Below, one piece after another: positions 1 to 64,000 of a stretch of DNA of 64,000 nucleotides. The position numbers and the translations under genes were made by a program. The notes under the pieces were generated by a model, which worked only from the letters and a program-made list of their open reading frames with translations, was not told where the DNA came from and searched no databases. Each line of letters begins with the position of its first letter. The stretch's first letter is position 1. The stretch comes from Bacteroidales bacterium. Lineage in GTDB: Bacteria > Bacteroidota > Bacteroidia > Bacteroidales > GCA-2748055. The stretch covers positions 62,001-126,000 of the forward strand of contig JARGFP010000010.1 of assembly GCA_029210585.1 (NCBI GenBank). The letters run 5' to 3'.

Positions 1-280
1 TATGCTCCTGAATACCGGTCCCATGCCCAACGGGGAGATTCAGCCAGCCAACGTGCAAACGTTGAAGGAAATGGGTACATGGATGAACAAGTATGGTGAG
101 ACCATTTATGGGACCAGGGGAGGCCCTGTTGAAGGCGACTGGGGTACGACCACGGTGAAGGGTAAACAGGTGTATGTCCATGTACTGGATCCATCTGTGG
201 AACAACTGACCATACCCCTGCAGGGAGGCAAAGTAAAAAGCCTTACCCTGTTTGAGGACGGTTCAAAGGTGAAATTCACC
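1..280 (+). pseudogene. alpha-L-fucosidase (GH29), C-terminal fragment, truncated at both ends
   Basis: The frame is open from the window edge and resembles the end of the GH29 catalytic barrel and the start of the C-terminal beta domain: LLNTGPMPNGEIQP, then GETIYGTRGGPV, then KGKQVYVHVLDP. GH29 enzymes cleave alpha-L-fucose from glycans and in this phylum are usually exported. Homology stops at about codon 92 (KVKFT); after that the same strand is the complement of an esterase gene, so the last several dozen residues of a normal GH29 C-terminus are missing. The frame stays open to 475 only by chance. The 5' part lies outside the window, so whether the remainder is intact cannot be seen. Fragment identity is fairly sure; its loss of function is inferred from the lost C-terminus. 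Confidence 0.75.
268..280. repeat. 13-bp palindrome at the fucosidase/esterase junction
   Basis: GGTGAAATTCACC is a perfect inverted repeat around a central A. Read on the plus strand it encodes the last fucosidase-like residues (VKFT); read on the minus strand it encodes the last esterase-like residues (GEFH). The two unrelated coding regions meet tail to tail exactly here, as expected for an inverted join at shared microhomology. Confidence 0.7.
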
Positions 281-1356
281 ATTCGGGTCGGCCCACTGGT
301 CCTTGGTGGCACTTGCCACGTATACGGGTCTGGGTGCCATCAGCGCAAGCAGCATATGCTGGTCCACAGGAAGCTTATGCTCCCTGTTATTGTACCTGTT
401 GAACCTGTCGCAAAACCAGTGGGGAAAAACAGTGTTGATCCGTTCTACTTTTTCCCCGAATCGGCGCCTGGATAAAGCGGCACCCCCGCACCCTGAATTA
501 TTGGAGATCACGGCTGAGAATCGTGCATCATTTGCACCTGCTCACAGTGCCGTTTTTCCGAGCCGGGAATGGCCGATTGCTATGATCCTGTTCGGATCAG
601 CAACCGTGTCTTCCGAAAGGTAATCGGCAATGAACGACATCCCCTTTGCCCACATGGAGATTGAGCCCGGACAGTAGGCTTCAGCGTCTTTTTCCGGCTG
701 TGCGAAGAGGGAGTGAAAGCCATTATCAAACCCATCGTCGTAGTCAGGGTCAAACTCCCCGTAATAGGCGGTGGCCACACCATACCCGCTGTTTATAATG
801 GTTGCCAGGGGCCAGCGGGAGGCATTCGCGCCGCGGGATTCCGGGGAGGCGTGGTTATCCGAAATGTGTGCATGCTCACTGTTCTTTACCCAGCGGTTGT
901 GGATGGCGATCGTGCCCAGTGTATCGATGGTGTGGTTGCCCGAAAAATTGAGTCCTGCGAATACAGGAACGCGGTCCATGTTCCTGGGAAAAACATACAG
1001 GATTGTGAACTGTTCCTCACCGGAAGAAGTCCTGACTTTCCCGGTAACTTCCTTCACAATTGCAGCACTGTCGAGGTAGTGTTCCGACAGGACCTTTTCA
1101 GTGAAGCTGATGGCATACTCCTTTTCCGGAAAATGACCATACATTTCTTTTGAAAACAATTCCAGTATTTCGGGTTTTCCACCTCGTTCCATACCTCGTA
1201 ACCGTTTACAGAATCGCCTGCTTCTGTCACCAATAGGTCCGGCAGGACATAGGAGGGAACTTCTGCCTCATCATAGATCGGTTCATCATTGTTGTTGCAG
1301 GAAAATAAAAATCCCAGGGGCAGGACAGGGACCACGAGTGGTGTGCTGTGTATCAT
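268..1356 (-). pseudogene. glucuronoyl-esterase-like (CE15) lipoprotein, degraded
   Basis: Three collinear pieces form one CE15-like protein. Positions 1356-1180 give a lipoprotein signal ending at a lipobox (LFSC) and the N-terminus. Positions 1192-545 give the core with GHSRLGKTAL, which carries the nucleophile-elbow serine. Positions 541-268 give [17 protein letters not shown] and [13 protein letters not shown]. Pieces one and two are in different frames (shift near 1170-1190). Pieces two and three are in the same frame, separated by TGA at 544-542 exactly where the family has tryptophan after GKTAL, so TGG to TGA is likely. The C-terminus after WADPNGEF is lost at the palindromic junction. 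CE15 enzymes hydrolyse glucuronate esters linking xylan to lignin. With one frameshift, one nonsense codon and a missing end this is a decayed gene. Confidence 0.8.
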
Positions 1357-1414
1357 TGCATTATTTTTGGGTGGTTAAGGAATGCAATATAGAAAAAAGC
1401 AGGTATATTCCTGC

Positions 1415-1447
1415 TTTCCAAACTCTCAACTTATTGTATTATATTTG
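1415..1447 (+). promoter_or_regulatory. Bacteroidota-type promoter of the yihY-like gene
   Basis: TTTC at 1415-1418, 21 nt, then TATATTTG at 1440-1447, an exact match to the TAnnTTTG -7 element. Transcription would start near 1452-1455, about 17 nt before the ATG at 1471. Confidence 0.6.
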
Positions 1448-1470
1448 TTTCAGATTCTTACGCGAAATAT

Positions 1471-2757
1471 ATGATCAGGAAACTCAGGGACATTTTTCAG
1501 AATGAGATCATCCGTGTTGATCTCAAGTCGAAATCGAGCCGCAGGCGTTTTGTCATCCGGCAAATCCGCATCTATGTGTATGCGTTCAGGGGATTTTTTG
1601 AAGACAGGGCTGCACTGCGGGCTTCCTCCCTTACCTATTTCACGATGTTGTCGATCGTGCCGATCTTTGCCATGGCCTTCGGTATTGCAAAGGGATTCGG
1701 GTTTGAGGACCGGATGAATGAATTCATCGATAATAGTTTCCAGGAGCAGGACCAGATGATCACCTGGATCAAGACCATGGTCGCAAGCCTGCTTGACAAT
1801 ACCAAGGGAGGACTGGTGGCAGGGATCGGTTTCATCATTCTCTTCTGGTCGGTGATCCAGGTACTGAATAATATAGAACTGTCATTCAACGATATCTGGC
1901 AGGTCAAGAAAGCCCGCAGTCCGATCCGGAAATTCTCGGACTACCTGGCGATGATGATCATCACCCCCTTTGCCATTGCCCTCTCAGGTAGTATCACCGT
2001 AAAAATCAACCAGGCAGCCAATAATTTTGAATTCATCCAGCCCATGCTCAAGGTGGTGCCCTATGCCTCCATTTGGCTGCTGTTTACGGTTATCTATATC
2101 GTAATGCCCAACACCAAGGTGAAATTCAAGTATGCCCTGGTCGCCGGCATTGTGGCCGGAACACTTTCCATGCTGGTACAGTGGGGATATTTCGAATTTC
2201 AGATCGGTGTGACCAGGTTCAATACCCTTTATGGTAGTTTTGCTGCCATTCCACTCTTCCTGCTCTGGCTGCAGATCACCTGGCTGATCGTTTTGATGGG
2301 CGCAGAGATCAGTTTTGCCTACCAGAATATTGAGAATTACGAATTCGAGGATGAAGCCCTGGAACTCAACCATGACAATAAACGGGTGTTGTCTCTGGTC
2401 GTCGCACACCACATCATCAGGAATTTCGAGGAGGGGGGAAGGCCCAAAAGCAATGAAGACCTCAGTCACGAGCTGGGCATCCCCCTGCGGTTGCTGAACC
2501 AGCTGATTTTCGATATGGTAGAATGCGGCATCCTTGCGGAACTGGCCAATGACAGCTCCAAACTACGTACCTACCAGCCTGCGATCGATATCAATAAGAT
2601 CACGGTGAATGAACTCTATACCCGGCTCGAAAAACTGGGAGGAGACCATATGATTGCCACGGAATCTGCAAAACTGGATAAGATCACGAAGATCCATGAA
2701 CACCTGCAGGATGCCATTCGGGAAAGCCCGTCCAATATCCTTGTCAAGGACATATAG
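1471..2757 (+). CDS. YihY/BrkB-family inner-membrane protein
   Basis: A 428-residue protein. Residues about 30-300 carry several hydrophobic segments with the family signature ALRASSLTYFTMLSIVPIFA near residue 55 and a late GSFAAIPLFLLWLQITWLIV segment. This is the polytopic domain once misnamed RNase BN. Residues about 300-428 are soluble and look like a winged-helix (KSNEDLSHELGIPLRLLNQL), an extension frequent in Bacteroidota and Proteobacteria members. The family's biochemical role is not established; envelope or transport roles have been proposed. The gene stands alone between a decayed esterase on the other strand and the histidine operon, with its own promoter. The ATG at 1471 fits the predicted transcription start. 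Confidence 0.85.
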   Translation: MIRKLRDIFQNEIIRVDLKSKSSRRRFVIRQIRIYVYAFRGFFEDRAALRASSLTYFTMLSIVPIFAMAFGIAKGFGFEDRMNEFIDNSFQEQDQMITWIKTMVASLLDNTKGGLVAGIGFIILFWSVIQVLNNIELSFNDIWQVKKARSPIRKFSDYLAMMIITPFAIALSGSITVKINQAANNFEFIQPMLKVVPYASIWLLFTVIYIVMPNTKVKFKYALVAGIVAGTLSMLVQWGYFEFQIGVTRFNTLYGSFAAIPLFLLWLQITWLIVLMGAEISFAYQNIENYEFEDEALELNHDNKRVLSLVVAHHIIRNFEEGGRPKSNEDLSHELGIPLRLLNQLIFDMVECGILAELANDSSKLRTYQPAIDINKITVNELYTRLEKLGGDHMIATESAKLDKITKIHEHLQDAIRESPSNILVKDI

Positions 2758-2816
2758 GAAATTGTGATCTATAAGAAATGTGAACACTATTATATTAAAT
2801 TAATATCTTAATCTCC

Positions 2817-2846
2817 TTGAAATTTTAAAATTATTACTTATACTTG
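2817..2846 (+). promoter_or_regulatory. candidate promoter of the histidine operon
   Basis: TTG at 2817-2819, a 19-nt spacer, then TATACTTG at 2839-2846 (one mismatch to TAnnTTTG; the same variant TATACTTG precedes iorB at 18361). The implied start near 2850-2853 is only about 11-14 nt upstream of the leader ATG and falls inside the AGGAGGA sequence, so either the start or the role of that sequence needs testing. Confidence 0.5.
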
Positions 2847-2863
2847 CAGGAGGAAAAGAAAAA

Positions 2864-2923
2864 ATGAAATTCTATAGCATACATACTGCACATTTTATTC
2901 ATCATCATCACGCAGTGCTGTGA
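2864..2923 (+). CDS. histidine operon leader peptide (19 aa, His-rich)
   Basis: ATG at 2864 opens a 19-codon frame, MKFYSIHTAHFIHHHHAVL, ending with TGA at 2921-2923. Six of 19 residues are histidine, four of them consecutive (2900-2911). AGGAGGA at 2848-2854 sits 9 nt before the ATG. A 9-bp terminator hairpin follows 38 nt after the stop and hisG begins right after that. This is the classical architecture of a translation-coupled attenuator: ribosomes stall at His codons when charged tRNA-His is scarce, changing the fold of the downstream RNA. ACTGC at 2885-2889 can pair with GCAGT at 2912-2916, enclosing the His codons, as a possible pause helix. I could not identify a convincing antiterminator by eye. 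The gene is inferred; its position and composition make coincidence unlikely. Confidence 0.8.
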   Translation: MKFYSIHTAHFIHHHHAVL

Positions 2924-2961
2924 TACGGTAGGATTTTGTAAACATTTAACAATAACGAAGA

Positions 2962-2988
2962 GGTTTGCAGATTCTGCAGGCCTTTTTT
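2962..2988 (+). terminator. attenuator: intrinsic terminator upstream of hisG
   Basis: GGTTTGCAG (2962-2970), loop ATT, CTGCAGGCC (2974-2982) form a 9-bp stem with two G-T pairs, followed directly by six T residues (2983-2988). The stem can extend through the preceding AAGA against the T run. It ends 12 nt before the hisG ATG, so as a plain terminator it would silence the whole operon. Its role as a conditional terminator is inferred from the His-rich leader upstream. Confidence 0.75.
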
Positions 2989-3000
2989 GGTTTTGAGACA

Positions 3001-3858
3001 ATGGAAAAACTAAAAATTGCAATTCAGAAATCAGGCAGGTTGTCTGAGAAATCGGTCTCTATTTTACGCGAAGCGGGAATATCGATGACCAACGGGGAGC
3101 GAAAGCTCATTTCAGTATCGGGCAGCTTCCCCATCGAGGTACTTTACCTCAGGGACGATGACATCCCGCAGTATGTTAAGGACAAGGTGGCCGATATCGG
3201 TATCGTGGGCGAGAATGTTTTCGCCGAGAAGGGATCGGACATTTCAATCGTGGAAAGACTGGGTTTTTCACGTTGCCGAATGTCGCTGGCCATTCCCAAA
3301 ACGGAGCATTACAGTGGACCTGAATATTTCCATGGGAAGAAGATCGCCACCAGCTACCCGGTGATACTGCAAAGGTTCCTGGATGAAAAAGGGGTGGATG
3401 CCGAAATCCACGAAATATCGGGATCTGTGGAAATTGCGCCTGGCATCGGGCTGGCAGAGGGAATATTCGACATTGTCAGCTCCGGCAGTACCCTGATCAG
3501 CAATGGACTATCAGAAGTAGAGGTGGTGATGCATTCGGAAGCAGTGATCATCGGCCGCAATGATCTTTCGCAATCGAAACGGGAAATTCTCAACGACCTG
3601 CTGTTCCGGATCAGGAGTGTTCAGGCAGCCACCAACAACAAGTATATCCTGCTTAATGCGCCCAATGACAAGCTCGATGAGATCATTGGCCTGATTCCCG
3701 GGATGAAATCACCTACCGTGATGCCCCTTGCCGAATCAGGATGGAGTTCTGTACATTCGGTGCTCAGCGAGCGTCAGTTCTGGCAGATTATAGGTGAATT
3801 GCAGAAGCTGGGTGCACAGGGAATCCTTGTGATCCCTATCGAAAAGATGATCGTATAA
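3001..3858 (+). CDS. hisG: ATP phosphoribosyltransferase, long form
   Basis: Catalyses the first step of histidine synthesis, ATP plus PRPP to phosphoribosyl-ATP. The 286 residues begin MEKLKIAIQKSGRLSEKS; the catalytic part covers about 1-210 (including GIVGENVFAEKG and EIAPGIGLAEGIFDIVSSG) and an ACT-like C-terminal domain about 210-286 (KSPTVMPLAESGWSSVHSV), which makes this the long, HisZ-independent type that is usually feedback-inhibited by histidine. The ATG at 3001 is chosen because the longer frame from 2965 would start inside the attenuator hairpin. First gene of an eight-gene operon; hisD follows after 15 nt. Confidence 0.95.
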   Translation: MEKLKIAIQKSGRLSEKSVSILREAGISMTNGERKLISVSGSFPIEVLYLRDDDIPQYVKDKVADIGIVGENVFAEKGSDISIVERLGFSRCRMSLAIPKTEHYSGPEYFHGKKIATSYPVILQRFLDEKGVDAEIHEISGSVEIAPGIGLAEGIFDIVSSGSTLISNGLSEVEVVMHSEAVIIGRNDLSQSKREILNDLLFRIRSVQAATNNKYILLNAPNDKLDEIIGLIPGMKSPTVMPLAESGWSSVHSVLSERQFWQIIGELQKLGAQGILVIPIEKMIV

Positions 3859-3873
3859 CTTAATCCTTTAAAA

Positions 3874-5172
3874 ATGAATACATATAACAACCCCGACAGA
3901 TCGACATGGGAGGAGATTCTCCGCAGACCGGTGATCGATACATCGAAACTGGACGATACCGTCCGGGAGATCCTTGAGGATGTCAGAACAGGTGGTGATG
4001 CTTCGGTAATCAAGTACACTTCCAGGTTCGATGGCATCACGCTGGATCAGCTGGAAGCGAACCCGGATGATATTGCCGCAGCAAAATCAGAAGTGTCCGA
4101 TGACCTGAAGGCGGCAATAGATGAGGCCAACAGGAACATCCGGAGATTCCACGCCAAACAGCTCGGCCCCAATGTCTACGAAGAGACCACACCCGGGGTG
4201 CGGTGCTGGCAGAAGACCGTTCCCATTCAGAAGGTTGGACTGTATATTCCAGGAGGGAGTGCCCCGCTGCTCTCCACGGTACTGATGCTGGGTATCCCGG
4301 CGAAGCTGGCCGGATGTGAGGAGATCGTGCTGTGCACACCCCCGGGGGAGAACGGGAAGATCTATCCCGGTATCCTCTATATTGCTGACCTTCTGGGAAT
4401 CAACCGGATATTCAGCATCGGCGGTGTCCAGGCCATCGCAGCCATGGCATACGGAACCGAAAGTGTGCCGAAAGTCAACAAGATCTTCGGTCCGGGCAAC
4501 CAGTATGTCACCGCTGCCAAGCAACTGGTGAGCCGCGACAGCGTGGCCATTGATTTTCCTGCCGGACCCTCTGAACTGGCCGTGATGGCTGATTCCACTG
4601 CTGTACCTGAATTCGTAGCCTCCGACCTGCTCTCACAGGCAGAACATGGTCCCGACAGCCAGGTAGTGCTGGTGACGGATCACAAGGAGATGATCGGGGC
4701 AGTGCAGGAGGAGATCGAAAAGCAGCTGGCAGTGCTGCCACGGAAGGAATTTGCTGCCAAATCATTGCTGAACAGCAAAATGATCTACATGGACAGCTGC
4801 CTGGACAGTATCGACCTGATTAATTTCTATGCGCCGGAACACCTGATCATCGCTTGCGAGGAATATGCACTTATCGCCGAACAGATCAAGAATGCGGGCA
4901 GTATTTTCCTGGGGAATTATACACCTGAGAGTGCAGGCGATTATGCTTCCGGAACCAACCACACCCTGCCTACCAATGGCTGGGCACACGCTTACAGCGG
5001 TCTGAACATGGATGCATTTGTAAAGAAAATTACCCTGCAGGAGATCAGTAAATACGGACTGTTTAACATCAGCAATGCTGTGATGACAATGGCGCTGGCC
5101 GAAGAACTGGAAGCCCACAGGAACGCAGTAAGTATCCGGTTAAGAAGCGATGACATCGAAGAAGCAGAATAA
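3874..5172 (+). CDS. hisD: histidinol dehydrogenase
   Basis: Carries out the last two oxidations, histidinol to histidinal to histidine, using NAD and zinc. The 432 residues match the usual length. Visible family features are QKVGLYIPGG near residue 116, the FGPGNQYVTAAKQLV segment near 205, AIDFPAGPSELAV, the SQAEHGPDSQ zinc-ligand region near 250, and NHTLPTNGWAHAYSGL near residue 365. The stop TAA overlaps the hisC ATG (TAATG), which implies translational coupling. Second gene of the his operon. Confidence 0.96.
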   Translation: MNTYNNPDRSTWEEILRRPVIDTSKLDDTVREILEDVRTGGDASVIKYTSRFDGITLDQLEANPDDIAAAKSEVSDDLKAAIDEANRNIRRFHAKQLGPNVYEETTPGVRCWQKTVPIQKVGLYIPGGSAPLLSTVLMLGIPAKLAGCEEIVLCTPPGENGKIYPGILYIADLLGINRIFSIGGVQAIAAMAYGTESVPKVNKIFGPGNQYVTAAKQLVSRDSVAIDFPAGPSELAVMADSTAVPEFVASDLLSQAEHGPDSQVVLVTDHKEMIGAVQEEIEKQLAVLPRKEFAAKSLLNSKMIYMDSCLDSIDLINFYAPEHLIIACEEYALIAEQIKNAGSIFLGNYTPESAGDYASGTNHTLPTNGWAHAYSGLNMDAFVKKITLQEISKYGLFNISNAVMTMALAEELEAHRNAVSIRLRSDDIEEAE

Positions 5173-6236
5173 TGACACGTGACATCTCCCGATTGATCCG
5201 TCCCAGCATTGCAAACCTGGTGCCGTATTCATCGGCACGGGATGAATACACAGGCAGCGCCGCGGTATTTCTGGATGCCAATGAAAATCCGTTCAACGGG
5301 CCCTATAACCGGTATCCCGATCCACACCAGGCTGCGCTGAAGAAAAAGATAGGTCTGCTGAAAAACGTGGATCCCCGGCAACTCTTTATCGGGAACGGAT
5401 CTGACGAAGCCATCGACATCCTGTTCAGGATATTTTGTACACCCGGTGTGGACAACGTGGTTTCCATCGACCCGACCTATGGGATGTACCAGGTAAGCGC
5501 GGATATCAACAATGTTGCCCTGCGGAAAGTGTCGCTGACCCCTTCCTTCGGGCTTGACCTTACCGCGTTGATTTCGGCATGTGATGCGCAGACCAAAATG
5601 CTGTTCATCTGTTCGCCCAACAACCCGACTTCCAATTCGTTCGCTGCCGAAGAGATACTGGCACTCACCGGACAACTGGATGTGATGGTGGTGGTGGATG
5701 AAGCTTACATCGATTTCAGTCAGCGGGAGAGCCTTAAAAACCATGTTGCGGAAGTTCCCAGTCTTGTGGTGCTGCAAACTTTCTCAAAGGCGTGGGCACT
5801 TGCCGGAATCAGATTGGGTATCGCCATTGCCGACCCGGAGGTGACCCGGTACATGTCCATGGTGAAATATCCTTACAACATCAACATGCTGACCCAGCAG
5901 TTCGCGCTGGAGGCCCTTGAAAACAAGGCACAGGTGCAGGAGTGGATCGCCCTGATTCTTGAAGAGCGCGGACACCTGGAACGTAAGCTGAACCAGTTCA
6001 GTTTCGTTGAACAGGTGTATCCGTCGGATGCAAATTTCCTGCTGGTGAAGGTCGGTAAACCCAAGAAAGTATACAATTTCCTCGTGGAGAAGAAGATCAT
6101 TGTGCGCGACCGTTCCAATATCCGGTTGTGCGACGGGAGCCTGAGAATTACCGTGGGAACGGAATCGGAAAACCGGGTATTGACGGATGCATTGACACAT
6201 TACCAGCACGATTTTATCGATTCGTGCGGATTATAA
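5172..6236 (+). CDS. hisC: histidinol-phosphate aminotransferase
   Basis: PLP-dependent fold-type I aminotransferase converting imidazole-acetol phosphate and glutamate to histidinol phosphate. The 354-residue protein shows FLDANENPFNGPYNRYPDP near the N-terminus, FICSPNNPTSN, VVVDEAYIDF, and the PLP-lysine motif QTFSKAWALAGIRLGIA. It overlaps the hisD stop by one base. The 48-nt gap to hisB contains a good -7 element, so hisB and later genes may also be transcribed separately. Confidence 0.95.
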   Translation: MTRDISRLIRPSIANLVPYSSARDEYTGSAAVFLDANENPFNGPYNRYPDPHQAALKKKIGLLKNVDPRQLFIGNGSDEAIDILFRIFCTPGVDNVVSIDPTYGMYQVSADINNVALRKVSLTPSFGLDLTALISACDAQTKMLFICSPNNPTSNSFAAEEILALTGQLDVMVVVDEAYIDFSQRESLKNHVAEVPSLVVLQTFSKAWALAGIRLGIAIADPEVTRYMSMVKYPYNINMLTQQFALEALENKAQVQEWIALILEERGHLERKLNQFSFVEQVYPSDANFLLVKVGKPKKVYNFLVEKKIIVRDRSNIRLCDGSLRITVGTESENRVLTDALTHYQHDFIDSCGL

Positions 6237-6249
6237 TTTAAATGGATTA

Positions 6250-6257
6250 TATTTTTG
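6250..6257 (+). promoter_or_regulatory. possible internal promoter (-7 element) before hisB
   Basis: TATTTTTG matches TAnnTTTG exactly and lies 28 nt before the hisB ATG, in the longest gap among the first five genes. No clear TTTG partner is present at the expected spacing, so this is a weak call. Confidence 0.3.
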
Positions 6258-6284
6258 CAGGCGAGTGCAGCTAATGTATAAGAT

Positions 6285-7412
6285 ATGATGAAAAAAGCAT
6301 TGTTTATAGACAGGGACGGGACACTGATCGTGGAGCCACCGGCAACCTTCCAGGTCGATTCCCTGGAATTACTGGAATTTCTGCCGGGGGTCTTCCGAAA
6401 CCTCTATCTTCTTCAACACCTGACTGACTATGAATTGGTGATCGTTTCCAACCAGGATGGATTGGGAACCCCCGCAAATCCCCTTGAAAAGTTCGAACTG
6501 GTGCAGGGGAAAATGTTACAATATTTTAAAAATGAAGGCGTTGTATTTGATGATATTCTGATTGACCCTTCCAGTCCCGCGGACAAATCACCCAACCGGA
6601 AACCCAACACAGGAATGCTGACAGCCTATTTGCAGGGGGAGTATGACCTGGAGCAAAGTTTTGTGATCGGCGACAGAATGACCGATATCCAGTTGGCCAA
6701 GAACCTGGGAGCCATGGGGATCCTGATCGGACCACCAACAATGCAGGAGGAGCTGAAGAAGGCGGAACTGGAAGCGGATTGTGTGTTGCTTGCCGGGAAC
6801 TGGGACGAGGTGTACCGGTTCATTCGCGCATCGATGCGCAGTGGCAGGGTGGTACGCAAAACCAATGAAACCGGTATACTGGTGGAGCTCTCGCTGGATG
6901 GAACGGGGCGCTCGGAGGTATCCACCGGGCTGGGGTTTTTTGACCACATGCTGGAGCAGATTGCGCGGCATGGCAATGTTGATCTCAGGGTACAGGTGAA
7001 CGGGGACCTGCATGTGGATGAACACCATACGGTGGAAGATACGGCCCTGGCACTCGGGGAAGCATTTCTGCAGGCCCTGGGAAACAAAAAAGGAATCCGC
7101 CGGTACGGGTTCACTGTTCCAATGGATGATTCACTGGCCAATGTGGCAGTGGATTTCGGCGGACGTCCCTGGCTGGTATGGGAAGCCACATTCAATCGGG
7201 AAATGATAGGTGGGGTGCCCACGGAACTGTTTTCCCATTTCTTTAAATCCTTTTCAGATACTTCAAAGTCCAACCTGAATATCAAAGCAGAAGGAACCAA
7301 CGAACACCATAAGATTGAGGCAATATTCAAGGCGTTCAGCAAGGCCCTGCGGGGTGCCGTGGAACTGGATGCCGGAAGTGACCAGTTGCCCAGTACCAAA
7401 GGGGCACTCTGA
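6285..7412 (+). CDS. hisB: bifunctional histidinol-phosphatase / imidazoleglycerol-phosphate dehydratase
   Basis: The 375 residues contain two domains. Residues 1-170 are a HAD-type phosphatase with the DRDGTL motif near residue 9, SNQDG near 50 and VIGDRMTDIQLA near 125. Residues about 185-375 are the dehydratase with STGLGFFDHMLEQIARHG and DEHHTVEDTALALGEA, whose histidines and glutamates bind the two Mn ions. The fusion is the form known from enterobacteria and Bacteroidota. Two adjacent ATGs (6285, 6288) could start it. Seventy-one nt separate it from hisH. Confidence 0.95.
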   Translation: MMKKALFIDRDGTLIVEPPATFQVDSLELLEFLPGVFRNLYLLQHLTDYELVIVSNQDGLGTPANPLEKFELVQGKMLQYFKNEGVVFDDILIDPSSPADKSPNRKPNTGMLTAYLQGEYDLEQSFVIGDRMTDIQLAKNLGAMGILIGPPTMQEELKKAELEADCVLLAGNWDEVYRFIRASMRSGRVVRKTNETGILVELSLDGTGRSEVSTGLGFFDHMLEQIARHGNVDLRVQVNGDLHVDEHHTVEDTALALGEAFLQALGNKKGIRRYGFTVPMDDSLANVAVDFGGRPWLVWEATFNREMIGGVPTELFSHFFKSFSDTSKSNLNIKAEGTNEHHKIEAIFKAFSKALRGAVELDAGSDQLPSTKGAL

Positions 7413-7483
7413 CGGCAGAGGTGCCTGGACAGGATGGATTAAATGTCCATTCGGACCTAAATGGATTGTAAGAATTATACGTA

Positions 7484-8065
7484 ATGAACATCGTTATTAT
7501 AAAATACAACGCGGGAAACATCCGGTCGGTCGATTTTGCACTCAGGAGAATGGGTGTTGAAGCGGAGATCACCGATGACCAGCAAAAGATCAGGTCGGCA
7601 GATAAAGTGATCTTTCCCGGGGTGGGAGCAGCCGCCAATACCATGGACTACCTGGCGACACGGGGACTCGACCAGCTGATCAGATCTCTCCAGCAACCGG
7701 TGCTGGGGATCTGTCTTGGTCAGCAGCTGATGTGTGACCGGTCTGAGGAAGGAGATACACAATGCATAGGTGTGTTTGACCAGCCGGTGCTGAAATTTCC
7801 GCCCCATGACAAAGTGCCGCATATGGGCTGGAACCAGTTGCTGGAACCTGCTGGTGCGCTGTTCAGGGGCGTGGAGGAAGGAGCGTATGTCTACTTTGTC
7901 CATTCATACTATGTTCCGCGTTGTGATGATACCGCTGCCGGGTGTCGTTATATCTGCGATTTCAGCGCAGCGATGCAGAAGGATAATTTCTATGCCACCC
8001 AGTTCCATCCCGAGAAAAGCGGACCCACAGGACAAAAAATACTGGAAAACTTCATTGCCTTATGA
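7484..8065 (+). CDS. hisH: imidazole glycerol phosphate synthase, glutaminase subunit
   Basis: Class I glutamine amidotransferase that supplies ammonia to HisF. Of 193 residues, the nucleophile Cys77 lies in GICLGQQLMC, and His175 and Glu177 in QFHPEKSG complete the triad. The PGVGAA loop near residue 45 forms the oxyanion region. The gene overlaps hisA by four bases (ATGA), indicating coupling. Subunit partner HisF is two genes downstream. Confidence 0.95.
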   Translation: MNIVIIKYNAGNIRSVDFALRRMGVEAEITDDQQKIRSADKVIFPGVGAAANTMDYLATRGLDQLIRSLQQPVLGICLGQQLMCDRSEEGDTQCIGVFDQPVLKFPPHDKVPHMGWNQLLEPAGALFRGVEEGAYVYFVHSYYVPRCDDTAAGCRYICDFSAAMQKDNFYATQFHPEKSGPTGQKILENFIAL

Positions 8066-8790
8066 TCGATCTTATTCCAGCCATCGACCTGATCGGGGGT
8101 AAGTGTGTACGCCTTACCAGGGGAGATTATTCCAGTAAGAAGGAATACGGAGATCCGCTGGATATGGCCATGCAGTTTGAGGACCATGGCGTGCGCAGGC
8201 TGCACCTGGTGGACCTGGACGGGGCAAAAGCGGGAAAGGTTGTCAATTACAGGATACTGGAAGAGATTGCATCCAAAACCCGGCTGGTGATTGATGCCGG
8301 CGGTGGCATCAAATCAGACGAGGACCTGCGGATCATTTTTGATTCGGGTGCAGCCATGGCTACCGGTGGCAGTATTGCAGTGAAGGAACCGGAGGTGTTT
8401 GAGCAATGGATCGTTGCGTACGGACCGGAGAAGATCATCCTGGGGAGCGATTTCAGCGAGGGACGGATCGCTGTCAGCGGATGGACCGAGGCGACAGGAG
8501 AAGAACTGATGCCTTTTATTGGCAAGTGGACAGGAAAGGGGATTACCAGGACCATTTGTACGGATATCAGCAAGGACGGAGTGCTGGAGGGAACCTCGGT
8601 AAACGTATACAGGGAGATCCTGGAGCAGTTTCCCGAGCTGTACCTGGTGGCCAGCGGTGGTGTGGCCTCACTGGATGACGTCGAACTGCTTGTGGAGGCC
8701 GGGGTACCTGCAGTGATCATCGGGAAGGCGATCTACGAAGGCAGGATCGGTTTGAAGGAACTTGAAAATTTCATACAATATAAGAGTTAG
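8062..8790 (+). CDS. hisA: phosphoribosylformimino-AICAR-phosphate isomerase
   Basis: A TIM-barrel isomerase (ProFAR to PRFAR) of 242 residues. It starts MIDLIPAIDLIGGKCVRLTRG with the catalytic Asp near residue 8; DAGGGIKSDEDL near residue 78 and CTDISKDGVLEGTSVNVYRE near residue 170 are the second catalytic and phosphate-binding strands. It overlaps hisH by four bases and is followed by hisF after three bases. Confidence 0.95.
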   Translation: MIDLIPAIDLIGGKCVRLTRGDYSSKKEYGDPLDMAMQFEDHGVRRLHLVDLDGAKAGKVVNYRILEEIASKTRLVIDAGGGIKSDEDLRIIFDSGAAMATGGSIAVKEPEVFEQWIVAYGPEKIILGSDFSEGRIAVSGWTEATGEELMPFIGKWTGKGITRTICTDISKDGVLEGTSVNVYREILEQFPELYLVASGGVASLDDVELLVEAGVPAVIIGKAIYEGRIGLKELENFIQYKS

Positions 8791-8793
8791 AGT

Positions 8794-9546
8794 ATGCTGG
8801 CAAAGAGGATTATACCATGCCTGGATGTGCGTGACGGCATGACAGTGAAAGGAATAAATTTTGTGGATATCAAAGAGGTGGGGGACCCCGTGGAACTGGG
8901 TTCGAAATATGCCCGAGATGGTGCCGATGAGCTGGTGTACCTCGACATTACGGCCTCCCACGAAAAACGGAAGTTGTTTTCCGACCTGGTGCGGCGCATT
9001 GCTGCCCACCTGAACATTCCCTTCTCTGTAGGCGGAGGGATCAATGAATTAAAGGATGCAGATGTACTGCTCTCTGCCGGTGCCGACAAGGTATCGGTCA
9101 ACAGTGCCGCCATCCGCAACCCGTTGCTGGTAGACCAGATCGCGGAAGGATTCGGCAGCCAGTTTGTAATTGTTGCCATTGATGCGAAGCTGGAAAACGG
9201 TCGCTGGGGCGTATACATCAATGGGGGACGCATCCCGGTGGAGAAGGAATTGTTCAGCTGGGCGAAAGAGGTCGAAAGCCGCGGCGCCGGGGAAATCCTC
9301 TTTACTTCCATGAACCACGACGGTACGAAGAACGGGTTTGCCTGCGATGCACTCCGCGCGCTTTCAGAAAGCCTGTCCATCCCGGTGATTGCTTCCGGCG
9401 GTGCAGGCAGCGAGGAGCATTTCGCGGAGGTATTCACCCGGGGAAAAGCCGATGCGGCCCTTGCTGCAAGCATTTTCCATTACAACGAGATACCGGTGCC
9501 ACAACTGAAACAATACCTCAGGGAAAAACAGATCAACGTAAGATAA
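8794..9546 (+). CDS. hisF: imidazole glycerol phosphate synthase, cyclase subunit
   Basis: TIM-barrel cyclase of 250 residues that joins PRFAR and ammonia from HisH to give imidazole glycerol phosphate and AICAR. It starts [20 protein letters not shown] with the catalytic Asp; [13 protein letters not shown], the second catalytic Asp (VIVAIDAK equivalent) and [10 protein letters not shown] phosphate loop are visible. The last codons (QINVR and the TAA) are themselves the first unit of a 20-bp tandem repeat that fills the gap to hisIE, so the extreme C-terminus may have been altered by the repeat or have founded it. Confidence 0.95.
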
Positions 9547-9748
9547 CCAGGATCAGCGTGAGATAACTAAGATCACCTTAAGATTACACAGATCAATGCA
9601 AGATAACACAGATCAATGCAAGATAACACAGATCAATGCAAGATAACACATACCAATTAAGATAACACAGATCAACCCAAGATAACACAGATCAATGCAA
9701 GATAACACATACCAATTAAGATAACACAGATCAACCCAAGATAACCAT
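9531..9748 (+). repeat. 20-bp tandem repeat between hisF and hisIE, 11 units
   Basis: Unit consensus GATCAATGCAAGATAACACA. Units start at 9531, 9551, 9571, 9591, 9611, 9631, 9651 (19 bp), 9670, 9690, 9710 (19 bp) and 9729. Unit 1 is the 3' end of hisF including its stop codon; the last unit contains the ATG of hisIE at 9747. A 59-bp block (9621-9679) is repeated perfectly at 9680-9738, showing a second-order duplication. Divergence is higher in units 1-3 and low in the middle, so the array grew recently. There is no spacer structure as in CRISPR. Confidence 0.95.
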
Positions 9749-10337
9749 GATGGATTTTGATAAAATGGACGGCCTGGTGCCGGCGGTCATTCAGGACAAT
9801 GTTTCAGCTAAAGTGCTGATGCTGGGTTTCATGAACAGGGAAGCCTATGAAAAAACAAAGTCGGAAGGAAGGGTCACCTTCTTCAGCCGGACAAAGAACA
9901 GGCTGTGGACAAAAGGGGAGGAGAGCGGGAATTTCCTCGATGTGATGGAAATCATAGAGGACTGTGACCAGGATACGCTGCTGATCAAGGTGCATCCGCA
10001 CGGACCCGTGTGTCATACCGGCAGTGATACCTGTTTTTCAGAAAAAAATGACCCGGGTATTTTATTCCTGCAAAAACTGCAGGACCTGATTGCCACCCGT
10101 AAAAAGGAGATGCCCGCCAACAGCTATACTACGAAACTGTTTGAGGCCGGCATCAATAAAATTGCCCAGAAGGTGGGTGAGGAAGCCGTGGAACTGGTGA
10201 TCGAGGCAAAAGATGACAACGATACACTGTTCCTGAACGAATCGGCCGATCTCCTTTACCACCTGCTGGTGTTGCTGACACAGAAAGGGTTTGACCTTTC
10301 AGATGTGGTCAGGATACTGGAAAAGCGCCACAAATAA
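9747..10337 (+). CDS. hisI: bifunctional phosphoribosyl-AMP cyclohydrolase / phosphoribosyl-ATP diphosphatase
   Basis: Also called hisIE. The 196 residues contain the cyclohydrolase (about 1-105: FMNREAYEKTKSEGRVTFFS, then DCDQDTLL and CHTGSDTCF with zinc and magnesium ligands) and the pyrophosphohydrolase (about 110-196: KLFEAGINKIAQKVGEEAVE, ESADLLYHLLVLL, an all-helical MazG-like fold). It catalyses steps two and three of the pathway and closes the operon. ATG at 9747 or 9750 can serve; both lie at the end of the repeat tract, so its ribosome binding region is made of repeat DNA. It converges with the aminotransferase gene five bases downstream. Confidence 0.95.
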   Translation: MMDFDKMDGLVPAVIQDNVSAKVLMLGFMNREAYEKTKSEGRVTFFSRTKNRLWTKGEESGNFLDVMEIIEDCDQDTLLIKVHPHGPVCHTGSDTCFSEKNDPGILFLQKLQDLIATRKKEMPANSYTTKLFEAGINKIAQKVGEEAVELVIEAKDDNDTLFLNESADLLYHLLVLLTQKGFDLSDVVRILEKRHK

Positions 10338-10342
10338 CCCTT

Positions 10343-11551
10343 TTAAAATTCGTTCAGGGTCTTTTTGATGATGTCCACGCATTCCATTAGCTGCTCCTCG
10401 TTGATCACGAGTGGTGGTGCAAACCTGATGATGTTTTCGTGGGTAGGCTTGGCCAGCAGACCATTCTCTTTCAGCGCCACGCATACATCCCATGCAGTCT
10501 TGCCACCTTTTGGTTCAATGACAATGGCATTCAGCAGACCCTTACCACGTACCAGGCTCACCATCGGGTGATTCAGTTTCTTCAGTTCCTCACGGAAAAT
10601 CTTTCCCAGCTTTTCAGCATGCTCCGCAAGTCCTTCTTCACGGATCACTTCCAGCGCCGCGATCGCTACCTTGGCAGCCAAGGGATTGCCCCCGTAAGTG
10701 GAGCCGTGTTCACCCGGTTTGATCACCAGCATGATGTCGTCGTCGGCAAGCACCGCAGAAACAGGATATACGCCGCCCGAGAGGGCTTTTCCAAGGATCA
10801 GGATGTCGGGGCGAACACCCTCGTGGTCACACGCCAGGAGTTTTCCTGTCCGTGCAATACCGGTCTGGACCTCGTCGGCAATAAACAATACGTTTTTCTC
10901 CTTGCAGAGTTTGGCAGCCTTGCTCAGGTAACCGTCATCGGGAACATATACACCTGCCTCGCCCTGGATCGGCTCAACCAGGAATCCTGCCACGTTGGGG
11001 TCTTCCATCGCTTTCTCCAGCGCATCGATATCGTTGTAGGGCACCACTTCGAAACCAGGCGTGTACGGACCAAATCCCTTGTAGGAATCCGGATCGGTCG
11101 ACATGGAGATAATCGTTACCGTCCTGCCGTGGAAGTTGCCTTCACACACGATGATCTTCGCCTCATTTTCCGGAATTCCCTTTTTCTCGTAGGCCCATTT
11201 GCGGCACAGTTTAATGGCGGTTTCATCGCCTTCTGCGCCTGAGTTCATGGGCAGTACCTTGTCGTAGCCAAAAAATTTGGTGACATATTCTTCAAATTCA
11301 CCCAGCACACTGTTATAAAATGCCCTGGAAGTGAGCGTAAGCTTGCCTGCCTGGTCGGTCAGTGCCTTGATGATTTTCGGGTTGCAGTGTCCCTGGTTGA
11401 CCGCAGAATAAGCCGAAAGGAAATCGTAATACCGCTTGCCTTCCACATCCCAGACGTACACCCCCTCACCTTTATCAAGCACCACCGGCAGCGGGTGATA
11501 ATTATGGGCACCAAATTTTTCTTCTCTCTGAATGTAATCTTGTGTGTTCAT
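10343..11551 (-). CDS. rocD: ornithine aminotransferase
   Basis: Fold-type I PLP enzyme transferring the delta-amino group of ornithine to 2-oxoglutarate. From the start chosen here it is about 402 residues, the normal length: [77 protein letters not shown] and the PLP-lysine in [16 protein letters not shown] 40-residue longer frame to 11671 exists, but its N-terminal part has no family resemblance and TAACTTTA, a -7-like element, lies inside it on this strand. The GAEGDE segment differs from the usual GAEAVE. It points toward the his operon and overlaps nothing. Confidence 0.9.
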
Positions 11552-11777
11552 GGGTTCAGTTCTTAATGTTAAGTCTCCTTTATTATTTTCAGCTGTAAAG
11601 TTAATGGAATGCGGATTTTTATCTGCATGTTGCATGGAAAGAATTTCGCCCATCCTGGTGTCTTTTAACATTAACCGGATGCCATGAGAACTTTGTTTTA
11701 GTTTATTTGTTAAACATTCAACAAAAGACAGAAATACAAATTACGAAGCATCCAACAGGCCGGATGATTCAATCCAA

Positions 11778-11900
11778 ATAAATTGATCTGGGTGAATGGA
11801 TATGGATGCGACGATCCGGACTGGCGGATCGGCATAAATGGATCAGGATGAATGGCTTAGGATAAGATGATACGGTTAATACGACCGCGCTAAGGCGATC
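11778..11900 (+). repeat. degenerate 56-bp direct repeat upstream of the nitroreductase
   Basis: ATAAATTGATC (11778-11788) recurs as ATAAATGGATC (11834-11844), and the following 35 bases align with about nine mismatches (GTGAATGG / ATGAATGG and so on). A third GATC occurs at 11897, again 56 bp on. This is most of the 375-nt gap between ornithine aminotransferase and nitroreductase; otherwise nothing is seen there. Confidence 0.55.
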
Positions 11901-11926
11901 ATGACATCATCAGCTGGCCAGGCAAT

Positions 11927-12517
11927 ATGGATAATACAAACATCGCAAACACAATGACAATGAAGATACATCACATCATATCAGACCGCTGGAGCCCGGT
12001 GGCATTTTCCGGAAAGCCGGTGGAGCAGGAAAAACTGGACGCACTTTTCGAAGCGGCCCGCTGGGCACCTTCAAGCTTCAATGCGCAACCCTGGAAATTC
12101 ATGGTGGCGCCAAAGGGGGGAAACCTGTACCCGGTGCTTTTTGAACTGCTGTTTGATACCAATAAACAATGGGCCATCACAGCCCCGGTTCTGGCCCTGA
12201 GCATGGCCGAAATGGTTCCGCCGGGGCGCATCAAGGAGAACAGGTTTGCCTTTCACGATACCGGGATGGCAGTGGCAAACCTGCTGGCGCAGGCAACTGC
12301 AAGCGGACTCATGGTGCACCAGATGGGCGGTTATGATGCGGAGGGTGCAAAAAAGGTGCTCAACCTGCCTGTCCGTTACGAACCCGCAGCCATGATTGCC
12401 ATCGGTTACAAGGGAGATCCGTCGGAACTGCCGTCAGAAATCGCATCCCGTGAAAAAAATGTGCGTACGCGCCTGCCACTTTCAGAATTTGTATTCACCA
12501 GGAAGTTCAGTGACTAA
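11927..12517 (+). CDS. nitroreductase-family protein
   Basis: FMN-dependent oxidoreductase fold of 196 residues. HHIISDRWSPVAFS near the N-terminus and EAARWAPSSFNAQPWKFMVA near residue 45 are the FMN-binding signatures; HDTGMAVANLLAQATASGL lies near residue 110. Substrate cannot be named; relatives reduce nitro-compounds, quinones or flavins. A later ATG at 11957 would give a shorter protein beginning MTMKIHH or MKIHH, which is closer to the family start. It stands alone between two minus-strand genes. Confidence 0.85.
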   Translation: MDNTNIANTMTMKIHHIISDRWSPVAFSGKPVEQEKLDALFEAARWAPSSFNAQPWKFMVAPKGGNLYPVLFELLFDTNKQWAITAPVLALSMAEMVPPGRIKENRFAFHDTGMAVANLLAQATASGLMVHQMGGYDAEGAKKVLNLPVRYEPAAMIAIGYKGDPSELPSEIASREKNVRTRLPLSEFVFTRKFSD

Positions 12518-12673
12518 GCAACATTCCCGGGTCATCGGCATTTAACAATAGCAAAAGGTACGCGTTAACAGTTACAAGGCATGGCTTTGATGTCAATAAT
12601 TCCACGTTGGAAATAAATTGAGATATATACAAATCAGCGCTTACCAGGAAGATAAGATTGAGGTTGGGGGTGG

Positions 12674-15133
12674 TCAGAATTTCGCCGTTACCTTCACATT
12701 GAACCTTCTGCCTGTAAGGTAGTTGGGAACACCGAATTGCGCAGGAACCCCACGCTGGTTGGAAATGGTCCTGATCCATGTATAGGATGCTTCATTACTG
12801 ATGCCCAGTAAGTTGAAGATTTCCCCGCTGATCCAGATCGTCTGGAAATGCCGGAAAGGATTCCGTTCCGCCAGCTGTTGTTCCTCACGCTTCAGCACTT
12901 TTGAGAAACCAAGGTCCACCCTGCGGTAGGGACGCATTTTGTAGGTGGTGTAATACCGGTCTTCATCGGGATGACTCAGAGGCAGTCCCGTACCGAAGAA
13001 GGCACTCAGGTGCACTTTGTAATCGGGATTGTTGGGCAGGTAATCCTGGAAAAACACTCCGGCACTGAACAGCTGGCTGGTTGGTCTGGCATAGTACCCG
13101 GCATCTTCATAGAATTTTTCGCCATTCACTGTCACTGCCACCGAATCCCCTTCGATATCTTCCCTGGTCTGCATGAGCGAGGCAGTGAACCAGGATTCTG
13201 CTCCCGCAACAAATTCACCGTTCAGTTTGATATCAATTCCCGCAGCATAGCCTTTCGCAATATTTTCGCCGGCATACTGGATCCGCACATTCTCAATTTT
13301 ATACGGAATCAGGTCATCCAGCCATTTGTAATAGATTTCCGAAGTCAGCTTGAGCGGCCGTTCCCAGGCGCTGAAAATATAGTCACCACCCACCAGCAGG
13401 TGCACCGACCGCTGTGGCCTGATGTTGCGATTGATTTGGTCGTCGGGCATCCGCATTTCCTTGTAGAATGGCGGCTGGTAGTATGATCCGCCGGATATGT
13501 GGAACATCATGTCCCGTTCCCAGTCGGGTTGTATACTGAATGTGGCGCGCGGACTGATCATTACCGACTTGTTGAAGTTCCATACGGACCCCCTGACCCC
13601 CATAGTGAGAAAGAGATTTGCTTTTTCGGCATTGATCTCCCAGGTATCCTGGATAAATGTATTGACCAGGTCGTAGCTGATCTGGTTCTCCGCCCTGGAA
13701 ACTTTTGAAAGTACGATCGCCTCGCCATTGGAAGGAAGCACATATCCGGCCGAGTCCACCAGTTCCCATTCATTGATCCGGTCATAGAAATCCTGGTACT
13801 GGTACTTCAGTCCCCATTTCAGGAGGTGATTTCCGCTAATGAATGAACCGATATGCGATCCGGCCAGGACGTAGGCATCCAGGTAATTACGTGCATGATT
13901 GTGCATGCCTCCAACCCCCAGGTTCAGGATGCTGTCGCCATAGGTCTCCGACCCGATGGTATTGTCCAGTTCATTGATCCAGTACTGGCCCTGGATATCA
14001 AAGGTTTCCCGTTCGCTGGTCCGGAACCCGGTGGCGATGAACTTCAGGCTCAGGTTATTCGAGGGCTGGACATGCAGCGACAGTGCCCCGAGATACGTAT
14101 CGAACCGGTCCACTTCCTGCCCGTCGTAAAAGATGCGCAGGTTGAACGGCAGTTCCTGTGTTCCGAATTCCGTGGTCCGCGTTTCGGGGATGAACTGGTA
14201 TTTGTTGGCCGAATAGTTCCCGAGGAACGAGAGCTCCACTTTCCTGGAGAACCTGTAGTTGATCAGTCCCTGCAGGTCGGAAAACTGCGGCTTGTAGTCA
14301 CCACTGGTTTCCAGGGTATTCAGCAGGTAGGAGGTGGTTTTATACCGGTAGCCGGCGAGGTAGGTGAGTCGCCTGTTTTTCGTGATTCCTTCCACATGCA
14401 CCGAAGCTCCGAGCAGGCTCAGGTTCACAGAACCTGCAAACTTCGTCGGTTTCTTGTAGGTAATATCCAGTGCCGACGACATCTTGTCATCGTACCTTGC
14501 ATCGAAGCCCCCGGCAGAAAAACGGATGGACGATACCAGGTCGGAGTTGATGAAGCTGAGTCCTTCCTGCTCCCCCGAGCGCACCAGGAAGGGCCGGTAG
14601 ATCTCGATATCATTGACATACACCAGGTTTTCGTCAAAATTTCCTCCGCGAACCGAGTATTGAGAGCTGAGTTCATTGTTGGAACTGACGCCTGCCTGGG
14701 ATTTGATGATCGCTTCGATCTTGCCAGTGGTGGAGGGCATATATTCAAGGTCTGCCACATCAATGCGCTGAAAAGTACTGGCACGGTCCTGCCGGGCACT
14801 CACGGAGATCTCGCCGAGGCTGCGTATATCGCGCTGGAGGATGATATCGGCCCGGAACCTTTCACCTGCGGCAAGCGATACCTTCCTGCTGGTACTCACG
14901 AACCCCACGCACGAGATCACGATCTCCACCTCGCGACCGGCTGGAAGCGCAAGTTCAAAGGATCCGTCGGCCCTGGTCATGGTGCCTTCCCTGGAATCCA
15001 CCAGGGCCACATTGGCCAGGTCCACCGGCAGTCCGGTTGAATCGGTAACGGAACCGAAAAATAATGCCTTCTGCTGGGCTGTCAGCAGCACAGGGATCAA
15101 AGCAAGCAGTATGGTCAGGTATAGGGATCTCAT
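12674..15133 (-). CDS. TonB-dependent receptor with carboxypeptidase-like N-terminal domain
   Basis: Outer-membrane beta-barrel of 819 residues. A signal peptide (MRSLYLTILLALIPVLLTAQ) is followed by a CarboxypepD_reg-like domain at about 22-110 (GSVTDSTGLPVDLANVALVD), a plug domain at about 115-230 (SVRGGNFDENLVYVNDIEIY), and a barrel to the C-terminal KVTAKF. The length is on the short side and no SusD-like partner is adjacent, so it is more like the receptors for small ligands or metals than a glycan SusC. It is preceded on the same strand by a smaller protein with the same regulatory-like domain, and the two may be an operon. Confidence 0.88.
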   Translation of the reverse strand: MRSLYLTILLALIPVLLTAQQKALFFGSVTDSTGLPVDLANVALVDSREGTMTRADGSFELALPAGREVEIVISCVGFVSTSRKVSLAAGERFRADIILQRDIRSLGEISVSARQDRASTFQRIDVADLEYMPSTTGKIEAIIKSQAGVSSNNELSSQYSVRGGNFDENLVYVNDIEIYRPFLVRSGEQEGLSFINSDLVSSIRFSAGGFDARYDDKMSSALDITYKKPTKFAGSVNLSLLGASVHVEGITKNRRLTYLAGYRYKTTSYLLNTLETSGDYKPQFSDLQGLINYRFSRKVELSFLGNYSANKYQFIPETRTTEFGTQELPFNLRIFYDGQEVDRFDTYLGALSLHVQPSNNLSLKFIATGFRTSERETFDIQGQYWINELDNTIGSETYGDSILNLGVGGMHNHARNYLDAYVLAGSHIGSFISGNHLLKWGLKYQYQDFYDRINEWELVDSAGYVLPSNGEAIVLSKVSRAENQISYDLVNTFIQDTWEINAEKANLFLTMGVRGSVWNFNKSVMISPRATFSIQPDWERDMMFHISGGSYYQPPFYKEMRMPDDQINRNIRPQRSVHLLVGGDYIFSAWERPLKLTSEIYYKWLDDLIPYKIENVRIQYAGENIAKGYAAGIDIKLNGEFVAGAESWFTASLMQTREDIEGDSVAVTVNGEKFYEDAGYYARPTSQLFSAGVFFQDYLPNNPDYKVHLSAFFGTGLPLSHPDEDRYYTTYKMRPYRRVDLGFSKVLKREEQQLAERNPFRHFQTIWISGEIFNLLGISNEASYTWIRTISNQRGVPAQFGVPNYLTGRRFNVKVTAKF

Positions 15134-15202
15134 GAATGCAACTGAACAATGGAATAACTCCCGCAGGTAAGGATAAATTGTATGTGCGATGGTTTTTCTG
15201 GC

Positions 15203-15856
15203 TTATTCATCACTCTTGAAATCTCCCCGCTTGAGGGCATTGAAAAACTCGGCCCAGCGAAGTGGATCGAAAATGGTATAATACGGATACTGTCCCTGGT
15301 AATATAACTGGTTGTATTGCTGTTGCATCACCTCTCTGAAATTCATGTTGGGTGTGGATACTGCATCGTTCATTTTGATCTGTGTCTTGATCAGCGCAAT
15401 ATTTTTCATGGCACGCTGCTCATCATCTGTAGGCATCTCCATGGCAATGAAATCCTCCTTGAACTCCTGATAGGTTTTCCAGGGGAAGACCTTTACCTCG
15501 GCCAGCCTGAAGGTATCACTGACCATGAAGATATCTGATGGATACTGGTCCGTCGTGAGGGTATCGGGGATCACGTGCAGGGTAGGCTTGTATCCCACGT
15601 GGCTGAACAGGATCGTGTCGCTGGGTTGCACGACAAACGCAAACAGCCCCCTTTCGTCGGCGGTAGTACCGCGGTTGCGGTTGAGAATGATAATATTGAC
15701 ATGTCCGATCTGCCGGTGCTCCAGGTTCCTGATGATCCCGGAAAACTGGATCAGTTCAGGATCCCTCTTGCCGGATGCAAGAAATTGTGCATCCACTTCT
15801 GCAGAAATGAATGTTGAGAGGAGAACGATGGTAATGGCTGCCCGCAGATTCAACAT
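15203..15856 (-). CDS. exported carboxypeptidase-like regulatory domain protein
   Basis: A 217-residue protein with a signal peptide ending near VDAQF and one beta-sandwich domain at about 38-115 (FSGIIRNLEHRQIGHVNIII, ADERGLFAFVVQPSDTILFSHVGY), the same type found at the N-terminus of TonB receptors. The remaining residues are mostly helical and polar with no recognised family. It is 69 nt upstream of the TonB receptor on the same strand, which suggests a joint envelope role. The function is unknown. Confidence 0.75.
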   Translation of the reverse strand: MLNLRAAITIVLLSTFISAEVDAQFLASGKRDPELIQFSGIIRNLEHRQIGHVNIIILNRNRGTTADERGLFAFVVQPSDTILFSHVGYKPTLHVIPDTLTTDQYPSDIFMVSDTFRLAEVKVFPWKTYQEFKEDFIAMEMPTDDEQRAMKNIALIKTQIKMNDAVSTPNMNFREVMQQQYNQLYYQGQYPYYTIFDPLRWAEFFNALKRGDFKSDE

Positions 15857-15924
15857 GATGACCTATAAACGTTCAAAAATAGTCAAAATTACAGTATATC
15901 TGCCCCGGTCTGCCGATGAAGCTT

Positions 15925-15932
15925 TAAATTTG
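15925..15932 (+). promoter_or_regulatory. -7 element of the yjbQ-like gene
   Basis: TAAATTTG matches TAnnTTTG and lies 29 nt before the ATG at 15962. The -33 partner is not clear. Confidence 0.4.
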
Positions 15933-15961
15933 TGTTTTATTAACATTTATATGCAGCAGAT

Positions 15962-16372
15962 ATGATTTACCAGAAAGAATTTACAGTTCAGGCAAGGCGA
16001 CGAGGCTTTGAACTGATCACACGGCAGGTGGAAGAACAGCTGCCAGGAACAGGGGAGAACGGTATTTTGCATCTGTTCATGAAGCATACCTCTGCAGGAC
16101 TCACGTTGAACGAGAATGCCGATCCCTCGGTACGTGATGATTTTGAAAGCTTCATCGATCAGCTGGTGCCGGAAAACCACCCGGTGTATACCCATACCAT
16201 GGAAGGTCCGGACGATATGCCTGCACACCTTAAATCCTCCATTATCGGTAACAGCCTCACGATTCCCGTTACCAATGGCCGGATGAACCTGGGGACATGG
16301 CAGGGGATCTACCTGTGTGAATACAGAAACCATGGCGGACGCAGGAAGATTGTCATGACACTGTATACCTGA
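15962..16372 (+). CDS. yjbQ: YjbQ-family protein (UPF0047)
   Basis: A 136-residue single-domain protein. The signature MKHTSAGLTLNENADPSVRDD and the later GRMNLGTWQGIYLCEYRNHGG with metal-ligand histidines are diagnostic. E. coli YjbQ has weak thiamine-phosphate synthase activity and the family is often labelled secondary thiamine-phosphate synthase enzyme; the physiological role is uncertain. It is followed, eight bases after its stop, by an 18-bp repeat tract. Confidence 0.92.
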   Translation: MIYQKEFTVQARRRGFELITRQVEEQLPGTGENGILHLFMKHTSAGLTLNENADPSVRDDFESFIDQLVPENHPVYTHTMEGPDDMPAHLKSSIIGNSLTIPVTNGRMNLGTWQGIYLCEYRNHGGRRKIVMTLYT

Positions 16373-16379
16373 CCGCCGG

Positions 16380-16577
16380 CCTTCCTGTGCAGCGCGAACT
16401 TCCTGTCGCGAACGAGCTTCCTGTGCAGCGCGAACTTCCTGTCACGAAAGAGCTTCCTGTGCCTGACTGCCTGCCTGTTGCTACCGACTTTTCTATGCCG
16501 GGCTGCTTTCCTGTGCCGGCCTGTCTACCTCTCACGAACGACTTTCCTGTGCAGCGTGAACTTCCATGCCATGGTGT
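16380..16577 (+). repeat. 18-bp degenerate tandem repeat, about 11 units
   Basis: Units begin CTTCCTGT or a near variant every 18 bp: 16380, 16398, 16416, 16434, 16452, 16470, 16488, 16506, 16524, 16542 and a partial at 16560. Units 1 and 3 are identical (CTTCCTGTGCAGCGCGAA). Because 18 is a multiple of three, both strands stay open: plus reads a hexapeptide of the type ELPVQR, minus one of the type TGSSRC. There is no recognisable start context or signal and both reading frames are probably incidental, so I do not call a gene. Confidence 0.9.
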
Positions 16578-16625
16578 GCCTCCGGCAGATGTTGAATAAT
16601 ATATTCCTGACCGTTTATTTTTCTC

Positions 16626-16633
16626 TAATTTTG
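16626..16633 (+). promoter_or_regulatory. -7 element of iorA
   Basis: TAATTTTG fits TAnnTTTG and is 23 nt before the iorA ATG at 16657, just downstream of the repeat tract. Confidence 0.4.
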
Positions 16634-16656
16634 AGATCAAAATAAAGACAGGAAAA

Positions 16657-18255
16657 ATGGACAAACTTGTTCTTCTGGGAGATGAGGCAATTGCCCAGGG
16701 CGCTATAGATGGTGGGATTTCAGGCGTATATGCCTATCCGGGTACACCTTCCACAGAGATTACGGAATATATTCAACGCTCGAAAATCGCGGCGCAGCGT
16801 AAGATCCATTCCGAATGGTCGGCCAACGAAAAAACCGCCATGGAGGCTGCGCTGGGAATGTCGTATGCAGGGAAAAGGGCCCTGGTATGCATGAAACATG
16901 TGGGACTCAATGTGGCTGCCGACGCGTTTATCAATTCAGCCATCACCGGGATCAACGGCGGACTCGTGGTGCTGGTGGCGGATGATCCTTCCATGCATTC
17001 CTCGCAGAATGAACAGGACTCCAGGTTCTACGGTAAATTTTCCATGGTGCCGGTGCTCGAACCTGCCAACCAGCAGGAGTGTTACGATCTTACCTACAAG
17101 GCATTTGGACTATCGGAAAAGTACAAACTTCCGGTACTGGTGCGTGTCACCACCCGGCTGGCCCATTCCAGGGCAGGGGTGATCCGCCGGCAGTTGTTGC
17201 CCCAGAAAGAAACCATGATCCCGGAGGACCATACACAATTCATCCTCCTTCCGGCATTTGCCAGGAAGCGCTACCGGGGATTGCTTGACCAGCAACCCGA
17301 CATGGAAGCAGACGCAGCTTCATTGGGGTTCAACATGATACAGCAGGGGAAAGACCGGTCAAGGGGCATCATTGCCTGCGGAATCGCCTACAACTATTAC
17401 ATGGAGGTCGCTACCCGTTACCAGCTCGATCACCCGGTGCTGAAGGTATCACACTACCCTGTGCCCACTGCGATGCTGCAGGAGCTTGCCGATTCCACGG
17501 AAGAGTTGCTGGTAATGGAAGAAGGATATCCCATGGTGGAAGAATTGCTGACAGGAGTGCTCAAAACCAAGTACCGTGTCAGGGGAAGACTTACCGGGGA
17601 TTTACCGCGTGACGGGGAACTGAACCCGGGAGTTGTTGCACGGTCGCTGGGGATCCAGGTACAGGAAGGCAGGGATATCCCGCAGGTGGTGGCCAACCGT
17701 CCACCTGCCCTCTGCAAGGGGTGCAGTCACATCGATATGTACAATGCATTGAACGAAGCACTTCAGCCATATGGTCCGGGACGGGTATTCTCTGACATCG
17801 GCTGTTATACCCTTGGTGCACTTCCGCCCTATAATGCCATCAATTCCTGCGTGGATATGGGTGCATCGGTTACCATGGCCAAAGGTGCTTCGGATGCAGG
17901 TTTGCGGCCCGCTGTGGCGGTGATTGGTGATTCCACCTTTACCCATTCAGGAATGACCGGACTGCTTGATGCCGTGATCGAACAAACCCCCGTAACCGTG
18001 ATCATATCGGATAATTCAACCACCGGGATGACCGGCGGACAGAAATCGCATGCCACCAACAGGCTGCTGAATATCTGCAAGGGCCTGGGCGTGGAGGAAA
18101 AACATATCATTGAGATCAATCCGTTGAAGAAGCACCACGATGAGAATACGCAAATCATTGCAGATGAACTTGCATATGAAGGTGTTTCGGTGATCATTGC
18201 CAGCCGTGAGTGCATCCAGACCGCCTCAAGGCGAAAAAAGGAAGCAAAGAAATAA
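16657..18255 (+). CDS. iorA: indolepyruvate ferredoxin oxidoreductase, alpha subunit
   Basis: Thiamine-pyrophosphate enzyme that oxidatively decarboxylates aryl 2-oxoacids to aryl-CoA, used in aromatic amino acid fermentation or, in reverse, synthesis. The 532 residues contain an N-terminal pyrimidine-binding domain (YAYPGTPSTEITEYIQ near residue 27) and a C-terminal TPP-binding domain (FSDIGCYTLGALPPYNAIN, GDSTFTHSGMTGLLDA, SDNSTTGMTGGQ). LCKGCSH near residue 350 is conserved. The archaeal form ends in a two-cluster ferredoxin domain; this protein stops at residue 532 without one, so electrons must go to a separate ferredoxin. The beta subunit follows after 127 nt. Confidence 0.9.
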   Translation: MDKLVLLGDEAIAQGAIDGGISGVYAYPGTPSTEITEYIQRSKIAAQRKIHSEWSANEKTAMEAALGMSYAGKRALVCMKHVGLNVAADAFINSAITGINGGLVVLVADDPSMHSSQNEQDSRFYGKFSMVPVLEPANQQECYDLTYKAFGLSEKYKLPVLVRVTTRLAHSRAGVIRRQLLPQKETMIPEDHTQFILLPAFARKRYRGLLDQQPDMEADAASLGFNMIQQGKDRSRGIIACGIAYNYYMEVATRYQLDHPVLKVSHYPVPTAMLQELADSTEELLVMEEGYPMVEELLTGVLKTKYRVRGRLTGDLPRDGELNPGVVARSLGIQVQEGRDIPQVVANRPPALCKGCSHIDMYNALNEALQPYGPGRVFSDIGCYTLGALPPYNAINSCVDMGASVTMAKGASDAGLRPAVAVIGDSTFTHSGMTGLLDAVIEQTPVTVIISDNSTTGMTGGQKSHATNRLLNICKGLGVEEKHIIEINPLKKHHDENTQIIADELAYEGVSVIIASRECIQTASRRKKEAKK

Positions 18256-18360
18256 GGTCCGGGGGTTGCCGGATAACCTGTACCATAAGAAGGCAGAGCA
18301 ACTGGTTGGGGGATAGAATATATTTTTTAACTTATTTAATGACAGTATTTTAAATTATAA

Positions 18361-18368
18361 TATACTTG
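18361..18368 (+). promoter_or_regulatory. possible -7 element before iorB
   Basis: TATACTTG, identical to the variant in front of the his leader, 15 nt before the iorB ATG. TTTA at 18335-18338 is 22 nt upstream, slightly long spacing. Confidence 0.35.
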
Positions 18369-18382
18369 TAAATCACCAGGAC

Positions 18383-18970
18383 ATGAAGACAGATATCATA
18401 TTGGCAGGGGTAGGCGGACAGGGAATCCTCTCCATTGCAGCTGTTATCGGAATGGCAGCCATTGACAACGACCTCTATGTGAAGCAGGCTGAAGTGCACG
18501 GGATGAGCCAGCGGGGCGGGGCAGTGCAGTCCCATCTCCGCATTTCGGATCAACCGGTCCATTCCGACCTGATCCCAGCGGGGAGTTGTGATATGATCCT
18601 GTCGGTGGAGCCCATGGAATCTCTGCGTTATGTGTCATTTTTGTCTGAAAAAGGCTGGCTGATCACCAATTCCAAGCCATTCGTGAATATCAACGACTAC
18701 CCTGACGTGGAAAAAATTTACGGGGAGATCCGTAACATTCCCAACAGTTTGCTGATCGATGCAGATGCAATCGCAGCGGAGGTCGGTTCCCGGAAGGTTT
18801 CGAATATTGTGATGCTCGGGGCTTCAGCCGATTACCTTGGAATTGATTTTTCCTCCCTTGAGCAAAGCATCCGGGTTATCTTTGGCAGGAAGGGAGAGGA
18901 GATCGTGCAGATGAACATCAATGCACTGAATACCGGGAAAAAGGCAGCCAGGGTGCAGTCAGTCAGCTGA
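18383..18970 (+). CDS. iorB: indolepyruvate ferredoxin oxidoreductase, beta subunit
   Basis: A 195-residue gamma-domain protein of the 2-oxoacid:acceptor oxidoreductase family. DIILAGVGGQGILSIAAVIG at residue 3 and EVHGMSQRGGAVQSHLRIS near residue 38 are the family signatures. It pairs with IorA to form the CoA-binding and electron-transfer half of the enzyme. The gene could be co-transcribed with iorA or driven by its own promoter in the 127-nt gap. Confidence 0.92.
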   Translation: MKTDIILAGVGGQGILSIAAVIGMAAIDNDLYVKQAEVHGMSQRGGAVQSHLRISDQPVHSDLIPAGSCDMILSVEPMESLRYVSFLSEKGWLITNSKPFVNINDYPDVEKIYGEIRNIPNSLLIDADAIAAEVGSRKVSNIVMLGASADYLGIDFSSLEQSIRVIFGRKGEEIVQMNINALNTGKKAARVQSVS

Positions 18971-19002
18971 AAAACGATTATCTTTCGAAAAAACTCATCA
19001 TT

Positions 19003-20508
19003 ATGCTCTTTAGGGAAGACATTGATCAGATCCGTGACCGCGGATCGGACCTGCGCACTTTAGAAAAACAACTGGAACGCTTTCAGAAGGGATTTCCCTA
19101 TGCCCGTCTGAAAGCCCCTGCCTCGGTAGGGAACGGGATTTCAGCTTTCACCGATACAGAAAAGAAGGAAATCGCAGATTATTTCGATACCAGCAAAAGG
19201 GCTTACAACATCTGCAGGTTTGTTCCTGCTTCCGGCGCTGCAACACGCATGTTCAAGGATCTGTTTGCATTGCGGTCAGCCCTGGAAGGTAAGTCTGTCG
19301 AAGAGCAGCAGTCCTTCCTGCTTTCAGATGCCACGGCAAAGCAGTTTTTCAATGACCTCGACCGGTACCCTTTCTATGCCGATCTGCCAGCGGAAGAGCA
19401 TGCTTCCCCGCTGGATGTCCTGGACCTGTTGCTGACACAGAAGGGACTGGATTACGGCATGCTTCCGAAAGGACTGCTGAAGTTCCATACGCACAAGGGA
19501 CGGACCAGGACTGCGTTTGAAGAACATCTTCATGAAGCTGCACACATCATGCTTCCGGGAAAAACAGTCAAGGTGCACTTTACAGTTTCGGAGGAGCACC
19601 TGGATGGATTCAAATCACTTGAGAAGAAGATCGTACCGAAACTCCGGGAGCAGTATGGTGTGCGCTTTGTGGTGTCCTATTCATTCCAGAAAAAGGAGAC
19701 TGATACCATTGCCGTGGATATGACCAACGCACCTTTCCGGGATGAGCAGGGTGCACTGGTATTCAGGCCCGGAGGTCATGGTGCATTGCTTCAGAACCTG
19801 TGGGACATTGACAGTGAGGTTTTGTTGATCAATAATATCGATAACGTTTCTCCCGAGCGAACTAGTGCAAACAGGGTCTTGCACAAGAAAGTGCTGGCAG
19901 GTACATTGCTGCAGGCCAGGGAAAAGGTATTCGGATTGCTGGACCAACTCGAAGATACGCTTTCGGAAGAGGTGGCCGATGCAGCTGCCCGGTGGCTGAG
20001 GGAAGTCGCATTTACTGTATTCCCCGACGATTTTTCACAAAAAAGTTTACCGGAAAGAGCTGCCTGGCTCCGTGAAGTGCTGGACCGGCCGCTGCGGGTC
20101 TGCGGGATGGTCAGGAATGAGGGTGAGCCCGGTGGCGGGCCATTTTATGTGGAAGATACGCAGGGGAACACTGCACTGCAGATCGTTGAATCATCGCAGG
20201 TGGATCCCGATGATGCCACACAGCAGGAGCTGTTCCGTAAGGCCAGCCATTTCAATCCCGTGGATATTGTGTGCAGTACCATAGACAGGCATGGGAAAAA
20301 ATACCGTTTGCCGGAGTTTACAGACGAGGAAACCGGGTTCATTTCGAAAAAATCAGTCAGGGGAAAGGAGCTAAAGGCACTGGAACTTCCGGGACTCTGG
20401 AATGGATCCATGGCCCGCTGGATCACATTGTTTGTTGAGGTTCCGGGATCGACCTTCACTCCGGTAAAAACAATTTTTGACCTGTTGCGTGAGGACCATA
20501 GGGAGTAA
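19003..20508 (+). CDS. DUF4301 family protein
   Basis: A 501-residue cytoplasmic protein. FVPASGAATRMFKDLFAL near residue 73 resembles the phosphate-binding loop of sugar nucleotidyltransferases, and KTRTAFEEHLHEAA and FRPGGHGALLQNL later also recall that fold; the family is labelled DUF4301 and is largely confined to Bacteroidota. The activity is unknown to me; a nucleotidyl- or phospho-transfer role is inference from the glycine-rich loop. It follows iorB by 32 nt on the same strand and converges with the beta-helix lipoprotein gene. Confidence 0.82.
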   Translation: MLFREDIDQIRDRGSDLRTLEKQLERFQKGFPYARLKAPASVGNGISAFTDTEKKEIADYFDTSKRAYNICRFVPASGAATRMFKDLFALRSALEGKSVEEQQSFLLSDATAKQFFNDLDRYPFYADLPAEEHASPLDVLDLLLTQKGLDYGMLPKGLLKFHTHKGRTRTAFEEHLHEAAHIMLPGKTVKVHFTVSEEHLDGFKSLEKKIVPKLREQYGVRFVVSYSFQKKETDTIAVDMTNAPFRDEQGALVFRPGGHGALLQNLWDIDSEVLLINNIDNVSPERTSANRVLHKKVLAGTLLQAREKVFGLLDQLEDTLSEEVADAAARWLREVAFTVFPDDFSQKSLPERAAWLREVLDRPLRVCGMVRNEGEPGGGPFYVEDTQGNTALQIVESSQVDPDDATQQELFRKASHFNPVDIVCSTIDRHGKKYRLPEFTDEETGFISKKSVRGKELKALELPGLWNGSMARWITLFVEVPGSTFTPVKTIFDLLREDHRE

Positions 20509-20520
20509 GAGATGATCCTG

Positions 20521-21882
20521 CTACTTTAGGATCCTTTCCATTCCTTCTGCCCAGAGCAGGGTCCAGCCTTCGATCCAGTTTTCCGAACCAAATGCGCCCT
20601 TGTAGGGAACCTTTTCGTACCAGTCGTTGTTGTAGTCTGCCAGGTCTTTAAACACTGTGGATTGTGGCAACAGTTGCAGGTTCGGTCCGCTTAACCCGAG
20701 GGGATTGCTGAAAAAATTGCTCCATTGTTCCAGTGAATCTGCAAGGATGGTATTTTCAGTCAGGAAAAGCTCGTTGACTGCATTGTAGCAGTAGATATCC
20801 AGCAAACTGTCGCGAGGTTCATAAAATTCGTTGTTGTCAAGGGTGAGTGACCCATTCTCAAACATGGAATAGGCATCTCCGCTGGTACCTGTATTGGAAA
20901 TGGCAATGCCTTTTCCGGGATATTGCAGCAATGAATTCCGGATATGTCCGGCACCAAAGCTGAAATAATCGATCAAGGGGAGCGTATTGTTTTCCGGGTA
21001 TCCAATCAGCGTAACATTATAAAAAGTCGGGAATGCATCAGGAAGAAGTTGCAAGGGCTGCAGTCCGCCGGACCACTCGATGCCCTTATCCGAATAGCTG
21101 TGGTTGATTCCCAGCAGGAACTGGCACTTGCCACGGTATCCCTGGTCGATGTCGAAGGCATCATCGCCGCAATAGGAGACCACGATATTTTTACAGTTCA
21201 CGGTTCCTCCGAAAAATTCCACGCCATCATCTTCATTGGCAATGACTTCCACGTAGTCGATGACAGTCTGCCTGCCCACACCCCCGAGGGTGAGCCCGTT
21301 GATTTCATTTCCCTCCCCGATGTTGGTGCCGCCATGTCGGATGGAAACGTACCGGAGGATCCCTGAATTATCGTCCTCATCAATCCCGCCATAGATACCA
21401 CGTGGTTCATTCAGGGGAATCCCCTCGATCATATCCTCACCTGAATCGGTGTTCAGAGGGGCATTTCCAAGGATGATTAATCCACCCCATAATCCCCTGG
21501 CCTCTAGCGGCACGCTTCCTTCAAGGTCGTCGCCCTCCACGGTGAAGATGATCGGATCTGACACGTTCCCTTCAGCAATGATATGACCGCCCCGTGCAAC
21601 GATCAGTGCACTGGACAGTGATCCCTGTCCGGTTTTTGCCCTGACCACGGTACCTGGCTCAATGGTAAGGGTTTGTCCATCGTTGACAAACACGAATCCG
21701 CTGATCAGGTAGCTTTTGTCACGGGTCCAAGTTACAGTTCCGGTACCTCCTCCCAGGTCGGTGATGACATCCACATTCTCGAGGCTGTAGTCACTTTTCC
21801 TGCATCCTGCCACTCCGGACAGGAGCAGCATTCCCATGAGAAGGGCGTATTTTATTTCAGAAATCTGCTTCAAGGTGCACAT
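20521..21882 (-). CDS. right-handed beta-helix lipoprotein
   Basis: About 453 residues from the start chosen here. A signal ending LLLSGVAGC gives a lipidated cysteine. The rest is rich in short repeating strands (GTVVRAKTG, LIVARGGHIIAEG, GGLIILGNAPLN, EVIANEDDGVEFFGGTVNCK, IVVSYCGDDAFDIDQGY), typical of parallel beta-helix proteins. Proteins of this kind in Bacteroidota commonly sit beside phosphate-related porins; the substrate is not known. The upstream porin overlaps its start by 26 nt, so the two are translationally linked. A longer start at 21915 is possible. Confidence 0.75.
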   Translation of the reverse strand: MCTLKQISEIKYALLMGMLLLSGVAGCRKSDYSLENVDVITDLGGGTGTVTWTRDKSYLISGFVFVNDGQTLTIEPGTVVRAKTGQGSLSSALIVARGGHIIAEGNVSDPIIFTVEGDDLEGSVPLEARGLWGGLIILGNAPLNTDSGEDMIEGIPLNEPRGIYGGIDEDDNSGILRYVSIRHGGTNIGEGNEINGLTLGGVGRQTVIDYVEVIANEDDGVEFFGGTVNCKNIVVSYCGDDAFDIDQGYRGKCQFLLGINHSYSDKGIEWSGGLQPLQLLPDAFPTFYNVTLIGYPENNTLPLIDYFSFGAGHIRNSLLQYPGKGIAISNTGTSGDAYSMFENGSLTLDNNEFYEPRDSLLDIYCYNAVNELFLTENTILADSLEQWSNFFSNPLGLSGPNLQLLPQSTVFKDLADYNNDWYEKVPYKGAFGSENWIEGWTLLWAEGMERILK

Positions 21883-22855
21883 AGATAAGCTGTTCTTTCG
21901 CTCCATTGCCGGCATACTCCACCCAGTCCTGGTAATCGAGCGTAATGTGGATATTCCTGACCGGCGTATACTGCAGTCCTCCGATCAGCGCACTTCCGTC
22001 GTTGGGAAGGTTCCAGGGAATTTCATTATCCGGAAGTATATTTGAGAATAACTGGTCATACCTGAGGAATACTTCCCATTGGTTGCTGAATGCATAGGTA
22101 CTGTAAACGGAATAGCCATACCGGTCGCGGTTCTTGTTCGACTGGTAATTCCGCTGGTAATTGTATTCCCCGGCCATCCTGAAATTGCCATTTCTGTATC
22201 CCGCAAAACCTGAGAAAGTCATTTGAGGTGTTGTGGAGGTGAAGATGGCATAATAGGAGCGGAACGTAAGTGCAGCTGATGGCCGGTAGGAGAGGCCCCA
22301 TCCGATCTTGTAGGTATCGTCACGTTGCGGACTCGAATACCCTTCTCCATTTGAGATGACCAGGTCAGACTCCACCTTGTCGCTGAATCGGTACCTGGCA
22401 CCTGCGCCCAGGTCGGCGCTGGGACCAAAACGGTATTCATCCATATAGGATTTGTACAGGTACCGGTAGTCCCAGAATTTTTCCTGTACCTTGAATTGCT
22501 GCATATCAAACAATCCTCCCCAGGCTGTAAATGCGCCCTTCTGGTAAGTTACACCGGCATTTTTGAAGTATGCGTATCGCCGCAGCCGGCTGAATTCCGA
22601 GAGATCATCAGGACTGCCTACATCGAGTTTGACCTCTGCGGAAAAATGCTCACTGATCTGCCTTTCGTAACCGAAATAGGCCCTTGTCAGTTCGAAGGCT
22701 GTGGCTTGTGAAGGGGCATTCAGACCGTAATTGAAGTTGCTGTAAATGCGACCGGAAACGGTGCCCAGGTAGTTTTCATTGGCTGGCGACTGCGAAAAAC
22801 CGATGTGGCATACAGCAAGAAGTAACAACAGGGCAGGGTTCCTCGGTCGGGTCAT
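21857..22855 (-). CDS. outer-membrane porin-like protein (phosphate-selective type)
   Basis: From MTRPRN at 22855 the protein is 332 residues, with a signal peptide ending HIGFSQ and a beta-barrel pattern of alternating aromatic strands (GRIYSNFNYGL, TRAYFGYERQISEHFSAEVKLDVG, VFLRYDQLFSN, ending LIYVHLEADF). The final Phe and strand pattern fit an outer-membrane barrel. Resemblance to phosphate-selective OprO/OprP-type porins is a judgement from general pattern and from its neighbours (beta-helix lipoprotein, PiT transporter, PhoB-like regulators). The longer frame to 22942 adds 29 residues with no signal peptide character. Confidence 0.7.
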   Translation of the reverse strand: MTRPRNPALLLLLAVCHIGFSQSPANENYLGTVSGRIYSNFNYGLNAPSQATAFELTRAYFGYERQISEHFSAEVKLDVGSPDDLSEFSRLRRYAYFKNAGVTYQKGAFTAWGGLFDMQQFKVQEKFWDYRYLYKSYMDEYRFGPSADLGAGARYRFSDKVESDLVISNGEGYSSPQRDDTYKIGWGLSYRPSAALTFRSYYAIFTSTTPQMTFSGFAGYRNGNFRMAGEYNYQRNYQSNKNRDRYGYSVYSTYAFSNQWEVFLRYDQLFSNILPDNEIPWNLPNDGSALIGGLQYTPVRNIHITLDYQDWVEYAGNGAKEQLIYVHLEADF

Positions 22856-23097
22856 CGTGCAAGCGTTTTTAGTCGGAAGATGAATGGTTTTATGCTGCTG
22901 GTAAAAATAGGATTTTTGCCTGTAACAGCATGATGATTCCACCGCAACTTAGTATTTGTTTTTCACATCCTGTTAATAAAAGCAGTCTGACCGGCATGCC
23001 TTGTGTTTCGATGGAAGTTGGTACACATCCGCTCAAAAGGAATAGTTTTTCACATATGGTGCTTTTTTATACCTTTATAGCTTCATATGATAAAATT

Positions 23098-23799
23098 ATG
23101 AATTGGAATGAATTCAAGATCCTGCTGGTGGATGACGAGCGGGATATTCTCGAGTTTCTCAGCTACAATCTTAAAAACGAGGGATTTGAGATTCACACAG
23201 CCAATAACGGTGCAGATGCGCTTCGGCTGGCTGCAGAGGTGAAACCGCATCTTGTTTTGCTGGATGTAATGATGCCCGAGATGGACGGAATCGAGACCTG
23301 CGAGGAGATCCGCAAGATCCCGGAACTGGAGAATACCCTCGTGGCTTTTCTGACTGCCAGGGGAGAGGATTATTCCCAGATTGCCGGTTTTGAGGCAGGT
23401 GGTGATGACTACATTACCAAACCCATCAAGCCCAAATTGCTGATCAGTAAAATAAAATCCCTGCTGAAGCGGACAACCTACAGCGCTGACAGGCATGGGG
23501 ATGAGCAGCGGAACCAAATTGTTTCAGGTGACCTGATGATCGATAAAGACCGGTACCTGGTGATTCAGAACGGGAAAGAGATCATCTTTCCCAGGAAGGA
23601 ATTTGAACTCATTACATTGCTGATCTCAAAGCCCGACAAGGTGTTCTCCAGGGAAGAAATCTTTGACAACATCTGGGGCGACAACATTGTTGTGGGTGAC
23701 CGGACCATCGACGTTCATATCAGGAAACTCCGTGAAAAGCTGGGCGATGATTGTATCAAAACAGTGAAAGGCATCGGATATAAATACGTAAAGCCGTGA
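23098..23799 (+). CDS. PhoB/OmpR-type response regulator (first of two)
   Basis: A 233-residue regulator from the ATG at 23098. Receiver domain at about 1-125: LLVDDERDILEF holds the acidic pocket, LLDVMMPEMDG the phosphorylated Asp, and DDYITKPIKPK the conserved Lys. A winged-helix DNA-binding domain follows at about 135-233 (FPRKEFELITLLISKPDKVF, GDRTIDVHIRKLREKLGDD). The upstream extension to 22930 contains no family sequence and is rejected. No histidine kinase gene is nearby. It is about two thirds identical by eye to the second regulator at 26283, and both face the intervening PiT gene. Confidence 0.92.
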   Translation: MNWNEFKILLVDDERDILEFLSYNLKNEGFEIHTANNGADALRLAAEVKPHLVLLDVMMPEMDGIETCEEIRKIPELENTLVAFLTARGEDYSQIAGFEAGGDDYITKPIKPKLLISKIKSLLKRTTYSADRHGDEQRNQIVSGDLMIDKDRYLVIQNGKEIIFPRKEFELITLLISKPDKVFSREEIFDNIWGDNIVVGDRTIDVHIRKLREKLGDDCIKTVKGIGYKYVKP

Positions 23800-23812
23800 T
23801 CAACGGCTTTAC
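23788..23812. terminator. stem-loop at the 3' end of the first response regulator
   Basis: GTAAAGCCGT (23788-23797), loop GATCA, ACGGCTTTAC (23803-23812): a perfect 10-bp stem containing the TGA stop. There is no T tract on the plus strand, so it may instead be an mRNA 3' stabilising hairpin or act between the two convergent genes. Confidence 0.5.
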
Positions 23813-23860
23813 GCGGGGCAATCCAAACTCCTGATACTGCTTATAATTATCCTGTATTTA

Positions 23861-26089
23861 TTATTTCATTGAATCGATCATGCTGGCATCGGCCTTGATC
23901 AGTTGTACCACGTGTAAGATCAGGTTCTTGGTCTCTGTCAGCATTTCAATGTAGGTCATACTTACCTTTGTTCCTTTCTGTTTCTTCTTCAGGATTTTGA
24001 TCCGCTGTTTAATGATGCCATTGATGGATTCAATCAGTTTGTCCCGTTTCGCTATGATCTCATCCATATCACTGGTTTTCCGGTTCTGCATCATGGTGAT
24101 GGTGAAATTGAAAAATTCATTGATCTCTTCATTGAACTGCTTCAGATCTTTGAATTGTTCACGGTCAAGCGCGTGGTTGTTATCGAGATGGTTATAGGCT
24201 GGCAGAATCACATGGTACAGGGAGTTGCCCACCTCTTTCAGGTGGTCGATTACCTGTACATAATAATGGCCACTTTCCAGCTCATTCTCTTTCATTACGC
24301 GCAATGTTTCGGGGACATCATTTTTCAGGGATTTAATGCTTTTATTTAGTTTCTTGGCCTGTTTTTTAATGGATTTCAGCTCTTTATGGTTCTCTTTTTC
24401 AAAACCTGCGAAAGTAAGGAACAGCAACTTGGAAATCTTGATAATGGCGGTCTTTACTTCGTCCTCGCAATGCGCAATGATCTGTGGTGTTTCAGTCAGC
24501 CTTCCATTTTCCCTCTTTTCGCTGTCTTCGACGCGTTTTTTGTGCAGGGCATGCGTTCTGATCAGGATAAAGATGGAGAGTGCGATCAATGCAAGGATCA
24601 CCGGCAGCTTTCCGAAGAAGATAATGGTTGCGATCAGGAAGGATACGATAAAGGCAGTCAGGGCTGTAAAGAACCAGCCACCGATCACGGTGAGCACGCC
24701 CGAGATCCGGTATACTGCGCTCTCCCTGCCCCAGGCACCATCAGCCAGGGATGACCCCATGGCAACCATGAATGTTACATAGGTAGTGGAAAGCGGCAGC
24801 TTAAGGGAGGTGCCGATGGCGATCAGGATACTCGCGACGACCAGGTTGACTGAAGCCCTGACCAGGTCAAAGGCAACCTTTTTCTTTTTATATTCCTCCG
24901 CACTTTTGCTGGTATCAAACCTTGAATTCGCAAATTTTTTCACACCTGCAGGGGTGAATTTACCTATGGCATTGCTGATCTCGATCGTACGCCGGACCAG
25001 GAAACGCGCCAGGCCCGATGAGGCAAATCTTTCGCTTCCTTCACCCTGCCGGCTCAGATCAATGGAGGTTGCAACCACGGACTTGGCTTTCTTTGAAAGC
25101 CGGAGTGTGATTACCATAATCAGGCCTGCTGCCACCAGGAAAATCAGGGGTGTATTGACTTTTTCGGTCAGGGCCGTCATCATGAATGCATCGGGATCAA
25201 CCCCGGAAGCAATAAAGGCCTTGAATGATTCAAACCCTGCCAGCGGTACACCGATGAAATTCACCAGGTCATTTCCTGCAAAGGCCATGGCAAGGGCGAA
25301 GGTGCCGATCAGCACTGTTAACTTCATGATGTTGATGCGGGTAAACAATACCAGCAATTGCAAAATGGCAGTCCAGCCCGCAAAACTGATCAGCAGGATG
25401 CTGACCGAGTGTTCATTCAGCCTTTTCACCATTTCTTCATCAACCAGTGTGGATCCCTTGGCTCCTTTAATGAGCAGGAAATAGAGGATGGCAGTAATGG
25501 CAAAACCACCCCAGATGCCTCCCCAGTATTTATAGGTCTTGAGAATATTGAAAGAAAAGGCAAAACGCACGATGGCCATGATGATCAGTCCGACAGTAAA
25601 AGCAACCAGTACCGACAGGAAGATTCCAGCAATGATCAGCATGGCACTGTCGGTGTTGATAAAGGTCGACATGTTGGTGAATTCACCGTTGGATCCCAAA
25701 ATTTTGAACAGGGCAACAGCCACAGAGGATCCAAGTAATTCAAAAACAATGGAAACGGTTGTGGAAGTAGGTAATCCGACCGTATTGAAAAAATCCAACA
25801 GCAGGATATCCGTCATCATTACGGCCAAAAACACAACCATGATCTCTGAGAATGAGAACATATCGGGATGGAAAATACCTTTTCGGGCCACTTCCATCAT
25901 ACCATTGGAAAATACCGCTCCTACAAGCACACCCGCTGCAGCAATGGAAAGGATAACCATAAAAGGGGCAGCTTTGGAGCCAATTGCAGAATTCAGGAAA
26001 TTCACTGCGTCGTTGCTCACTCCTACGACCAGGTCAGATATTGCCAGTATGAAAAGAACAATAACGATCAGAAGGTAATATGATTCCAT
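23861..26089 (-). CDS. PiT-family inorganic phosphate transporter with PhoU-like tail
   Basis: A 742-residue protein. Residues 1-520 form the PHO4 permease, with the duplicated signatures VGVSNDAVNFLNSAIGSKAA near residue 23 and AFAGNDLVNFIGVPLAG near 270, plus PTSTTVSIVFELLGSS and PLSTTYVTFMVAMGSS. Residues about 540-742 are soluble, charged and helical (EDEVKTAIIKISKLLFL, ELESGHYYVQVIDHLKEVGN) and resemble PhoU/DUF47 accessory proteins, here fused rather than separate. Import would be driven by an ion gradient. It lies between two PhoB-like regulator genes and next to a porin, which suggests phosphate control. Confidence 0.88.
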   Translation of the reverse strand: MESYYLLIVIVLFILAISDLVVGVSNDAVNFLNSAIGSKAAPFMVILSIAAAGVLVGAVFSNGMMEVARKGIFHPDMFSFSEIMVVFLAVMMTDILLLDFFNTVGLPTSTTVSIVFELLGSSVAVALFKILGSNGEFTNMSTFINTDSAMLIIAGIFLSVLVAFTVGLIIMAIVRFAFSFNILKTYKYWGGIWGGFAITAILYFLLIKGAKGSTLVDEEMVKRLNEHSVSILLISFAGWTAILQLLVLFTRINIMKLTVLIGTFALAMAFAGNDLVNFIGVPLAGFESFKAFIASGVDPDAFMMTALTEKVNTPLIFLVAAGLIMVITLRLSKKAKSVVATSIDLSRQGEGSERFASSGLARFLVRRTIEISNAIGKFTPAGVKKFANSRFDTSKSAEEYKKKKVAFDLVRASVNLVVASILIAIGTSLKLPLSTTYVTFMVAMGSSLADGAWGRESAVYRISGVLTVIGGWFFTALTAFIVSFLIATIIFFGKLPVILALIALSIFILIRTHALHKKRVEDSEKRENGRLTETPQIIAHCEDEVKTAIIKISKLLFLTFAGFEKENHKELKSIKKQAKKLNKSIKSLKNDVPETLRVMKENELESGHYYVQVIDHLKEVGNSLYHVILPAYNHLDNNHALDREQFKDLKQFNEEINEFFNFTITMMQNRKTSDMDEIIAKRDKLIESINGIIKQRIKILKKKQKGTKVSMTYIEMLTETKNLILHVVQLIKADASMIDSMK

Positions 26090-26282
26090 TGTCAGGTGTT
26101 AAATTTTTATGAGCCAAAAATAGACTTTAATTGCATTTGCTTTATTAATCATATGTTAAATTAAAGTAAACATGTCGTTACCCCTGTCTTAAGCAAAACT
26201 ATCATTTTATTTATTAAATAATGCTTACTTAAGGATAATTTTACTTCTGTGCGCTAGCTTCGTTAATCAATAGAAGCAGACT

Positions 26283-26981
26283 ATGAACAGCCCTACGCAA
26301 ACGATTCTCCTGGTAGATGATGAGCAGGATATACTCGAGTTTTTAACCTACAACCTGCGACAGGAAGGTTTCTTTGTCCATACTGCATCCAACGGAAGAA
26401 TTGCGATCGAAAAGGCAATTCAGCTCCAGCCTGATGTGATTCTGTTGGATGTTATGATGCCTGAAATGGATGGGATCGAGGTGTGTGAAGTGATCAGAAG
26501 AACGCCGAAAATCCGTGATACGCGCATTGCCATGCTCTCTGCCAGGTCGGAAAGTTATTCACAGATTGCCGGGCTGGAAGCCGGGGCAGATGATTACATG
26601 GTTAAACCTATCAGACCGAAGGTGCTGGTGAGCAGGATCAAGGCACTGTTAAAGCGATCTGACCTGTCGAAGCCTGGTGAAGTTGCTGCTGACAATACTT
26701 ACAGAAGATTTGGAAATCTCAGTATTGACATTGGGAAGCATGATGTTAACGTAAATGGAGCGCAGTTGAGCCTTCCCAAAAAAGAGTTTCAGTTACTCGC
26801 GCTGCTGTCATCCAGACCTGAAAAAGTCTTTACCCGCGAGGAGATCTACAACCATGTATGGGGGGATGAAGTTGTGGTCTCTGATCGCACCATTGATGTA
26901 TACATCAGGAAATTGCGCGAGAAGATTGGCCAGGAGCGAATTACCACCATCAAAAGTGTGGGCTACAGGTTTGAGGGTTGA
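26283..26981 (+). CDS. PhoB/OmpR-type response regulator (second of two)
   Basis: A 232-residue paralogue of the regulator at 23098 with the same layout: LLVDDEQDILEFLTYNLRQEG, LDVMMPEMDG (phospho-Asp), DDYMVKPIRPK, then winged helix LPKKEFQLLALLSSRPEKVF and SDRTIDVYIRKLREKIG. It is divergent from the PiT gene with a 193-nt AT-rich gap that should carry both promoters. No sensor kinase is adjacent. Whether the two regulators share a kinase or act as heterodimers cannot be told. Confidence 0.92.
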   Translation: MNSPTQTILLVDDEQDILEFLTYNLRQEGFFVHTASNGRIAIEKAIQLQPDVILLDVMMPEMDGIEVCEVIRRTPKIRDTRIAMLSARSESYSQIAGLEAGADDYMVKPIRPKVLVSRIKALLKRSDLSKPGEVAADNTYRRFGNLSIDIGKHDVNVNGAQLSLPKKEFQLLALLSSRPEKVFTREEIYNHVWGDEVVVSDRTIDVYIRKLREKIGQERITTIKSVGYRFEG

Positions 26982-27137
26982 TACCCGGAGGCGGGTGTAC
27001 CATTGATTAAAGATTGTGTCTTACTGCCGGCTACTTTACTTGTATCAGAATATTTCTTACTTTTATGAAGTGCAGTCATGCTGAAATGCAGGCATCAGGT
27101 GCTGCACCCGTGATGTAAGTTCTTAAAAAGTAGCTAT

Positions 27138-28268
27138 ATGAAAACAACAAGGGTACTTATTATCGTCGTTCTGGTGATTGTGATCATTCCGTTGATCGGA
27201 TATGCAGGATGGATGTTGAAAAAGGGAGAATCACTTGAAGTTTTCGTTGTGAATAAATCATTGACCGAGTATCGCGGGAGCGAGAACAGGGCAATGAATT
27301 CGGTATTGAACCGGCAGAAGATACTCACTGCAGGTAACCGTCTGTATAACCTGAAGACAGACCACCACGGACTGCTCTGGGATAAAGGAGAATACATGGT
27401 GAAATTCCCCAGGCTGAATGAGCTTGACAGGGTTGCCGAAATCTCCGATATGGTATACTACGCCGATGCATCGGGGATCATGACGTCCGACACCAGGAGC
27501 CTGGGGGAAGGGGAAACAGACCAGGTCGAATACGGTGGAATCAACAATACAGATTATACCTTTATCAGGAAGCTGATCTCCATGGACAAGCCGCTGGTGC
27601 TTGAATGCAGTTTCCTGGGTCCCCCCACCGAACCGCTGGTGCGCTATAACCTGGAGCAGATGACAGATGTATATTATGTGGGCTGGCTGGGAACGTATGT
27701 GAAGGATCTTTCCAGGGAACCAGGCCATGGCGCAGTGGAAGACTGCAAGGAGATGTACAGGAATTATACCGGTAAAGAATGGTCGTTCAGGGGACCCGGT
27801 ATCATCCTGGTCAATACAGGTGCCGGCAGAATCCTTGTACTGGAAGAGGGGAAGGAGATACATACATCCGACGGACTGATTGTCTCAACAGAAGATGCCA
27901 TGGAAAAATATGGTTTTCCTGAGGCTGTGAATTATTCCGGATGGTTCACCCTGCTGCATCCGGGAAGGAATGAAGTCTGTTCAGAATTTCAACTCAATCC
28001 CACGGAAGAGGGCAAGCAACTCCTTAATGAATTCGGCATACCGGAAACCTTTCCGGCACTTATCCATGCAGAAGATAACCTCTGGTTCCTGGCAGGCGAT
28101 TTCGGTAAATGCAAATCCAGCAAGGTAATCCCGAGGTTGTGGTCCGTAGGCCCGTTCATGGAATGGCTGAATGGCAATGGTAAAAATGAATCCAATTTCT
28201 TCTATACCTATTACCAGCCGTTCATGCGCACGGTCCTTGAAGAGGCCAGGGAGATGAAATCAAACTAA
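27138..28268 (+). CDS. membrane-anchored protein of unknown function
   Basis: A 376-residue protein with one N-terminal hydrophobic segment (LIIVVLVIVIIPLIGYAGWM, residues 7-26) lacking an obvious cleavage site, so it is probably anchored with the rest outside the cytoplasm. The soluble part has no motif I recognise; it contains four cysteines (VLECSFLG, AVEDCKEMY, NEVCSEFQL, FGKCKSSKV) that could form disulfides. It starts 156 nt after the second response regulator and is followed 27 nt later by the nitrilase, so the two may be co-transcribed. Confidence 0.7.
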   Translation: MKTTRVLIIVVLVIVIIPLIGYAGWMLKKGESLEVFVVNKSLTEYRGSENRAMNSVLNRQKILTAGNRLYNLKTDHHGLLWDKGEYMVKFPRLNELDRVAEISDMVYYADASGIMTSDTRSLGEGETDQVEYGGINNTDYTFIRKLISMDKPLVLECSFLGPPTEPLVRYNLEQMTDVYYVGWLGTYVKDLSREPGHGAVEDCKEMYRNYTGKEWSFRGPGIILVNTGAGRILVLEEGKEIHTSDGLIVSTEDAMEKYGFPEAVNYSGWFTLLHPGRNEVCSEFQLNPTEEGKQLLNEFGIPETFPALIHAEDNLWFLAGDFGKCKSSKVIPRLWSVGPFMEWLNGNGKNESNFFYTYYQPFMRTVLEEAREMKSN

Positions 28269-28295
28269 ATTGCCATAAAGAAAAAAGGAGCCTCC

Positions 28296-29072
28296 TTGAA
28301 GAAGATCATTACGGTTGCAATTATCCAGCCAGACCTGCACTGGGAAGACCCCGGTGCAAATCTTTCACTGTTTGAAAGAGAGATTATGGATATCAGGGAA
28401 GAACCTGATCTCATTGTGCTCCCGGAGACCTTTACCACCGGCTTTACTATGAACGTGGAGGACCATGCCGACGGGGAGGGTAAAACGGTTGCATGGATGC
28501 GGGAGATGGCAGGAAACAAGGGATGTACCATTGCCGGAAGTGTTATAATCAGGGAGAAGCAGAAGTACTTCAATCGCCTGTTATGGGTGGAACCTGCGGG
28601 GAAGGGGGTGCACTATGACAAGCGACACCTGTTCAGAATGGGCAGGGAACAGCTCCATTTCTCACCAGGAAAACAGCGGGTGGTGGTTGCCCTTGGCGCT
28701 TTCAGGTTCCTCCTCCAGGTCTGTTACGACCTGAGGTTTCCCGTTTTTGCCAGGAACCGCGGCGATTATGATGCTATCCTGTACGTAGCCAACTGGCCCA
28801 CTGCCCGGCAACCGGTGTGGGAGACCCTGCTTACCGCCAGGGCCATCGAAAACCAGGCATACGTGATTGCTGCCAACCGGTGTGGCACCGATGGAGAGGG
28901 AATGGACAACTGCGGATTGTCGCGGGTAATCGATCCCAAAGGAAATATAAAAGCCCGGTTGGATGACCAACCGGGCGTCTTGGTTTCATCGCTCGACCTG
29001 GAGGAACTGCAGTCATTCTGCAAAAATTTTCCTGCGCATGAGGATGCAGATGATTTCCAGTTGCGGCTTTAG
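28296..29072 (+). CDS. nitrilase-superfamily amidohydrolase (omega-amidase type)
   Basis: A 258-residue C-N hydrolase with the Glu-Lys-Cys triad visible: LPETFTTGF (Glu), YDKRHLFRMG (Lys), LLQVCYDLRFPVFARN (Cys). Proximity to omega-amidase/YafV, which deaminates 2-oxoglutaramate or 2-oxosuccinamate, is judged from FTTGFTMN and MGREQLHFSPGK. The start is TTG at 28296, with GGAG six bases before it; no in-frame ATG lies upstream before the stop at 28266. A perfect 10-bp inverted repeat (28954-28977) lies within the coding region near its 3' end. Confidence 0.88.
   Translation: MKKIITVAIIQPDLHWEDPGANLSLFEREIMDIREEPDLIVLPETFTTGFTMNVEDHADGEGKTVAWMREMAGNKGCTIAGSVIIREKQKYFNRLLWVEPAGKGVHYDKRHLFRMGREQLHFSPGKQRVVVALGAFRFLLQVCYDLRFPVFARNRGDYDAILYVANWPTARQPVWETLLTARAIENQAYVIAANRCGTDGEGMDNCGLSRVIDPKGNIKARLDDQPGVLVSSLDLEELQSFCKNFPAHEDADDFQLRL
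28954..28977. repeat. perfect 10-bp hairpin inside the nitrilase gene
   Basis: GCCCGGTTGG, loop ATGA, CCAACCGGGC. It encodes ARLDDQPG in the reading frame, about 95 nt before the stop. The strength of the stem is unusual for coding DNA here. Confidence 0.6.
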
Positions 29073-29078
29073 GATGAA

Positions 29079-29618
29079 CTAGCAGCTGCAACCACCATCG
29101 CCGCAGTTGCCGCTGGCGCAGCCACCGCCACTTCCGTGCAAGTGACCGTGAGAAAGATCTTCCTCGGTGGCTTCCCGGATTTCTGTTACAGTGCCTGTAA
29201 AGAACAGGTCCTTGCCTGCCATCGGGTGGTTGAAATCCATCTTCACGGCATCCTCCCCAATGGAGAGGATCTTTCCATTCAACCGGTTACCTGAATTGTC
29301 CATCATCGGGACCATGTTACCGACCTGCAGAATATTGTTATCCACTTCACCATCAACTTTGAAGACATCGAGCGGCACTTCCACGATCGCGTTCTCAACA
29401 ACAGGACCGTATGCATCTTCGGAGTTCAGTCCGAATTTGAATGTATCCCCGGCTTTTAAACCATCCAGGTTTTCTTCAAATTTTGGCAGCATACCGCCTG
29501 TCCCGTATATGAAAGTCAGGGGATTGACAGTAGTCACGGTCTCCACCACTTCACCATTTTCAGCGTCTCTTCTCAGTTCGTAAGTAATTGATACTACTTT
29601 GTCTTTTGTAATTTCCAT
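29079..29618 (-). CDS. slyD: SlyD-type FKBP peptidyl-prolyl isomerase
   Basis: A 179-residue protein. The FKBP domain is split by the insert-in-flap chaperone domain typical of SlyD: TFIYGTGGMLPKFEENLDGLKAG, then VPLDVFKVDGEVDN, then GKDLFFTGTVTEIREAT. The C-terminus HGHLHGSGGGCASGNCG ends in a Cys- and His-rich tail (five Cys, several His), as in SlyD proteins that bind nickel. It converges with the nitrilase gene, with a gap of six bases. Confidence 0.92.
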   Translation of the reverse strand: MEITKDKVVSITYELRRDAENGEVVETVTTVNPLTFIYGTGGMLPKFEENLDGLKAGDTFKFGLNSEDAYGPVVENAIVEVPLDVFKVDGEVDNNILQVGNMVPMMDNSGNRLNGKILSIGEDAVKMDFNHPMAGKDLFFTGTVTEIREATEEDLSHGHLHGSGGGCASGNCGDGGCSC

Positions 29619-29702
29619 AAAGCATTTTTAATATTGAAACAAAGAAAGTAATAAAAATTGTAACCTTAAAGAAATATGTCACTTACCTCAGGTGAAACAA
29701 TA

Positions 29703-29734
29703 TTTAGCAAAGTGGTGAATTCTCATTACATTTG
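29703..29734 (+). promoter_or_regulatory. Bacteroidota-type promoter of the SDR gene
   Basis: TTTA at 29703-29706, 20 nt, TACATTTG at 29727-29734. Transcription from about 29740 supports the ATG at 29759 and argues against the longer frame from 29732. Confidence 0.6.
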
Positions 29735-29758
29735 ATAGTATTAACAACATCTTTTTTT

Positions 29759-30469
29759 ATGAGAATACTGATTACAGGGGCGAGCAGGGGGATTGGCGCT
29801 GAGCTGGCATTGCAGCTTGCTGCAGAGGACCAGCATCTGTTCCTGGTTGCCCGCACTGAGGACCGGCTTCGTGAGGTGGCGAATCAGTGCAATGCGCTGG
29901 GAGGAGCGGGTGCCGCAGTTGCTGTTCCGTATGACCTTGCCGGCATCCTGGATAAACCTGCAGGATTTACAACGCTCCTGGAGCAGCATACTGATTGCCT
30001 GGATGTGTTGGTGAACAATGCGGGATTGCTGGTCAGTAAACCATTTGCTACATTTACTCCCGCAGAAGAGCGGCGGGTTTTTGATACCAACTATTTCATG
30101 CCCGCACAGCTGATCCGAATTTGCATGCCTTTCCTGGAGCGTTCGGCAGCCGCCTCCGTGATCAATGTGACCAGCATGGGTGCGGTGCAGGGGAGTGCGA
30201 AATTTCCCGGTCTTTCGGCCTACAGCTCCAGCAAGGGCGCCCTTGCTATTCTCACTGAATGTCTCGCTGAAGAGTTCAAAACGCTGAATATAAAGGTGAA
30301 TGCACTTGCTTTTGGAGCGGTGCAGACAGAAATGCTTGAGGAAGCCTTTCCCGGACTTCAGTCGGGCACCAGTCCGCAGGAGATGGGTAGTTTCTTCAAG
30401 TGGTTTGTCATGGAAGGATGGCGGAGGATGAACGGGAAAATGCTCCCGGTATCCGACAGCACTCCCTGA
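29759..30469 (+). CDS. short-chain dehydrogenase/reductase
   Basis: A 236-residue classical SDR from ATG 29759. The cofactor loop TGASRGIGAELALQL is at residue 6, NNAG near residue 84, a catalytic Ser in INVTSMGAVQG and the Tyr-Lys pair in YSSSKGAL (spacing YxxxK). The substrate cannot be deduced; the family includes 3-oxoacyl reductases and sugar or steroid dehydrogenases. It has its own promoter and is convergent with the butyrate kinase gene. Confidence 0.88.
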   Translation: MRILITGASRGIGAELALQLAAEDQHLFLVARTEDRLREVANQCNALGGAGAAVAVPYDLAGILDKPAGFTTLLEQHTDCLDVLVNNAGLLVSKPFATFTPAEERRVFDTNYFMPAQLIRICMPFLERSAAASVINVTSMGAVQGSAKFPGLSAYSSSKGALAILTECLAEEFKTLNIKVNALAFGAVQTEMLEEAFPGLQSGTSPQEMGSFFKWFVMEGWRRMNGKMLPVSDSTP

Positions 30470-30580
30470 TATAAACCGGGAGAACCATTGCCCTGACGAA
30501 GAAGTTCCTCACTGTTGGTTGCGCGGATAACAAATCATAACCAGGAATCCGTCTGCGCAATTTTCAACCATCCTGACCGG

Positions 30581-31699
30581 TTACTCCATGCTGTCCGGGT
30601 TAAACCCTTCCACAAAGTTCTCCTGTTTGTATTCCATGACTTTTACCGAACCCTTCAACAGGAGGAGCCCGTTCATGGCCAGTGCACGCATTTCATCTTC
30701 CCCGGGGTAGATGAACACCGGGGCGATGAAGCCGACATGCTTCTTGATATACCCTGTAAGATCAGGATTATGCGCAATACCCCCGGTGAGGATGATGGCA
30801 TGGACCTCGCCTTCCAACGCGGCAGCCATGGCTCCGATCTCTTTGCTGATCTGGTACCCCATGGCTTCCTGCAGCAGCATGGCTTTCTTGTCTCCCCTGC
30901 GGGCGGCAAGCTCCAGCTGGTGGGCATTGTTGGAGCCGGTATAGGCCGTGAGTCCCCCTTTGCCGGTGATCATTTTCTTGATTTCATCGTGACTGACGCC
31001 CTTTTTGTAGCAATAATCGACCAGGGCCCCTACGGGCAGCGAACCGGAACGTTCCGGGCTGAAAGGCCCGTCCCCGTCCAGCGCATTGTTTACGTCGATC
31101 ACCCGTCCTTTCTTATGCGCCCCCACCGAGATCCCGCCTCCCAGGTGGGCAATGATCAGGTTGAGGTCTTCATAGTTCATGCCGCACGACTGTGCATAGG
31201 TGCGTGCAGTGGCTTTCTGGTTCAGTGCATGAAAGATGGATACACGTTTGATTTCGGGGTGACCGGTGATGCGTGCCACGTCCTGCAATTCATCCACTAC
31301 CACCGGATCGGCAATATACGGCCTCGCATCGGGGAGATCCCTGCAGATATCTGCTGCAATCAGTCCGCCCAGGTTGCTGGCATGTTTGCCCATCACGCCC
31401 GCGTTCAGATCACGGATCATTTCGTCGTTGACCTCGTAGACCCCTGAAGGAATGGGCCTGATGAGCCCGCCACGCCCGATGACGATCCTGATCTCCTCCA
31501 GCGGGATACCGTTCTCCCTCACCTCCTGCATGATCAGCCCTTTCCTGAATCCGAACTGGTCTGCCACCTCCTTAAACTCCGCAAGCTCCCCGCATTCATG
31601 CCGGATGGTTTTCAGGAACACCGAATTGTTTCCATTGTATACCGCGATCTTGGTGGAAGTGGAACCCGGATTGATAGCAAGAATATAACTGTTTTCCAT
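30581..31699 (-). CDS. buk: butyrate kinase
   Basis: ASKHA-fold acyl kinase making butyrate and ATP from butyryl phosphate. The 372 residues include LAINPGSTSTKIAVYN at the N-terminus, RGGLIRPIPSGVYEVND, HLGGGISVGAHKKGRVIDV near residue 185 and LTGGIAHNPDL near 300, matching Buk rather than acetate kinase. The upstream gap of 172 nt to ptb is very AT-rich (31700-31760) and may carry its own promoter. The cluster pta-ackA-ptb-buk lies on one strand. Confidence 0.93.
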   Translation of the reverse strand: MENSYILAINPGSTSTKIAVYNGNNSVFLKTIRHECGELAEFKEVADQFGFRKGLIMQEVRENGIPLEEIRIVIGRGGLIRPIPSGVYEVNDEMIRDLNAGVMGKHASNLGGLIAADICRDLPDARPYIADPVVVDELQDVARITGHPEIKRVSIFHALNQKATARTYAQSCGMNYEDLNLIIAHLGGGISVGAHKKGRVIDVNNALDGDGPFSPERSGSLPVGALVDYCYKKGVSHDEIKKMITGKGGLTAYTGSNNAHQLELAARRGDKKAMLLQEAMGYQISKEIGAMAAALEGEVHAIILTGGIAHNPDLTGYIKKHVGFIAPVFIYPGEDEMRALAMNGLLLLKGSVKVMEYKQENFVEGFNPDSME

Positions 31700-31871
31700 T
31701 ATTATATATAGATATATTTTTTATAGATAATAAATATAAATATTATGTATGTATATTATAATATTCCATAACAATGACATCTGCACGCCATCTGTCACAT
31801 GCTGGTAAATCCGTCATTTGGGACAATACATTTTGCTGATTGCCCCGGCAAAGCTCAGTGCTCCGAAAGGA

Positions 31872-32780
31872 TCAGGTGGCTGCAGTAGTGGCTGCTGCCA
31901 GCAGGATCGAATCAAATTTTGCCTGTTCTGAGTCCGACCGGGAAGTGAGCACAATGGGCGCCACAGCTCCGACGATCATGGAAGCAACTTTTGCTTTCGC
32001 AAAAAACACGAGCGACTTGTACAGCACGTTCCCCACTTCGATGTCGGGCATCAGTAACAGGTCGGTTTCACCGGCCACTTCGCTTTTGATCTCCTTGTGA
32101 CGTGCGCTCTCTGCGCTGATTGCATTATCGAAAGCCAGGGGTCCGTCGACAAGGCAGTGCCTGATCTGGCCCCGCTGGTTCATTTTCGACAGCAGTGCAG
32201 CATCCAGTGTGGCACCCATGCTGGTGTTCACCTGCTCGACAGCACCCAGCACCGCTACTTTGGGTTCCGGCACGCCTAGTTTGTTGAATACTTCTACGGC
32301 ATTGTTCAGTATGGCGATTTTCTCGTCGAGGCTGGGCGCGATATTCATTGCCACATCCGTAACCCCGATGAGCTTGTGGTATGTCTCGACTTCGAACAGC
32401 GCAAAATGGGAAAGCAACTTCCCGGTGCGCAGTCCGTAGTCTTTGTTCAGCACTGCCTTGAGCAAAACAGAGGTACCCACCTTACCTTTCATCAGTACAT
32501 CTGCTTTCCCGTCGTGGATCAGCCTTACCGCCTTCTCCGTTGCCCTGACGGGGTCTGTTTCATCAATAAACTGGAAACCTTTGATATTGAGTTTCATCAC
32601 CTCGGCCAGTCCTTCGGTTTTTTCCTTGTCACCAACCAGCACAGGTTCAATGATGCCCTCCTCTGCGGCCCTGACCACGGCGCCAAGGGAATGGGCATCT
32701 TCAGAAGGGACAAGGACCAGTTTCTGCGGTTTTTGGGACTTTGGCAGGAATTGCCGCAGGTCGTCAAGTTTTGTCAGCAT
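31872..32780 (-). CDS. ptb: phosphate butyryltransferase
   Basis: Transfers a butyryl group from CoA to phosphate. The 302 residues have the PTA/PTB fold with LVPSEDAHSLGAVVRAAEEG near residue 22, LMKGKVGTSVLLKAVLNKD near 98 and DIEVGNVLYKSLVFFAKAK near 245, and are shorter than the 336-residue Pta encoded two genes upstream. With buk it gives substrate-level ATP synthesis from butyryl-CoA or branched acyl-CoA. A 71-nt gap separates it from ackA. Confidence 0.92.
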   Translation of the reverse strand: MLTKLDDLRQFLPKSQKPQKLVLVPSEDAHSLGAVVRAAEEGIIEPVLVGDKEKTEGLAEVMKLNIKGFQFIDETDPVRATEKAVRLIHDGKADVLMKGKVGTSVLLKAVLNKDYGLRTGKLLSHFALFEVETYHKLIGVTDVAMNIAPSLDEKIAILNNAVEVFNKLGVPEPKVAVLGAVEQVNTSMGATLDAALLSKMNQRGQIRHCLVDGPLAFDNAISAESARHKEIKSEVAGETDLLLMPDIEVGNVLYKSLVFFAKAKVASMIVGAVAPIVLTSRSDSEQAKFDSILLAAATTAAT

Positions 32781-32851
32781 GTTCGATCAATTAATAACGT
32801 ATACAAATAAACGCAAAAGAGGGCTTTCAACGGGCAGGGGAAGCCATGATG

Positions 32852-34060
32852 TTAAACACATTTCTCCAGGATCTTGTAGGTATCCGTTGCGATAAGCAAT
32901 TCCTCGTTGGTCCTTACCACAGCAGCTTTCACCCGCGACTCGGGTTTCGTGATGAGCTTGTTCTGTCCCTTAATCCCATGGTTGGCCACCTCGTCGAACA
33001 TCAGTCCCAGGTAATCCATGTTCTGGCAGATCATCCGCCTGATATTGAAGTCGTTTTCGCCCACGCCACCGGTAAAGATCACGGCATCCAATCCATTCAT
33101 GATCGCAGCGTACGCACCGATGAATTTCTTGATCCTGTAGGTATACATATTCAGTGCCAGGGCCGCCATTTCATTGCCTTCATAATAGGCCAGCTCCAGG
33201 TCGCGCATATCGCTTGAAATACCTGATACACCTTTCATTCCGCTGTTTTTGTTGATCATGTTGCTCACACCTTTCAGACTGAGATGTTCCTTGTCGGCCA
33301 GGAAGAGCAGGATGCCCGGATCAATGTCGCCTGTCCGGGTACCCATGATCAGCCCGTCGACCGGTGTAAAGCCCATGGAGGTATCGATCGATTTACCGTA
33401 TTCAACGGCGGTAACAGATGCCCCGTTGCCGAGGTGACAGGTCACCAGCTTCATATCACGCGTGTCCTTTCCAAGCACGTTGCTGGCCACCCGGGATACG
33501 TATTTATGGCTGGTGCCATGGTATCCGTACTTCCTGATCTTGTATTTCTTGTAGAATTCCATTGGAATGGCATACATATAGGCATGGGGAGGCATGGTCT
33601 GGTGGAACGAGGTATCAAATACAGCCACCTGCGGGATGCCGGGCAGGAGGTTCTCCACCGACATGATTCCCTTCAGGTTGGCAGGATTGTGCAGCGGGGC
33701 CAGTTCAATGTTGGCTTCCACATCCCTGATCACATCTTTCGTAATCAGCACACTTTCCTTGTAGCTTTCTCCTCCCTGCACGACGCGGTGACCAACGGCC
33801 TTGATCTCTTTCAGGTCCTTGATCACGCCGATCTCCTTGTCTGTAAGCAGCTGGAAAATCTTATCAATGGCCACGGTATGGTCGGGGATCCCTAATTCTT
33901 CGCTGATCTTCTCCTTGCCGGCGGGTTTATAATTCAATATGGCATCGTTGAATCCGATGCGCTCAACGATTCCTTTTGCGACTACTTCGGTTTCTTCGTT
34001 CATATTGAACAATTGGTATTTCACTGAAGAAGAACCGCAATTTAAAACGAGTATTACCAT
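32852..34060 (-). CDS. ackA: acetate kinase
   Basis: Converts acetyl phosphate and ADP to acetate and ATP. The 402 residues, typical length, begin MVILVLNCGSSSVKYQLF and include HRVVQGGESY, FDTSFHQTMP, YGYHGTSHKYV, CHLGNGASV, FTPVDGLIMGTRTGDIDPG and FTGGVGEN. It lies 20 nt downstream of pta, the usual operon arrangement. Coexistence with the butyrate kinase pair implies fermentation to more than one short-chain acid. Confidence 0.97.
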   Translation of the reverse strand: MVILVLNCGSSSVKYQLFNMNEETEVVAKGIVERIGFNDAILNYKPAGKEKISEELGIPDHTVAIDKIFQLLTDKEIGVIKDLKEIKAVGHRVVQGGESYKESVLITKDVIRDVEANIELAPLHNPANLKGIMSVENLLPGIPQVAVFDTSFHQTMPPHAYMYAIPMEFYKKYKIRKYGYHGTSHKYVSRVASNVLGKDTRDMKLVTCHLGNGASVTAVEYGKSIDTSMGFTPVDGLIMGTRTGDIDPGILLFLADKEHLSLKGVSNMINKNSGMKGVSGISSDMRDLELAYYEGNEMAALALNMYTYRIKKFIGAYAAIMNGLDAVIFTGGVGENDFNIRRMICQNMDYLGLMFDEVANHGIKGQNKLITKPESRVKAAVVRTNEELLIATDTYKILEKCV

Positions 34061-34080
34061 GGTTGTTATTTCTGGGGTGT

Positions 34081-35091
34081 TTATTTATTTTTCATTCCTG
34101 CTGCCTGGTTGGCTGTGATAGCGACAAGGTTTACAATATCACTTACCGAACAGCCTCTCGACAGGTCATTGATCGGTGCTGCCATGCCCTGCAGGACCGG
34201 ACCGATGGCTTCGGCATGGGCCAGCCGCTGTACCAGCTTATAGGCGATGTTCCCCGAGTTGAGGTCCGGGAAAATCAGCACATTTGCCGTACCTGCCAGC
34301 GGACTTCCGGGTGCTTTGCTTTCGCCAATTTCCCTGATCAGTGCTGCATCAACCTGCATGTCACCATCGATGATCAGCGTGGAATCCATCTCCTTTGCTT
34401 TCTTCGTGGCATTGACCACTTTGTCGACCATGGGGTGTTGTGCACTGCCCCTGGTGGAGAAACTGCACATGGCGATCCGTGGTTCGAACCCAAGGATATG
34501 TCTTACCGTGCCTGTTGTGGCAACAGCGATCTCGGCCAGTTCATTTTCTGTAGGATCGGGATGCACGGCGCCATCGGCAAAAACCAGGATGCCATTCTCC
34601 CCGAATTCCTTGTCTTTCAGTATCATGATAAATGCACCTGATACAACGCTGATGCCCTGCATGGTCTTCACAATCTGGAAGGCAGGCCGCAGCACGTCTC
34701 CCGTTGCATTCCTGGCACCTGCCACTTCACCATCTGCATCTCCTGCCTTGATCATGAGTGTGCCGAGGTAGAGCGGATCTTCCACCAGCTCCATGGCCTG
34801 GTCCATGGTCATTCCCTTTGACTTCCTGATCTCAAAGAGTAATCTGGCATATTCCTCTTTCTTGTCATGTGATTTCGGATCTATGATCTGTGCCTTCTCA
34901 ATGTTATTCAGGCCATATTTCTCGACGAGCTGACCAATCGAACCGGGATCCCCCAACAGGCTAATATGGGCAAGTTTTTCCCTGATGATCTGGTCGGCTG
35001 CAAGTATGGTTCTCTCTTCGTCACCCTCGGGTAACACGATCCGCTGGCAATCCTTTGATGCCTTTTCGCGTATTGTTTTAATTAAATCCAT
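34081..35091 (-). CDS. pta: phosphate acetyltransferase
   Basis: Reversibly forms acetyl phosphate from acetyl-CoA. The 336 residues represent the short, catalytic-domain-only form: RIVLPEGDEERTILAA near residue 18, AGARNATGDVLRPAFQIVKT, STRGSAQHPMVDKV and VLIFPDLNSGNIAYKLVQRL are the diagnostic stretches. It is the first gene of the minus-strand acid-formation cluster; the 156 nt to the divergent DUF1338 gene should hold its promoter. Confidence 0.96.
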   Translation of the reverse strand: MDLIKTIREKASKDCQRIVLPEGDEERTILAADQIIREKLAHISLLGDPGSIGQLVEKYGLNNIEKAQIIDPKSHDKKEEYARLLFEIRKSKGMTMDQAMELVEDPLYLGTLMIKAGDADGEVAGARNATGDVLRPAFQIVKTMQGISVVSGAFIMILKDKEFGENGILVFADGAVHPDPTENELAEIAVATTGTVRHILGFEPRIAMCSFSTRGSAQHPMVDKVVNATKKAKEMDSTLIIDGDMQVDAALIREIGESKAPGSPLAGTANVLIFPDLNSGNIAYKLVQRLAHAEAIGPVLQGMAAPINDLSRGCSVSDIVNLVAITANQAAGMKNK

Positions 35092-35247
35092 TGAAAATCA
35101 ATTATTTAGTTTTATAAATTACGAGAAATAAAAGTAATTATTTAAATCATAGTTTCATAAAGAAACTTCATGATGTAAATCATGTTTTGTAAATAATGGC
35201 TGCGCACACTTTTTTTATTTAAAATGGTTCAATGTTCATAACTAAAA

Positions 35248-36051
35248 ATGATTTCCATGCATATAGATGAGATTTTTGAGCAATTGTGGGTCCAGTATTC
35301 AACTGAAAATCCATCGGTGAAGAAGATCCATGACCTCTTTGAGCAAGAGGGTGAAACGATTGTGAATGACCATGTTGCATTTCGTACCTTCAACGATCCA
35401 AGGGTAAATATTGACGTGCTATCGCAAGCGTTTACAGCACGGGGATACAAAGAGGCCGGCAGTTACCGTTTTCCGGAGAAGAAGCTATTTGCCAGGCATT
35501 ACGAGAAGGAGGGCTATCCGCGGGTCTTTATCAGTGAACTGTTGCTGGAAGAATTTTCCGGCAAGCTGCAGGCGAAGATAACAGACCTGGTCGTTTCCTG
35601 CAGTGCGGAGTCACTTGATCCCGACCGGCTGATCATCGCCGGGAATATTTTCGGTGAATTGCATCACAAGGTTTACGAGATGCTACGCGAAGCATCCGAG
35701 TATGCAGCCTGGGTATATGCCTATGGATACACGGCCAATCATTTCACCATCAGTATCAATCATCTCAAGCAGTACGATACCATTGAGAAAGTGAACAGTT
35801 TCGTGAAGGAGAACGGATTTCAGCTCAATACTTCCGGCGGGGAGATCAAGGGAACCCCGGAACAACTGCTCGAACAGTCCAGCACGCTGGCAGACAGGGT
35901 GAAGGTCACTTTTTCTGAAGGAGAATTTGAAATCCCTTCCTGCTACTATGAATTCGCCCGCAGGTACAGGGATGCAGACGGGAAACTGTTCAGCGGATTC
36001 ATTGCCGGATCGGCAGACAAGATCTTCGAAAGTACCGATTACAGGAAATAA
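35248..36051 (+). CDS. DUF1338 protein, 2-oxoadipate dioxygenase/decarboxylase-like
   Basis: A 267-residue protein. NDHVAFRTFND near residue 45 gives the first His, and YTANHFTISINHL and the later Glu of the family are visible. DUF1338 includes HglS/YdcJ, a non-heme iron vicinal-oxygen-chelate enzyme converting 2-oxoadipate to 2-hydroxyglutarate in lysine catabolism; those proteins are much longer, so the Bacteroidota version may have another substrate. No other lysine catabolic gene is adjacent. The 3' end, including the stop codon, is tandemly repeated once (21 bp). Confidence 0.8.
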   Translation: MISMHIDEIFEQLWVQYSTENPSVKKIHDLFEQEGETIVNDHVAFRTFNDPRVNIDVLSQAFTARGYKEAGSYRFPEKKLFARHYEKEGYPRVFISELLLEEFSGKLQAKITDLVVSCSAESLDPDRLIIAGNIFGELHHKVYEMLREASEYAAWVYAYGYTANHFTISINHLKQYDTIEKVNSFVKENGFQLNTSGGEIKGTPEQLLEQSSTLADRVKVTFSEGEFEIPSCYYEFARRYRDADGKLFSGFIAGSADKIFESTDYRK

Positions 36052-36071
36052 AGTACCGATTACCGGAAATA
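36030..36071 (+). repeat. 21-bp tandem duplication at the 3' end of the DUF1338 gene
   Basis: AAGTACCGATTACAGGAAATA (36030-36050) is followed at once by the same 21 bases with one change (A to C at the fourteenth base, 36051-36071). The first copy encodes STDYRK, and the TAA stop spans the copy boundary. Confidence 0.95.
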
Positions 36072-36104
36072 ATGTGCGGAATGTGCTCCGATAATAAATT
36101 CTTT

Positions 36105-36112
36105 TATCTTTG
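36105..36112 (+). promoter_or_regulatory. -7 element of the FAD/Fe-S oxidoreductase gene
   Basis: TATCTTTG, identical to the tRNA-Lys and pyrD -7 elements, 26 nt before the ATG at 36139. Confidence 0.5.
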
Positions 36113-36138
36113 CTTTTCAGCAGAATCGCAGAGTAAGA

Positions 36139-39100
36139 ATGGAAGAGACCGGGCATTCCCCAAAACGCATAAATGAAAGGATAGGCGAAGCACTGGCCAG
36201 CCGCCTGCAGGCCCTGGAAGCCATGCTGGATGGTGATCTCTATACATCGCTCAGTACACGGCTGATGTATGCCACCGATGCTTCTGCATACAGGGAACTG
36301 CCCCTGGCTGTCTGTCGTCCCATCCATGAAAATGATATCATTGCCCTGGTCGGTTTTGCGCGGGAACAGAAACTGACGCTGATCCCCAGGGGTGCAGGTA
36401 CATCGCTTGCCGGACAGGTGGTGGGAAGGGGACTGGTTGTGGATATTTCGAGGTATATGACCCGCATCCTGGAAGTGAACCATGAACAACGTTGGGTAAA
36501 AGTACAGCCCGGGGTGGTCCTGGATGAACTGAACCAGGAACTGCGACTATCGGGACTGTTTTTCAGTCCTGAAACCTCCACTTCCAACCGCTGCATGATC
36601 GGCGGAATGATCGGGAACAACAGCAGCGGGTTACATTCCGTGGTCTATGGAACCACCCGTGAACACCTGATTTCCGTACGAATGGTCCTGTCGGATGGTT
36701 CGGTGGCCGAATTCGGGGAACTCGACCGTGCGGAATTCGATCAGAAATGCAGCATGGAATCACGCGAAGGAGAGATCTACCGGAATATCCGGAACATCCT
36801 TGATAACACGGAAAACAGGGCTGCCATCCGAGCCGGGTTTCCGGATCCGGGAGTGGTACGCAGGAACACCGGGTATGCCCTGGATGAACTGGCTGCCAGC
36901 GCAATTTTTGATCAGGAGCATGCTAAATATAAGACATTCAATTTCTGTAAGCTGATTGCGGGCTCAGAAGGAACACTCGGATTCATCACCGAAGCAACAC
37001 TGCAGATGGACCCCCTTCCTCCCACGGAAAAGGCGCTCGTCCCGGTACATGTGGATTCGGTGATGGATGCCATCCGGGGAAACCTGGTCGCCCTGGAACA
37101 CGGTCCGGCTGCTGTTGAATTGATGGACCGGACGATCCTGCAGCTTACCGAGGGGAACATTACGCAGCGCAAAAACCGCTTTTTTGTCGAGGGAAATCCC
37201 GGCGCTATCCTGATCGTTGAATTTGTGGGGGACGACATGGCGGAAATCCGCCAGAAAGCTGCTGCAATGGAAGCCGCTTTCAAACAGAAAAAAATCGGGT
37301 ACCACTTTCCATTGATCACGGGACAGGACATCCCGCGGGTATGGAACCTTAGGAAGGCAGGACTGGGTGTTTTGTCGAAAATGAAGGGTGATGCCAAGCC
37401 TGTCTCTGTAATTGAAGATACAAGTGTACTTCCTTCAAAGTTAGAAGATTATATTACCGAATTTAACCAATTACTTGAAGTTCATGGACTGGAGTGTGTG
37501 TACCATGCACATATCTCCGTGGGAGAGCTGCACCTGAGGCCGGTATTGAACCTGAAGGAACAGAAAGATGTAGACCTGTTTTACACACTTGCCAGGGAGA
37601 CAGCGCTGCTGGTGAAAAAGTACGGGGGATCGCTGAGCGGGGAGCACGGGGATGGCCGGTTGCGGGGTGAATTCATCCCACTGATGGTCGGGGAACCTGT
37701 GTTTGCATTGCTGAAGGAGGTCAAGGCAGCATGGGATCCGGAAGCGGTTTTCAACAACGAAAAAATCATTGATCCGCCACCGATGAACACGTTCCTGAGG
37801 TACCAGGCCGGCCAGGACACTGAGCAGCCGGAGACCATTTATGATTTCAGCGGGGAGGGCGGAATGCTCCGGCATATCGAGCAGTGTAATGGCTCAGGAG
37901 ATTGCAGGAAAACAGAGAAAACAGGAGGAACCATGTGTCCCAGCTACATGGCCACCAGGGAAGAATGGACCACTACGCGGGCACGGGCCAATATATTGCG
38001 GGAATTCATTGGAAAACAAGGGAATAAGAATCTTTTTGACCACCAGGAAGTATATGATGTGCTGGACCTGTGTCTTTTGTGCAAGGCCTGTAAATCAGAG
38101 TGTCCCTCGAGCGTGGATATGGCCAAACTCAAGACTGAGTTCCTGCAGCACTGGTATGAAGCACATGGCGTTCCATTCAGGACGAGGATGATTGCATCGA
38201 TTACCACGATCAACCGTATGGGGTCCCTTGTGCCTTCCGTTTTTAATTTTTTCGCTACCAACAGGTTTTTTTCCGGATTACTGAAGAGAATATTGGGATT
38301 TGCACCGGAACGCAGTATTCCGACACTTGGCAGGAAAACAGTCAGGCAATGGGCAAAAACCCACATGCAGCAGCTGAATGACACGTTGCCACCAGCCGCA
38401 CCGGAGGTAAGTTATTTCGTGGATGAATTCACCAATTATAACGACACCCATATTGGTATTGCCACGATCAGACTGCTGAACCGCATGGGAGTCAGGGTAT
38501 TTGTATATACGGCAACGGAAAGTGGCCGTACCTGGTTGTCCAGGGGATTGCTCAGGAAAGCCCGTCAGATTGCACGTGCCAATGTGTCCATGTTCCGTAC
38601 CCTGGTCAACGAGGAACGACCGCTGGTGGGGACAGAGCCTTCGGCCATTCTCTGTTTCAGGGATGAGTATCCCGACCTCGTGGGGGATTTCATGAAGCAT
38701 GATGCACTTGAATTGTCGAAAAATGCGTTGATGATCGAGGAATATATCTGCAGGCTACTTGATAAAGACATGATAGATAAAGGATTGTTTACCAGTCAGT
38801 CGAAAACGGTCAAACTGCATGGCCACTGCCAGCAGAAAGCGGTGGCCAGTACCGTTGAGACCATCAGGATGTTGTCGCTGCCGGAAAACTATTCGGTTAC
38901 CGAAATTCCTTCCGGCTGCTGCGGTATGGCAGGGTCTTTTGGATACGAGAAAGAACATTTTGCGCTGTCCGTGAAGGTAGGTGAACTGGTCCTGTTTCCC
39001 GAGATCAGGAAATCCGGAAGCGATACAATTTTTGCTGTGCCGGGAACCAGCTGCCGTCACCAGGTGAAAGACGGAACGGGGGTGCATGGGAAGCACCCCG

Positions 39101-39141
39101 TGGAGGTATTGTATGAGGCACTGTTAAGAAATACTGAATAA
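36139..39141 (+). CDS. FAD-binding and (Fe-S)-binding oxidoreductase, D-lactate/glycolate dehydrogenase-like
   Basis: A 1000-residue fusion. Residues about 45-230 are an FAD-binding PCMH domain (GAGTSLAGQVVGRGLVVDIS, MIGGMIGNNSSGLHSV); 240-545 the FAD-oxidase C domain (GSEGTLGFITEATL, GSLSGEHGDGRLRGEF); about 570-690 two 4Fe-4S motifs (CNGSGDCRKTEK with TMCPS, and CLLCKACKSECPS); and 700-1000 a CCG-type GlpC region (GHCQQKAVA, PSGCCGMAGSFGYEKEH). This fused architecture oxidises 2-hydroxyacids such as D-lactate at the membrane and passes electrons to quinone; the exact substrate is not readable. It precedes a dicarboxylate symporter by 26 nt and is probably co-transcribed. Confidence 0.87.
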   Translation: MEETGHSPKRINERIGEALASRLQALEAMLDGDLYTSLSTRLMYATDASAYRELPLAVCRPIHENDIIALVGFAREQKLTLIPRGAGTSLAGQVVGRGLVVDISRYMTRILEVNHEQRWVKVQPGVVLDELNQELRLSGLFFSPETSTSNRCMIGGMIGNNSSGLHSVVYGTTREHLISVRMVLSDGSVAEFGELDRAEFDQKCSMESREGEIYRNIRNILDNTENRAAIRAGFPDPGVVRRNTGYALDELAASAIFDQEHAKYKTFNFCKLIAGSEGTLGFITEATLQMDPLPPTEKALVPVHVDSVMDAIRGNLVALEHGPAAVELMDRTILQLTEGNITQRKNRFFVEGNPGAILIVEFVGDDMAEIRQKAAAMEAAFKQKKIGYHFPLITGQDIPRVWNLRKAGLGVLSKMKGDAKPVSVIEDTSVLPSKLEDYITEFNQLLEVHGLECVYHAHISVGELHLRPVLNLKEQKDVDLFYTLARETALLVKKYGGSLSGEHGDGRLRGEFIPLMVGEPVFALLKEVKAAWDPEAVFNNEKIIDPPPMNTFLRYQAGQDTEQPETIYDFSGEGGMLRHIEQCNGSGDCRKTEKTGGTMCPSYMATREEWTTTRARANILREFIGKQGNKNLFDHQEVYDVLDLCLLCKACKSECPSSVDMAKLKTEFLQHWYEAHGVPFRTRMIASITTINRMGSLVPSVFNFFATNRFFSGLLKRILGFAPERSIPTLGRKTVRQWAKTHMQQLNDTLPPAAPEVSYFVDEFTNYNDTHIGIATIRLLNRMGVRVFVYTATESGRTWLSRGLLRKARQIARANVSMFRTLVNEERPLVGTEPSAILCFRDEYPDLVGDFMKHDALELSKNALMIEEYICRLLDKDMIDKGLFTSQSKTVKLHGHCQQKAVASTVETIRMLSLPENYSVTEIPSGCCGMAGSFGYEKEHFALSVKVGELVLFPEIRKSGSDTIFAVPGTSCRHQVKDGTGVHGKHPVEVLYEALLRNTE

Positions 39142-39167
39142 CTGTATTTTAAATGCTTATATAAAAC

Positions 39168-40496
39168 ATGGGTGTATTGAAAAGTATCAAGCAACTACCC
39201 CTCTGGGTGAAGATTTTTATCGGGATGGGATTGGGAATCCTCATGGGCCTGGTGGCTGTCTGGACATCGCTGGAGAAGTTCACGATCGACTGGATCAAAC
39301 CCTGGGGGAACATTTTCCTGAAATTATTGAAGCTGATCGCAGTTCCCCTGATCTTCGTCTCCCTGGTAAAGGGAATCTCCAGTCTCTCCAATATCTCCAA
39401 GCTGTCGCGGATCGGGTTAAAGGCCATCGTGATCTACCTGGCTACCACGCTGATTGCTACAACGATAGGCCTGGGTCTGGTGAATCTCATACAACCTGGA
39501 AATGTCTTTCCCGAAGCGCGCCAGGCGGAATACCGGGAACGTTTCCTGGATGATATAAGTGACAAGCAGCTGTTCGCAGACGAAATGAAGGACCAGGGCC
39601 CGCTGTATTTCTTTGAGGATATGATCCCGGAAAACATCGTATTTGCTGCAGGAGATAATTCCAGGATGCTGCAGATCATTTTCTTTGCCATCCTGTTTGC
39701 CATCGCATTGGTATTGGTGCCGGAAAAGAATGTGCGCGTGGTGAAACAATTTTTCGACGGTCTGAACGATATCATCCTGAAGATCATCGACCTGATCATG
39801 CGGTTTGCTCCCATCGGGGTGTTTGCACTGATGGCAGGACTGATCGTGGATTTTTCAGGTGATTCGGAACTCTTCTCTGCACTGGGAATGTATATGCTCA
39901 CGGCAATACTGGGACTCATGCTCCTGATCACGCTGTTCTATCCGTTGCTTATCCGGGTGTTTGCCGGTATCCGTACCAAAGATTTTTTCCGGGGCATCCT
40001 CCCGGCCCAGCTGGTGGCTTTCTCTACCAGCTCCAGTGCCGCCACGCTGCCGGTCACACTCAAGCAGGTGACCAATGAATTCAGGGTTTCCAGGACCGTT
40101 GCCAACTTTGTGCTTCCGGTGGGAGTGACGATTAACATGGATGGAACGTCATGCTACCAGGCAGTTGCTGCCGTCTTCATTGCCCAGGTTTTTGGCATGG
40201 ACCTGACCCTCAGTCAGCAGCTCTCCATCGTTTTACTGGCTACCCTCGCTTCGATCGGTTCACCCGGTGTGCCAGGGGGCAGTATTGTCATGCTGATCGT
40301 TGTGCTGACCTCAGTCGGGATACCGGTTGAAGGACTGGCACTTATCCTGGGAGTAGACCGACCCATCGATATGTTACGTACCGTCGTGAATATTACAGGT
40401 GACTCTACCGTTGCCTCCATCGTGGCCAAATCAGAGGGTGACCTGGGGTATGTAGCAGGCCAGCACATGGGTCCGGCTTCAGATCAATCATTGTGA
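39168..40496 (+). CDS. dicarboxylate/amino acid:cation symporter (DAACS)
   Basis: A 442-residue polytopic protein of the GltP/DctA family. Diagnostic parts are FLKLLKLIAVPLIFVSLVKG near residue 50, AFSTSSSAATLPVTLK (the serine-rich re-entrant loop), PVGVTINMDGTSCYQA (substrate and Na site) and GSPGVPGGSIVM. It imports C4-dicarboxylates, glutamate or aspartate with Na or H. It follows the FAD/Fe-S oxidoreductase closely, hinting that the pair handles an organic acid. Confidence 0.93.
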   Translation: MGVLKSIKQLPLWVKIFIGMGLGILMGLVAVWTSLEKFTIDWIKPWGNIFLKLLKLIAVPLIFVSLVKGISSLSNISKLSRIGLKAIVIYLATTLIATTIGLGLVNLIQPGNVFPEARQAEYRERFLDDISDKQLFADEMKDQGPLYFFEDMIPENIVFAAGDNSRMLQIIFFAILFAIALVLVPEKNVRVVKQFFDGLNDIILKIIDLIMRFAPIGVFALMAGLIVDFSGDSELFSALGMYMLTAILGLMLLITLFYPLLIRVFAGIRTKDFFRGILPAQLVAFSTSSSAATLPVTLKQVTNEFRVSRTVANFVLPVGVTINMDGTSCYQAVAAVFIAQVFGMDLTLSQQLSIVLLATLASIGSPGVPGGSIVMLIVVLTSVGIPVEGLALILGVDRPIDMLRTVVNITGDSTVASIVAKSEGDLGYVAGQHMGPASDQSL

Positions 40497-40892
40497 TGGT
40501 GCGGGTGAAAATAATATAAAGCCATTATTAGACAACACGTTACACAAATGGAAGAGGTGTGTCAACCCCGCGAGAATCGCGTATTTATTCTTTTCCCCAC
40601 CGGGGACATGGAAATACAGGCTTCCGGCAGGCCAAAAGGAGCAGATCCAGTGGAATTTCAAATATCAAGATGACAGCCACACATTTCCCACATACTTTTC
40701 TCTCCAGTCAGGACGCCGGTAAATACAATCTTTCAGTTTCACAATCAAGGTGTACCTGACAGGATAGGGTAGTAGTATTATTTGATGCTTCACCTGCTGC
40801 AAAAAAGAATCGACCTGATAATGTCACAAATGGAATACACCTTATTGGTTGGTGCTGCCATTTTACGCACGTGGACCACCAGGTCACCGATA
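40497..40892. other. intergenic region downstream of the symporter gene
   Basis: About 400 nt without a supportable gene. Short frames exist on both strands but have no start signals or recognisable sequence. The stretch grades into the AT-rich palindrome region. Nothing else is seen. Confidence 0.6.
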
Positions 40893-41042
40893 TTACAATT
40901 GTAACCAATTCCATCACCCAATCCATTTCATCACCACACATTACAAATGTAACTAGAAAAAATTACAATAGAATTTGCTTTTTTCTACTGCAAAATATAC
41001 AGATGTATACAACTGTTACAACGTGCTACAATACAATTGTAA
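40893..41042. promoter_or_regulatory. upstream cluster of four TACAnnTGTA palindromes
   Basis: TTACAATTGTAA (40893-40904), TTACAAATGTAA (40941-40952), ATACAGATGTAT (40997-41008) and ATACAATTGTAA (41031-41042). All share W-TACA-nn-TGTA-W. A near match overlaps at 41007-41018. This is far denser than chance even in AT-rich DNA. They lie about 500 nt upstream of an XRE regulator gene that has a second cluster at its promoter, so operator function is inferred. Confidence 0.65.
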
Positions 41043-41141
41043 ACAAATATTCAGCACTTATAATTTGATATTCAGACTTTATAACAGACTATAAATCAGT
41101 TTAATAAAATGATTAATTCAAGTACTTTATAATTAAATCCC

Positions 41142-41300
41142 ATGAAAAGAAAGGCAAACCCTGTTTCAAATTATCAAAATATAGCTTTAACTATTTATAT
41201 ATCAGTAATAAAAGTTATTTTAGTTGAAGTAATACTTATTTTAGTGAAAAATGACCTGTTTCAGGCTGTTTCCAAGCTGTTTCAGGTTGTTTATATATAG
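41142..41300 (+). CDS. possible small hydrophobic protein (52 aa) between the palindrome clusters
   Basis: ATG at 41142 to TAG at 41298-41300. The peptide has a hydrophobic stretch of about 22 residues (IALTIYISVIKVILVEVILIL core) flanked by basic residues (MKRKANP at the start). In AT-rich DNA an open frame of 53 codons is somewhat unusual. Its 3' part covers three imperfect copies of a CTGTTTC element (41251-41290). No family is recognised. The size, charge and single hydrophobic helix resemble small membrane peptides, but this is weak evidence; it could be incidental. Confidence 0.25.
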   Translation: MKRKANPVSNYQNIALTIYISVIKVILVEVILILVKNDLFQAVSKLFQVVYI

Positions 41301-41455
41301 CCAGCCAGCCTGCACCAGACAATGAATGCGAAACCTGTTTAACACTGGAAGAATGCTTATTGAAATCAAAACCAGGTGATGGAATCGTCCACACATTCAA
41401 AGCTTACCGGGAGAAACAAACAAACAGACCACAGATGGGTTGGAGTTACATCATG

Positions 41456-41524
41456 CTACATATGTATACAATTGTAACTTACAAATGTATACAAAAGTAA
41501 ACCATAAATTTGTTACATTTGTAA
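41456..41524. promoter_or_regulatory. promoter-proximal cluster of four TACAnnTGTA palindromes
   Basis: CTACATATGTAT (41456-41467), ATACAATTGTAA (41466-41477), TTACAAATGTAT (41479-41490) and TTACATTTGTAA (41513-41524). The first three are almost contiguous, with centres 10 and 13 bp apart, i.e. about one helical turn. TAAATTTG at 41505-41512 is a -7 element for the XRE gene, so the last palindrome covers the expected transcription start. This is the layout of an autoregulated repressor operator. Confidence 0.7.
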
Positions 41525-41539
41525 AAAAGCAGATTCAGT

Positions 41540-42091
41540 ATGGAAGACCGTTTATTGAAATTTTTGGATACGGAGCAGTTATCCTCTTCAAAGTTTGCCG
41601 ATGTCATCGGAGTACAGCGTTCCAGTGTATCGCACATACTAACGGGACGGAACAAACCCAGTTTTGATTTTCTTCAGAAGACACTGAAGGCGTTTCCAAT
41701 GTTAAATGCTGACTGGCTGATACTTGGTGAAGGTGATATGTATGAGGGTGAACGTGGTCCTGGAGGCGGCAGTCTTTTTGATCAGCCCGCAGTTGTACGA
41801 GAGATGCCTGCATCTGACCAGGAAGTGCGGAGTGAGGTTCAGCCCTCCTATGAGGCTTCATCAACCGTTCCTGGCGAAGATATTCATGAAGCAGCAGGCG
41901 ACGGGGAGGAAAATGTACATTCTGGGGAGGTTCAGCGCCAGGGACCGAAAGTGCTGAATAATGCTGCTGGTATACCGGAAGATATTTCACCGGAACTTCC
42001 TGCTGGCAAAATGGTCATCCCTGGAAAGAAGGTACAGCGGGTGGTTCTTTTATACGATGATAATTCCTTTGATGCCTACGAGCCGGCTTGA
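41540..42091 (+). CDS. XRE-family helix-turn-helix regulator
   Basis: A 183-residue protein. Residues 1-60 are a Cro/C1-type HTH (FADVIGVQRSSVSHILTGRN, then PSFDFLQKTLKAFPMLNADW). Residues about 70-150 are acidic and low in predicted structure; the end (KKVQRVVLLYDDNSFDAYEP) looks like a small beta element. There is no LexA-type peptidase. Proteins with this N-terminus are common in Bacteroidota, function mostly unknown. The eight palindromes upstream, one on its own transcription start, make it the prime candidate to bind them. pyrD starts 30 nt downstream with its own promoter. Confidence 0.85.
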   Translation: MEDRLLKFLDTEQLSSSKFADVIGVQRSSVSHILTGRNKPSFDFLQKTLKAFPMLNADWLILGEGDMYEGERGPGGGSLFDQPAVVREMPASDQEVRSEVQPSYEASSTVPGEDIHEAAGDGEENVHSGEVQRQGPKVLNNAAGIPEDISPELPAGKMVIPGKKVQRVVLLYDDNSFDAYEPA

Positions 42092-42101
42092 TGAAATCTG
42101 T

Positions 42102-42109
42102 TATCTTTG
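42102..42109 (+). promoter_or_regulatory. -7 element of pyrD
   Basis: TATCTTTG, 12 nt before the ATG at 42122. It overlaps the alternative TTG start at 42107 and so favours the later ATG with a very short leader. Confidence 0.5.
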
Positions 42110-42121
42110 CACAAAAACCAG

Positions 42122-43168
42122 ATGTACAGGCTTTTTATCCGTCCCCTTCTTTTTCTCCTGCCACCCGAGGTGATTCACCACCGGCTCACAAGTACGATTC
42201 GTTTTATATTCCGCATTCCCGGCGTGCCCAAACTTGTAAGGGCAGTATATGGGGTCAGGGACCCTTTGTTGAAGACCTTATTTTTGGGAATGGAATTCAG
42301 GAACCCGGTGGGACTGGCAGCAGGGTTTGACAAGAATGGCGAGGTATTCAACGAGTTTTCCGATTTTGGTTTCGGTCATATCGAGGTCGGCACGGTTACC
42401 CCAAAAGGCCAGTCCGGAAATCCCAGGCCGAGGAGTTTCAGGATCCCGGCAGACAAAGGGCTGATCAACAGGATGGGATTCAACAACCAGGGTGTGGAAG
42501 CCCTGGTGGACCGGATCAGTAAAAAACGACGTAGCGGAATCATCCTCGGGGGAAACATCGGGAAGAACACGCTGACAGCCAATGAACGGGCGGTGGACGA
42601 TTATGCCGCCTGCTATGAAGCACTGTACGGACATGTTGATTATTTCGTGGTGAATGTAAGCTGTCCCAATATCAGTGACATGCATGCGTTGCAGGACCAG
42701 GAAGGACTGGAGGCGATCCTGGGCCGTTTAGCGGCGCTCAGGGACCTTCAAAAGGATTTTACGCCCATTCTCCTTAAAATCTCCCCGGATTTAAATAACA
42801 GCCAGATAGACGCCTCCCTGGCCATTGTTGAAAAATACGGCATCGATGGCATCGTGGCCACCAACACCACCATTAGGCGTGACGGATTGAAGACACCGGA
42901 TGAACGGATCAGGTCCATCGGGAACGGCGGAATGAGCGGCAGTCCGGTCACCCGCCGCAGCCTGGAAGTTGTGCGGTATGTTGCCGGCAAAACAGGAGGG
43001 AAGCTGCCGATTATCGGTGTGGGCGGGATCATGACCACCGAAGATGCCCTCAATATGCTGGATGCAGGGGCCACCCTGGTGCAGGTATATACCGGGTTTA
43101 TCTACAACGGACCGGGATTTGTCCGCCGGATCAACAAAGCCATCCTGAAACGCAGGAAAAGCGGGTGA
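42122..43168 (+). CDS. pyrD: dihydroorotate dehydrogenase (quinone), class 2
   Basis: Oxidises dihydroorotate to orotate in pyrimidine synthesis, passing electrons to quinone. The 348 residues start MYRLFIRPLLFLLPPEVIHH, the amphipathic membrane-binding helix that marks class 2. NPVGLAAGFDKNGE, FGHIEVGTVTPKGQSGNPRPR, NRMGFNNQG, VVNVSCPNISD with the catalytic Ser region, and PIIGVGGIMTTEDALNML follow. The ATG at 42122 is preferred over an upstream TTG. It converges with an S41 peptidase gene. Confidence 0.96.
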   Translation: MYRLFIRPLLFLLPPEVIHHRLTSTIRFIFRIPGVPKLVRAVYGVRDPLLKTLFLGMEFRNPVGLAAGFDKNGEVFNEFSDFGFGHIEVGTVTPKGQSGNPRPRSFRIPADKGLINRMGFNNQGVEALVDRISKKRRSGIILGGNIGKNTLTANERAVDDYAACYEALYGHVDYFVVNVSCPNISDMHALQDQEGLEAILGRLAALRDLQKDFTPILLKISPDLNNSQIDASLAIVEKYGIDGIVATNTTIRRDGLKTPDERIRSIGNGGMSGSPVTRRSLEVVRYVAGKTGGKLPIIGVGGIMTTEDALNMLDAGATLVQVYTGFIYNGPGFVRRINKAILKRRKSG

Positions 43169-43171
43169 AGA

Positions 43172-44581
43172 CTAATTAAGATTCCCGGGCTCCAGGTCTC
43201 CCGACCGCAGCATGGTCCGCATTTTTGCCATTCTTACCGGGTCAGGTAGCAAGGTCATATCAAACGGCCTGGCAACGGATTTCTTCGCTATCGGTGAAAC
43301 TCCTGTGATCTCCTCCAGTGCAGCAGCAATGGTCGGATCGGTGATATCCCCGAATGGTTTCATGGCCAGGGGATTCTCTTCGATATAGATGTCGGGTACG
43401 AGTCCGTTTACCGTGCCACTGAACCCGTTGGCGCTGGTATATTTAAATACCAGGGGCTGCATGGCCCAAGTATGCCTGGGAGGTTCTTCCGTATCCGGGA
43501 TGGTAAATGATCCGTAGAATTTTCCATAGGTATTTTCACCTATCTGAGTGATATTCATGTATGGCTGTAGCCCGATGATGATCATCTCGGAGGCCGATGC
43601 GGAATGCCAGCCGGTAAGGAAATAGGCATCTGACAGGTTCAGGTTGTAGCCGGGTGTTTCTTCGAAAAGCATTACCAGGAATTCTGATTCTTCGCCTTCC
43701 TCGCTGACAAAATATTGCTGGTAGGCTTCGTTCCATTCGTAACGCACAAAGATATTGTTGCCGGCGATAATGTCAGTGGGCACCATATTGGAAGCGATGT
43801 GGTTGGCCACGTAAGCAAATCCTCCGGGATTGTACCGGATGTCCATGATCAGTTCGGTGATGCCTTTCGACTTGAAATCTGCAAAGATCAGGTCGAGGGA
43901 ATCGACCCACTTTTCCTGTTCGCCCCCGCTGAAGCCGGTATAGGCAATGTAACCCACTTCCGCACCTTCGTATTCAATGATCTCATGATGGTTGACGGGG
44001 TTCTCTTCGATCACCTTCGCGATAAGGGTGACCTCTTTTCCGTTGGGCGTTAACGTATCGTTATAAAAATCCGAAAAGCCCAGTGTAACCTCCTCGCTGT
44101 AAAATAGATTGGCGTAGTTGTAGATATCCAGTTCAGCACCATTGATCTCAGTAATCACCTCCCCGCGCCTTACGCCTGCACTGTCGGCAGGAGAGCCGTG
44201 TGCCACGTATTCCACAGCTACAACTACATCGTCGGTATTTCTGAGCCTGATGAAATAGGGAGAGATGCCATTCGACAGCGATATATTATTGAAACTGTTC
44301 ACCAATTCCTGGTAATCATCGGTGATCCACGAAAACCGGTCCTTTTCGTTCAGCAGGCTTTCAAAGAATGCTTCAGGATTGGTTTCTTCGGTGGGATAGA
44401 GACTGCGATCCACATCTGCGGCCCAGTAGTACACATCGGTCATCACATCCCATATCCAGTCGATGATGATCTCGTTTTCGGTCGGCCCTGGTTCGGGTTC
44501 AGGATCAGGATCATCTTTTTTACAGGAGAATGAAACAACCAACAGGGTACTTATAAATAAATATGCCAGATTTTTTTTCAT
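43172..44581 (-). CDS. S41-family peptidase, lipoprotein
   Basis: About 469 residues from ATG 44581. Lipoprotein signal LLVVSFSC is followed by a linker rich in D, P and E (KKDDPDPEPEPGP), a PDZ domain at about 110-190 (AHGSPADSAGVRRGEVITEI) and the tail-specific protease domain (GYIAYTGFSGG, MDIRYNPGGFAYVANHIAS, and the catalytic Ser in WHSASASEMIIIG). The usual catalytic Lys is not obvious by eye. This type, tethered outside the cytoplasm, is common in Bacteroidota and thought to process peptides. ATGs at 44596 and 44620 are alternative starts. Confidence 0.85.
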   Translation of the reverse strand: MKKNLAYLFISTLLVVSFSCKKDDPDPEPEPGPTENEIIIDWIWDVMTDVYYWAADVDRSLYPTEETNPEAFFESLLNEKDRFSWITDDYQELVNSFNNISLSNGISPYFIRLRNTDDVVVAVEYVAHGSPADSAGVRRGEVITEINGAELDIYNYANLFYSEEVTLGFSDFYNDTLTPNGKEVTLIAKVIEENPVNHHEIIEYEGAEVGYIAYTGFSGGEQEKWVDSLDLIFADFKSKGITELIMDIRYNPGGFAYVANHIASNMVPTDIIAGNNIFVRYEWNEAYQQYFVSEEGEESEFLVMLFEETPGYNLNLSDAYFLTGWHSASASEMIIIGLQPYMNITQIGENTYGKFYGSFTIPDTEEPPRHTWAMQPLVFKYTSANGFSGTVNGLVPDIYIEENPLAMKPFGDITDPTIAAALEEITGVSPIAKKSVARPFDMTLLPDPVRMAKMRTMLRSGDLEPGNLN

Positions 44582-44792
44582 ACATTTATTCTTCATATTA
44601 TACAATTTATGAGGGTTCATACTTATAACTTACATTTTTCGAATTTAGTTCACCTGCCACATTGTTTTCACGATTTTTCTATCACGAAACTTTATTCGGA
44701 CCTGCCCGGTTTTCAGCAGAAGCTGGGAATCAATGGCAGCAATGATTTTAATCATTCCAAAAACGTACCTGGTCCCGGGCGCTTCATTCCTT

Positions 44793-45521
44793 CTACTGTG
44801 CCTTGCCCGTCATGGGGACGAAGCGCACGGGGTATTTCAGATCGCGGATCAGTCTGCCCTTTTCTGTTTTCCTGAGCACAACCAGGAACTGGACCTCGCT
44901 TTCAGCGCCGATGGGGATGACGATCTTACCGCCCGGTTTCAACTGTTCCACCAATGGTTCAGGCACATCTTCCGGCGCGCAGGTTACGATGATCCTGTCG
45001 AATGGGGCGTGTTCGGGCCAGCCTGCATATCCGTCTCCAACTTTTACATGCACATTGGTATATCCCAGTTGAAGGAGCGTGTTTTTTGCCCTGTTTCCCA
45101 GTTCAGGAACGATCTCAATGGTAAAGACTTCCGCTTCCATTTCTGCCAGTACTGCGGCCTGGTAGCCGCTTCCGGTGCCTATTTCAAGGATTTTCTGTCC
45201 ATTTTCCGGCTCCAGTAATTGTGTCATGGATGCCACGATCACCGGCTGGGAAATGGTTTGATCGTAACCAATGGGCAGTGGTCGGTTCGCGTAGGTATAC
45301 CGTGCCACATTGTCCGGCACAAAAACATGCCGGGGCACTGCATACATGGCATCCAGCACACCAGGATCGCTGATCCTGATTCCCTGGTAATCTGCGATTT
45401 CCTCGTAAACGAGTTTCCTTCGTTCTTCCTGCCGTTCACTGAAGGCAGGATGATCGTGCTGGGCAGACAATACAGCAGCAACAACCAGTCCGCATAGCAA
45501 TAAGATCAATTTCAAGCGCAT
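44793..45521 (-). CDS. pcm: protein-L-isoaspartate O-methyltransferase, exported form
   Basis: Repairs isoaspartyl residues using S-adenosylmethionine. The 242 residues start with a signal peptide (LILLLCGLVVAAVLSAQ), then VPRHVFVPDNVARYTYANRP, YDQTISQPVIVASMTQLL, the SAM-binding ILEIGTGSGYQAAVLA and PFDRIIVTCAPEDVPEPL. Pcm is normally cytoplasmic, so the signal peptide points to a periplasmic version, a form known in some Bacteroidota and Proteobacteria. The neighbour upstream is a methyltransferase remnant on the other strand. Confidence 0.9.
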   Translation of the reverse strand: MRLKLILLLCGLVVAAVLSAQHDHPAFSERQEERRKLVYEEIADYQGIRISDPGVLDAMYAVPRHVFVPDNVARYTYANRPLPIGYDQTISQPVIVASMTQLLEPENGQKILEIGTGSGYQAAVLAEMEAEVFTIEIVPELGNRAKNTLLQLGYTNVHVKVGDGYAGWPEHAPFDRIIVTCAPEDVPEPLVEQLKPGGKIVIPIGAESEVQFLVVLRKTEKGRLIRDLKYPVRFVPMTGKAQ

Positions 45522-45641
45522 AGGTGTATTTTTTTCAGATTAAATCTGATTCACTTACAACAATGCAAAGTTACAAAATCCTGTCAGGAGAGATGAATCC
45601 GGGTTGCTTTTCTCTACTTTGCCAGGGAATCATTATCTTGT

Positions 45642-45950
45642 TGAAAATATGCTCCACTGTATTGCACCATACACCAGTTCAGGACGGATACCGGGCTGGA
45701 ATTGCTGAAAGCACTGCAACGCATCGCAAACAGGATATTGATCGCCGATTACCATCATCCACTGCCCGGGGGATTTTCCGGGGGCCTCACGCGGCTCATA
45801 GAACGAATGGCAGGGCAGGAGCACAACAGCTGTTTCCGTGCCTGCCTGGCCAGCGGGGGACTGCCCGGGATAACGGAAGAGGTCTTTCCGGATGACCCGG
45901 TCACCATTCAGCAGGCAGGCAGCGTATTTACGCTCGCTACCATTGGATAG
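45642..45950 (+). pseudogene. remnant of a SAM-dependent methyltransferase (C-terminal part)
   Basis: The frame begins after a stop at 45639 without a start codon and reads LLKALQRIANRILIADYHHP, then GGLTRLIERMAGQEHNSCF and ACLASGGLPGITEEV. This resembles the C-terminal third of class I methyltransferases of the UbiE type, where an RxLIADY strand is followed by a TRLIERLAG-like helix. The SAM-binding N-terminal domain is absent; upstream DNA encodes nothing recognisable. I judge it a decayed fragment. The rest of the 488-nt gap between pcm and the RND gene shows no other gene. Confidence 0.55.
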
Positions 45951-46009
45951 GTTCATCTTGCGGACAAGAGCACTTCCGGTAATGGCGCTCTCCGCAGGCG
46001 TCTTTGATA

Positions 46010-49000
46010 CTATTCCTCAACAGTTTCCCCGTTTTCGATCCTTCGGAGTCTGATCATGCGGGTATTGATCATCTTGCTGATCTGCACGGTGATCTTGTAC
46101 ATCACCGGGACGATCACGAGTGTCAGGAACGTGGCAAAGGTCAGTCCGAAGATCACGGTCCAGGAGATCGGTCCCCAGAAGATCACCATGTCGCCGCCGA
46201 AAAAGATATTCGGTTTCAGTTCCCGCAGCAGCCCGCCGAAGTCGATGTTCAGACCCACCGCCAGCGGGATCAGTCCCAGGATGGTTGTGATTGCGGTCAG
46301 CAGCACCGGCCGGAGCCTGGTACGTCCGCCTTCGATGATTGTATCGGTGGCATGGTGCACCGGCAGAAATTCGCCCTCGCGCAGACCGAGTTCCCTGCGT
46401 TTGGCTTTCTTCAGCAATTCAATGTAGTCGATCAGCACAATGGCATTGTTTACCACGATACCGGCCAGGGATACGATCCCGATCCCTGTCATCACCACCA
46501 CGAAATCCATCCGGAAGGTGGCAATACCGCCGAATACACCGATGGTGCTAAACAGCACGCTTGCCAGGATAATCGCCGGTTTCACGATCGAATTGAACTG
46601 TGTGACCAGGATCATCAGGATAATCGCGACGGCGATCAGCAGTGCGTTGATCAGGAATGCCATGGATTCCCGTTGTTCTTCCTGCTCGCCGCCAAATTCG
46701 TAAGTGTACCCTTCGGGGAAATCGTACGCTTCCAGCACTCCGGCCAGTTGCTGGTTGATTCGCGTGGCATTGTATCCTTCGATCACATTGGACGACAATG
46801 TGATCACGCGCCTGAGGTCTTTTCTTTTCACTGCACCATAGGTACTTCTGTATTCCACATCGGCCAGTGCCGAAAGCGGTATATTGATCAGCTGTCCGTT
46901 GTCCACGTACGAAATCCCCATATTCAGCAGGGTAGAGGAATTATAGCGGTATTCCTCCTTCAGTCGCATGTTGATGGGGTATTCTTCCTCACCCACTTTG
47001 AAATCCGATACTTCCCTTCCAAACAGGGCGGTACGCAGTGTATTTGCCACCTGGTAAGTGGAGAGGCCATAGCGCATCAGTTTGTCCCTGTCGAGTTTCA
47101 CCAGCAGTTCCGGCTTGCCCAGGTCGAGGTCCATGGTCAGACCTTCCAGTCCCATGATCCCTGCCTCGTCGATCCTGTGCAGGACCGAGTCGGTGAGCAT
47201 GATTATCTGTTCAAAATCATCCCCTGCGATTTCAATGCTCACAGGGTCCCCGGCAGGGGGTCCCATGCGATCCTTTTCAATGGACAATACCACGCCAGGA
47301 TAGCGATTGAGCAGATGGTCAGTGAGCTCACGCTGGATTTTCGAGGTTTCGATACCGTCGCGCAGTTCATATTCCACGAATGATACGGTGGTCAGTGCCT
47401 CGTTGGGATTGTTGCCTGCCTCGAACTGGTCGTTGCCCACACCTACCGTGGTGAGTACCGATTTGACAATATCGCGGTAGGGTTCGATGATCCCGTTCAC
47501 ATCTGATTCCAGTTCCTTCATGAAGTTATTGGTGGCAGTGACATCGGTTCCGATGGGCAGCTCTGCCACGATATTGATGTAGGAAGGCTCATTATCGGGA
47601 AAGAAAACCACGTTTACGTCCCTGGCCTGGAAAAACCCGATGGCAAAGATCAGCAGTATGAAGGTTCCGATAAAGAAGAAAACCGGGTTCCATTTCCTGA
47701 GTGCGAATCTGAGAAACCTGGAATATACCCCATCCAGCCAGTCGAGGAACACATTCTGGAACCAGTCTTCTGCTTTGTGGAAAAACAATGCATTCAGCAG
47801 GCCGATGATACCAAATATGATGGCCAGGGTGGCGATGGCGTTCCATCCCGGGATATAGAACAAACCGCCTGCACCTATGAATGACAGGGCGATAATCAAC
47901 CCACGCTTCACATTGGGCATGTTGTTCTTCCGGTCGGGTCCCATCCTGATGAATGTAGCGGAAAACACCGGTACGATGATCAGTGCCACGAACAGGGAAG
48001 AGGTTAGCACGATGATCAGTGTGATCGGCAGGTTCTTCATGAACTCGCCCGTAACCCCGCCCCAGAAAGCCAGGGGCAGGAAAGCCGCAAGCGTGGTGGA
48101 GGTAGAAGTGATAATGGGGTATGCGATCTCCCCGACAGCGCGACGTGCTGCTTCATAGGGACCGAATCCCCGGTCCACGAACCTGTATATATTTTCCACC
48201 ACCACGATGGCATTGTCGACGAGCAGACCGAGTGCCAGGATGAGAGCAAAGAGCACGATGAGGTTCACTTTGAAGCCGAGCGCATTCAGGATAATAAACG
48301 AGAGGAACATGGACATGGGAATGGCCAGTCCGACGAACAGGGCATTTCTTGTGCCCAGGAAATAGAAGAGCACAAGGATCACGAAGATCACGCCCATGAT
48401 CATGCTGTTTTCCAGGTTACTCAGCTGCATACGGATCATTTCCGACTGGTCATTCGTCAGGGTGACAGTCATCTCGGGTGGCAGGTCACCACTGGCTTCG
48501 GCCTGGTCGATGATCGCGAAGATCTGGTCAGTGGCTTCCAGCAGGTTTTCACCACTTTTCTTGATCACCTGTACACTCACCACCGACTGGTTGTCGAGCC
48601 TGGTAAAGGTTTTCGGTTCTTCGTAGCCATCTGTAACGGTGGCTACATTCTTCAGGTACACCACAACTTCGCCTTCGCGTTTCACGATGATATTCTCCAA
48701 CTCCTTTACGTCTTCAAATTCACCCACTGTCCGCACGGAGCGACGGGTATCGCCCAGTTTGATCTCACCGCCGGAGATGGATACATTCTCCTGGGAGATG
48801 GCAAACTCGATATCGTCGAACGAAAGTCCGTAGGATTCCATCTTCAGGAGGTCCACATCCACCTTGATCTCACGCTCATCCACCCCGCGGATCTCCACTT
48901 TAGAGATCTCGCCTACCGATTCAATTCGTTCTTCCAGGATTTCGGCATAGTTCTTCAGTTCCTCCACGCTGAAAACGCCCGACAGGTTGATGTTGATGAT

Positions 49001-49438
49001 GGGGAATTCGGAAAAATCGATATCCTGCACCAACGGATCGAACAGCAGGTCGCCCGGTAACTCGCTTTTGGCTTTGTCCACGGCATCCTTTACATCCTGC
49101 AGTGCCACCTTGATATCCACATCTGTATTGAATTCCACGATGATCATCGAGGCATCCTGTGCTGATGTGGAGGAGATTTCCTTGATTCCTGTAACAGATT
49201 CGATTTCTTTTTCAAGGGGCCTGGTGATCAGGTTCTCAATATCCAGTGGCGGGTTGCCCGGGTAGGTGGTCTGCACCAGCACGGTTGGCAGCACGATCTC
49301 GGGGAACAGCTCTTTGGGCAGGTTCCGGTAGGAGAAGATCCCGAAAAAAATGATCAGCGCGGTGAGCAGGAAAACAGTGTTCCTGTTCTTCAGTGCCGCC
49401 GTGGTTATTTTAAATTCTCTGAATTTCTGCTTGCTCAT
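46010..49438 (-). CDS. RND efflux transporter permease (HAE1/AcrB family)
   Basis: A 1142-residue inner-membrane pump. TM1 lies near residue 15 (VFLLTALIIFFGIFSYRNLP). Features include PTVLVQTTYPGNPPLDIENL, the central TM helices with ALGLLVDNAIVVVENIYRF near residue 405 (proton-relay Asp), and the second half with GIVSLAGIVVNNAIVLIDY near 985. The longer middle linker (about 510-600, with PNVKRGLIIALSFIGAGG) makes it larger than AcrB. It is the last gene of the tetR-tolC-MFP-RND operon; the substrate is unknown. Confidence 0.93.
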   Translation of the reverse strand: MSKQKFREFKITTAALKNRNTVFLLTALIIFFGIFSYRNLPKELFPEIVLPTVLVQTTYPGNPPLDIENLITRPLEKEIESVTGIKEISSTSAQDASMIIVEFNTDVDIKVALQDVKDAVDKAKSELPGDLLFDPLVQDIDFSEFPIININLSGVFSVEELKNYAEILEERIESVGEISKVEIRGVDEREIKVDVDLLKMESYGLSFDDIEFAISQENVSISGGEIKLGDTRRSVRTVGEFEDVKELENIIVKREGEVVVYLKNVATVTDGYEEPKTFTRLDNQSVVSVQVIKKSGENLLEATDQIFAIIDQAEASGDLPPEMTVTLTNDQSEMIRMQLSNLENSMIMGVIFVILVLFYFLGTRNALFVGLAIPMSMFLSFIILNALGFKVNLIVLFALILALGLLVDNAIVVVENIYRFVDRGFGPYEAARRAVGEIAYPIITSTSTTLAAFLPLAFWGGVTGEFMKNLPITLIIVLTSSLFVALIIVPVFSATFIRMGPDRKNNMPNVKRGLIIALSFIGAGGLFYIPGWNAIATLAIIFGIIGLLNALFFHKAEDWFQNVFLDWLDGVYSRFLRFALRKWNPVFFFIGTFILLIFAIGFFQARDVNVVFFPDNEPSYINIVAELPIGTDVTATNNFMKELESDVNGIIEPYRDIVKSVLTTVGVGNDQFEAGNNPNEALTTVSFVEYELRDGIETSKIQRELTDHLLNRYPGVVLSIEKDRMGPPAGDPVSIEIAGDDFEQIIMLTDSVLHRIDEAGIMGLEGLTMDLDLGKPELLVKLDRDKLMRYGLSTYQVANTLRTALFGREVSDFKVGEEEYPINMRLKEEYRYNSSTLLNMGISYVDNGQLINIPLSALADVEYRSTYGAVKRKDLRRVITLSSNVIEGYNATRINQQLAGVLEAYDFPEGYTYEFGGEQEEQRESMAFLINALLIAVAIILMILVTQFNSIVKPAIILASVLFSTIGVFGGIATFRMDFVVVMTGIGIVSLAGIVVNNAIVLIDYIELLKKAKRRELGLREGEFLPVHHATDTIIEGGRTRLRPVLLTAITTILGLIPLAVGLNIDFGGLLRELKPNIFFGGDMVIFWGPISWTVIFGLTFATFLTLVIVPVMYKITVQISKMINTRMIRLRRIENGETVEE

Positions 49439-49490
49439 GTTCTTGCTTGTTATTCGATGCTCCTCAAGGGGACGTCATCTCGTGCCAGTG

Positions 49491-50633
49491 TTATTCAATA
49501 ATCCTTACGGGTGCCTCGTCACTTACCAGGTTGTACCCGGCCACGATCACCTGGTCACCTGCCTGGATCCCCTCAGTGATCATGGTGACATCCTGAACCG
49601 TTCTTCCGGTCTTCACATATACCTTTTCAGCTTTTGATCCTCCAGTCGCCTCATTGATGCGGAACAGGAACGTGCCGTTAAAATCTTCCTTCAGGATGAT
49701 GGAGGGGACCAGCAGGGCATTTTCGTCAGAAAAATCCCGGAGCCTTATGGATGAAAGCATATTGGGTTTCAGCTGTTGTTCGCTGTTGTCTACAAGCACT
49801 TCCACGTTGAAGGTGCGGGTCACCGGGTCGATCACCATGCCTGTCCTGTGCACCGGACGTTCCAGCTGCAGGTCGGGCAGGGAAGCAAAGCACAGTGCAG
49901 CCATTTCACCTACCCTGACTTTCCCGAGGAAGGATTCGGATACCTCAGCGGTGATACGTATCTTGTCGAGGTTCACCAACCGGAGCATTTGCATGCCGGG
50001 GGAGGCCAGTTCGCCGGTTTTGACCATAATGTCATCCACCACGCCGGCAAACGGGGCACGGATGAACGCCATTTCAAGCTGGGACTGAAGGGTGGCAAGT
50101 CGTGCTTCGAGCGATTCCTTGTTGTTTTTTGCTTCCAGGTACTGCAGTTCGCTGCCGATCTCCTTTTCCCACAGCTGCTTTTGCTTTTCGAAGATTTTGG
50201 CAGCCAGCCCGAGATTGGTCTTCACCTCATCGATATTGCTTTGCGTGACATCGGTTTTCAGGCGGATCAGGAGCTGCCCCTGTTGGACCCGGTCACCCCG
50301 GTTCACAAGTATGGAGCTGACCTGTCCGTTCACTTCCGGGCTGATGAATGCATCCTGCAACGCTTCCACGGTCCCGGTAGCTTCGAAAAAGCTTGAAAAC
50401 GATTCCGGGGTCATTTTTTTCACCTCCACTACTATTTGCCTGGCTTCACGCTGGCCCTGGTCCGGGCTGTTTTCCTGCTGCTGTTTCTTCTCCTGTTCCA
50501 ATTCACTGATCTTCTGGTTGTATTCTTCAACCAGTTGCCTGTATTCGGCAATTTCTGCATCAATATCCTTCTGTCCCTGTGGTGCACATGAAGTGATAAA
50601 GAGCGCGATAACGATATAGACGATATTTTTCAT
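49491..50633 (-). CDS. RND periplasmic adaptor (membrane fusion protein), lipoprotein
   Basis: A 380-residue adaptor. The signal ending IALFITSC gives a lipid anchor. A coiled-coil region rich in E, K and Q (residues about 25-65) is followed by a biotinyl-lipoyl hairpin (EALQDAFISPEVNGQVSSIL, NRGDRVQQGQLLIRL), an alpha-helical hairpin about 120-190, the returning lipoyl half (FIRAPFAGVVDDIMVKTGEL) and beta-barrel domain (LDKIRITAEVSESFLGKV). It bridges the RND pump and the TolC channel. An unusual second coiled coil is present before the lipoyl domain. Confidence 0.92.
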   Translation of the reverse strand: MKNIVYIVIALFITSCAPQGQKDIDAEIAEYRQLVEEYNQKISELEQEKKQQQENSPDQGQREARQIVVEVKKMTPESFSSFFEATGTVEALQDAFISPEVNGQVSSILVNRGDRVQQGQLLIRLKTDVTQSNIDEVKTNLGLAAKIFEKQKQLWEKEIGSELQYLEAKNNKESLEARLATLQSQLEMAFIRAPFAGVVDDIMVKTGELASPGMQMLRLVNLDKIRITAEVSESFLGKVRVGEMAALCFASLPDLQLERPVHRTGMVIDPVTRTFNVEVLVDNSEQQLKPNMLSSIRLRDFSDENALLVPSIILKEDFNGTFLFRINEATGGSKAEKVYVKTGRTVQDVTMITEGIQAGDQVIVAGYNLVSDEAPVRIIE

Positions 50634-50653
50634 AGGATTACAAAAAAGTGTGC

Positions 50654-52099
50654 TTAAATCTTGTTCATTAATATGTCGAGTGTTACTTTGGCATTCAGTA
50701 GTTCCACCATTGCGGATGTATAGTTGCTGAGTGTCTGGAGGAACTGGTCGTTCACCTGCGTAAGTTCCAGGCTGCCGGCAAGTCCCCCGTTGTATTTGGT
50801 TTTCGTGGTATTGACCACCTTCTGTGCGAGCACCAGGTTTTTCTTTTCACTGCTGAATTTTTCATACGCATTCGCCAGGTCATACTGTGCCTGCATGAAT
50901 TCGACTTTCAGTCCCCGGGCCGTGAATTCCCTGGTGTTTCTCGCCTGTTCGTATGCGATCCGTTTCTGCGCCACACCGGCCATTCTAAGTCCGCTGCTGA
51001 ACAACGGGATGTTCAACGATAGTCCCACCGCCGATGCCTTGTACCAGTCCTCCTCCGTATCAAACAGGTTGAACTCATCCCGCTGTGCCGTGAAGTCCAT
51101 GGTAAAAAAAGCAGAGAGGTTGGGCATGTATTCGGTTTGCTTCAGTTTCATATCCATGTATGCCAGTTGTTCCTGGTCACGAAGTATCTGGTAGTCAAGG
51201 TTTGATTCCACATCCATCTCCACTGATCCGAGCACCTGGTAATCGAGTGCTTCCACGAAATCCTCCAGTTTGTCGGTCAGCTCGATTTCCTCACTGGCAT
51301 CGAGTCCCATCTGGAATTTCAGGAGGCTCCGGGAGGCCACCAGTTGCCGTTCCATGGACAATACCGCGTTTTCAAGATCGGAGAAGGTAACCTCCAGCTG
51401 GTCCACCTCGATTTCTTCGATGAACCCGGCCTTGTAGAGTTCACGGGTATCCTCAAGGGTAGCCTGCATATTCGCGAGATTGCCACGAAGGGCTTCCAGT
51501 GTTTGTTCCGAAAGCAATACGATATAATACCCTTGTGTAACAGTCTCTTTCACCTGCTGTTCTGTCAGTTCGCGGTTCGTCTGGGTAAATTCCTTAAAGA
51601 CCTTCGCAGTCTGAAGCCCCACAATGAATGATCCGCTGAAGATCACCTGGTTCGCCACCATTCCTGCTGTAGCAAAGTGTTTGGTACCGAACTGCACTTC
51701 GATCTTGTCTGACGGATCGCCCAGGAAGTCGGGGATCAGCGTGGTGGCAAGACTGAGGTTGTTGTTGTAGTTGACAGAAGCGCTGACCTGGGGCAGTCCG
51801 GAGGCGGTGGCTTCCCAGACCCGCTTGTCGGCCGACAATACATCCAGGCGCGCATTCTCGGCGTTCAGGTTATGGACCACCGCGTGCTCCATTGCTTCAC
51901 TTAGAGAGAAGGAACGGGGTGCCTCGGCCTGTTCGTGCAATCTCACCTGCACAGGTTCCTGCACCGCTTTTTGTTCGGCCGGTACCTCTTCCTGTACTGG
52001 TTCTTTTATGCTGGCGATTACCGGTTCCTGCACAGGCTGCTGGGCCAGTAAGGTCAGACCTGCGATAATGCCTGTACATGTCAGTATGAATTTTCTCAT
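50654..52099 (-). CDS. TolC-family outer-membrane efflux channel
   Basis: A 481-residue outer-membrane factor with signal peptide (FILTCTGIIAGLTLLAQ). Two OEP repeats of helical hairpins cover about 50-480 (SLSEAMEHAVVHNLNAENAR, EEIEVDQLEVTFSDLENAVL, LELTQVNDQFLQTLSNYTSA). Between the signal and the first repeat lies an extra 40-residue stretch made of PVQ/EPV units (residues 20-55), not typical of TolC proteins. The start overlaps the tetR stop by four bases. Confidence 0.9.
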   Translation of the reverse strand: MRKFILTCTGIIAGLTLLAQQPVQEPVIASIKEPVQEEVPAEQKAVQEPVQVRLHEQAEAPRSFSLSEAMEHAVVHNLNAENARLDVLSADKRVWEATASGLPQVSASVNYNNNLSLATTLIPDFLGDPSDKIEVQFGTKHFATAGMVANQVIFSGSFIVGLQTAKVFKEFTQTNRELTEQQVKETVTQGYYIVLLSEQTLEALRGNLANMQATLEDTRELYKAGFIEEIEVDQLEVTFSDLENAVLSMERQLVASRSLLKFQMGLDASEEIELTDKLEDFVEALDYQVLGSVEMDVESNLDYQILRDQEQLAYMDMKLKQTEYMPNLSAFFTMDFTAQRDEFNLFDTEEDWYKASAVGLSLNIPLFSSGLRMAGVAQKRIAYEQARNTREFTARGLKVEFMQAQYDLANAYEKFSSEKKNLVLAQKVVNTTKTKYNGGLAGSLELTQVNDQFLQTLSNYTSAMVELLNAKVTLDILMNKI

Positions 52100-52734
52100 T
52101 GTTCAGTTTGTTTTTCAGATTGATCCAGTTGCTGCCTGAAGTATTTCAGTCCTTTATCGTTGCAGATACCATGAATGTGGTACTTGAATATTTCATCAAT
52201 GAACCTGCCTGCAGAGAGTTCTTCTTCATCAACAATCCCCGATGCATGCAGCATTTCCACCCGGGCCACATGTAATTTCGAAATGACACGGGCATCCATG
52301 TCCTGCCTGAAAAGACCTTCAGCGACCCCTTTTTCGAGGTTGCGCATGATCATCTCATATAGTTTTTTTCTCTTGTACTCCACCCATTCGTTATAGATCG
52401 CCGGGTAATATTTTTTCAGGTCGAAATAGAACGTGGGACTGTGGATGCTCTGACTGAGGTGGATCTGTTTGTTCACGTGCATCAGCTCATCGATGGCGTT
52501 CATTTCCGAACGAAACATTTTCTCCATCGATTTTCGCTGCAGTTCAATTTCATAGTCGATCACTTTCCGTATCAGGTCCTGCTTGTCGGTAACGTGCCGG
52601 TACAGGGTCTTCTTCGATATACCCAGTTCACGGCACAGATCGTCCATCGTGATGGATTTGATCCCGTATTTGCTGTACAGCGACAATGCGCTGTTCAGAA
52701 TCCTTTCTGTGCCTGTTAATGCTGTTGTATACAT
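52096..52734 (-). CDS. TetR/AcrR-family regulator
   Basis: A 212-residue repressor-type protein. The N-terminal HTH is IKSITMDDLCRELGISKKTLYRHVTD at about residue 25-50; the remaining helices form the ligand-binding domain. It is the first gene of the efflux operon and its stop overlaps the tolC start (ATGA), so it probably regulates its own operon in response to a pump substrate. The 199-nt gap to the divergent GNAT gene must hold the promoter. Confidence 0.9.
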   Translation of the reverse strand: MYTTALTGTERILNSALSLYSKYGIKSITMDDLCRELGISKKTLYRHVTDKQDLIRKVIDYEIELQRKSMEKMFRSEMNAIDELMHVNKQIHLSQSIHSPTFYFDLKKYYPAIYNEWVEYKRKKLYEMIMRNLEKGVAEGLFRQDMDARVISKLHVARVEMLHASGIVDEEELSAGRFIDEIFKYHIHGICNDKGLKYFRQQLDQSEKQTEQ

Positions 52735-52933
52735 CGGGTACGAATTTTATGTAAAAAGTTTCCCTGGTATTCAGCAGTTAGAAACAAGGGTTGTTGAAAA
52801 TTGTTCAGGCAATTTTGTTAAATTGTTAAGAAAAAAAGTTAAACAAAAAATAATGTTGGTGGAAAAATATTTGCGTATTTCGAATATTTCTGTATAATGT
52901 CGGTGGCGATTAACATTAAATTTCAAAAAAAGT

Positions 52934-53383
52934 ATGATAGAAACGAAAGTGTTTAACGAAACAACCAAACCGGATGCAGCAACGCGCACCGCGATCATTG
53001 ATTTCCTCTACAAACACCTGGAGCAGTTCGGGGATGCCTGGGACGATATTGCCAGGGCAGTGGATTATTCCCTGAAAAACTACGAATCCTTCGGAGGGTT
53101 TGTACTTGTCTCTTATTTCGGCAACCAGATGTCGGGAGTGGTCGTGGTGAACCGGACCGGGATGAAAGGGTATATTCCAGACAACATACTCGTGTACATT
53201 GCCACGCACAATGAAATGCGGGGACAGGGTATTGGCAAACACCTGATGAAAGAGACGCTTGCCCTCGCAGACGGGGATGTTGCATTGCACGTGGAGCCTG
53301 ACAACCCGGCACGTTTCCTCTATGAAAAAGTGGGGTTTACAAGCAAATACAAGGAAATGCGCTACAAGCAGGCTGAAATCTAA
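52934..53383 (+). CDS. GNAT-family N-acetyltransferase
   Basis: A 149-residue protein. The acetyl-CoA pyrophosphate loop NEMRGQGIGKHLMKETLALA (residue about 95, the R/Q-x-x-G-x-G/A form) and VEPDNPARFLYEKVGFTSK near the end are the family features. It lies 20 nt upstream of a racemase-like gene on the same strand, so an amino acid or amine substrate is possible. Its divergent neighbour is the tetR-efflux operon. Confidence 0.85.
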   Translation: MIETKVFNETTKPDAATRTAIIDFLYKHLEQFGDAWDDIARAVDYSLKNYESFGGFVLVSYFGNQMSGVVVVNRTGMKGYIPDNILVYIATHNEMRGQGIGKHLMKETLALADGDVALHVEPDNPARFLYEKVGFTSKYKEMRYKQAEI

Positions 53384-53403
53384 CGCTCTATAAACAAAAA
53401 AAA

Positions 53404-54474
53404 ATGGCGTTCATTGAATTAGAAATCAAAAAGTTAAAGGAGAATTACAATCACCTTGACAAGTTGTTCAGTAAGCATGACATCCAGTTTTCGGTGGTAT
53501 CCAAAATGCTCTGCGGCAATAAATTATATCTCTCCGAATTGCTGAAGCTGGGCGTGAAGCAGGTGTGCGATTCACGGGTATCCAATCTGAAGACCCTCAA
53601 GTCCATCAATCCGGATATCGAAACCATTTACATCAAGCCACCTGCAAAGCGCACCCTGAAAAGCGTGGTGCAGTATGCTGATATCAGCATGAACACAGAG
53701 ATCAATACCATCAAGTTATTGTCAGAAGAGGCGCAGCGGCAGAACAAGAAGCACAAGATCATCATCATGATCGAGCTGGGTGAGCTTCGCGAAGGAATCA
53801 TGGGGGAAGATTTTATGGCTTTCTACGAAGAGGTGTTCAGGCTGAAGAACATCGAAGTCGTGGGCATCGGAACGAACCTCACCTGCCTCTACGGCGTGTT
53901 GCCCAACCACGACAAGCTGATCCAGCTTTCCCTGTATGAGCAGCTGGTGGAAGCCAGGTTCAACCGCCATATTCCCTATGTTTCAGGCGGTTCCTCTGTA
54001 ACGATCCCGTTGATCCACCAGAAGCTGCTTCCGGCCGGCATCAACCATTTCAGGGTGGGAGAGACCCTGTTCATGGGATCCAACCTGTTCAAAAACGAAA
54101 CATTCCGGCACATGCATTCCGATGTGTTCAAGCTCTATTCAGAGATCATCGAACTAAGCGAGAAACCGCAGGTGCCGATCGGAGAACTGGGGCATAACGT
54201 GGAGGGTACCTCCTTTGAATTCAACGAGGAGGACAAGGGAAAACGCTCCTACAGGGCCATCATAGATATCGGATTGCTGGATGTGGAGCAGGATCATATC
54301 TTTCCCGTTGACAAGGACCTCAGCGTGGTGGGTGCCAGTTCAGACATGTTCGTGATCGACCTGGGCGACAATAAAAAGGACTACAAGGTAGGCGACCTCC
54401 TGGAGTTCAACATGGATTACATGGGAATGCTCCGGACAATCAATTCGAGGTACATCGACAAGCGGGTGAAGTAA
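53404..54474 (+). CDS. alanine/ornithine racemase-family PLP enzyme
   Basis: A 356-residue fold-type III enzyme. FSVVSKMLCGN at about residue 30 supplies the PLP-lysine (Lys34), and IMIELGELREGIMGED, YVSGGSSVTIPLI and GINHFRVGETLFMGS form the rest of the barrel. Similarity is to the ornithine racemase (Orr) subgroup used in ornithine oxidation by Clostridium, rather than to the classical Alr, which is encoded separately at 62044. The substrate in this organism is unproven. It is paired with the GNAT gene. Confidence 0.8.
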   Translation: MAFIELEIKKLKENYNHLDKLFSKHDIQFSVVSKMLCGNKLYLSELLKLGVKQVCDSRVSNLKTLKSINPDIETIYIKPPAKRTLKSVVQYADISMNTEINTIKLLSEEAQRQNKKHKIIIMIELGELREGIMGEDFMAFYEEVFRLKNIEVVGIGTNLTCLYGVLPNHDKLIQLSLYEQLVEARFNRHIPYVSGGSSVTIPLIHQKLLPAGINHFRVGETLFMGSNLFKNETFRHMHSDVFKLYSEIIELSEKPQVPIGELGHNVEGTSFEFNEEDKGKRSYRAIIDIGLLDVEQDHIFPVDKDLSVVGASSDMFVIDLGDNKKDYKVGDLLEFNMDYMGMLRTINSRYIDKRVK

Positions 54475-54487
54475 TTTAGAATTTATT

Positions 54488-54730
54488 GATACATCTCCTG
54501 TTGATTAACCTCAGTGGCCGATGCATTCTCCGTAAAAAAATCAATGATAGCCGGACAAATATCGATCTTTCTTCTTATGCAAAAGGAGTCTATTTCCTTC
54601 GCATGCATATGGAAAGGGGGGTAGTGACAAGGAAATTGATCATTCAGTAATAATTACCAGATGTATCTCTTTAAGATTCAGTGTTGATGAGCGTATTCCA
54701 TACAAAAAGACCGGACAAATCCATGCATCG
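54488..54730 (+). repeat. degenerate direct repeat in the gene-free stretch before tRNA-Lys
   Basis: The 338-nt gap between the racemase gene and the tRNA has no gene. Two loosely similar blocks, 54488-54572 and 54660-54730, share GATACATCTC/GATGTATCTC at the start, CAGTG, a run of A and CCGGACAAAT (54551-54560 and 54711-54720). Origin unknown. Confidence 0.35.
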
Positions 54731-54776
54731 GTACAATCGCATTTGAATCCCTTTTCTTTCTTCCCTGCATAAAAAA

Positions 54777-54809
54777 AATCCCCGGTGAATGAACACCGGG
54801 GATTCTTTT
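54777..54809. terminator. bidirectional intrinsic terminator
   Basis: AATCCCCGGTG (54777-54787), loop AATGAA, CACCGGGGATT (54794-54804): perfect 11-bp stem, with a run of eight A on the left (T tract for the minus strand) and CTTTT on the right. On the minus strand it directly follows the CCA end of tRNA-Lys at 54813. Confidence 0.9.
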
Positions 54810-54812
54810 GGG

Positions 54813-54888
54813 TGGTGATTCAGCTGAGGCTCGAACTCAGGACCCCATCCTTAAAAGGGATGTGCTCTACCAACTGAGCTACTGAATC
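54813..54888 (-). tRNA. tRNA-Lys (anticodon TTT)
   Basis: A 76-nt cloverleaf read on the minus strand. The acceptor stem GATTCAG pairs with CTGAATC, the D arm is AGCTCAGTTGGTAGAGC, the anticodon stem-loop is CATCC CTTTTAA GGATG with anticodon TTT, the T loop contains TTCGAGC, the discriminator is A, and CCA is encoded. All helices pair. Confidence 0.96.
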
Positions 54889-54915
54889 ATCCGTTTTTGC
54901 TTTTTAAAGCGGTTG

Positions 54916-54946
54916 CAAAGATAAATACTATAAATTTATTATCAAA
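54916..54946 (-). promoter_or_regulatory. consensus Bacteroidota promoter of tRNA-Lys
   Basis: On the minus strand: TTTG (54946-54943), 19 nt, TATCTTTG (54923-54916). Both elements match consensus exactly. Transcription would start about 20 nt before the tRNA 5' end at 54888. Confidence 0.8.
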
Positions 54947-55133
54947 AAGAAAAATTGCGAAAAAAGGAGTCAATTTTCCTCTCTCTCAATAAGTCTGTGA
55001 ATACAAGGATTCTAGAGGTATCCGCATCGATCGGAAATATTTTTTTCATTATTCCTGTAATAAATCTGCTGCATGTTCGTCTCCCGTGTAGAAAACAGAA
55101 GTAAACAAGTAATCATTTTAAAAAAAACCGATC

Positions 55134-55646
55134 ATGAAACGTTTAGCCCTTTTATCAGCAACCATCCTGGTACCGTTCTTTGCCATTGCGCAGTCAGCTT
55201 CTATCGACCGGCTTATTGACAAGTACAGCGGACAGGATGGTGTGACCATAGTGAATATCAGTCCGCAGCTCTTCCAGATCATGTCTGCCATGGATGTGCA
55301 GGAGGTGGAAGATGCGGAGTTCCCCTTCGAGAAACTGTCGGCGGTGAAGGTGCTGTCCATTGAGAATGCAGAACTCCTTGCCGGTGCAGATTTTTACATT
55401 GAAGTGATGTCCGATCTGAACACCAGTGAGTACGAAGAAGTGATCACAGTGAAAGATGGCAGCGATGACGTCCATATGTGGATGAAAACTGCCGGTCAGC
55501 AGATCCTGGAGTTCCTCCTGGTGGTTGCATCACCGGACGAAGGTGTGGTGGTATACATCAGCGGTGATTTTAACATGAATGATATCGAAGGCCTCGCTTC
55601 TTCCTTTGGCGGAATTGAAGAGCTCGAAGGACTGAAAAATCTTTAA
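55134..55646 (+). CDS. DUF4252 exported protein (first of two)
   Basis: A 170-residue protein with a signal peptide ending FFAIAQ. The mature part begins SIDRLIDKYSGQDGVTIVNI, the DUF4252 signature, and contains VEVITVKDGSDDVHMWMKT-like strands. The family is restricted to Bacteroidota and has no known function. Together with a second DUF4252 gene it encloses an ECF sigma factor and a putative anti-sigma gene on the same strand. The ECF gene starts 37 nt downstream. Confidence 0.85.
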   Translation: MKRLALLSATILVPFFAIAQSASIDRLIDKYSGQDGVTIVNISPQLFQIMSAMDVQEVEDAEFPFEKLSAVKVLSIENAELLAGADFYIEVMSDLNTSEYEEVITVKDGSDDVHMWMKTAGQQILEFLLVVASPDEGVVVYISGDFNMNDIEGLASSFGGIEELEGLKNL

Positions 55647-55683
55647 TATTCGTTAACTTTATCGGATATTGTTACGAACCTGA

Positions 55684-56184
55684 ATGAAGTCCTCAGAATT
55701 TAAAATCTTACTCCTGCCATTCAGCTCCCGGTTGTACCGGCTGGCATATGGCCTGCTGGGAAACCGGGAGGAGGCTGAGGACACGGTTCAGGAGGTATAT
55801 CTGAAACTCTGGAAAATGCGCGAGGACCTGGGCAAGTACAACAGCCTGGAGGCACTGAGTGTGCGGATTACCAGGAACCTTTGCCTGGACCAGCTGCGCA
55901 GAAGAAAAACGACACGGGAAGTGCACGGAGAGGAGGAGCGGGAAGAGCGGATCGAGACAGAAGATCTGAGCCAGGAGCGTACCGAGATCCTTCACAGGCT
56001 GATCAACGAATTGCCGGAACCACAGCGCTCACTGGTATATTTCAGACACATCGAGGGAAAAGAATACCACGAGATCGAATCGCTGATGTACATGAAGGAG
56101 AACGCGATACGCGTGAGTATCTCCCGGGCCAGGAAACAATTGAGAGAGATGTTGCAAAAACAGTATGCATCATGGATAAATTAG
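55684..56184 (+). CDS. ECF RNA polymerase sigma factor
   Basis: A 166-residue sigma-70 family protein. Region 2 is YGLLGNREEAEDTVQEVYLKLW (residues about 22-45) and region 4 is LPEPQRSLVYFRHIEGKEYHE followed by MKENAIRVSISRARKQL. There is no region 1 or 3. Its stop overlaps the next gene by 13 nt, typical for a sigma/anti-sigma pair. Neighbouring DUF4252 genes are candidate targets or sensors. Confidence 0.9.
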   Translation: MKSSEFKILLLPFSSRLYRLAYGLLGNREEAEDTVQEVYLKLWKMREDLGKYNSLEALSVRITRNLCLDQLRRRKTTREVHGEEEREERIETEDLSQERTEILHRLINELPEPQRSLVYFRHIEGKEYHEIESLMYMKENAIRVSISRARKQLREMLQKQYASWIN

Positions 56185-56741
56185 AACATATTAATGAATT
56201 GCTGGAAAAGTTCTACCAGGGGGCCACTTCGACCGAAGAAGAGGCCGAACTGCAGGACTATTTCAACAGGGAGAAGGTGCCGGAGGAGCTGCGGACCGAC
56301 AGGGAGCTGTTTGTCTCCATGGCAAGTGCCCGTGAACCTGTGGAAGTTCCTGCTGATCTGAACAAGAAGATCATTTCGGGCCTTTCCGCAGCAGAGCACG
56401 TCGAATCCAGGTCGCGGCGGATCGGGATCTATTCCTTTTCTGCATTGGCGGCAGGATTGCTGATCCTGCTCAGCGTGTACCTGGGGTTCCTCAGGGAAGA
56501 CCAGAATCCGGCCATGACACAATATGCCATCGAAGACCCCGAAATGGCGTATAAAGAAGCTAAAAAGGCCCTGGAGTATGTCTCCATGAAATGGAACGAT
56601 GGTACGGAGCAGCTCGGCAACCTTCAGCAGGTCAACAAAACCATGGAAACGGTCAGCACCATGAATAAACTCTCCAGCGGATCCAGGGAACTGAATCTCC
56701 TGGGCAACCTGAGAAAAGCGGACCAGATTCAATTACAGTAA
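56172..56741 (+). CDS. putative anti-sigma factor, single-pass membrane protein
   Basis: A 189-residue protein from ATG 56172. An acidic cytoplasmic N-terminal part (residues 1-85, MDKLEHINELLEKFYQGATS) precedes one membrane segment (ALAAGLLILLSVYLGFL, about 92-110) and a periplasmic tail with a methionine- and asparagine-rich C-terminus. The topology and the 13-nt overlap with the sigma gene support an anti-sigma role; no ZAS zinc motif is seen. A longer frame back to 55881 is a shadow of the sigma gene. Confidence 0.72.
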   Translation: MDKLEHINELLEKFYQGATSTEEEAELQDYFNREKVPEELRTDRELFVSMASAREPVEVPADLNKKIISGLSAAEHVESRSRRIGIYSFSALAAGLLILLSVYLGFLREDQNPAMTQYAIEDPEMAYKEAKKALEYVSMKWNDGTEQLGNLQQVNKTMETVSTMNKLSSGSRELNLLGNLRKADQIQLQ

Positions 56742-56762
56742 ACATCGTAACAATATAAAGTC

Positions 56763-57275
56763 ATGAAAAAAATCATCATATTACTGTTACTGGTAGCCCT
56801 TGCAGGTACCATCAGCGCACAATCAGCCATCGACCGGATTTTTGACAAATATGCCGGGAAAGACGGGTATACAACCGTTGTCATCAACAGCTTCATGTTC
56901 AAGTTCCTGTCGAATATCGAGACCAGTGATCCGGAATACGAATCTTTCAAATCTGCCACGAAGGGCATAGAGTCCATCCGGATCCTCACACAGGATGGCA
57001 AGGGATCCCAGGCTTTCGGGAAAGAATTGTTAAAGATACTGCCCTGGGACGAGTACGAAGAGCTCATGGTGGTGAAGCAGTCTGACGAGGAAGTGGTGTT
57101 CCTGGTAAAGGAGGAGGGAGACAGGATTGTGGAATTCCTGCTCATTGTATCGGGTAACGGGGATGAAGATGCGCTTATTGTCATCACAGGGAACATCGAC
57201 CTGGAAAGTATTTCGAGCCTCACCAGAGGCATGGATCTGCCGGCCATGGAGAACCTGGAAGGACTGGATAAATAA
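56763..57275 (+). CDS. DUF4252 exported protein (second of two)
   Basis: A 170-residue paralogue of the first DUF4252 protein: signal ending GTISAQ, then SAIDRIFDKYAGKDGYTTVV. Equal length and the same order of strands suggest an old duplication around the sigma/anti-sigma pair. The last codons (GMDLPAMENLEGLDK) are part of a 62-bp unit repeated twice more after the stop. Confidence 0.85.
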   Translation: MKKIIILLLLVALAGTISAQSAIDRIFDKYAGKDGYTTVVINSFMFKFLSNIETSDPEYESFKSATKGIESIRILTQDGKGSQAFGKELLKILPWDEYEELMVVKQSDEEVVFLVKEEGDRIVEFLLIVSGNGDEDALIVITGNIDLESISSLTRGMDLPAMENLEGLDK

Positions 57276-57403
57276 ACAGTGTGACCCGTTGCATGGACCT
57301 GCCGGCATTATACAACCCGGAGAGACTGGAGAAGGTAACAATATGATCCGATGTATAGACCGGCCGGCTATAAAACCCGGGAGGACTGGAGAGGTAAATG
57401 TTC
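57229..57403 (+). repeat. 62-bp tandem repeat at the 3' end of the second DUF4252 gene, three decayed copies
   Basis: Copy A 57229-57290 includes the final codons and stop; copy B 57291-57352; copy C from 57353 to about 57403. Shared landmarks at the same offsets are G(C/T)AT(G/A)GA(C/T)C, CCGGC, ACC(T/C)GG, and GACTGGA. B and C are closer to each other than to A. Confidence 0.8.
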
Positions 57404-57438
57404 TGCAGGGCATTCCGGAAATACTGAGAACTGCCCCT

Positions 57439-58815
57439 TCAGTAATAGAGCACCTTTTCCACCTTGTTCTTCCTCAGCCAGCTGCTCAGTATTTGCCGCA
57501 CATCCCGGTTGTCGAGGGCCGGTTGAATGCAGTTCAGCATTTGCTCCACGCCCAGGTAGCCTTCGTCGACCGAGAGGTAGCCATATCCCAGGTACATACC
57601 CTGCTCAATCCTGATGACGCATCTTTCAGAGGAATCCCTTCCTTCATCGATGATCAGCATGTTGCCCTGGTCGAGCCGGTATTTCGAAAGCATCTCCTCT
57701 GCACGTCTGTTGTACTCCTTTACAGATTCCTGCTGGACGCAGGCGCCGTTGCATTGACGGATACCGTAATGAAAGCAAGCTCCTTCCGTGATATATAATC
57801 CGCTTAATTTCTGACACAGCCAGTGCTTTTCCACCTGCCGTGTCAGCATCTCCCTCGCTTCAGTCTTGTTGTTGAAAGCAGTCACGGGATGTTCCATCCG
57901 GTCAGCCACCCTTGCCAGCTGCAAAGTAATGTATCCGAAACTGTCCTTGCCCGTGTACAATCCCCAGTGGGAGAGGCTCCTGCGTTGAGCCCTGTTGTAA
58001 ATGGGTTTGTTTTGTTTGATCTCTTCTGATTCCTTCAGCAGCGCGATCAGCTCACTGCCTGTAAGTTCAAAGGAGATGGAAGCGATGCGTTCCCGCATCT
58101 CCATGGCACGCTTGCCCTCGTTGTTACCCAGGTGGGAGAGGACCCGTTTCCTGATGTTCTTGCTTTTGCCGATATAGAGCAGGGTGTTGTTCACATCATA
58201 AAAATAGTATGTTCCGGTCTTCTCAGGCAGTGCCTCGATATCCTCCACCGACAGGTTCCCATTCAGGTTCTTGTATTTTTGTAAGGGTCCCATGAAAGGA
58301 TCGGAGGTATTGCCGTTCAGGCCCGATTGGGATTTCAGCAGTTCAAACAGCTTCACGGTGGCCAGTGCGTCGCCTGCGGCCCTGTGCCTGTCGTTGATCG
58401 TGATGCCCAGCTCGCTGCAAAGCTTTCCGAGGCTGTATGATTTGTGACCGGGGATCAGTTGCTTGCTGAGTTTGACGGTACAGAGCGTGTCGCGCTTGTA
58501 TTCGTATCCCAGCCGGCTGAATTCACTCTTGATGAAGCCGTAATCAAAGTTCACATTGTGGCCAACGATCACGTGACCTTCGGTCCGTTCAACGATTTCT
58601 TTTGCAATTTCATAAAACCGGGGCGCCTCGGCAACCATATCATTGGTAATGCCCGTGAGACCTGTAATAAAAGCCGGAATATGCTTTTCCGGGTTAATCA
58701 GGGTGGACCATTCATCCACCACCTTTTCGCCGTCGTGGAAGTAAATGGCGATTTCCGTGATCTTCTCCGCCTTCGGGCTTCCCCCGGTCGTTTCAATATC
58801 AAGAATGGCGTACAT
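57439..58815 (-). CDS. DnaQ-like exonuclease fused to a GIY-YIG (UvrC-type) nuclease
   Basis: A 458-residue protein. Residues 1-165 are a DEDD 3'-5' exonuclease (AILDIETTGGSPKAEKITEI, VGHNVNFDYGFIKSEFSRLG, and HRAAGDALATVKLFELL). Residues about 195-275 are GIY-YIG (GTYYFYDVNNTLLYIGKSKNIRKRV), followed by a UvrC/Cho-like region with cysteines (ACFHYGIRQCNGACVQQ). This combination resembles the Cho-like or DNA polymerase III epsilon/UvrC hybrid proteins of Bacteroidota and Actinobacteria. A repair role is likely, substrate unproven. Confidence 0.88.
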   Translation of the reverse strand: MYAILDIETTGGSPKAEKITEIAIYFHDGEKVVDEWSTLINPEKHIPAFITGLTGITNDMVAEAPRFYEIAKEIVERTEGHVIVGHNVNFDYGFIKSEFSRLGYEYKRDTLCTVKLSKQLIPGHKSYSLGKLCSELGITINDRHRAAGDALATVKLFELLKSQSGLNGNTSDPFMGPLQKYKNLNGNLSVEDIEALPEKTGTYYFYDVNNTLLYIGKSKNIRKRVLSHLGNNEGKRAMEMRERIASISFELTGSELIALLKESEEIKQNKPIYNRAQRRSLSHWGLYTGKDSFGYITLQLARVADRMEHPVTAFNNKTEAREMLTRQVEKHWLCQKLSGLYITEGACFHYGIRQCNGACVQQESVKEYNRRAEEMLSKYRLDQGNMLIIDEGRDSSERCVIRIEQGMYLGYGYLSVDEGYLGVEQMLNCIQPALDNRDVRQILSSWLRKNKVEKVLYY

Positions 58816-58893
58816 CTGCTCTCTGTCTCTGCCCTCCCCGGTTATATGTTCAGGCCCATTCCGTCAGGGTCCATGGTACGTTTTGCCAGGATC

Positions 58894-59469
58894 CTACTTC
58901 TTGTTTTTGGATTCATCTTTATCTTTTTCAGCAGCTTGCTTTGCCGGCGCCTTCTTCTTCGAAACATCCGTTGCTTTCTCCTTTTTGTCATTTGCAGCTT
59001 CGGTCTTCGCTTCTTTCTTCTCCTCTGCAGGCTCTGCTTTGGCTTCCTCCTTCTTGCCCTTTGGAGCTTCGGCCTTCTCCTCCTTTGCAGCCTCAGGCTT
59101 ACTTTCCTCCTTCTCCTCTTTCTTCTCCTCCTTTGCAGCCTCAGGCTTACTTTCCTTCTTCTCCTCTTTCACTGCCCCTGACTTCTCCTCCTGTTTTGCA
59201 TCCCTGGCAGTATCAGCTTTGGGTTCAGGTGTTGCTTTTGCTGCAGGCTTTTCAACTGGTTTTTCCACAGGTTTCTCAGCTGCAGCCTCCTGTGCCGCGG
59301 CTGCTTTTTCAGGTTTTATTTCCTCCACCCTCTTTGCGGATGTGCCGGCTGGCATTTTTCCCGCAGGTTTGGCAACTGTTTTTCCGGATTCCTTCTTCCG
59401 TGGCCGCAATTTTCCGTATGAACCACTGAATAGTTTTCCTCGTTTGGTTTTCTTGTCTCCTTTGCCCAT
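58894..59469 (-). CDS. ribosomal protein THX with a long Lys/Glu/Ala-rich tail
   Basis: A 191-residue protein. Residues 1-26 (MGKGDKKTKRGKLFSGSYGK and RPRKK) match the small ribosomal subunit protein THX (bTHX), normally a 25-45 residue peptide inserted in the 30S head. The remaining roughly 160 residues are low complexity, with E, K and A dominant and short repeats such as ESKPEAAKEEK (twice) and VEKPVEKP. This tail is highly charged and probably disordered. Ribosomal role of the head is known; whether the tailed product is used as such is not. Confidence 0.8.
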   Translation of the reverse strand: MGKGDKKTKRGKLFSGSYGKLRPRKKESGKTVAKPAGKMPAGTSAKRVEEIKPEKAAAAQEAAAEKPVEKPVEKPAAKATPEPKADTARDAKQEEKSGAVKEEKKESKPEAAKEEKKEEKEESKPEAAKEEKAEAPKGKKEEAKAEPAEEKKEAKTEAANDKKEKATDVSKKKAPAKQAAEKDKDESKNKK

Positions 59470-59604
59470 GCTTGTATGTTTTTAGTAAACTATCAAATTT
59501 AACGATTATTTGTTTTCCTGCAAACCAAAGATCGGCACAATACAATGAACCTTTGATCCGGCCGTTAGGTTATACATATGATTGAATGATGTAAATTTGA
59601 ATGT

Positions 59605-60105
59605 ATGATGCCCAACAGAACTATATTTATATTACTTATCGTATTGTTTTTCATTCCCGGGCTGATGGCACAGAAGGGCACTGGAACGGACCAGGTCATG
59701 GAGGTGCCAACGGCCCCCAAAGTAATTAAAGATCCCATGAAATATAATAATCTGAACGAATTTGAGCAGTATGTGATCCTGCACAAAGGTACCGAGCGTT
59801 CCGGAACAGGCGAATACGAACATCACAAGGAAAAGGGCACTTATGTCTGCAAACAGTGCAATGCGCCCCTGTACAAATCGGAAGATAAATTTGAAAGCAA
59901 CTGCGGGTGGCCCAGTTTTGACGATGAGATCGAGGGGGCCGTTACCCGGACGCAGGATCCCGACGGACGTCGGACGGAGATTACCTGCAGCAATTGCGGC
60001 GGTCACCTGGGACATGTGTTCCTGGGAGAGCGGTTCACGGAGAAGAATACCCGTCATTGCGTCAATTCCGTAAGCATGAAGTTCATCCCCGATCGGGAAG
60101 AATAG
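59605..60105 (+). CDS. msrB: exported peptide-methionine (R)-S-oxide reductase
   Basis: Reduces methionine-R-sulfoxide. The 166 residues start with a signal peptide (FILLIVLFFIPGLMAQ), so it is periplasmic. The MsrB domain carries two zinc CxxC pairs (YVCKQCNAPLY and ITCSNCGGHLGH), WPSFDD, and the catalytic Cys in TRHCVNSVSMKF. The last 57 nt and the stop are part of an 80-bp repeat. It is divergent from the THX gene, and no thioredoxin is adjacent. Confidence 0.94.
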   Translation: MMPNRTIFILLIVLFFIPGLMAQKGTGTDQVMEVPTAPKVIKDPMKYNNLNEFEQYVILHKGTERSGTGEYEHHKEKGTYVCKQCNAPLYKSEDKFESNCGWPSFDDEIEGAVTRTQDPDGRRTEITCSNCGGHLGHVFLGERFTEKNTRHCVNSVSMKFIPDREE

Positions 60106-60190
60106 TCTTATAGCAGGAAAGGACCATCCCCCGTCATTGCGTCAATTCGCTATGCCTGAAATTTATCCGCGGCAAAGAGACGCTATAGCC
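60049..60190 (+). repeat. 80-bp tandem repeat at the msrB 3' end
   Basis: CCGTCATTGCGTCAATTC is identical at 60051-60068 and 60131-60148 (80-bp offset). Flanking bases still align loosely (GCATGAAGTTCATCC / GCCTGAAATTTATCC; CTTATAGCAGG / GCTATAGCCTG). The first copy holds the final codons and stop of msrB; the second is non-coding. Confidence 0.9.
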
Positions 60191-60219
60191 TGCAGTGCAT
60201 ACAGTGCGGCAGAATGTGA

Positions 60220-60678
60220 TCAGCTGTACCTGAGGTAGTCCTTGTACTCAAGGAAATAATCCTCCAGGGCAGTCATGCGGTCAAAAAAGAACATGTTCAC
60301 CCGGTTCCAGGTGTTCCGGTCCAGGATACTCACGTCTTCTATGGCTGTGTAGATCCTGCTGACCGACTTTTCGTTTTCCCGGATATACTCCAGTTCCCAC
60401 CTGGTATTTTCTCCCAGCGCCTTATTGATCTGGCTGCGGGTTGATTCCAGTTTTTCATACATTTCAAGGCGCTTGTCGAGGTTCCGTGTCTCAATATCAA
60501 TTCCAACCAGCGCGGTGACCTCATCGAAATGGAAACGCAGGTTCAATGCATTGATCCCGGTCTTGTCGAGGATCCATTTGCCGGTGCGGCCTTTGCCTTT
60601 CCTGCGCTTGTTGGTAAACTCCCGGAACTGATTCCAGAATTCGACGCGGAGTTCCTTTGCTTCTTCACGGGAATACAT
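60220..60678 (-). CDS. DUF4268 domain protein
   Basis: A 152-residue protein: EELRVEFWNQFREF-like start, then FHFDEVTALVGIDIETRN and ENTRWELEYIRENEKSVSRI. This matches the DUF4268 C-terminal domain found after nuclease-like domains in other proteins; here it stands alone. Function is unknown. The spacing from convergent msrB includes the repeat at 60049-60190. Confidence 0.75.
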   Translation of the reverse strand: MYSREEAKELRVEFWNQFREFTNKRRKGKGRTGKWILDKTGINALNLRFHFDEVTALVGIDIETRNLDKRLEMYEKLESTRSQINKALGENTRWELEYIRENEKSVSRIYTAIEDVSILDRNTWNRVNMFFFDRMTALEDYFLEYKDYLRYS

Positions 60679-60797
60679 GTTTACTGACTTTGATGTGCTT
60701 AAAGATAGTTCAATCGCATCTAAAGAAAAAAGAACCCGGGCGTCAATCCATCACTGACCATCACCGCCATGTCGGAGCGGGCCGCGGGAAAGATTTA

Positions 60798-60829
60798 TTT
60801 GTCATAGTAGTTTATTAGTCCCAACTTTG
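60798..60829 (+). promoter_or_regulatory. candidate promoter of the M20 amidohydrolase
   Basis: TTTG at 60798-60801, 20 nt, CAACTTTG at 60822-60829 (C in place of the first T of the -7). It is 25 nt before the ATG at 60855. Confidence 0.45.
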
Positions 60830-60854
60830 TTGGTCAAAACAGTAAAACCTGGTT

Positions 60855-62021
60855 ATGGACAACATGACAAAGGACTATAAGGAATCGCTGATCGCCATGC
60901 GACGGCACCTTCACCAGTATCCGGAAACGGCTCACCAGGAGGAAAAGACCGCCCAATACCTGCTGGATTTTCTCGGACAATTCAACCCCGATAATCTGAT
61001 CAGCGGGATTGGCGGTCACGGGATCGCGGCCATCTATAACGGGAAAAACAAGGGGCCAGCCGTGCTCATTCGTTGTGAACTGGATGGACTCCCTATCAAA
61101 GAAGATAGCAGGCTGGAACACCGTTCTGTATACGAAAACAAAGGACACCTGTGCGGACACGACGGGCATATGACCATGGTGGCCGGACTGGCACCGCTGC
61201 TTTCGGTATCACGTCCGCAATCGGGATCTGTCATACTGCTGTTCCAGCCTGCGGAAGAGACCGGCGAGGGCGCTGACCGCGTGCTCAGCGATGAAAAATT
61301 CGGGCACATACAACCTGATTATGTATTTGCACTACATAATCTGCCCGGCTTTCCTGAATCGGCCGTTATCACACGCAACGGGGTGTTTGCTTCTGCTTCG
61401 AAGGGACTGATCATTGAACTCGAAGGTGCCTCTTCGCATGCAGGTCACCCGGAAGGAGGAAATAACCCGGCCGTGGCTGCAGCCCAACTGGTGCAGTCGA
61501 TGCTCACCATTCCCCAGAAACACCTTTCAATGCATGACGCTGCATTGATCACCCCGATCCACATGCGGGTCGGACAGCCGGCATTCGGCACATCGCCTGG
61601 CGACGGGGTGGTGATGTTCACCATCAGGGCCCACAGCAATGCCTCACTTGAAACCATGGAGAAGGAGATCCTGCACCAGGTGAAACACATTGCCAGAGCC
61701 CACAACCTGTCTTACCGGTTCAGGTGGATCGAGCCGTTCGAGGCCGTGGTCAACGACCCCGGTTGCGTGGAGGTGATCGAAAAATGTGCGGCTGACCTGG
61801 AACTGGAAGTGATTCACAAGGAAATCCCGTTCCCATGGTCGGAGGACTTCGGGGTGTTCACCAACAAATACAAGGGTGCGCTGTTCGGAATGGGTGCAGG
61901 GGAGAAGACCCCGCAGCTGCACAACGAGAATTATGACTTCCCCGACCAGCTGCTGGAAAAAGGAACCATGATGTTTTACCGGATTATCGATGCATTGCTG
62001 AATACAGATAGCAAAAAATGA
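60855..62021 (+). CDS. M20 family amidohydrolase
   Basis: A 388-residue di-metal hydrolase of the IAA-amino acid hydrolase/HipO/AbgB type. HRHLHQYPETAHQEEKTA near residue 15, GHLCGHDGHMTMVAG near 95, FQPAEETGEGADRV near 135, ALHNLPG and HAGHPEGGNNPAVAA are the metal-binding and dimer-lid motifs. It hydrolyses N-acyl amino acids or peptides; exact substrate not readable. A later ATG at 60864 is possible. Alanine racemase follows after 22 nt, which may indicate an operon. Confidence 0.9.
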   Translation: MDNMTKDYKESLIAMRRHLHQYPETAHQEEKTAQYLLDFLGQFNPDNLISGIGGHGIAAIYNGKNKGPAVLIRCELDGLPIKEDSRLEHRSVYENKGHLCGHDGHMTMVAGLAPLLSVSRPQSGSVILLFQPAEETGEGADRVLSDEKFGHIQPDYVFALHNLPGFPESAVITRNGVFASASKGLIIELEGASSHAGHPEGGNNPAVAAAQLVQSMLTIPQKHLSMHDAALITPIHMRVGQPAFGTSPGDGVVMFTIRAHSNASLETMEKEILHQVKHIARAHNLSYRFRWIEPFEAVVNDPGCVEVIEKCAADLELEVIHKEIPFPWSEDFGVFTNKYKGALFGMGAGEKTPQLHNENYDFPDQLLEKGTMMFYRIIDALLNTDSKK

Positions 62022-62043
62022 TCCTATTATATCATTTTCTAAT

Positions 62044-63207
62044 ATGTTGCACACTACCTATATAGAATTGAGCGCGAAGGCGTTGCAAAATAACATCGCA
62101 TACATGCGTGACCAGTTGTCCAATGGAGCCCGGTATTCGATGGTGATCAAAGGCAATGCATACGGACACGGGATCGAGACGATCATCCCGGTGGCAGAAC
62201 GCTTTGGTGTGGATCATTTTTCCGTCTTCTCGGTAGCGGAAGCCAGGAGGGCCTTCAGGGTGGTATCGAAGGGGAGCGAGGTCATGATCCTGGGATGGAT
62301 CGACAAGGATGAGCTTGAGTGGGCCATTCAGAACAATATTTCCTTCTATGTCTTTACCTTCGATCGTTTGTCTGCCGCGTGCAGGGTTGCCAGGAGGCTG
62401 AAGAAGCGTGCACGCATCCACCTGGAGATGGAAACCGGGATGCACCGTACCGGGTTTTCTGAAAAAGAGATGGAAAAAATGTTCCGGTATGTAAGCAGGT
62501 ACAGTGCCCATTTCACCATCGAAGGAATCTGCACCCATTATGCCGGGGCGGAATCGATCAATAACTACACCAGGATCAGGAAACAGATTGCCAGCTTCAA
62601 TGAAAATGTGCGCAGGGCGAAAAGCGAGGGGATTGTACCGCGATACCGTCATACAGCATGTTCGGCCGCGGTATTGCGTTATCCTGAAACCGTGATGGAC
62701 CTGGTGCGGGTGGGGATTGCCAACTACGGGTTCTGGCCCAGCGATGAATTGCGGATGAACCACTTCATCGACAGTGAAAAAAAAGGGGTCGCGCCCTCGG
62801 ATCAGCTTATCAGGGTGCTTTCCTGGAAAAGCACGGTGATGAGTGTGAACCACGTGGGGGCTGGCGAATACATCAGCTATGGTACCACTTACCTGACCAA
62901 CCGGGACACCACCATTGCCACGGTTCCGGTGGGATACGGGTACGGCTACACGCGCACCCTGAGCAACATGGGACATGTGCTGCTTCACGGCAAACGCGTC
63001 AGGGTGGTGGGTACCGTGAATATGAACATGCTGGTGATCGATGTTACCGATGTAAAGCGGCCCCGGATCGGCGATGAGGTGGTGCTGATCGGAACCCAGG
63101 GCGACCTGGATATCTCCGTGAGTTCCTTTGGAGACATGACCAACAGCCTGAATTATGAACTGCTCGCGCGTCTCCCCAGTCATATCCCGCGGAAGGTGGT
63201 TGACTGA
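62044..63207 (+). CDS. alr: alanine racemase
   Basis: Supplies D-alanine for peptidoglycan. The 387-residue protein is fold-type III: Lys36 in MVIKGNAYGHGIET binds PLP; METGMHRTGFSEKEME and the second catalytic Tyr in GEYISYGTTYLT near residue 280 are clear; VGTVNMNMLVIDVT follows. Longer than the usual 360-375 residues by a short N-terminal region and internal segment (EKKGVAPSDQ). Co-oriented with the M20 gene. Confidence 0.93.
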   Translation: MLHTTYIELSAKALQNNIAYMRDQLSNGARYSMVIKGNAYGHGIETIIPVAERFGVDHFSVFSVAEARRAFRVVSKGSEVMILGWIDKDELEWAIQNNISFYVFTFDRLSAACRVARRLKKRARIHLEMETGMHRTGFSEKEMEKMFRYVSRYSAHFTIEGICTHYAGAESINNYTRIRKQIASFNENVRRAKSEGIVPRYRHTACSAAVLRYPETVMDLVRVGIANYGFWPSDELRMNHFIDSEKKGVAPSDQLIRVLSWKSTVMSVNHVGAGEYISYGTTYLTNRDTTIATVPVGYGYGYTRTLSNMGHVLLHGKRVRVVGTVNMNMLVIDVTDVKRPRIGDEVVLIGTQGDLDISVSSFGDMTNSLNYELLARLPSHIPRKVVD

Positions 63208-63344
63208 TACTGTTTTTTTTACTACATTATTTTCCGATTATTGAATCGTATATTCAAAAAATAATCTACTTTTAGCGGTTTAAAAATCAGTGATTTATAT
63301 GATACTTAAGTTATTGTAATTTAGATCAATACAACAATTTATTG

Positions 63345-64000
63345 ATGAAGAACACCTATTTTGACCTGATCGAGCAGAGTTTTTATTTCCCCCAGGAAGG
63401 TTTTGACCTCCGGGACGATTATCTCACGTTTCACGGGGTGGCCCTGAAGCACCTGATTAAAAAATATGGTACGCCATTCAGGTTTATCTACCTGCCGAAG
63501 ATCGGCGACCAGATCAAGAAGGCCCGGAACCTGTTCAACAGGGCCATTAAATCCAGTGGTTACAAGGGGAAATACTACTTCTGTTATTGTACCAAGTGCA
63601 ACCATTTCTACCACGTGATCCGCGAGGCACTGAAGCACAATGTCAACCTGGAGACTTCCTCTTCCTATGACATCGACCTGATCATGGACCTGTATGAAAA
63701 GAAGCTGCTGGATAAATCCAGGATCATCCTGCACAACGGGTACAAGACCGACGATTACCTGAAAAGGATTATTAAGATGCAGGAGGCGGGGTTCAAGAAT
63801 TCGGTGATCATTCTCGACAGCAAGGCAGAGCTTGACAGGCTGGAGGCACTGCAACCGAAGGAGAAGATCAAGATCGGCATCCGGATGGCCATCAACGAAG
63901 AGGCCCAGTCGGCCTACTACACTTCCCGCCTGGGCATCCCGGAAGGGGAGGTGATCGAGTTTTTCAAGACACGCATCCGCGGCAACGACCGCTTTGAGCT
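63345..64000 (+). CDS. arginine decarboxylase, PLP fold-type III (5' part)
   Basis: ATG at 63345 opens a frame that runs off the window edge; the visible 218 residues have YGTPFRFIYLPKIGDQIKKA, the putative PLP-lysine in FCYCTKCNHFYHV, LETSSSYDIDLIMDLYEK, HNGYKTDDYL and KIGIRMAINEEAQSAYYTSR. This fits the Bacteroidota decarboxylase related to diaminopimelate decarboxylase and annotated as arginine decarboxylase, about 460 residues in full. The 137-nt gap upstream is AT-rich and contains TAATTTAG near 63318, a weak -7 element. The function is by family resemblance only. Confidence 0.82.
   Translation, partial: MKNTYFDLIEQSFYFPQEGFDLRDDYLTFHGVALKHLIKKYGTPFRFIYLPKIGDQIKKARNLFNRAIKSSGYKGKYYFCYCTKCNHFYHVIREALKHNVNLETSSSYDIDLIMDLYEKKLLDKSRIILHNGYKTDDYLKRIIKMQEAGFKNSVIILDSKAELDRLEALQPKEKIKIGIRMAINEEAQSAYYTSRLGIPEGEVIEFFKTRIRGNDRFE

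Follow-up and report, generated by a model that had tools for sequence, protein, structure and literature searches.

A leader-peptide attenuator candidate upstream of the histidine operon in a Bacteroidales genome, with related leaders across the Bacteroidota

Attenuation of the his operon is textbook knowledge in enterobacteria. In the Bacteroidetes/Chlorobi, attenuators were reportedly noted "in some cases" by Vitreschak in 2004 (FEMS). A survey from 2010 states, in the part of its text consulted, that besides its own Firmicutes cases no leader-peptide system had been shown outside the Proteobacteria and Actinobacteria (PMC2965389), and leader-peptide attenuators of his genes have been predicted in the Bacillus cereus group, Peptostreptococcaceae, and Erysipelotrichales (PMC9413887). 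Within the Bacteroidota, a 2021 transcriptome study of Flavobacterium psychrophilum describes "strong clues" for leader-peptide attenuation at amino acid operons, as well as, 5' of hisG, a structured element conserved among further genera of the Flavobacteriaceae and lacking any Rfam match (PMC9723704). Leader-like small ORFs are mentioned for Bacteroides thetaiotaomicron, with histidine unnamed in the sections at hand (PMC7366714), and the available text of a his-gene analysis of this superphylum uses the word "attenuation" once, for enterobacteria (PMC8305728). At the level of titles and abstracts, we found no his leader peptide described in the Bacteroidota; the hisG element is named in the F. 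psychrophilum study (PMC9723704). The leader reported here is not the first hint of such control in this phylum.

In this study, we analyzed the region upstream of the his operon in a 64,000-nt stretch of a Bacteroidales genome (hereafter, the window) and compared it with the corresponding regions of other Bacteroidota. Judged from its sequence and that of its relatives, the locus very probably controls the his operon by ribosome-mediated transcription attenuation, sensing charged tRNA-His, so that the his genes would probably be read only on histidine shortage. As a his leader-peptide attenuator it appears real, ordinary in kind, and well supported by sequence comparison, with a predicted fine switch in the window copy.

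Anatomy of the his leader region

The window contains a complete his operon, with hisG, hisD, hisC, a HAD-IGPD hisB, hisH, hisA, hisF, and hisIE recognized by Pfam; all features described below lie on the plus strand. The first gene, hisG (3001..3858; HisG and HisG_C domains), is followed by the remaining seven at 3874..10337 (ORF list and Pfam), among which hisB (6285-7412) encodes a HAD phosphatase fused to IGPD. The 243 nt between the end of a BrkB-type gene at 2757 and hisG hold a promoter candidate, a leader ORF, and a terminator.

The candidate Bacteroidota-type promoter (2816..2846) was recognized by the consensus TAnnTTTG / TTTG published for the phylum (PMC7366714). It consists of a -33-like CTTG at 2816-2819, a 19-nt spacer, and a -7-like box, TATACTTG, at 2839-2846, which is one off TAnnTTTG and whose TTGCA is kept in nearly all rows of an alignment of the 25 genomes of the window's family that have hisG. 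A scan for sigma-70 type promoters stayed at chance level (2 found, 2.0 expected). Transcription would start near 2851, in which case AGGAGG at 2848-2853, a Shine-Dalgarno-like sequence 10 nt 5' of the leader ATG, would be only partly within the RNA. By eye, AGGAGG is absent from most family rows, and messages of this phylum are described as lacking classical Shine-Dalgarno sequences (PMC7366714).

The leader ORF (2864..2923) starts with ATG at 2864, ends with TGA at 2921-2923, and encodes in 19 codons the peptide MKFYSIHTAHFIHHHHAVL, whose His cluster is conserved in relatives. Six codons specify His, namely codons 7 (2882-2884), 10 (2891-2893), and 13-16 (2900-2911), the last four being the tandem regulatory codons. 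Behind the ORF lies an intrinsic terminator with a 9-bp core (2962-2970:2974-2982, two of the pairs U-G), which reaches 14 pairs when the T tract is included (2957-2970:2974-2987). Its six-T run, the U tract, occupies 2983-2988 and lies 12 nt before the hisG ATG (3001). We designate the 5' arm of the terminator region 3 (2957..2971) and its 3' arm, which the U tract overlaps, region 4 (2974..2987); the 3:4 duplex has a computed energy of -21.5 kcal/mol. Both AGGTTTGCA of the region 3 arm and the six T of the U tract are invariant in 25/25 family rows. The fold of 2817-3000 has a z score of -2.96 relative to 200 shuffles, and three terminator-like sites were found in 2500-3500 vs 0.7 in shuffled sequences.

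Two further helices can be drawn between the start of the ORF and the terminator. Helix 1:2 (2864-2875:2928-2939 and 2880-2889:2912-2922; duplex -20.8 kcal/mol) joins region 1 (2864..2889, pairing at 2864-2875 and 2880-2889) to a 3' strand at 2912..2939 (2912-2917, 2919-2922, and 2928-2939), and its loop, 2890-2911, encloses His codons 13-16. The candidate antiterminator 2:3 (2935-2943:2963-2971 and 2945-2947:2959-2961; -5.8 kcal/mol in the fold of 2924-2971) pairs region 2 (2935..2947, pairing at 2935-2943 and 2945-2947) with region 3 (2959-2961 and 2963-2971). Region 2 contains UGUAAAC, of which UGUAA is invariant or at least 90% conserved in the 25-row alignment. In the window copy, the antiterminator shares only 5 nt with helix 1:2, the pause helix.

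Much of this anatomy had been proposed in an earlier note made from the window's letters. Its 19-codon ORF with six His, four of them consecutive, is exact to the base, and its 9-bp stem, six-T tail, and 12-nt distance to hisG are right, the stem being longer once the T tract is counted. The pairing that it suggested between ACTGC (2885-2889) and GCAGT (2912-2916) is present within a longer helix than it described, and the alternative antiterminator fold that it named as a check has a candidate at 2935-2947:2959-2971. Its view that the element is built from sequence unrelated to the enterobacterial his leader agrees with the Rfam searches: at the gathering score, one tRNA and nothing else was found across the window, and RF00514 (His_leader) was not among the five matches obtained up to E 10 in 2750-3100. 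The nearest in kind there was Thr_leader, which with E 0.24 stayed well short of its gathering score, and neither search returned a T-box match.

Consensus folding of the family alignment yielded the terminator stem alone, and none of the pairs varied in both strands, since region 3 is invariant and the leader codons align poorly; we therefore tested pairing sequence by sequence and by swapping partners. A second alignment, of 17 rows, was set aside.

Spread of the leader and co-change of its pairing strands

A His-rich leader was defined as a short ORF, no more than 350 nt upstream of hisG, that contains a stretch of five residues with three or more His; a stricter cut required at least four. 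At the looser cut, leaders were found in 41/45 order relatives (window included), 72/80 named loci, and 85/98 anchored phylum loci, vs 1.15/45, 1.8/80, and 2.0/98 in dinucleotide shuffles (2-3%); at the stricter cut, the counts were 31/45, 59/80, and 62/98 vs 0, 0, and 0.15. Among 900 dinucleotide-shuffled versions of the order-level upstream regions (45 in all), four His in five residues did not occur once. For any residue other than His, the same search gave at most 21/45, 36/80, and 35/98 at the looser cut and at most 2/45, 6/80, and 11/98 at the stricter, the last value belonging to Ser.

The phylum sample comprises 103 of the 252 genomes with hisG, taken from the better-scoring matches listed and mostly one per genus, and it under-represents family f51. 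Five of its loci (four from f51, one from f62) gave no HisG match by tblastn and are hence outside the 98; a direct look at their first 1000 nt found no His-rich ORF. The leader is present in 69/80 genera and 18/25 families of the anchored loci or, with the five counted as lacking it, in 85/103 loci, 69/83 genera, and 18/27 families. As some of the sets overlap, their 223 upstream regions represent 211 distinct loci: 137 have a leader and a terminator, 49 a His-rich ORF without a terminator by the finder, and 25 no His-rich ORF. Cultured species with the leader include Flavobacterium antarcticum (L080), Hydrotalea sandarakina (L072), Sediminibacterium ginsengisoli (L105), Puia dinghuensis (L103), and Flavihumibacter fluminis (L121); the terminator finder was negative in L072, L103, and L121. 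The conservation in relatives by which the earlier note proposed to judge the element thus extends to both the His-rich ORF and the stem.

A covariance model (R1) was built from the 25 sequences of all window-family genomes with a hisG match, and its matches in those genomes follow from how it was built. Beyond them, it gave nine matches in eight genomes, eight of which (seven genomes) lie before hisG, in six genomes by position and in G048 before an ORF at a contig end that resembles the HisG start by eye. The match in G052 was rejected as false: its terminator stands behind another ORF, which we take to encode ribosomal protein S20, and not before hisG.

Several loci depart from the common layout. 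Family f57 has a His-rich leader in 18/18 loci and, by the finder, a terminator between leader and hisG in 0/18. In three of its members (L142, L143, and L158), inspection by eye of the last 90 nt before hisG revealed a 5-bp GUGCA/UGCAC-type hairpin, with CUUUU behind it and the leader stop codon located at its loop, and a GAUGUCC/GGACAUC hairpin that contains His codons; these leaders perhaps follow another attenuator logic. Two loci, L053 and L065, have no His leader upstream of hisG, and the reading frame preceding hisG resembles the end of what is presumably a trpB-type gene, so that hisG may sit in another operon there. In 5/211 loci (L003, L033, L058, L067, and L098), two His-rich leaders stand in series within up to 440 nt ahead of hisG, and a terminator accompanies each, which would make them tandem his attenuators. 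Salmonella mgtCBR is a known case of attenuators in tandem (PMC3641672).

Similar leaders stand before other amino acid genes of the same clade. In raw counts, not set against shuffles, trpE-type genes are preceded by a Trp-rich ORF (at least two Trp in four residues) with a terminator behind it in 17/21 loci, 16 of them with WWW, and ilvD-type genes by an Ile/Leu/Val-rich ORF in 23/23 loci, 19 with a terminator by the test applied. These loci are the best match of 21/24 and 23/24 genomes, respectively, second or weak matches (including the strong L262) being excluded; the trp locus L244 has no upstream sequence, and L239, the one of the 17 without WWW, may be a chance occurrence. The window's genome carries a trpE-type leader, MLFNIHNNWWWPFDTQ (L232, G000:C72, -233..-182), and an ilvD-type leader, MKLNRLHIILVLLVVVIVVLPA (L230, G000:C28, -146..-77), the latter with a hairpin whose poor T tract was not counted as a terminator. 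The trp relatives are L239-L258, of which L241 has two Trp-rich leaders in a row, and the ilv relatives of L230 are L268-L289.

Pairing was tested in the 137 distinct loci with leader and terminator, 133 of which could be divided into regions 1 and 2. Own duplexes of regions 2 and 3 average -8.93 kcal/mol vs -7.03 with random partners (sd 0.16; lowest of 2000 permutations -7.59), in permutations that leave shared ancestry in place, also within clusters. The terminator arms can mostly be grouped by type, and the partner matching each type sits between the His codons and the terminator. GCUUACC arms go with GGUAAGC or GGUAGGC (35 loci; own -11.39 vs -7.51 for own region 2 with foreign region 3), CCGUUUGA arms with CUCAAGCG (23 loci; -9.82 vs -6.50), and CCGGC-type arms with GCCGG (17 loci; -8.79 vs -6.27). 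The own 2:3 pairing beats shuffled region 2 at p<=0.05 in 29/35, 19/23, and 10/17 of these loci, and is better than shuffled in 4/14 of a mixed group; the overall gain comes from these four groups. In the window's cluster, own pairing (-6.82) is close to that with foreign partners (-6.28 and -6.81), and only 2/43 loci reach p<=0.05 against shuffled region 2. The five-member GCTTGCA cluster shows no gain either (-6.04 vs -6.34; 0/5 better than shuffles). Compared across lineages at the sequence level, regions 2 and 3 change together. The peptide C-termini that recur among the loci listed, QAR and LPxG/R, are explained by codons of the antiterminator strand: SQA(R) corresponds to CUCAAGCG(A) in RNA, and LPxG/LPxR plus the stop codon to the GGUAAG/GGUAGG strand.

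For helix 1:2, the window's cluster (43 loci) averages -14.04 kcal/mol for own strands vs -11.63 after permutation within the cluster (0/2000 as low, again with shared ancestry in place) and vs -12.55 with the nearest relative's region 2 (p 0.028; 23 better, 18 worse). The nearest-relative test also gave p 0.028 in the GCUUACC group and 0.06 to 0.45 in the other three groups tested, so that p exceeds 0.1 in two of the five clusters. In the GCTTGCA cluster, own pairing is not better (-13.50 vs -14.76).

Ribosome position, proposed mechanism, and alternative explanations

We modeled the ribosome by removing the RNA under and before it and computing the probability that region 3 pairs upstream, using equilibrium folding, then folding with all early pairs locked, then folding in which early structure is kept if it reaches -8 kcal/mol or better. 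At equilibrium, a ribosome stalled on His gave means of 0.83 in the GCUUACC group (Chitinophagaceae-type), 0.83 in the CCGUUUGA group (Flavobacteriaceae-type), and 0.73 in the CCGGC group, and a ribosome on the stop codon 0.18, 0.13, and 0.04, respectively. The stalled value was higher in 35/35, 21/21, and 16/16 loci (72/72), in 10/13 of the mixed group, and in 3/5 of the GCTTGCA cluster.

The window's own cluster behaved otherwise at equilibrium, with means of 0.67 free, 0.70 stalled, and 0.67 at the stop codon, and the stalled value higher than the stop value in 8/43; the window copy showed no switch (0.74, 0.83, and 0.84, respectively). Locking all early pairs turned the cluster in the opposite direction (0.51 free vs 0.31 stalled) and blurred the switch in other groups, for example to 0.23 and 0.23 in the GCUUACC group. 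The third model gave 0.30 released vs 0.70 stalled for the cluster, with the two states more than 0.2 apart in 30/43 loci and opposite in one, and 0.33 vs 0.83 for the window copy, under a rule that was chosen, together with its threshold, after the first two models and was applied in the ribosome-free state with a shorter 5' end. This 5' end lies 12 nt before the leader ATG; in the first two models it lay 20 nt before, reaching into the promoter box. With the 12-nt end, the mean equilibrium free value of the cluster falls from 0.67 to 0.53, and that of the window copy stays at 0.74. The window copy shows no switch at equilibrium and the expected direction only if helix 1:2 is assumed to persist.

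In the window, region 2 lies 12-21 nt beyond the leader stop codon and is probably out of reach of a ribosome standing there; the fold of 2851-2971 retains most of 1:2 together with 2:3. From these models we infer a his-like logic for the window's clade, in which release of the ribosome would favor 1:2 and hence the terminator. We read the other groups as following a trp-like logic, in which a ribosome on the stop codon would cover region 2.

We propose that in the window RNA polymerase would start near 2851 and a ribosome begin the leader ORF. With ample His-tRNA, it would pass the four His codons, finish, and leave, so that region 1 (leader codons 1-9) could pair with the stretch 3' of the His codons. 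The resulting helix 1:2 would occupy the start of region 2 and leave region 3 free for region 4, and transcription would stop at 2983-2988. Under a shortage of His-tRNA, the ribosome would stall at His codons 13-16, which lie in the loop of helix 1:2, and block this helix; region 2 would pair with region 3, and the polymerase would continue into the his genes. The attenuator reading of the earlier note is supported by conservation, the candidate antiterminator, and the pause helix, and is qualified by the 5-nt overlap and the missing equilibrium switch in the window copy.

Other explanations can be set against this one. The His-rich ORF might control hisG translation, with alternative structures hiding or freeing the hisG start and the T tract incidental. 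Such an arrangement would suit family f57, which has leaders in all 18 loci and U-tract terminators in none by the finder, and which suggests that attenuators lacking a strong terminator may occur in the phylum. The computed fold covers 2817-3000, up to but without the hisG ATG, a point that we count for this explanation; against it, the stem with the AGGTTTGCA arm runs directly into six T in 25/25 family rows, which is the form of an intrinsic terminator, and we consider translational control very unlikely here. A still smaller probability attaches to the stem being an ordinary terminator or processing hairpin, with any histidine control exerted independently of the ribosome, by a protein or a riboswitch, and the ORF a passenger. 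The absence of a switch of the window copy in plain equilibrium folding fits this idea, but the enriched residue is His, upstream of hisG, in 69/80 anchored genera, in this clade trpE is preceded by Trp codons and ilvD by Ile/Leu/Val codons, and no T-box or other Rfam element was found in the leader.

The least probable alternative is that the short peptide is itself functional, for example in metal binding or by acting in trans, and owes its conservation to this. Metals can be bound by His-rich peptides, and the C-termini QAR and LPxG/R are recurrent. One leader peptide, peTrpL, is known to act in trans (PMC7298713). Yet residues outside the His cluster vary widely between families, and the recurrent C-termini are codons that form the antiterminator strand.

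Seen as a ribosome-sensing attenuator, the window alone offers a control element of a well-understood kind. Together with the trp and ilv leaders of the same clade, the his leaders provide concrete, testable candidate switches in a phylum with translation start rules unlike those of E. coli, and thus a way to probe the coupling of transcription and translation there. If a further reading is true, to which we give an even chance, tight ribosome-polymerase coupling would be the rule at leaders in a phylum that starts translation without relying on Shine-Dalgarno sequences. The analysis also suggests a function for the hisG 5' element left as "original" by a transcriptome study.

Comparison with known attenuators

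The run of His codons is seven long in hisL and four long in the window. Otherwise, the window's element resembles the enterobacterial his attenuator (hisL of E. coli and Salmonella; RF00514) in its His-codon run within a short ORF, its pause helix, its candidate alternative antiterminator, and its intrinsic terminator just before hisG; it differs from RF00514 in giving no covariance-model match and in its three-helix chain 1:2/2:3/3:4. The Bacteroid-trp RNA motif (RF01692; PMC2864571, Weinberg 2010), a candidate cis-regulatory RNA of Bacteroidetes that by its name precedes trp genes, concerns another operon, and it had no match in the window's genome at E 0.001, although the trpE-type gene there has a WWW leader and a terminator. 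The Firmicutes his candidates share with the window a place outside the Proteobacteria and a run of three to five His codons; they come from few Firmicutes lineages, and the main text of that study, as available, holds no word beginning with "bacteroid" (PMC9413887). Closest by phylum and gene is the hisG element of F. psychrophilum, for which the passages at hand give no peptide, antiterminator, or spread beyond the Flavobacteriaceae (PMC9723704); the Flavobacteriaceae leaders in our analysis have a CCCGUUUGA-type terminator, whereas that of the window is of the GGUUUGCA type. The kind of control is already known and one branch of the Bacteroidota had already been hinted at; relative to the literature that we found, the breadth of the leader, its anatomy, and the co-evolution of its strands are new.
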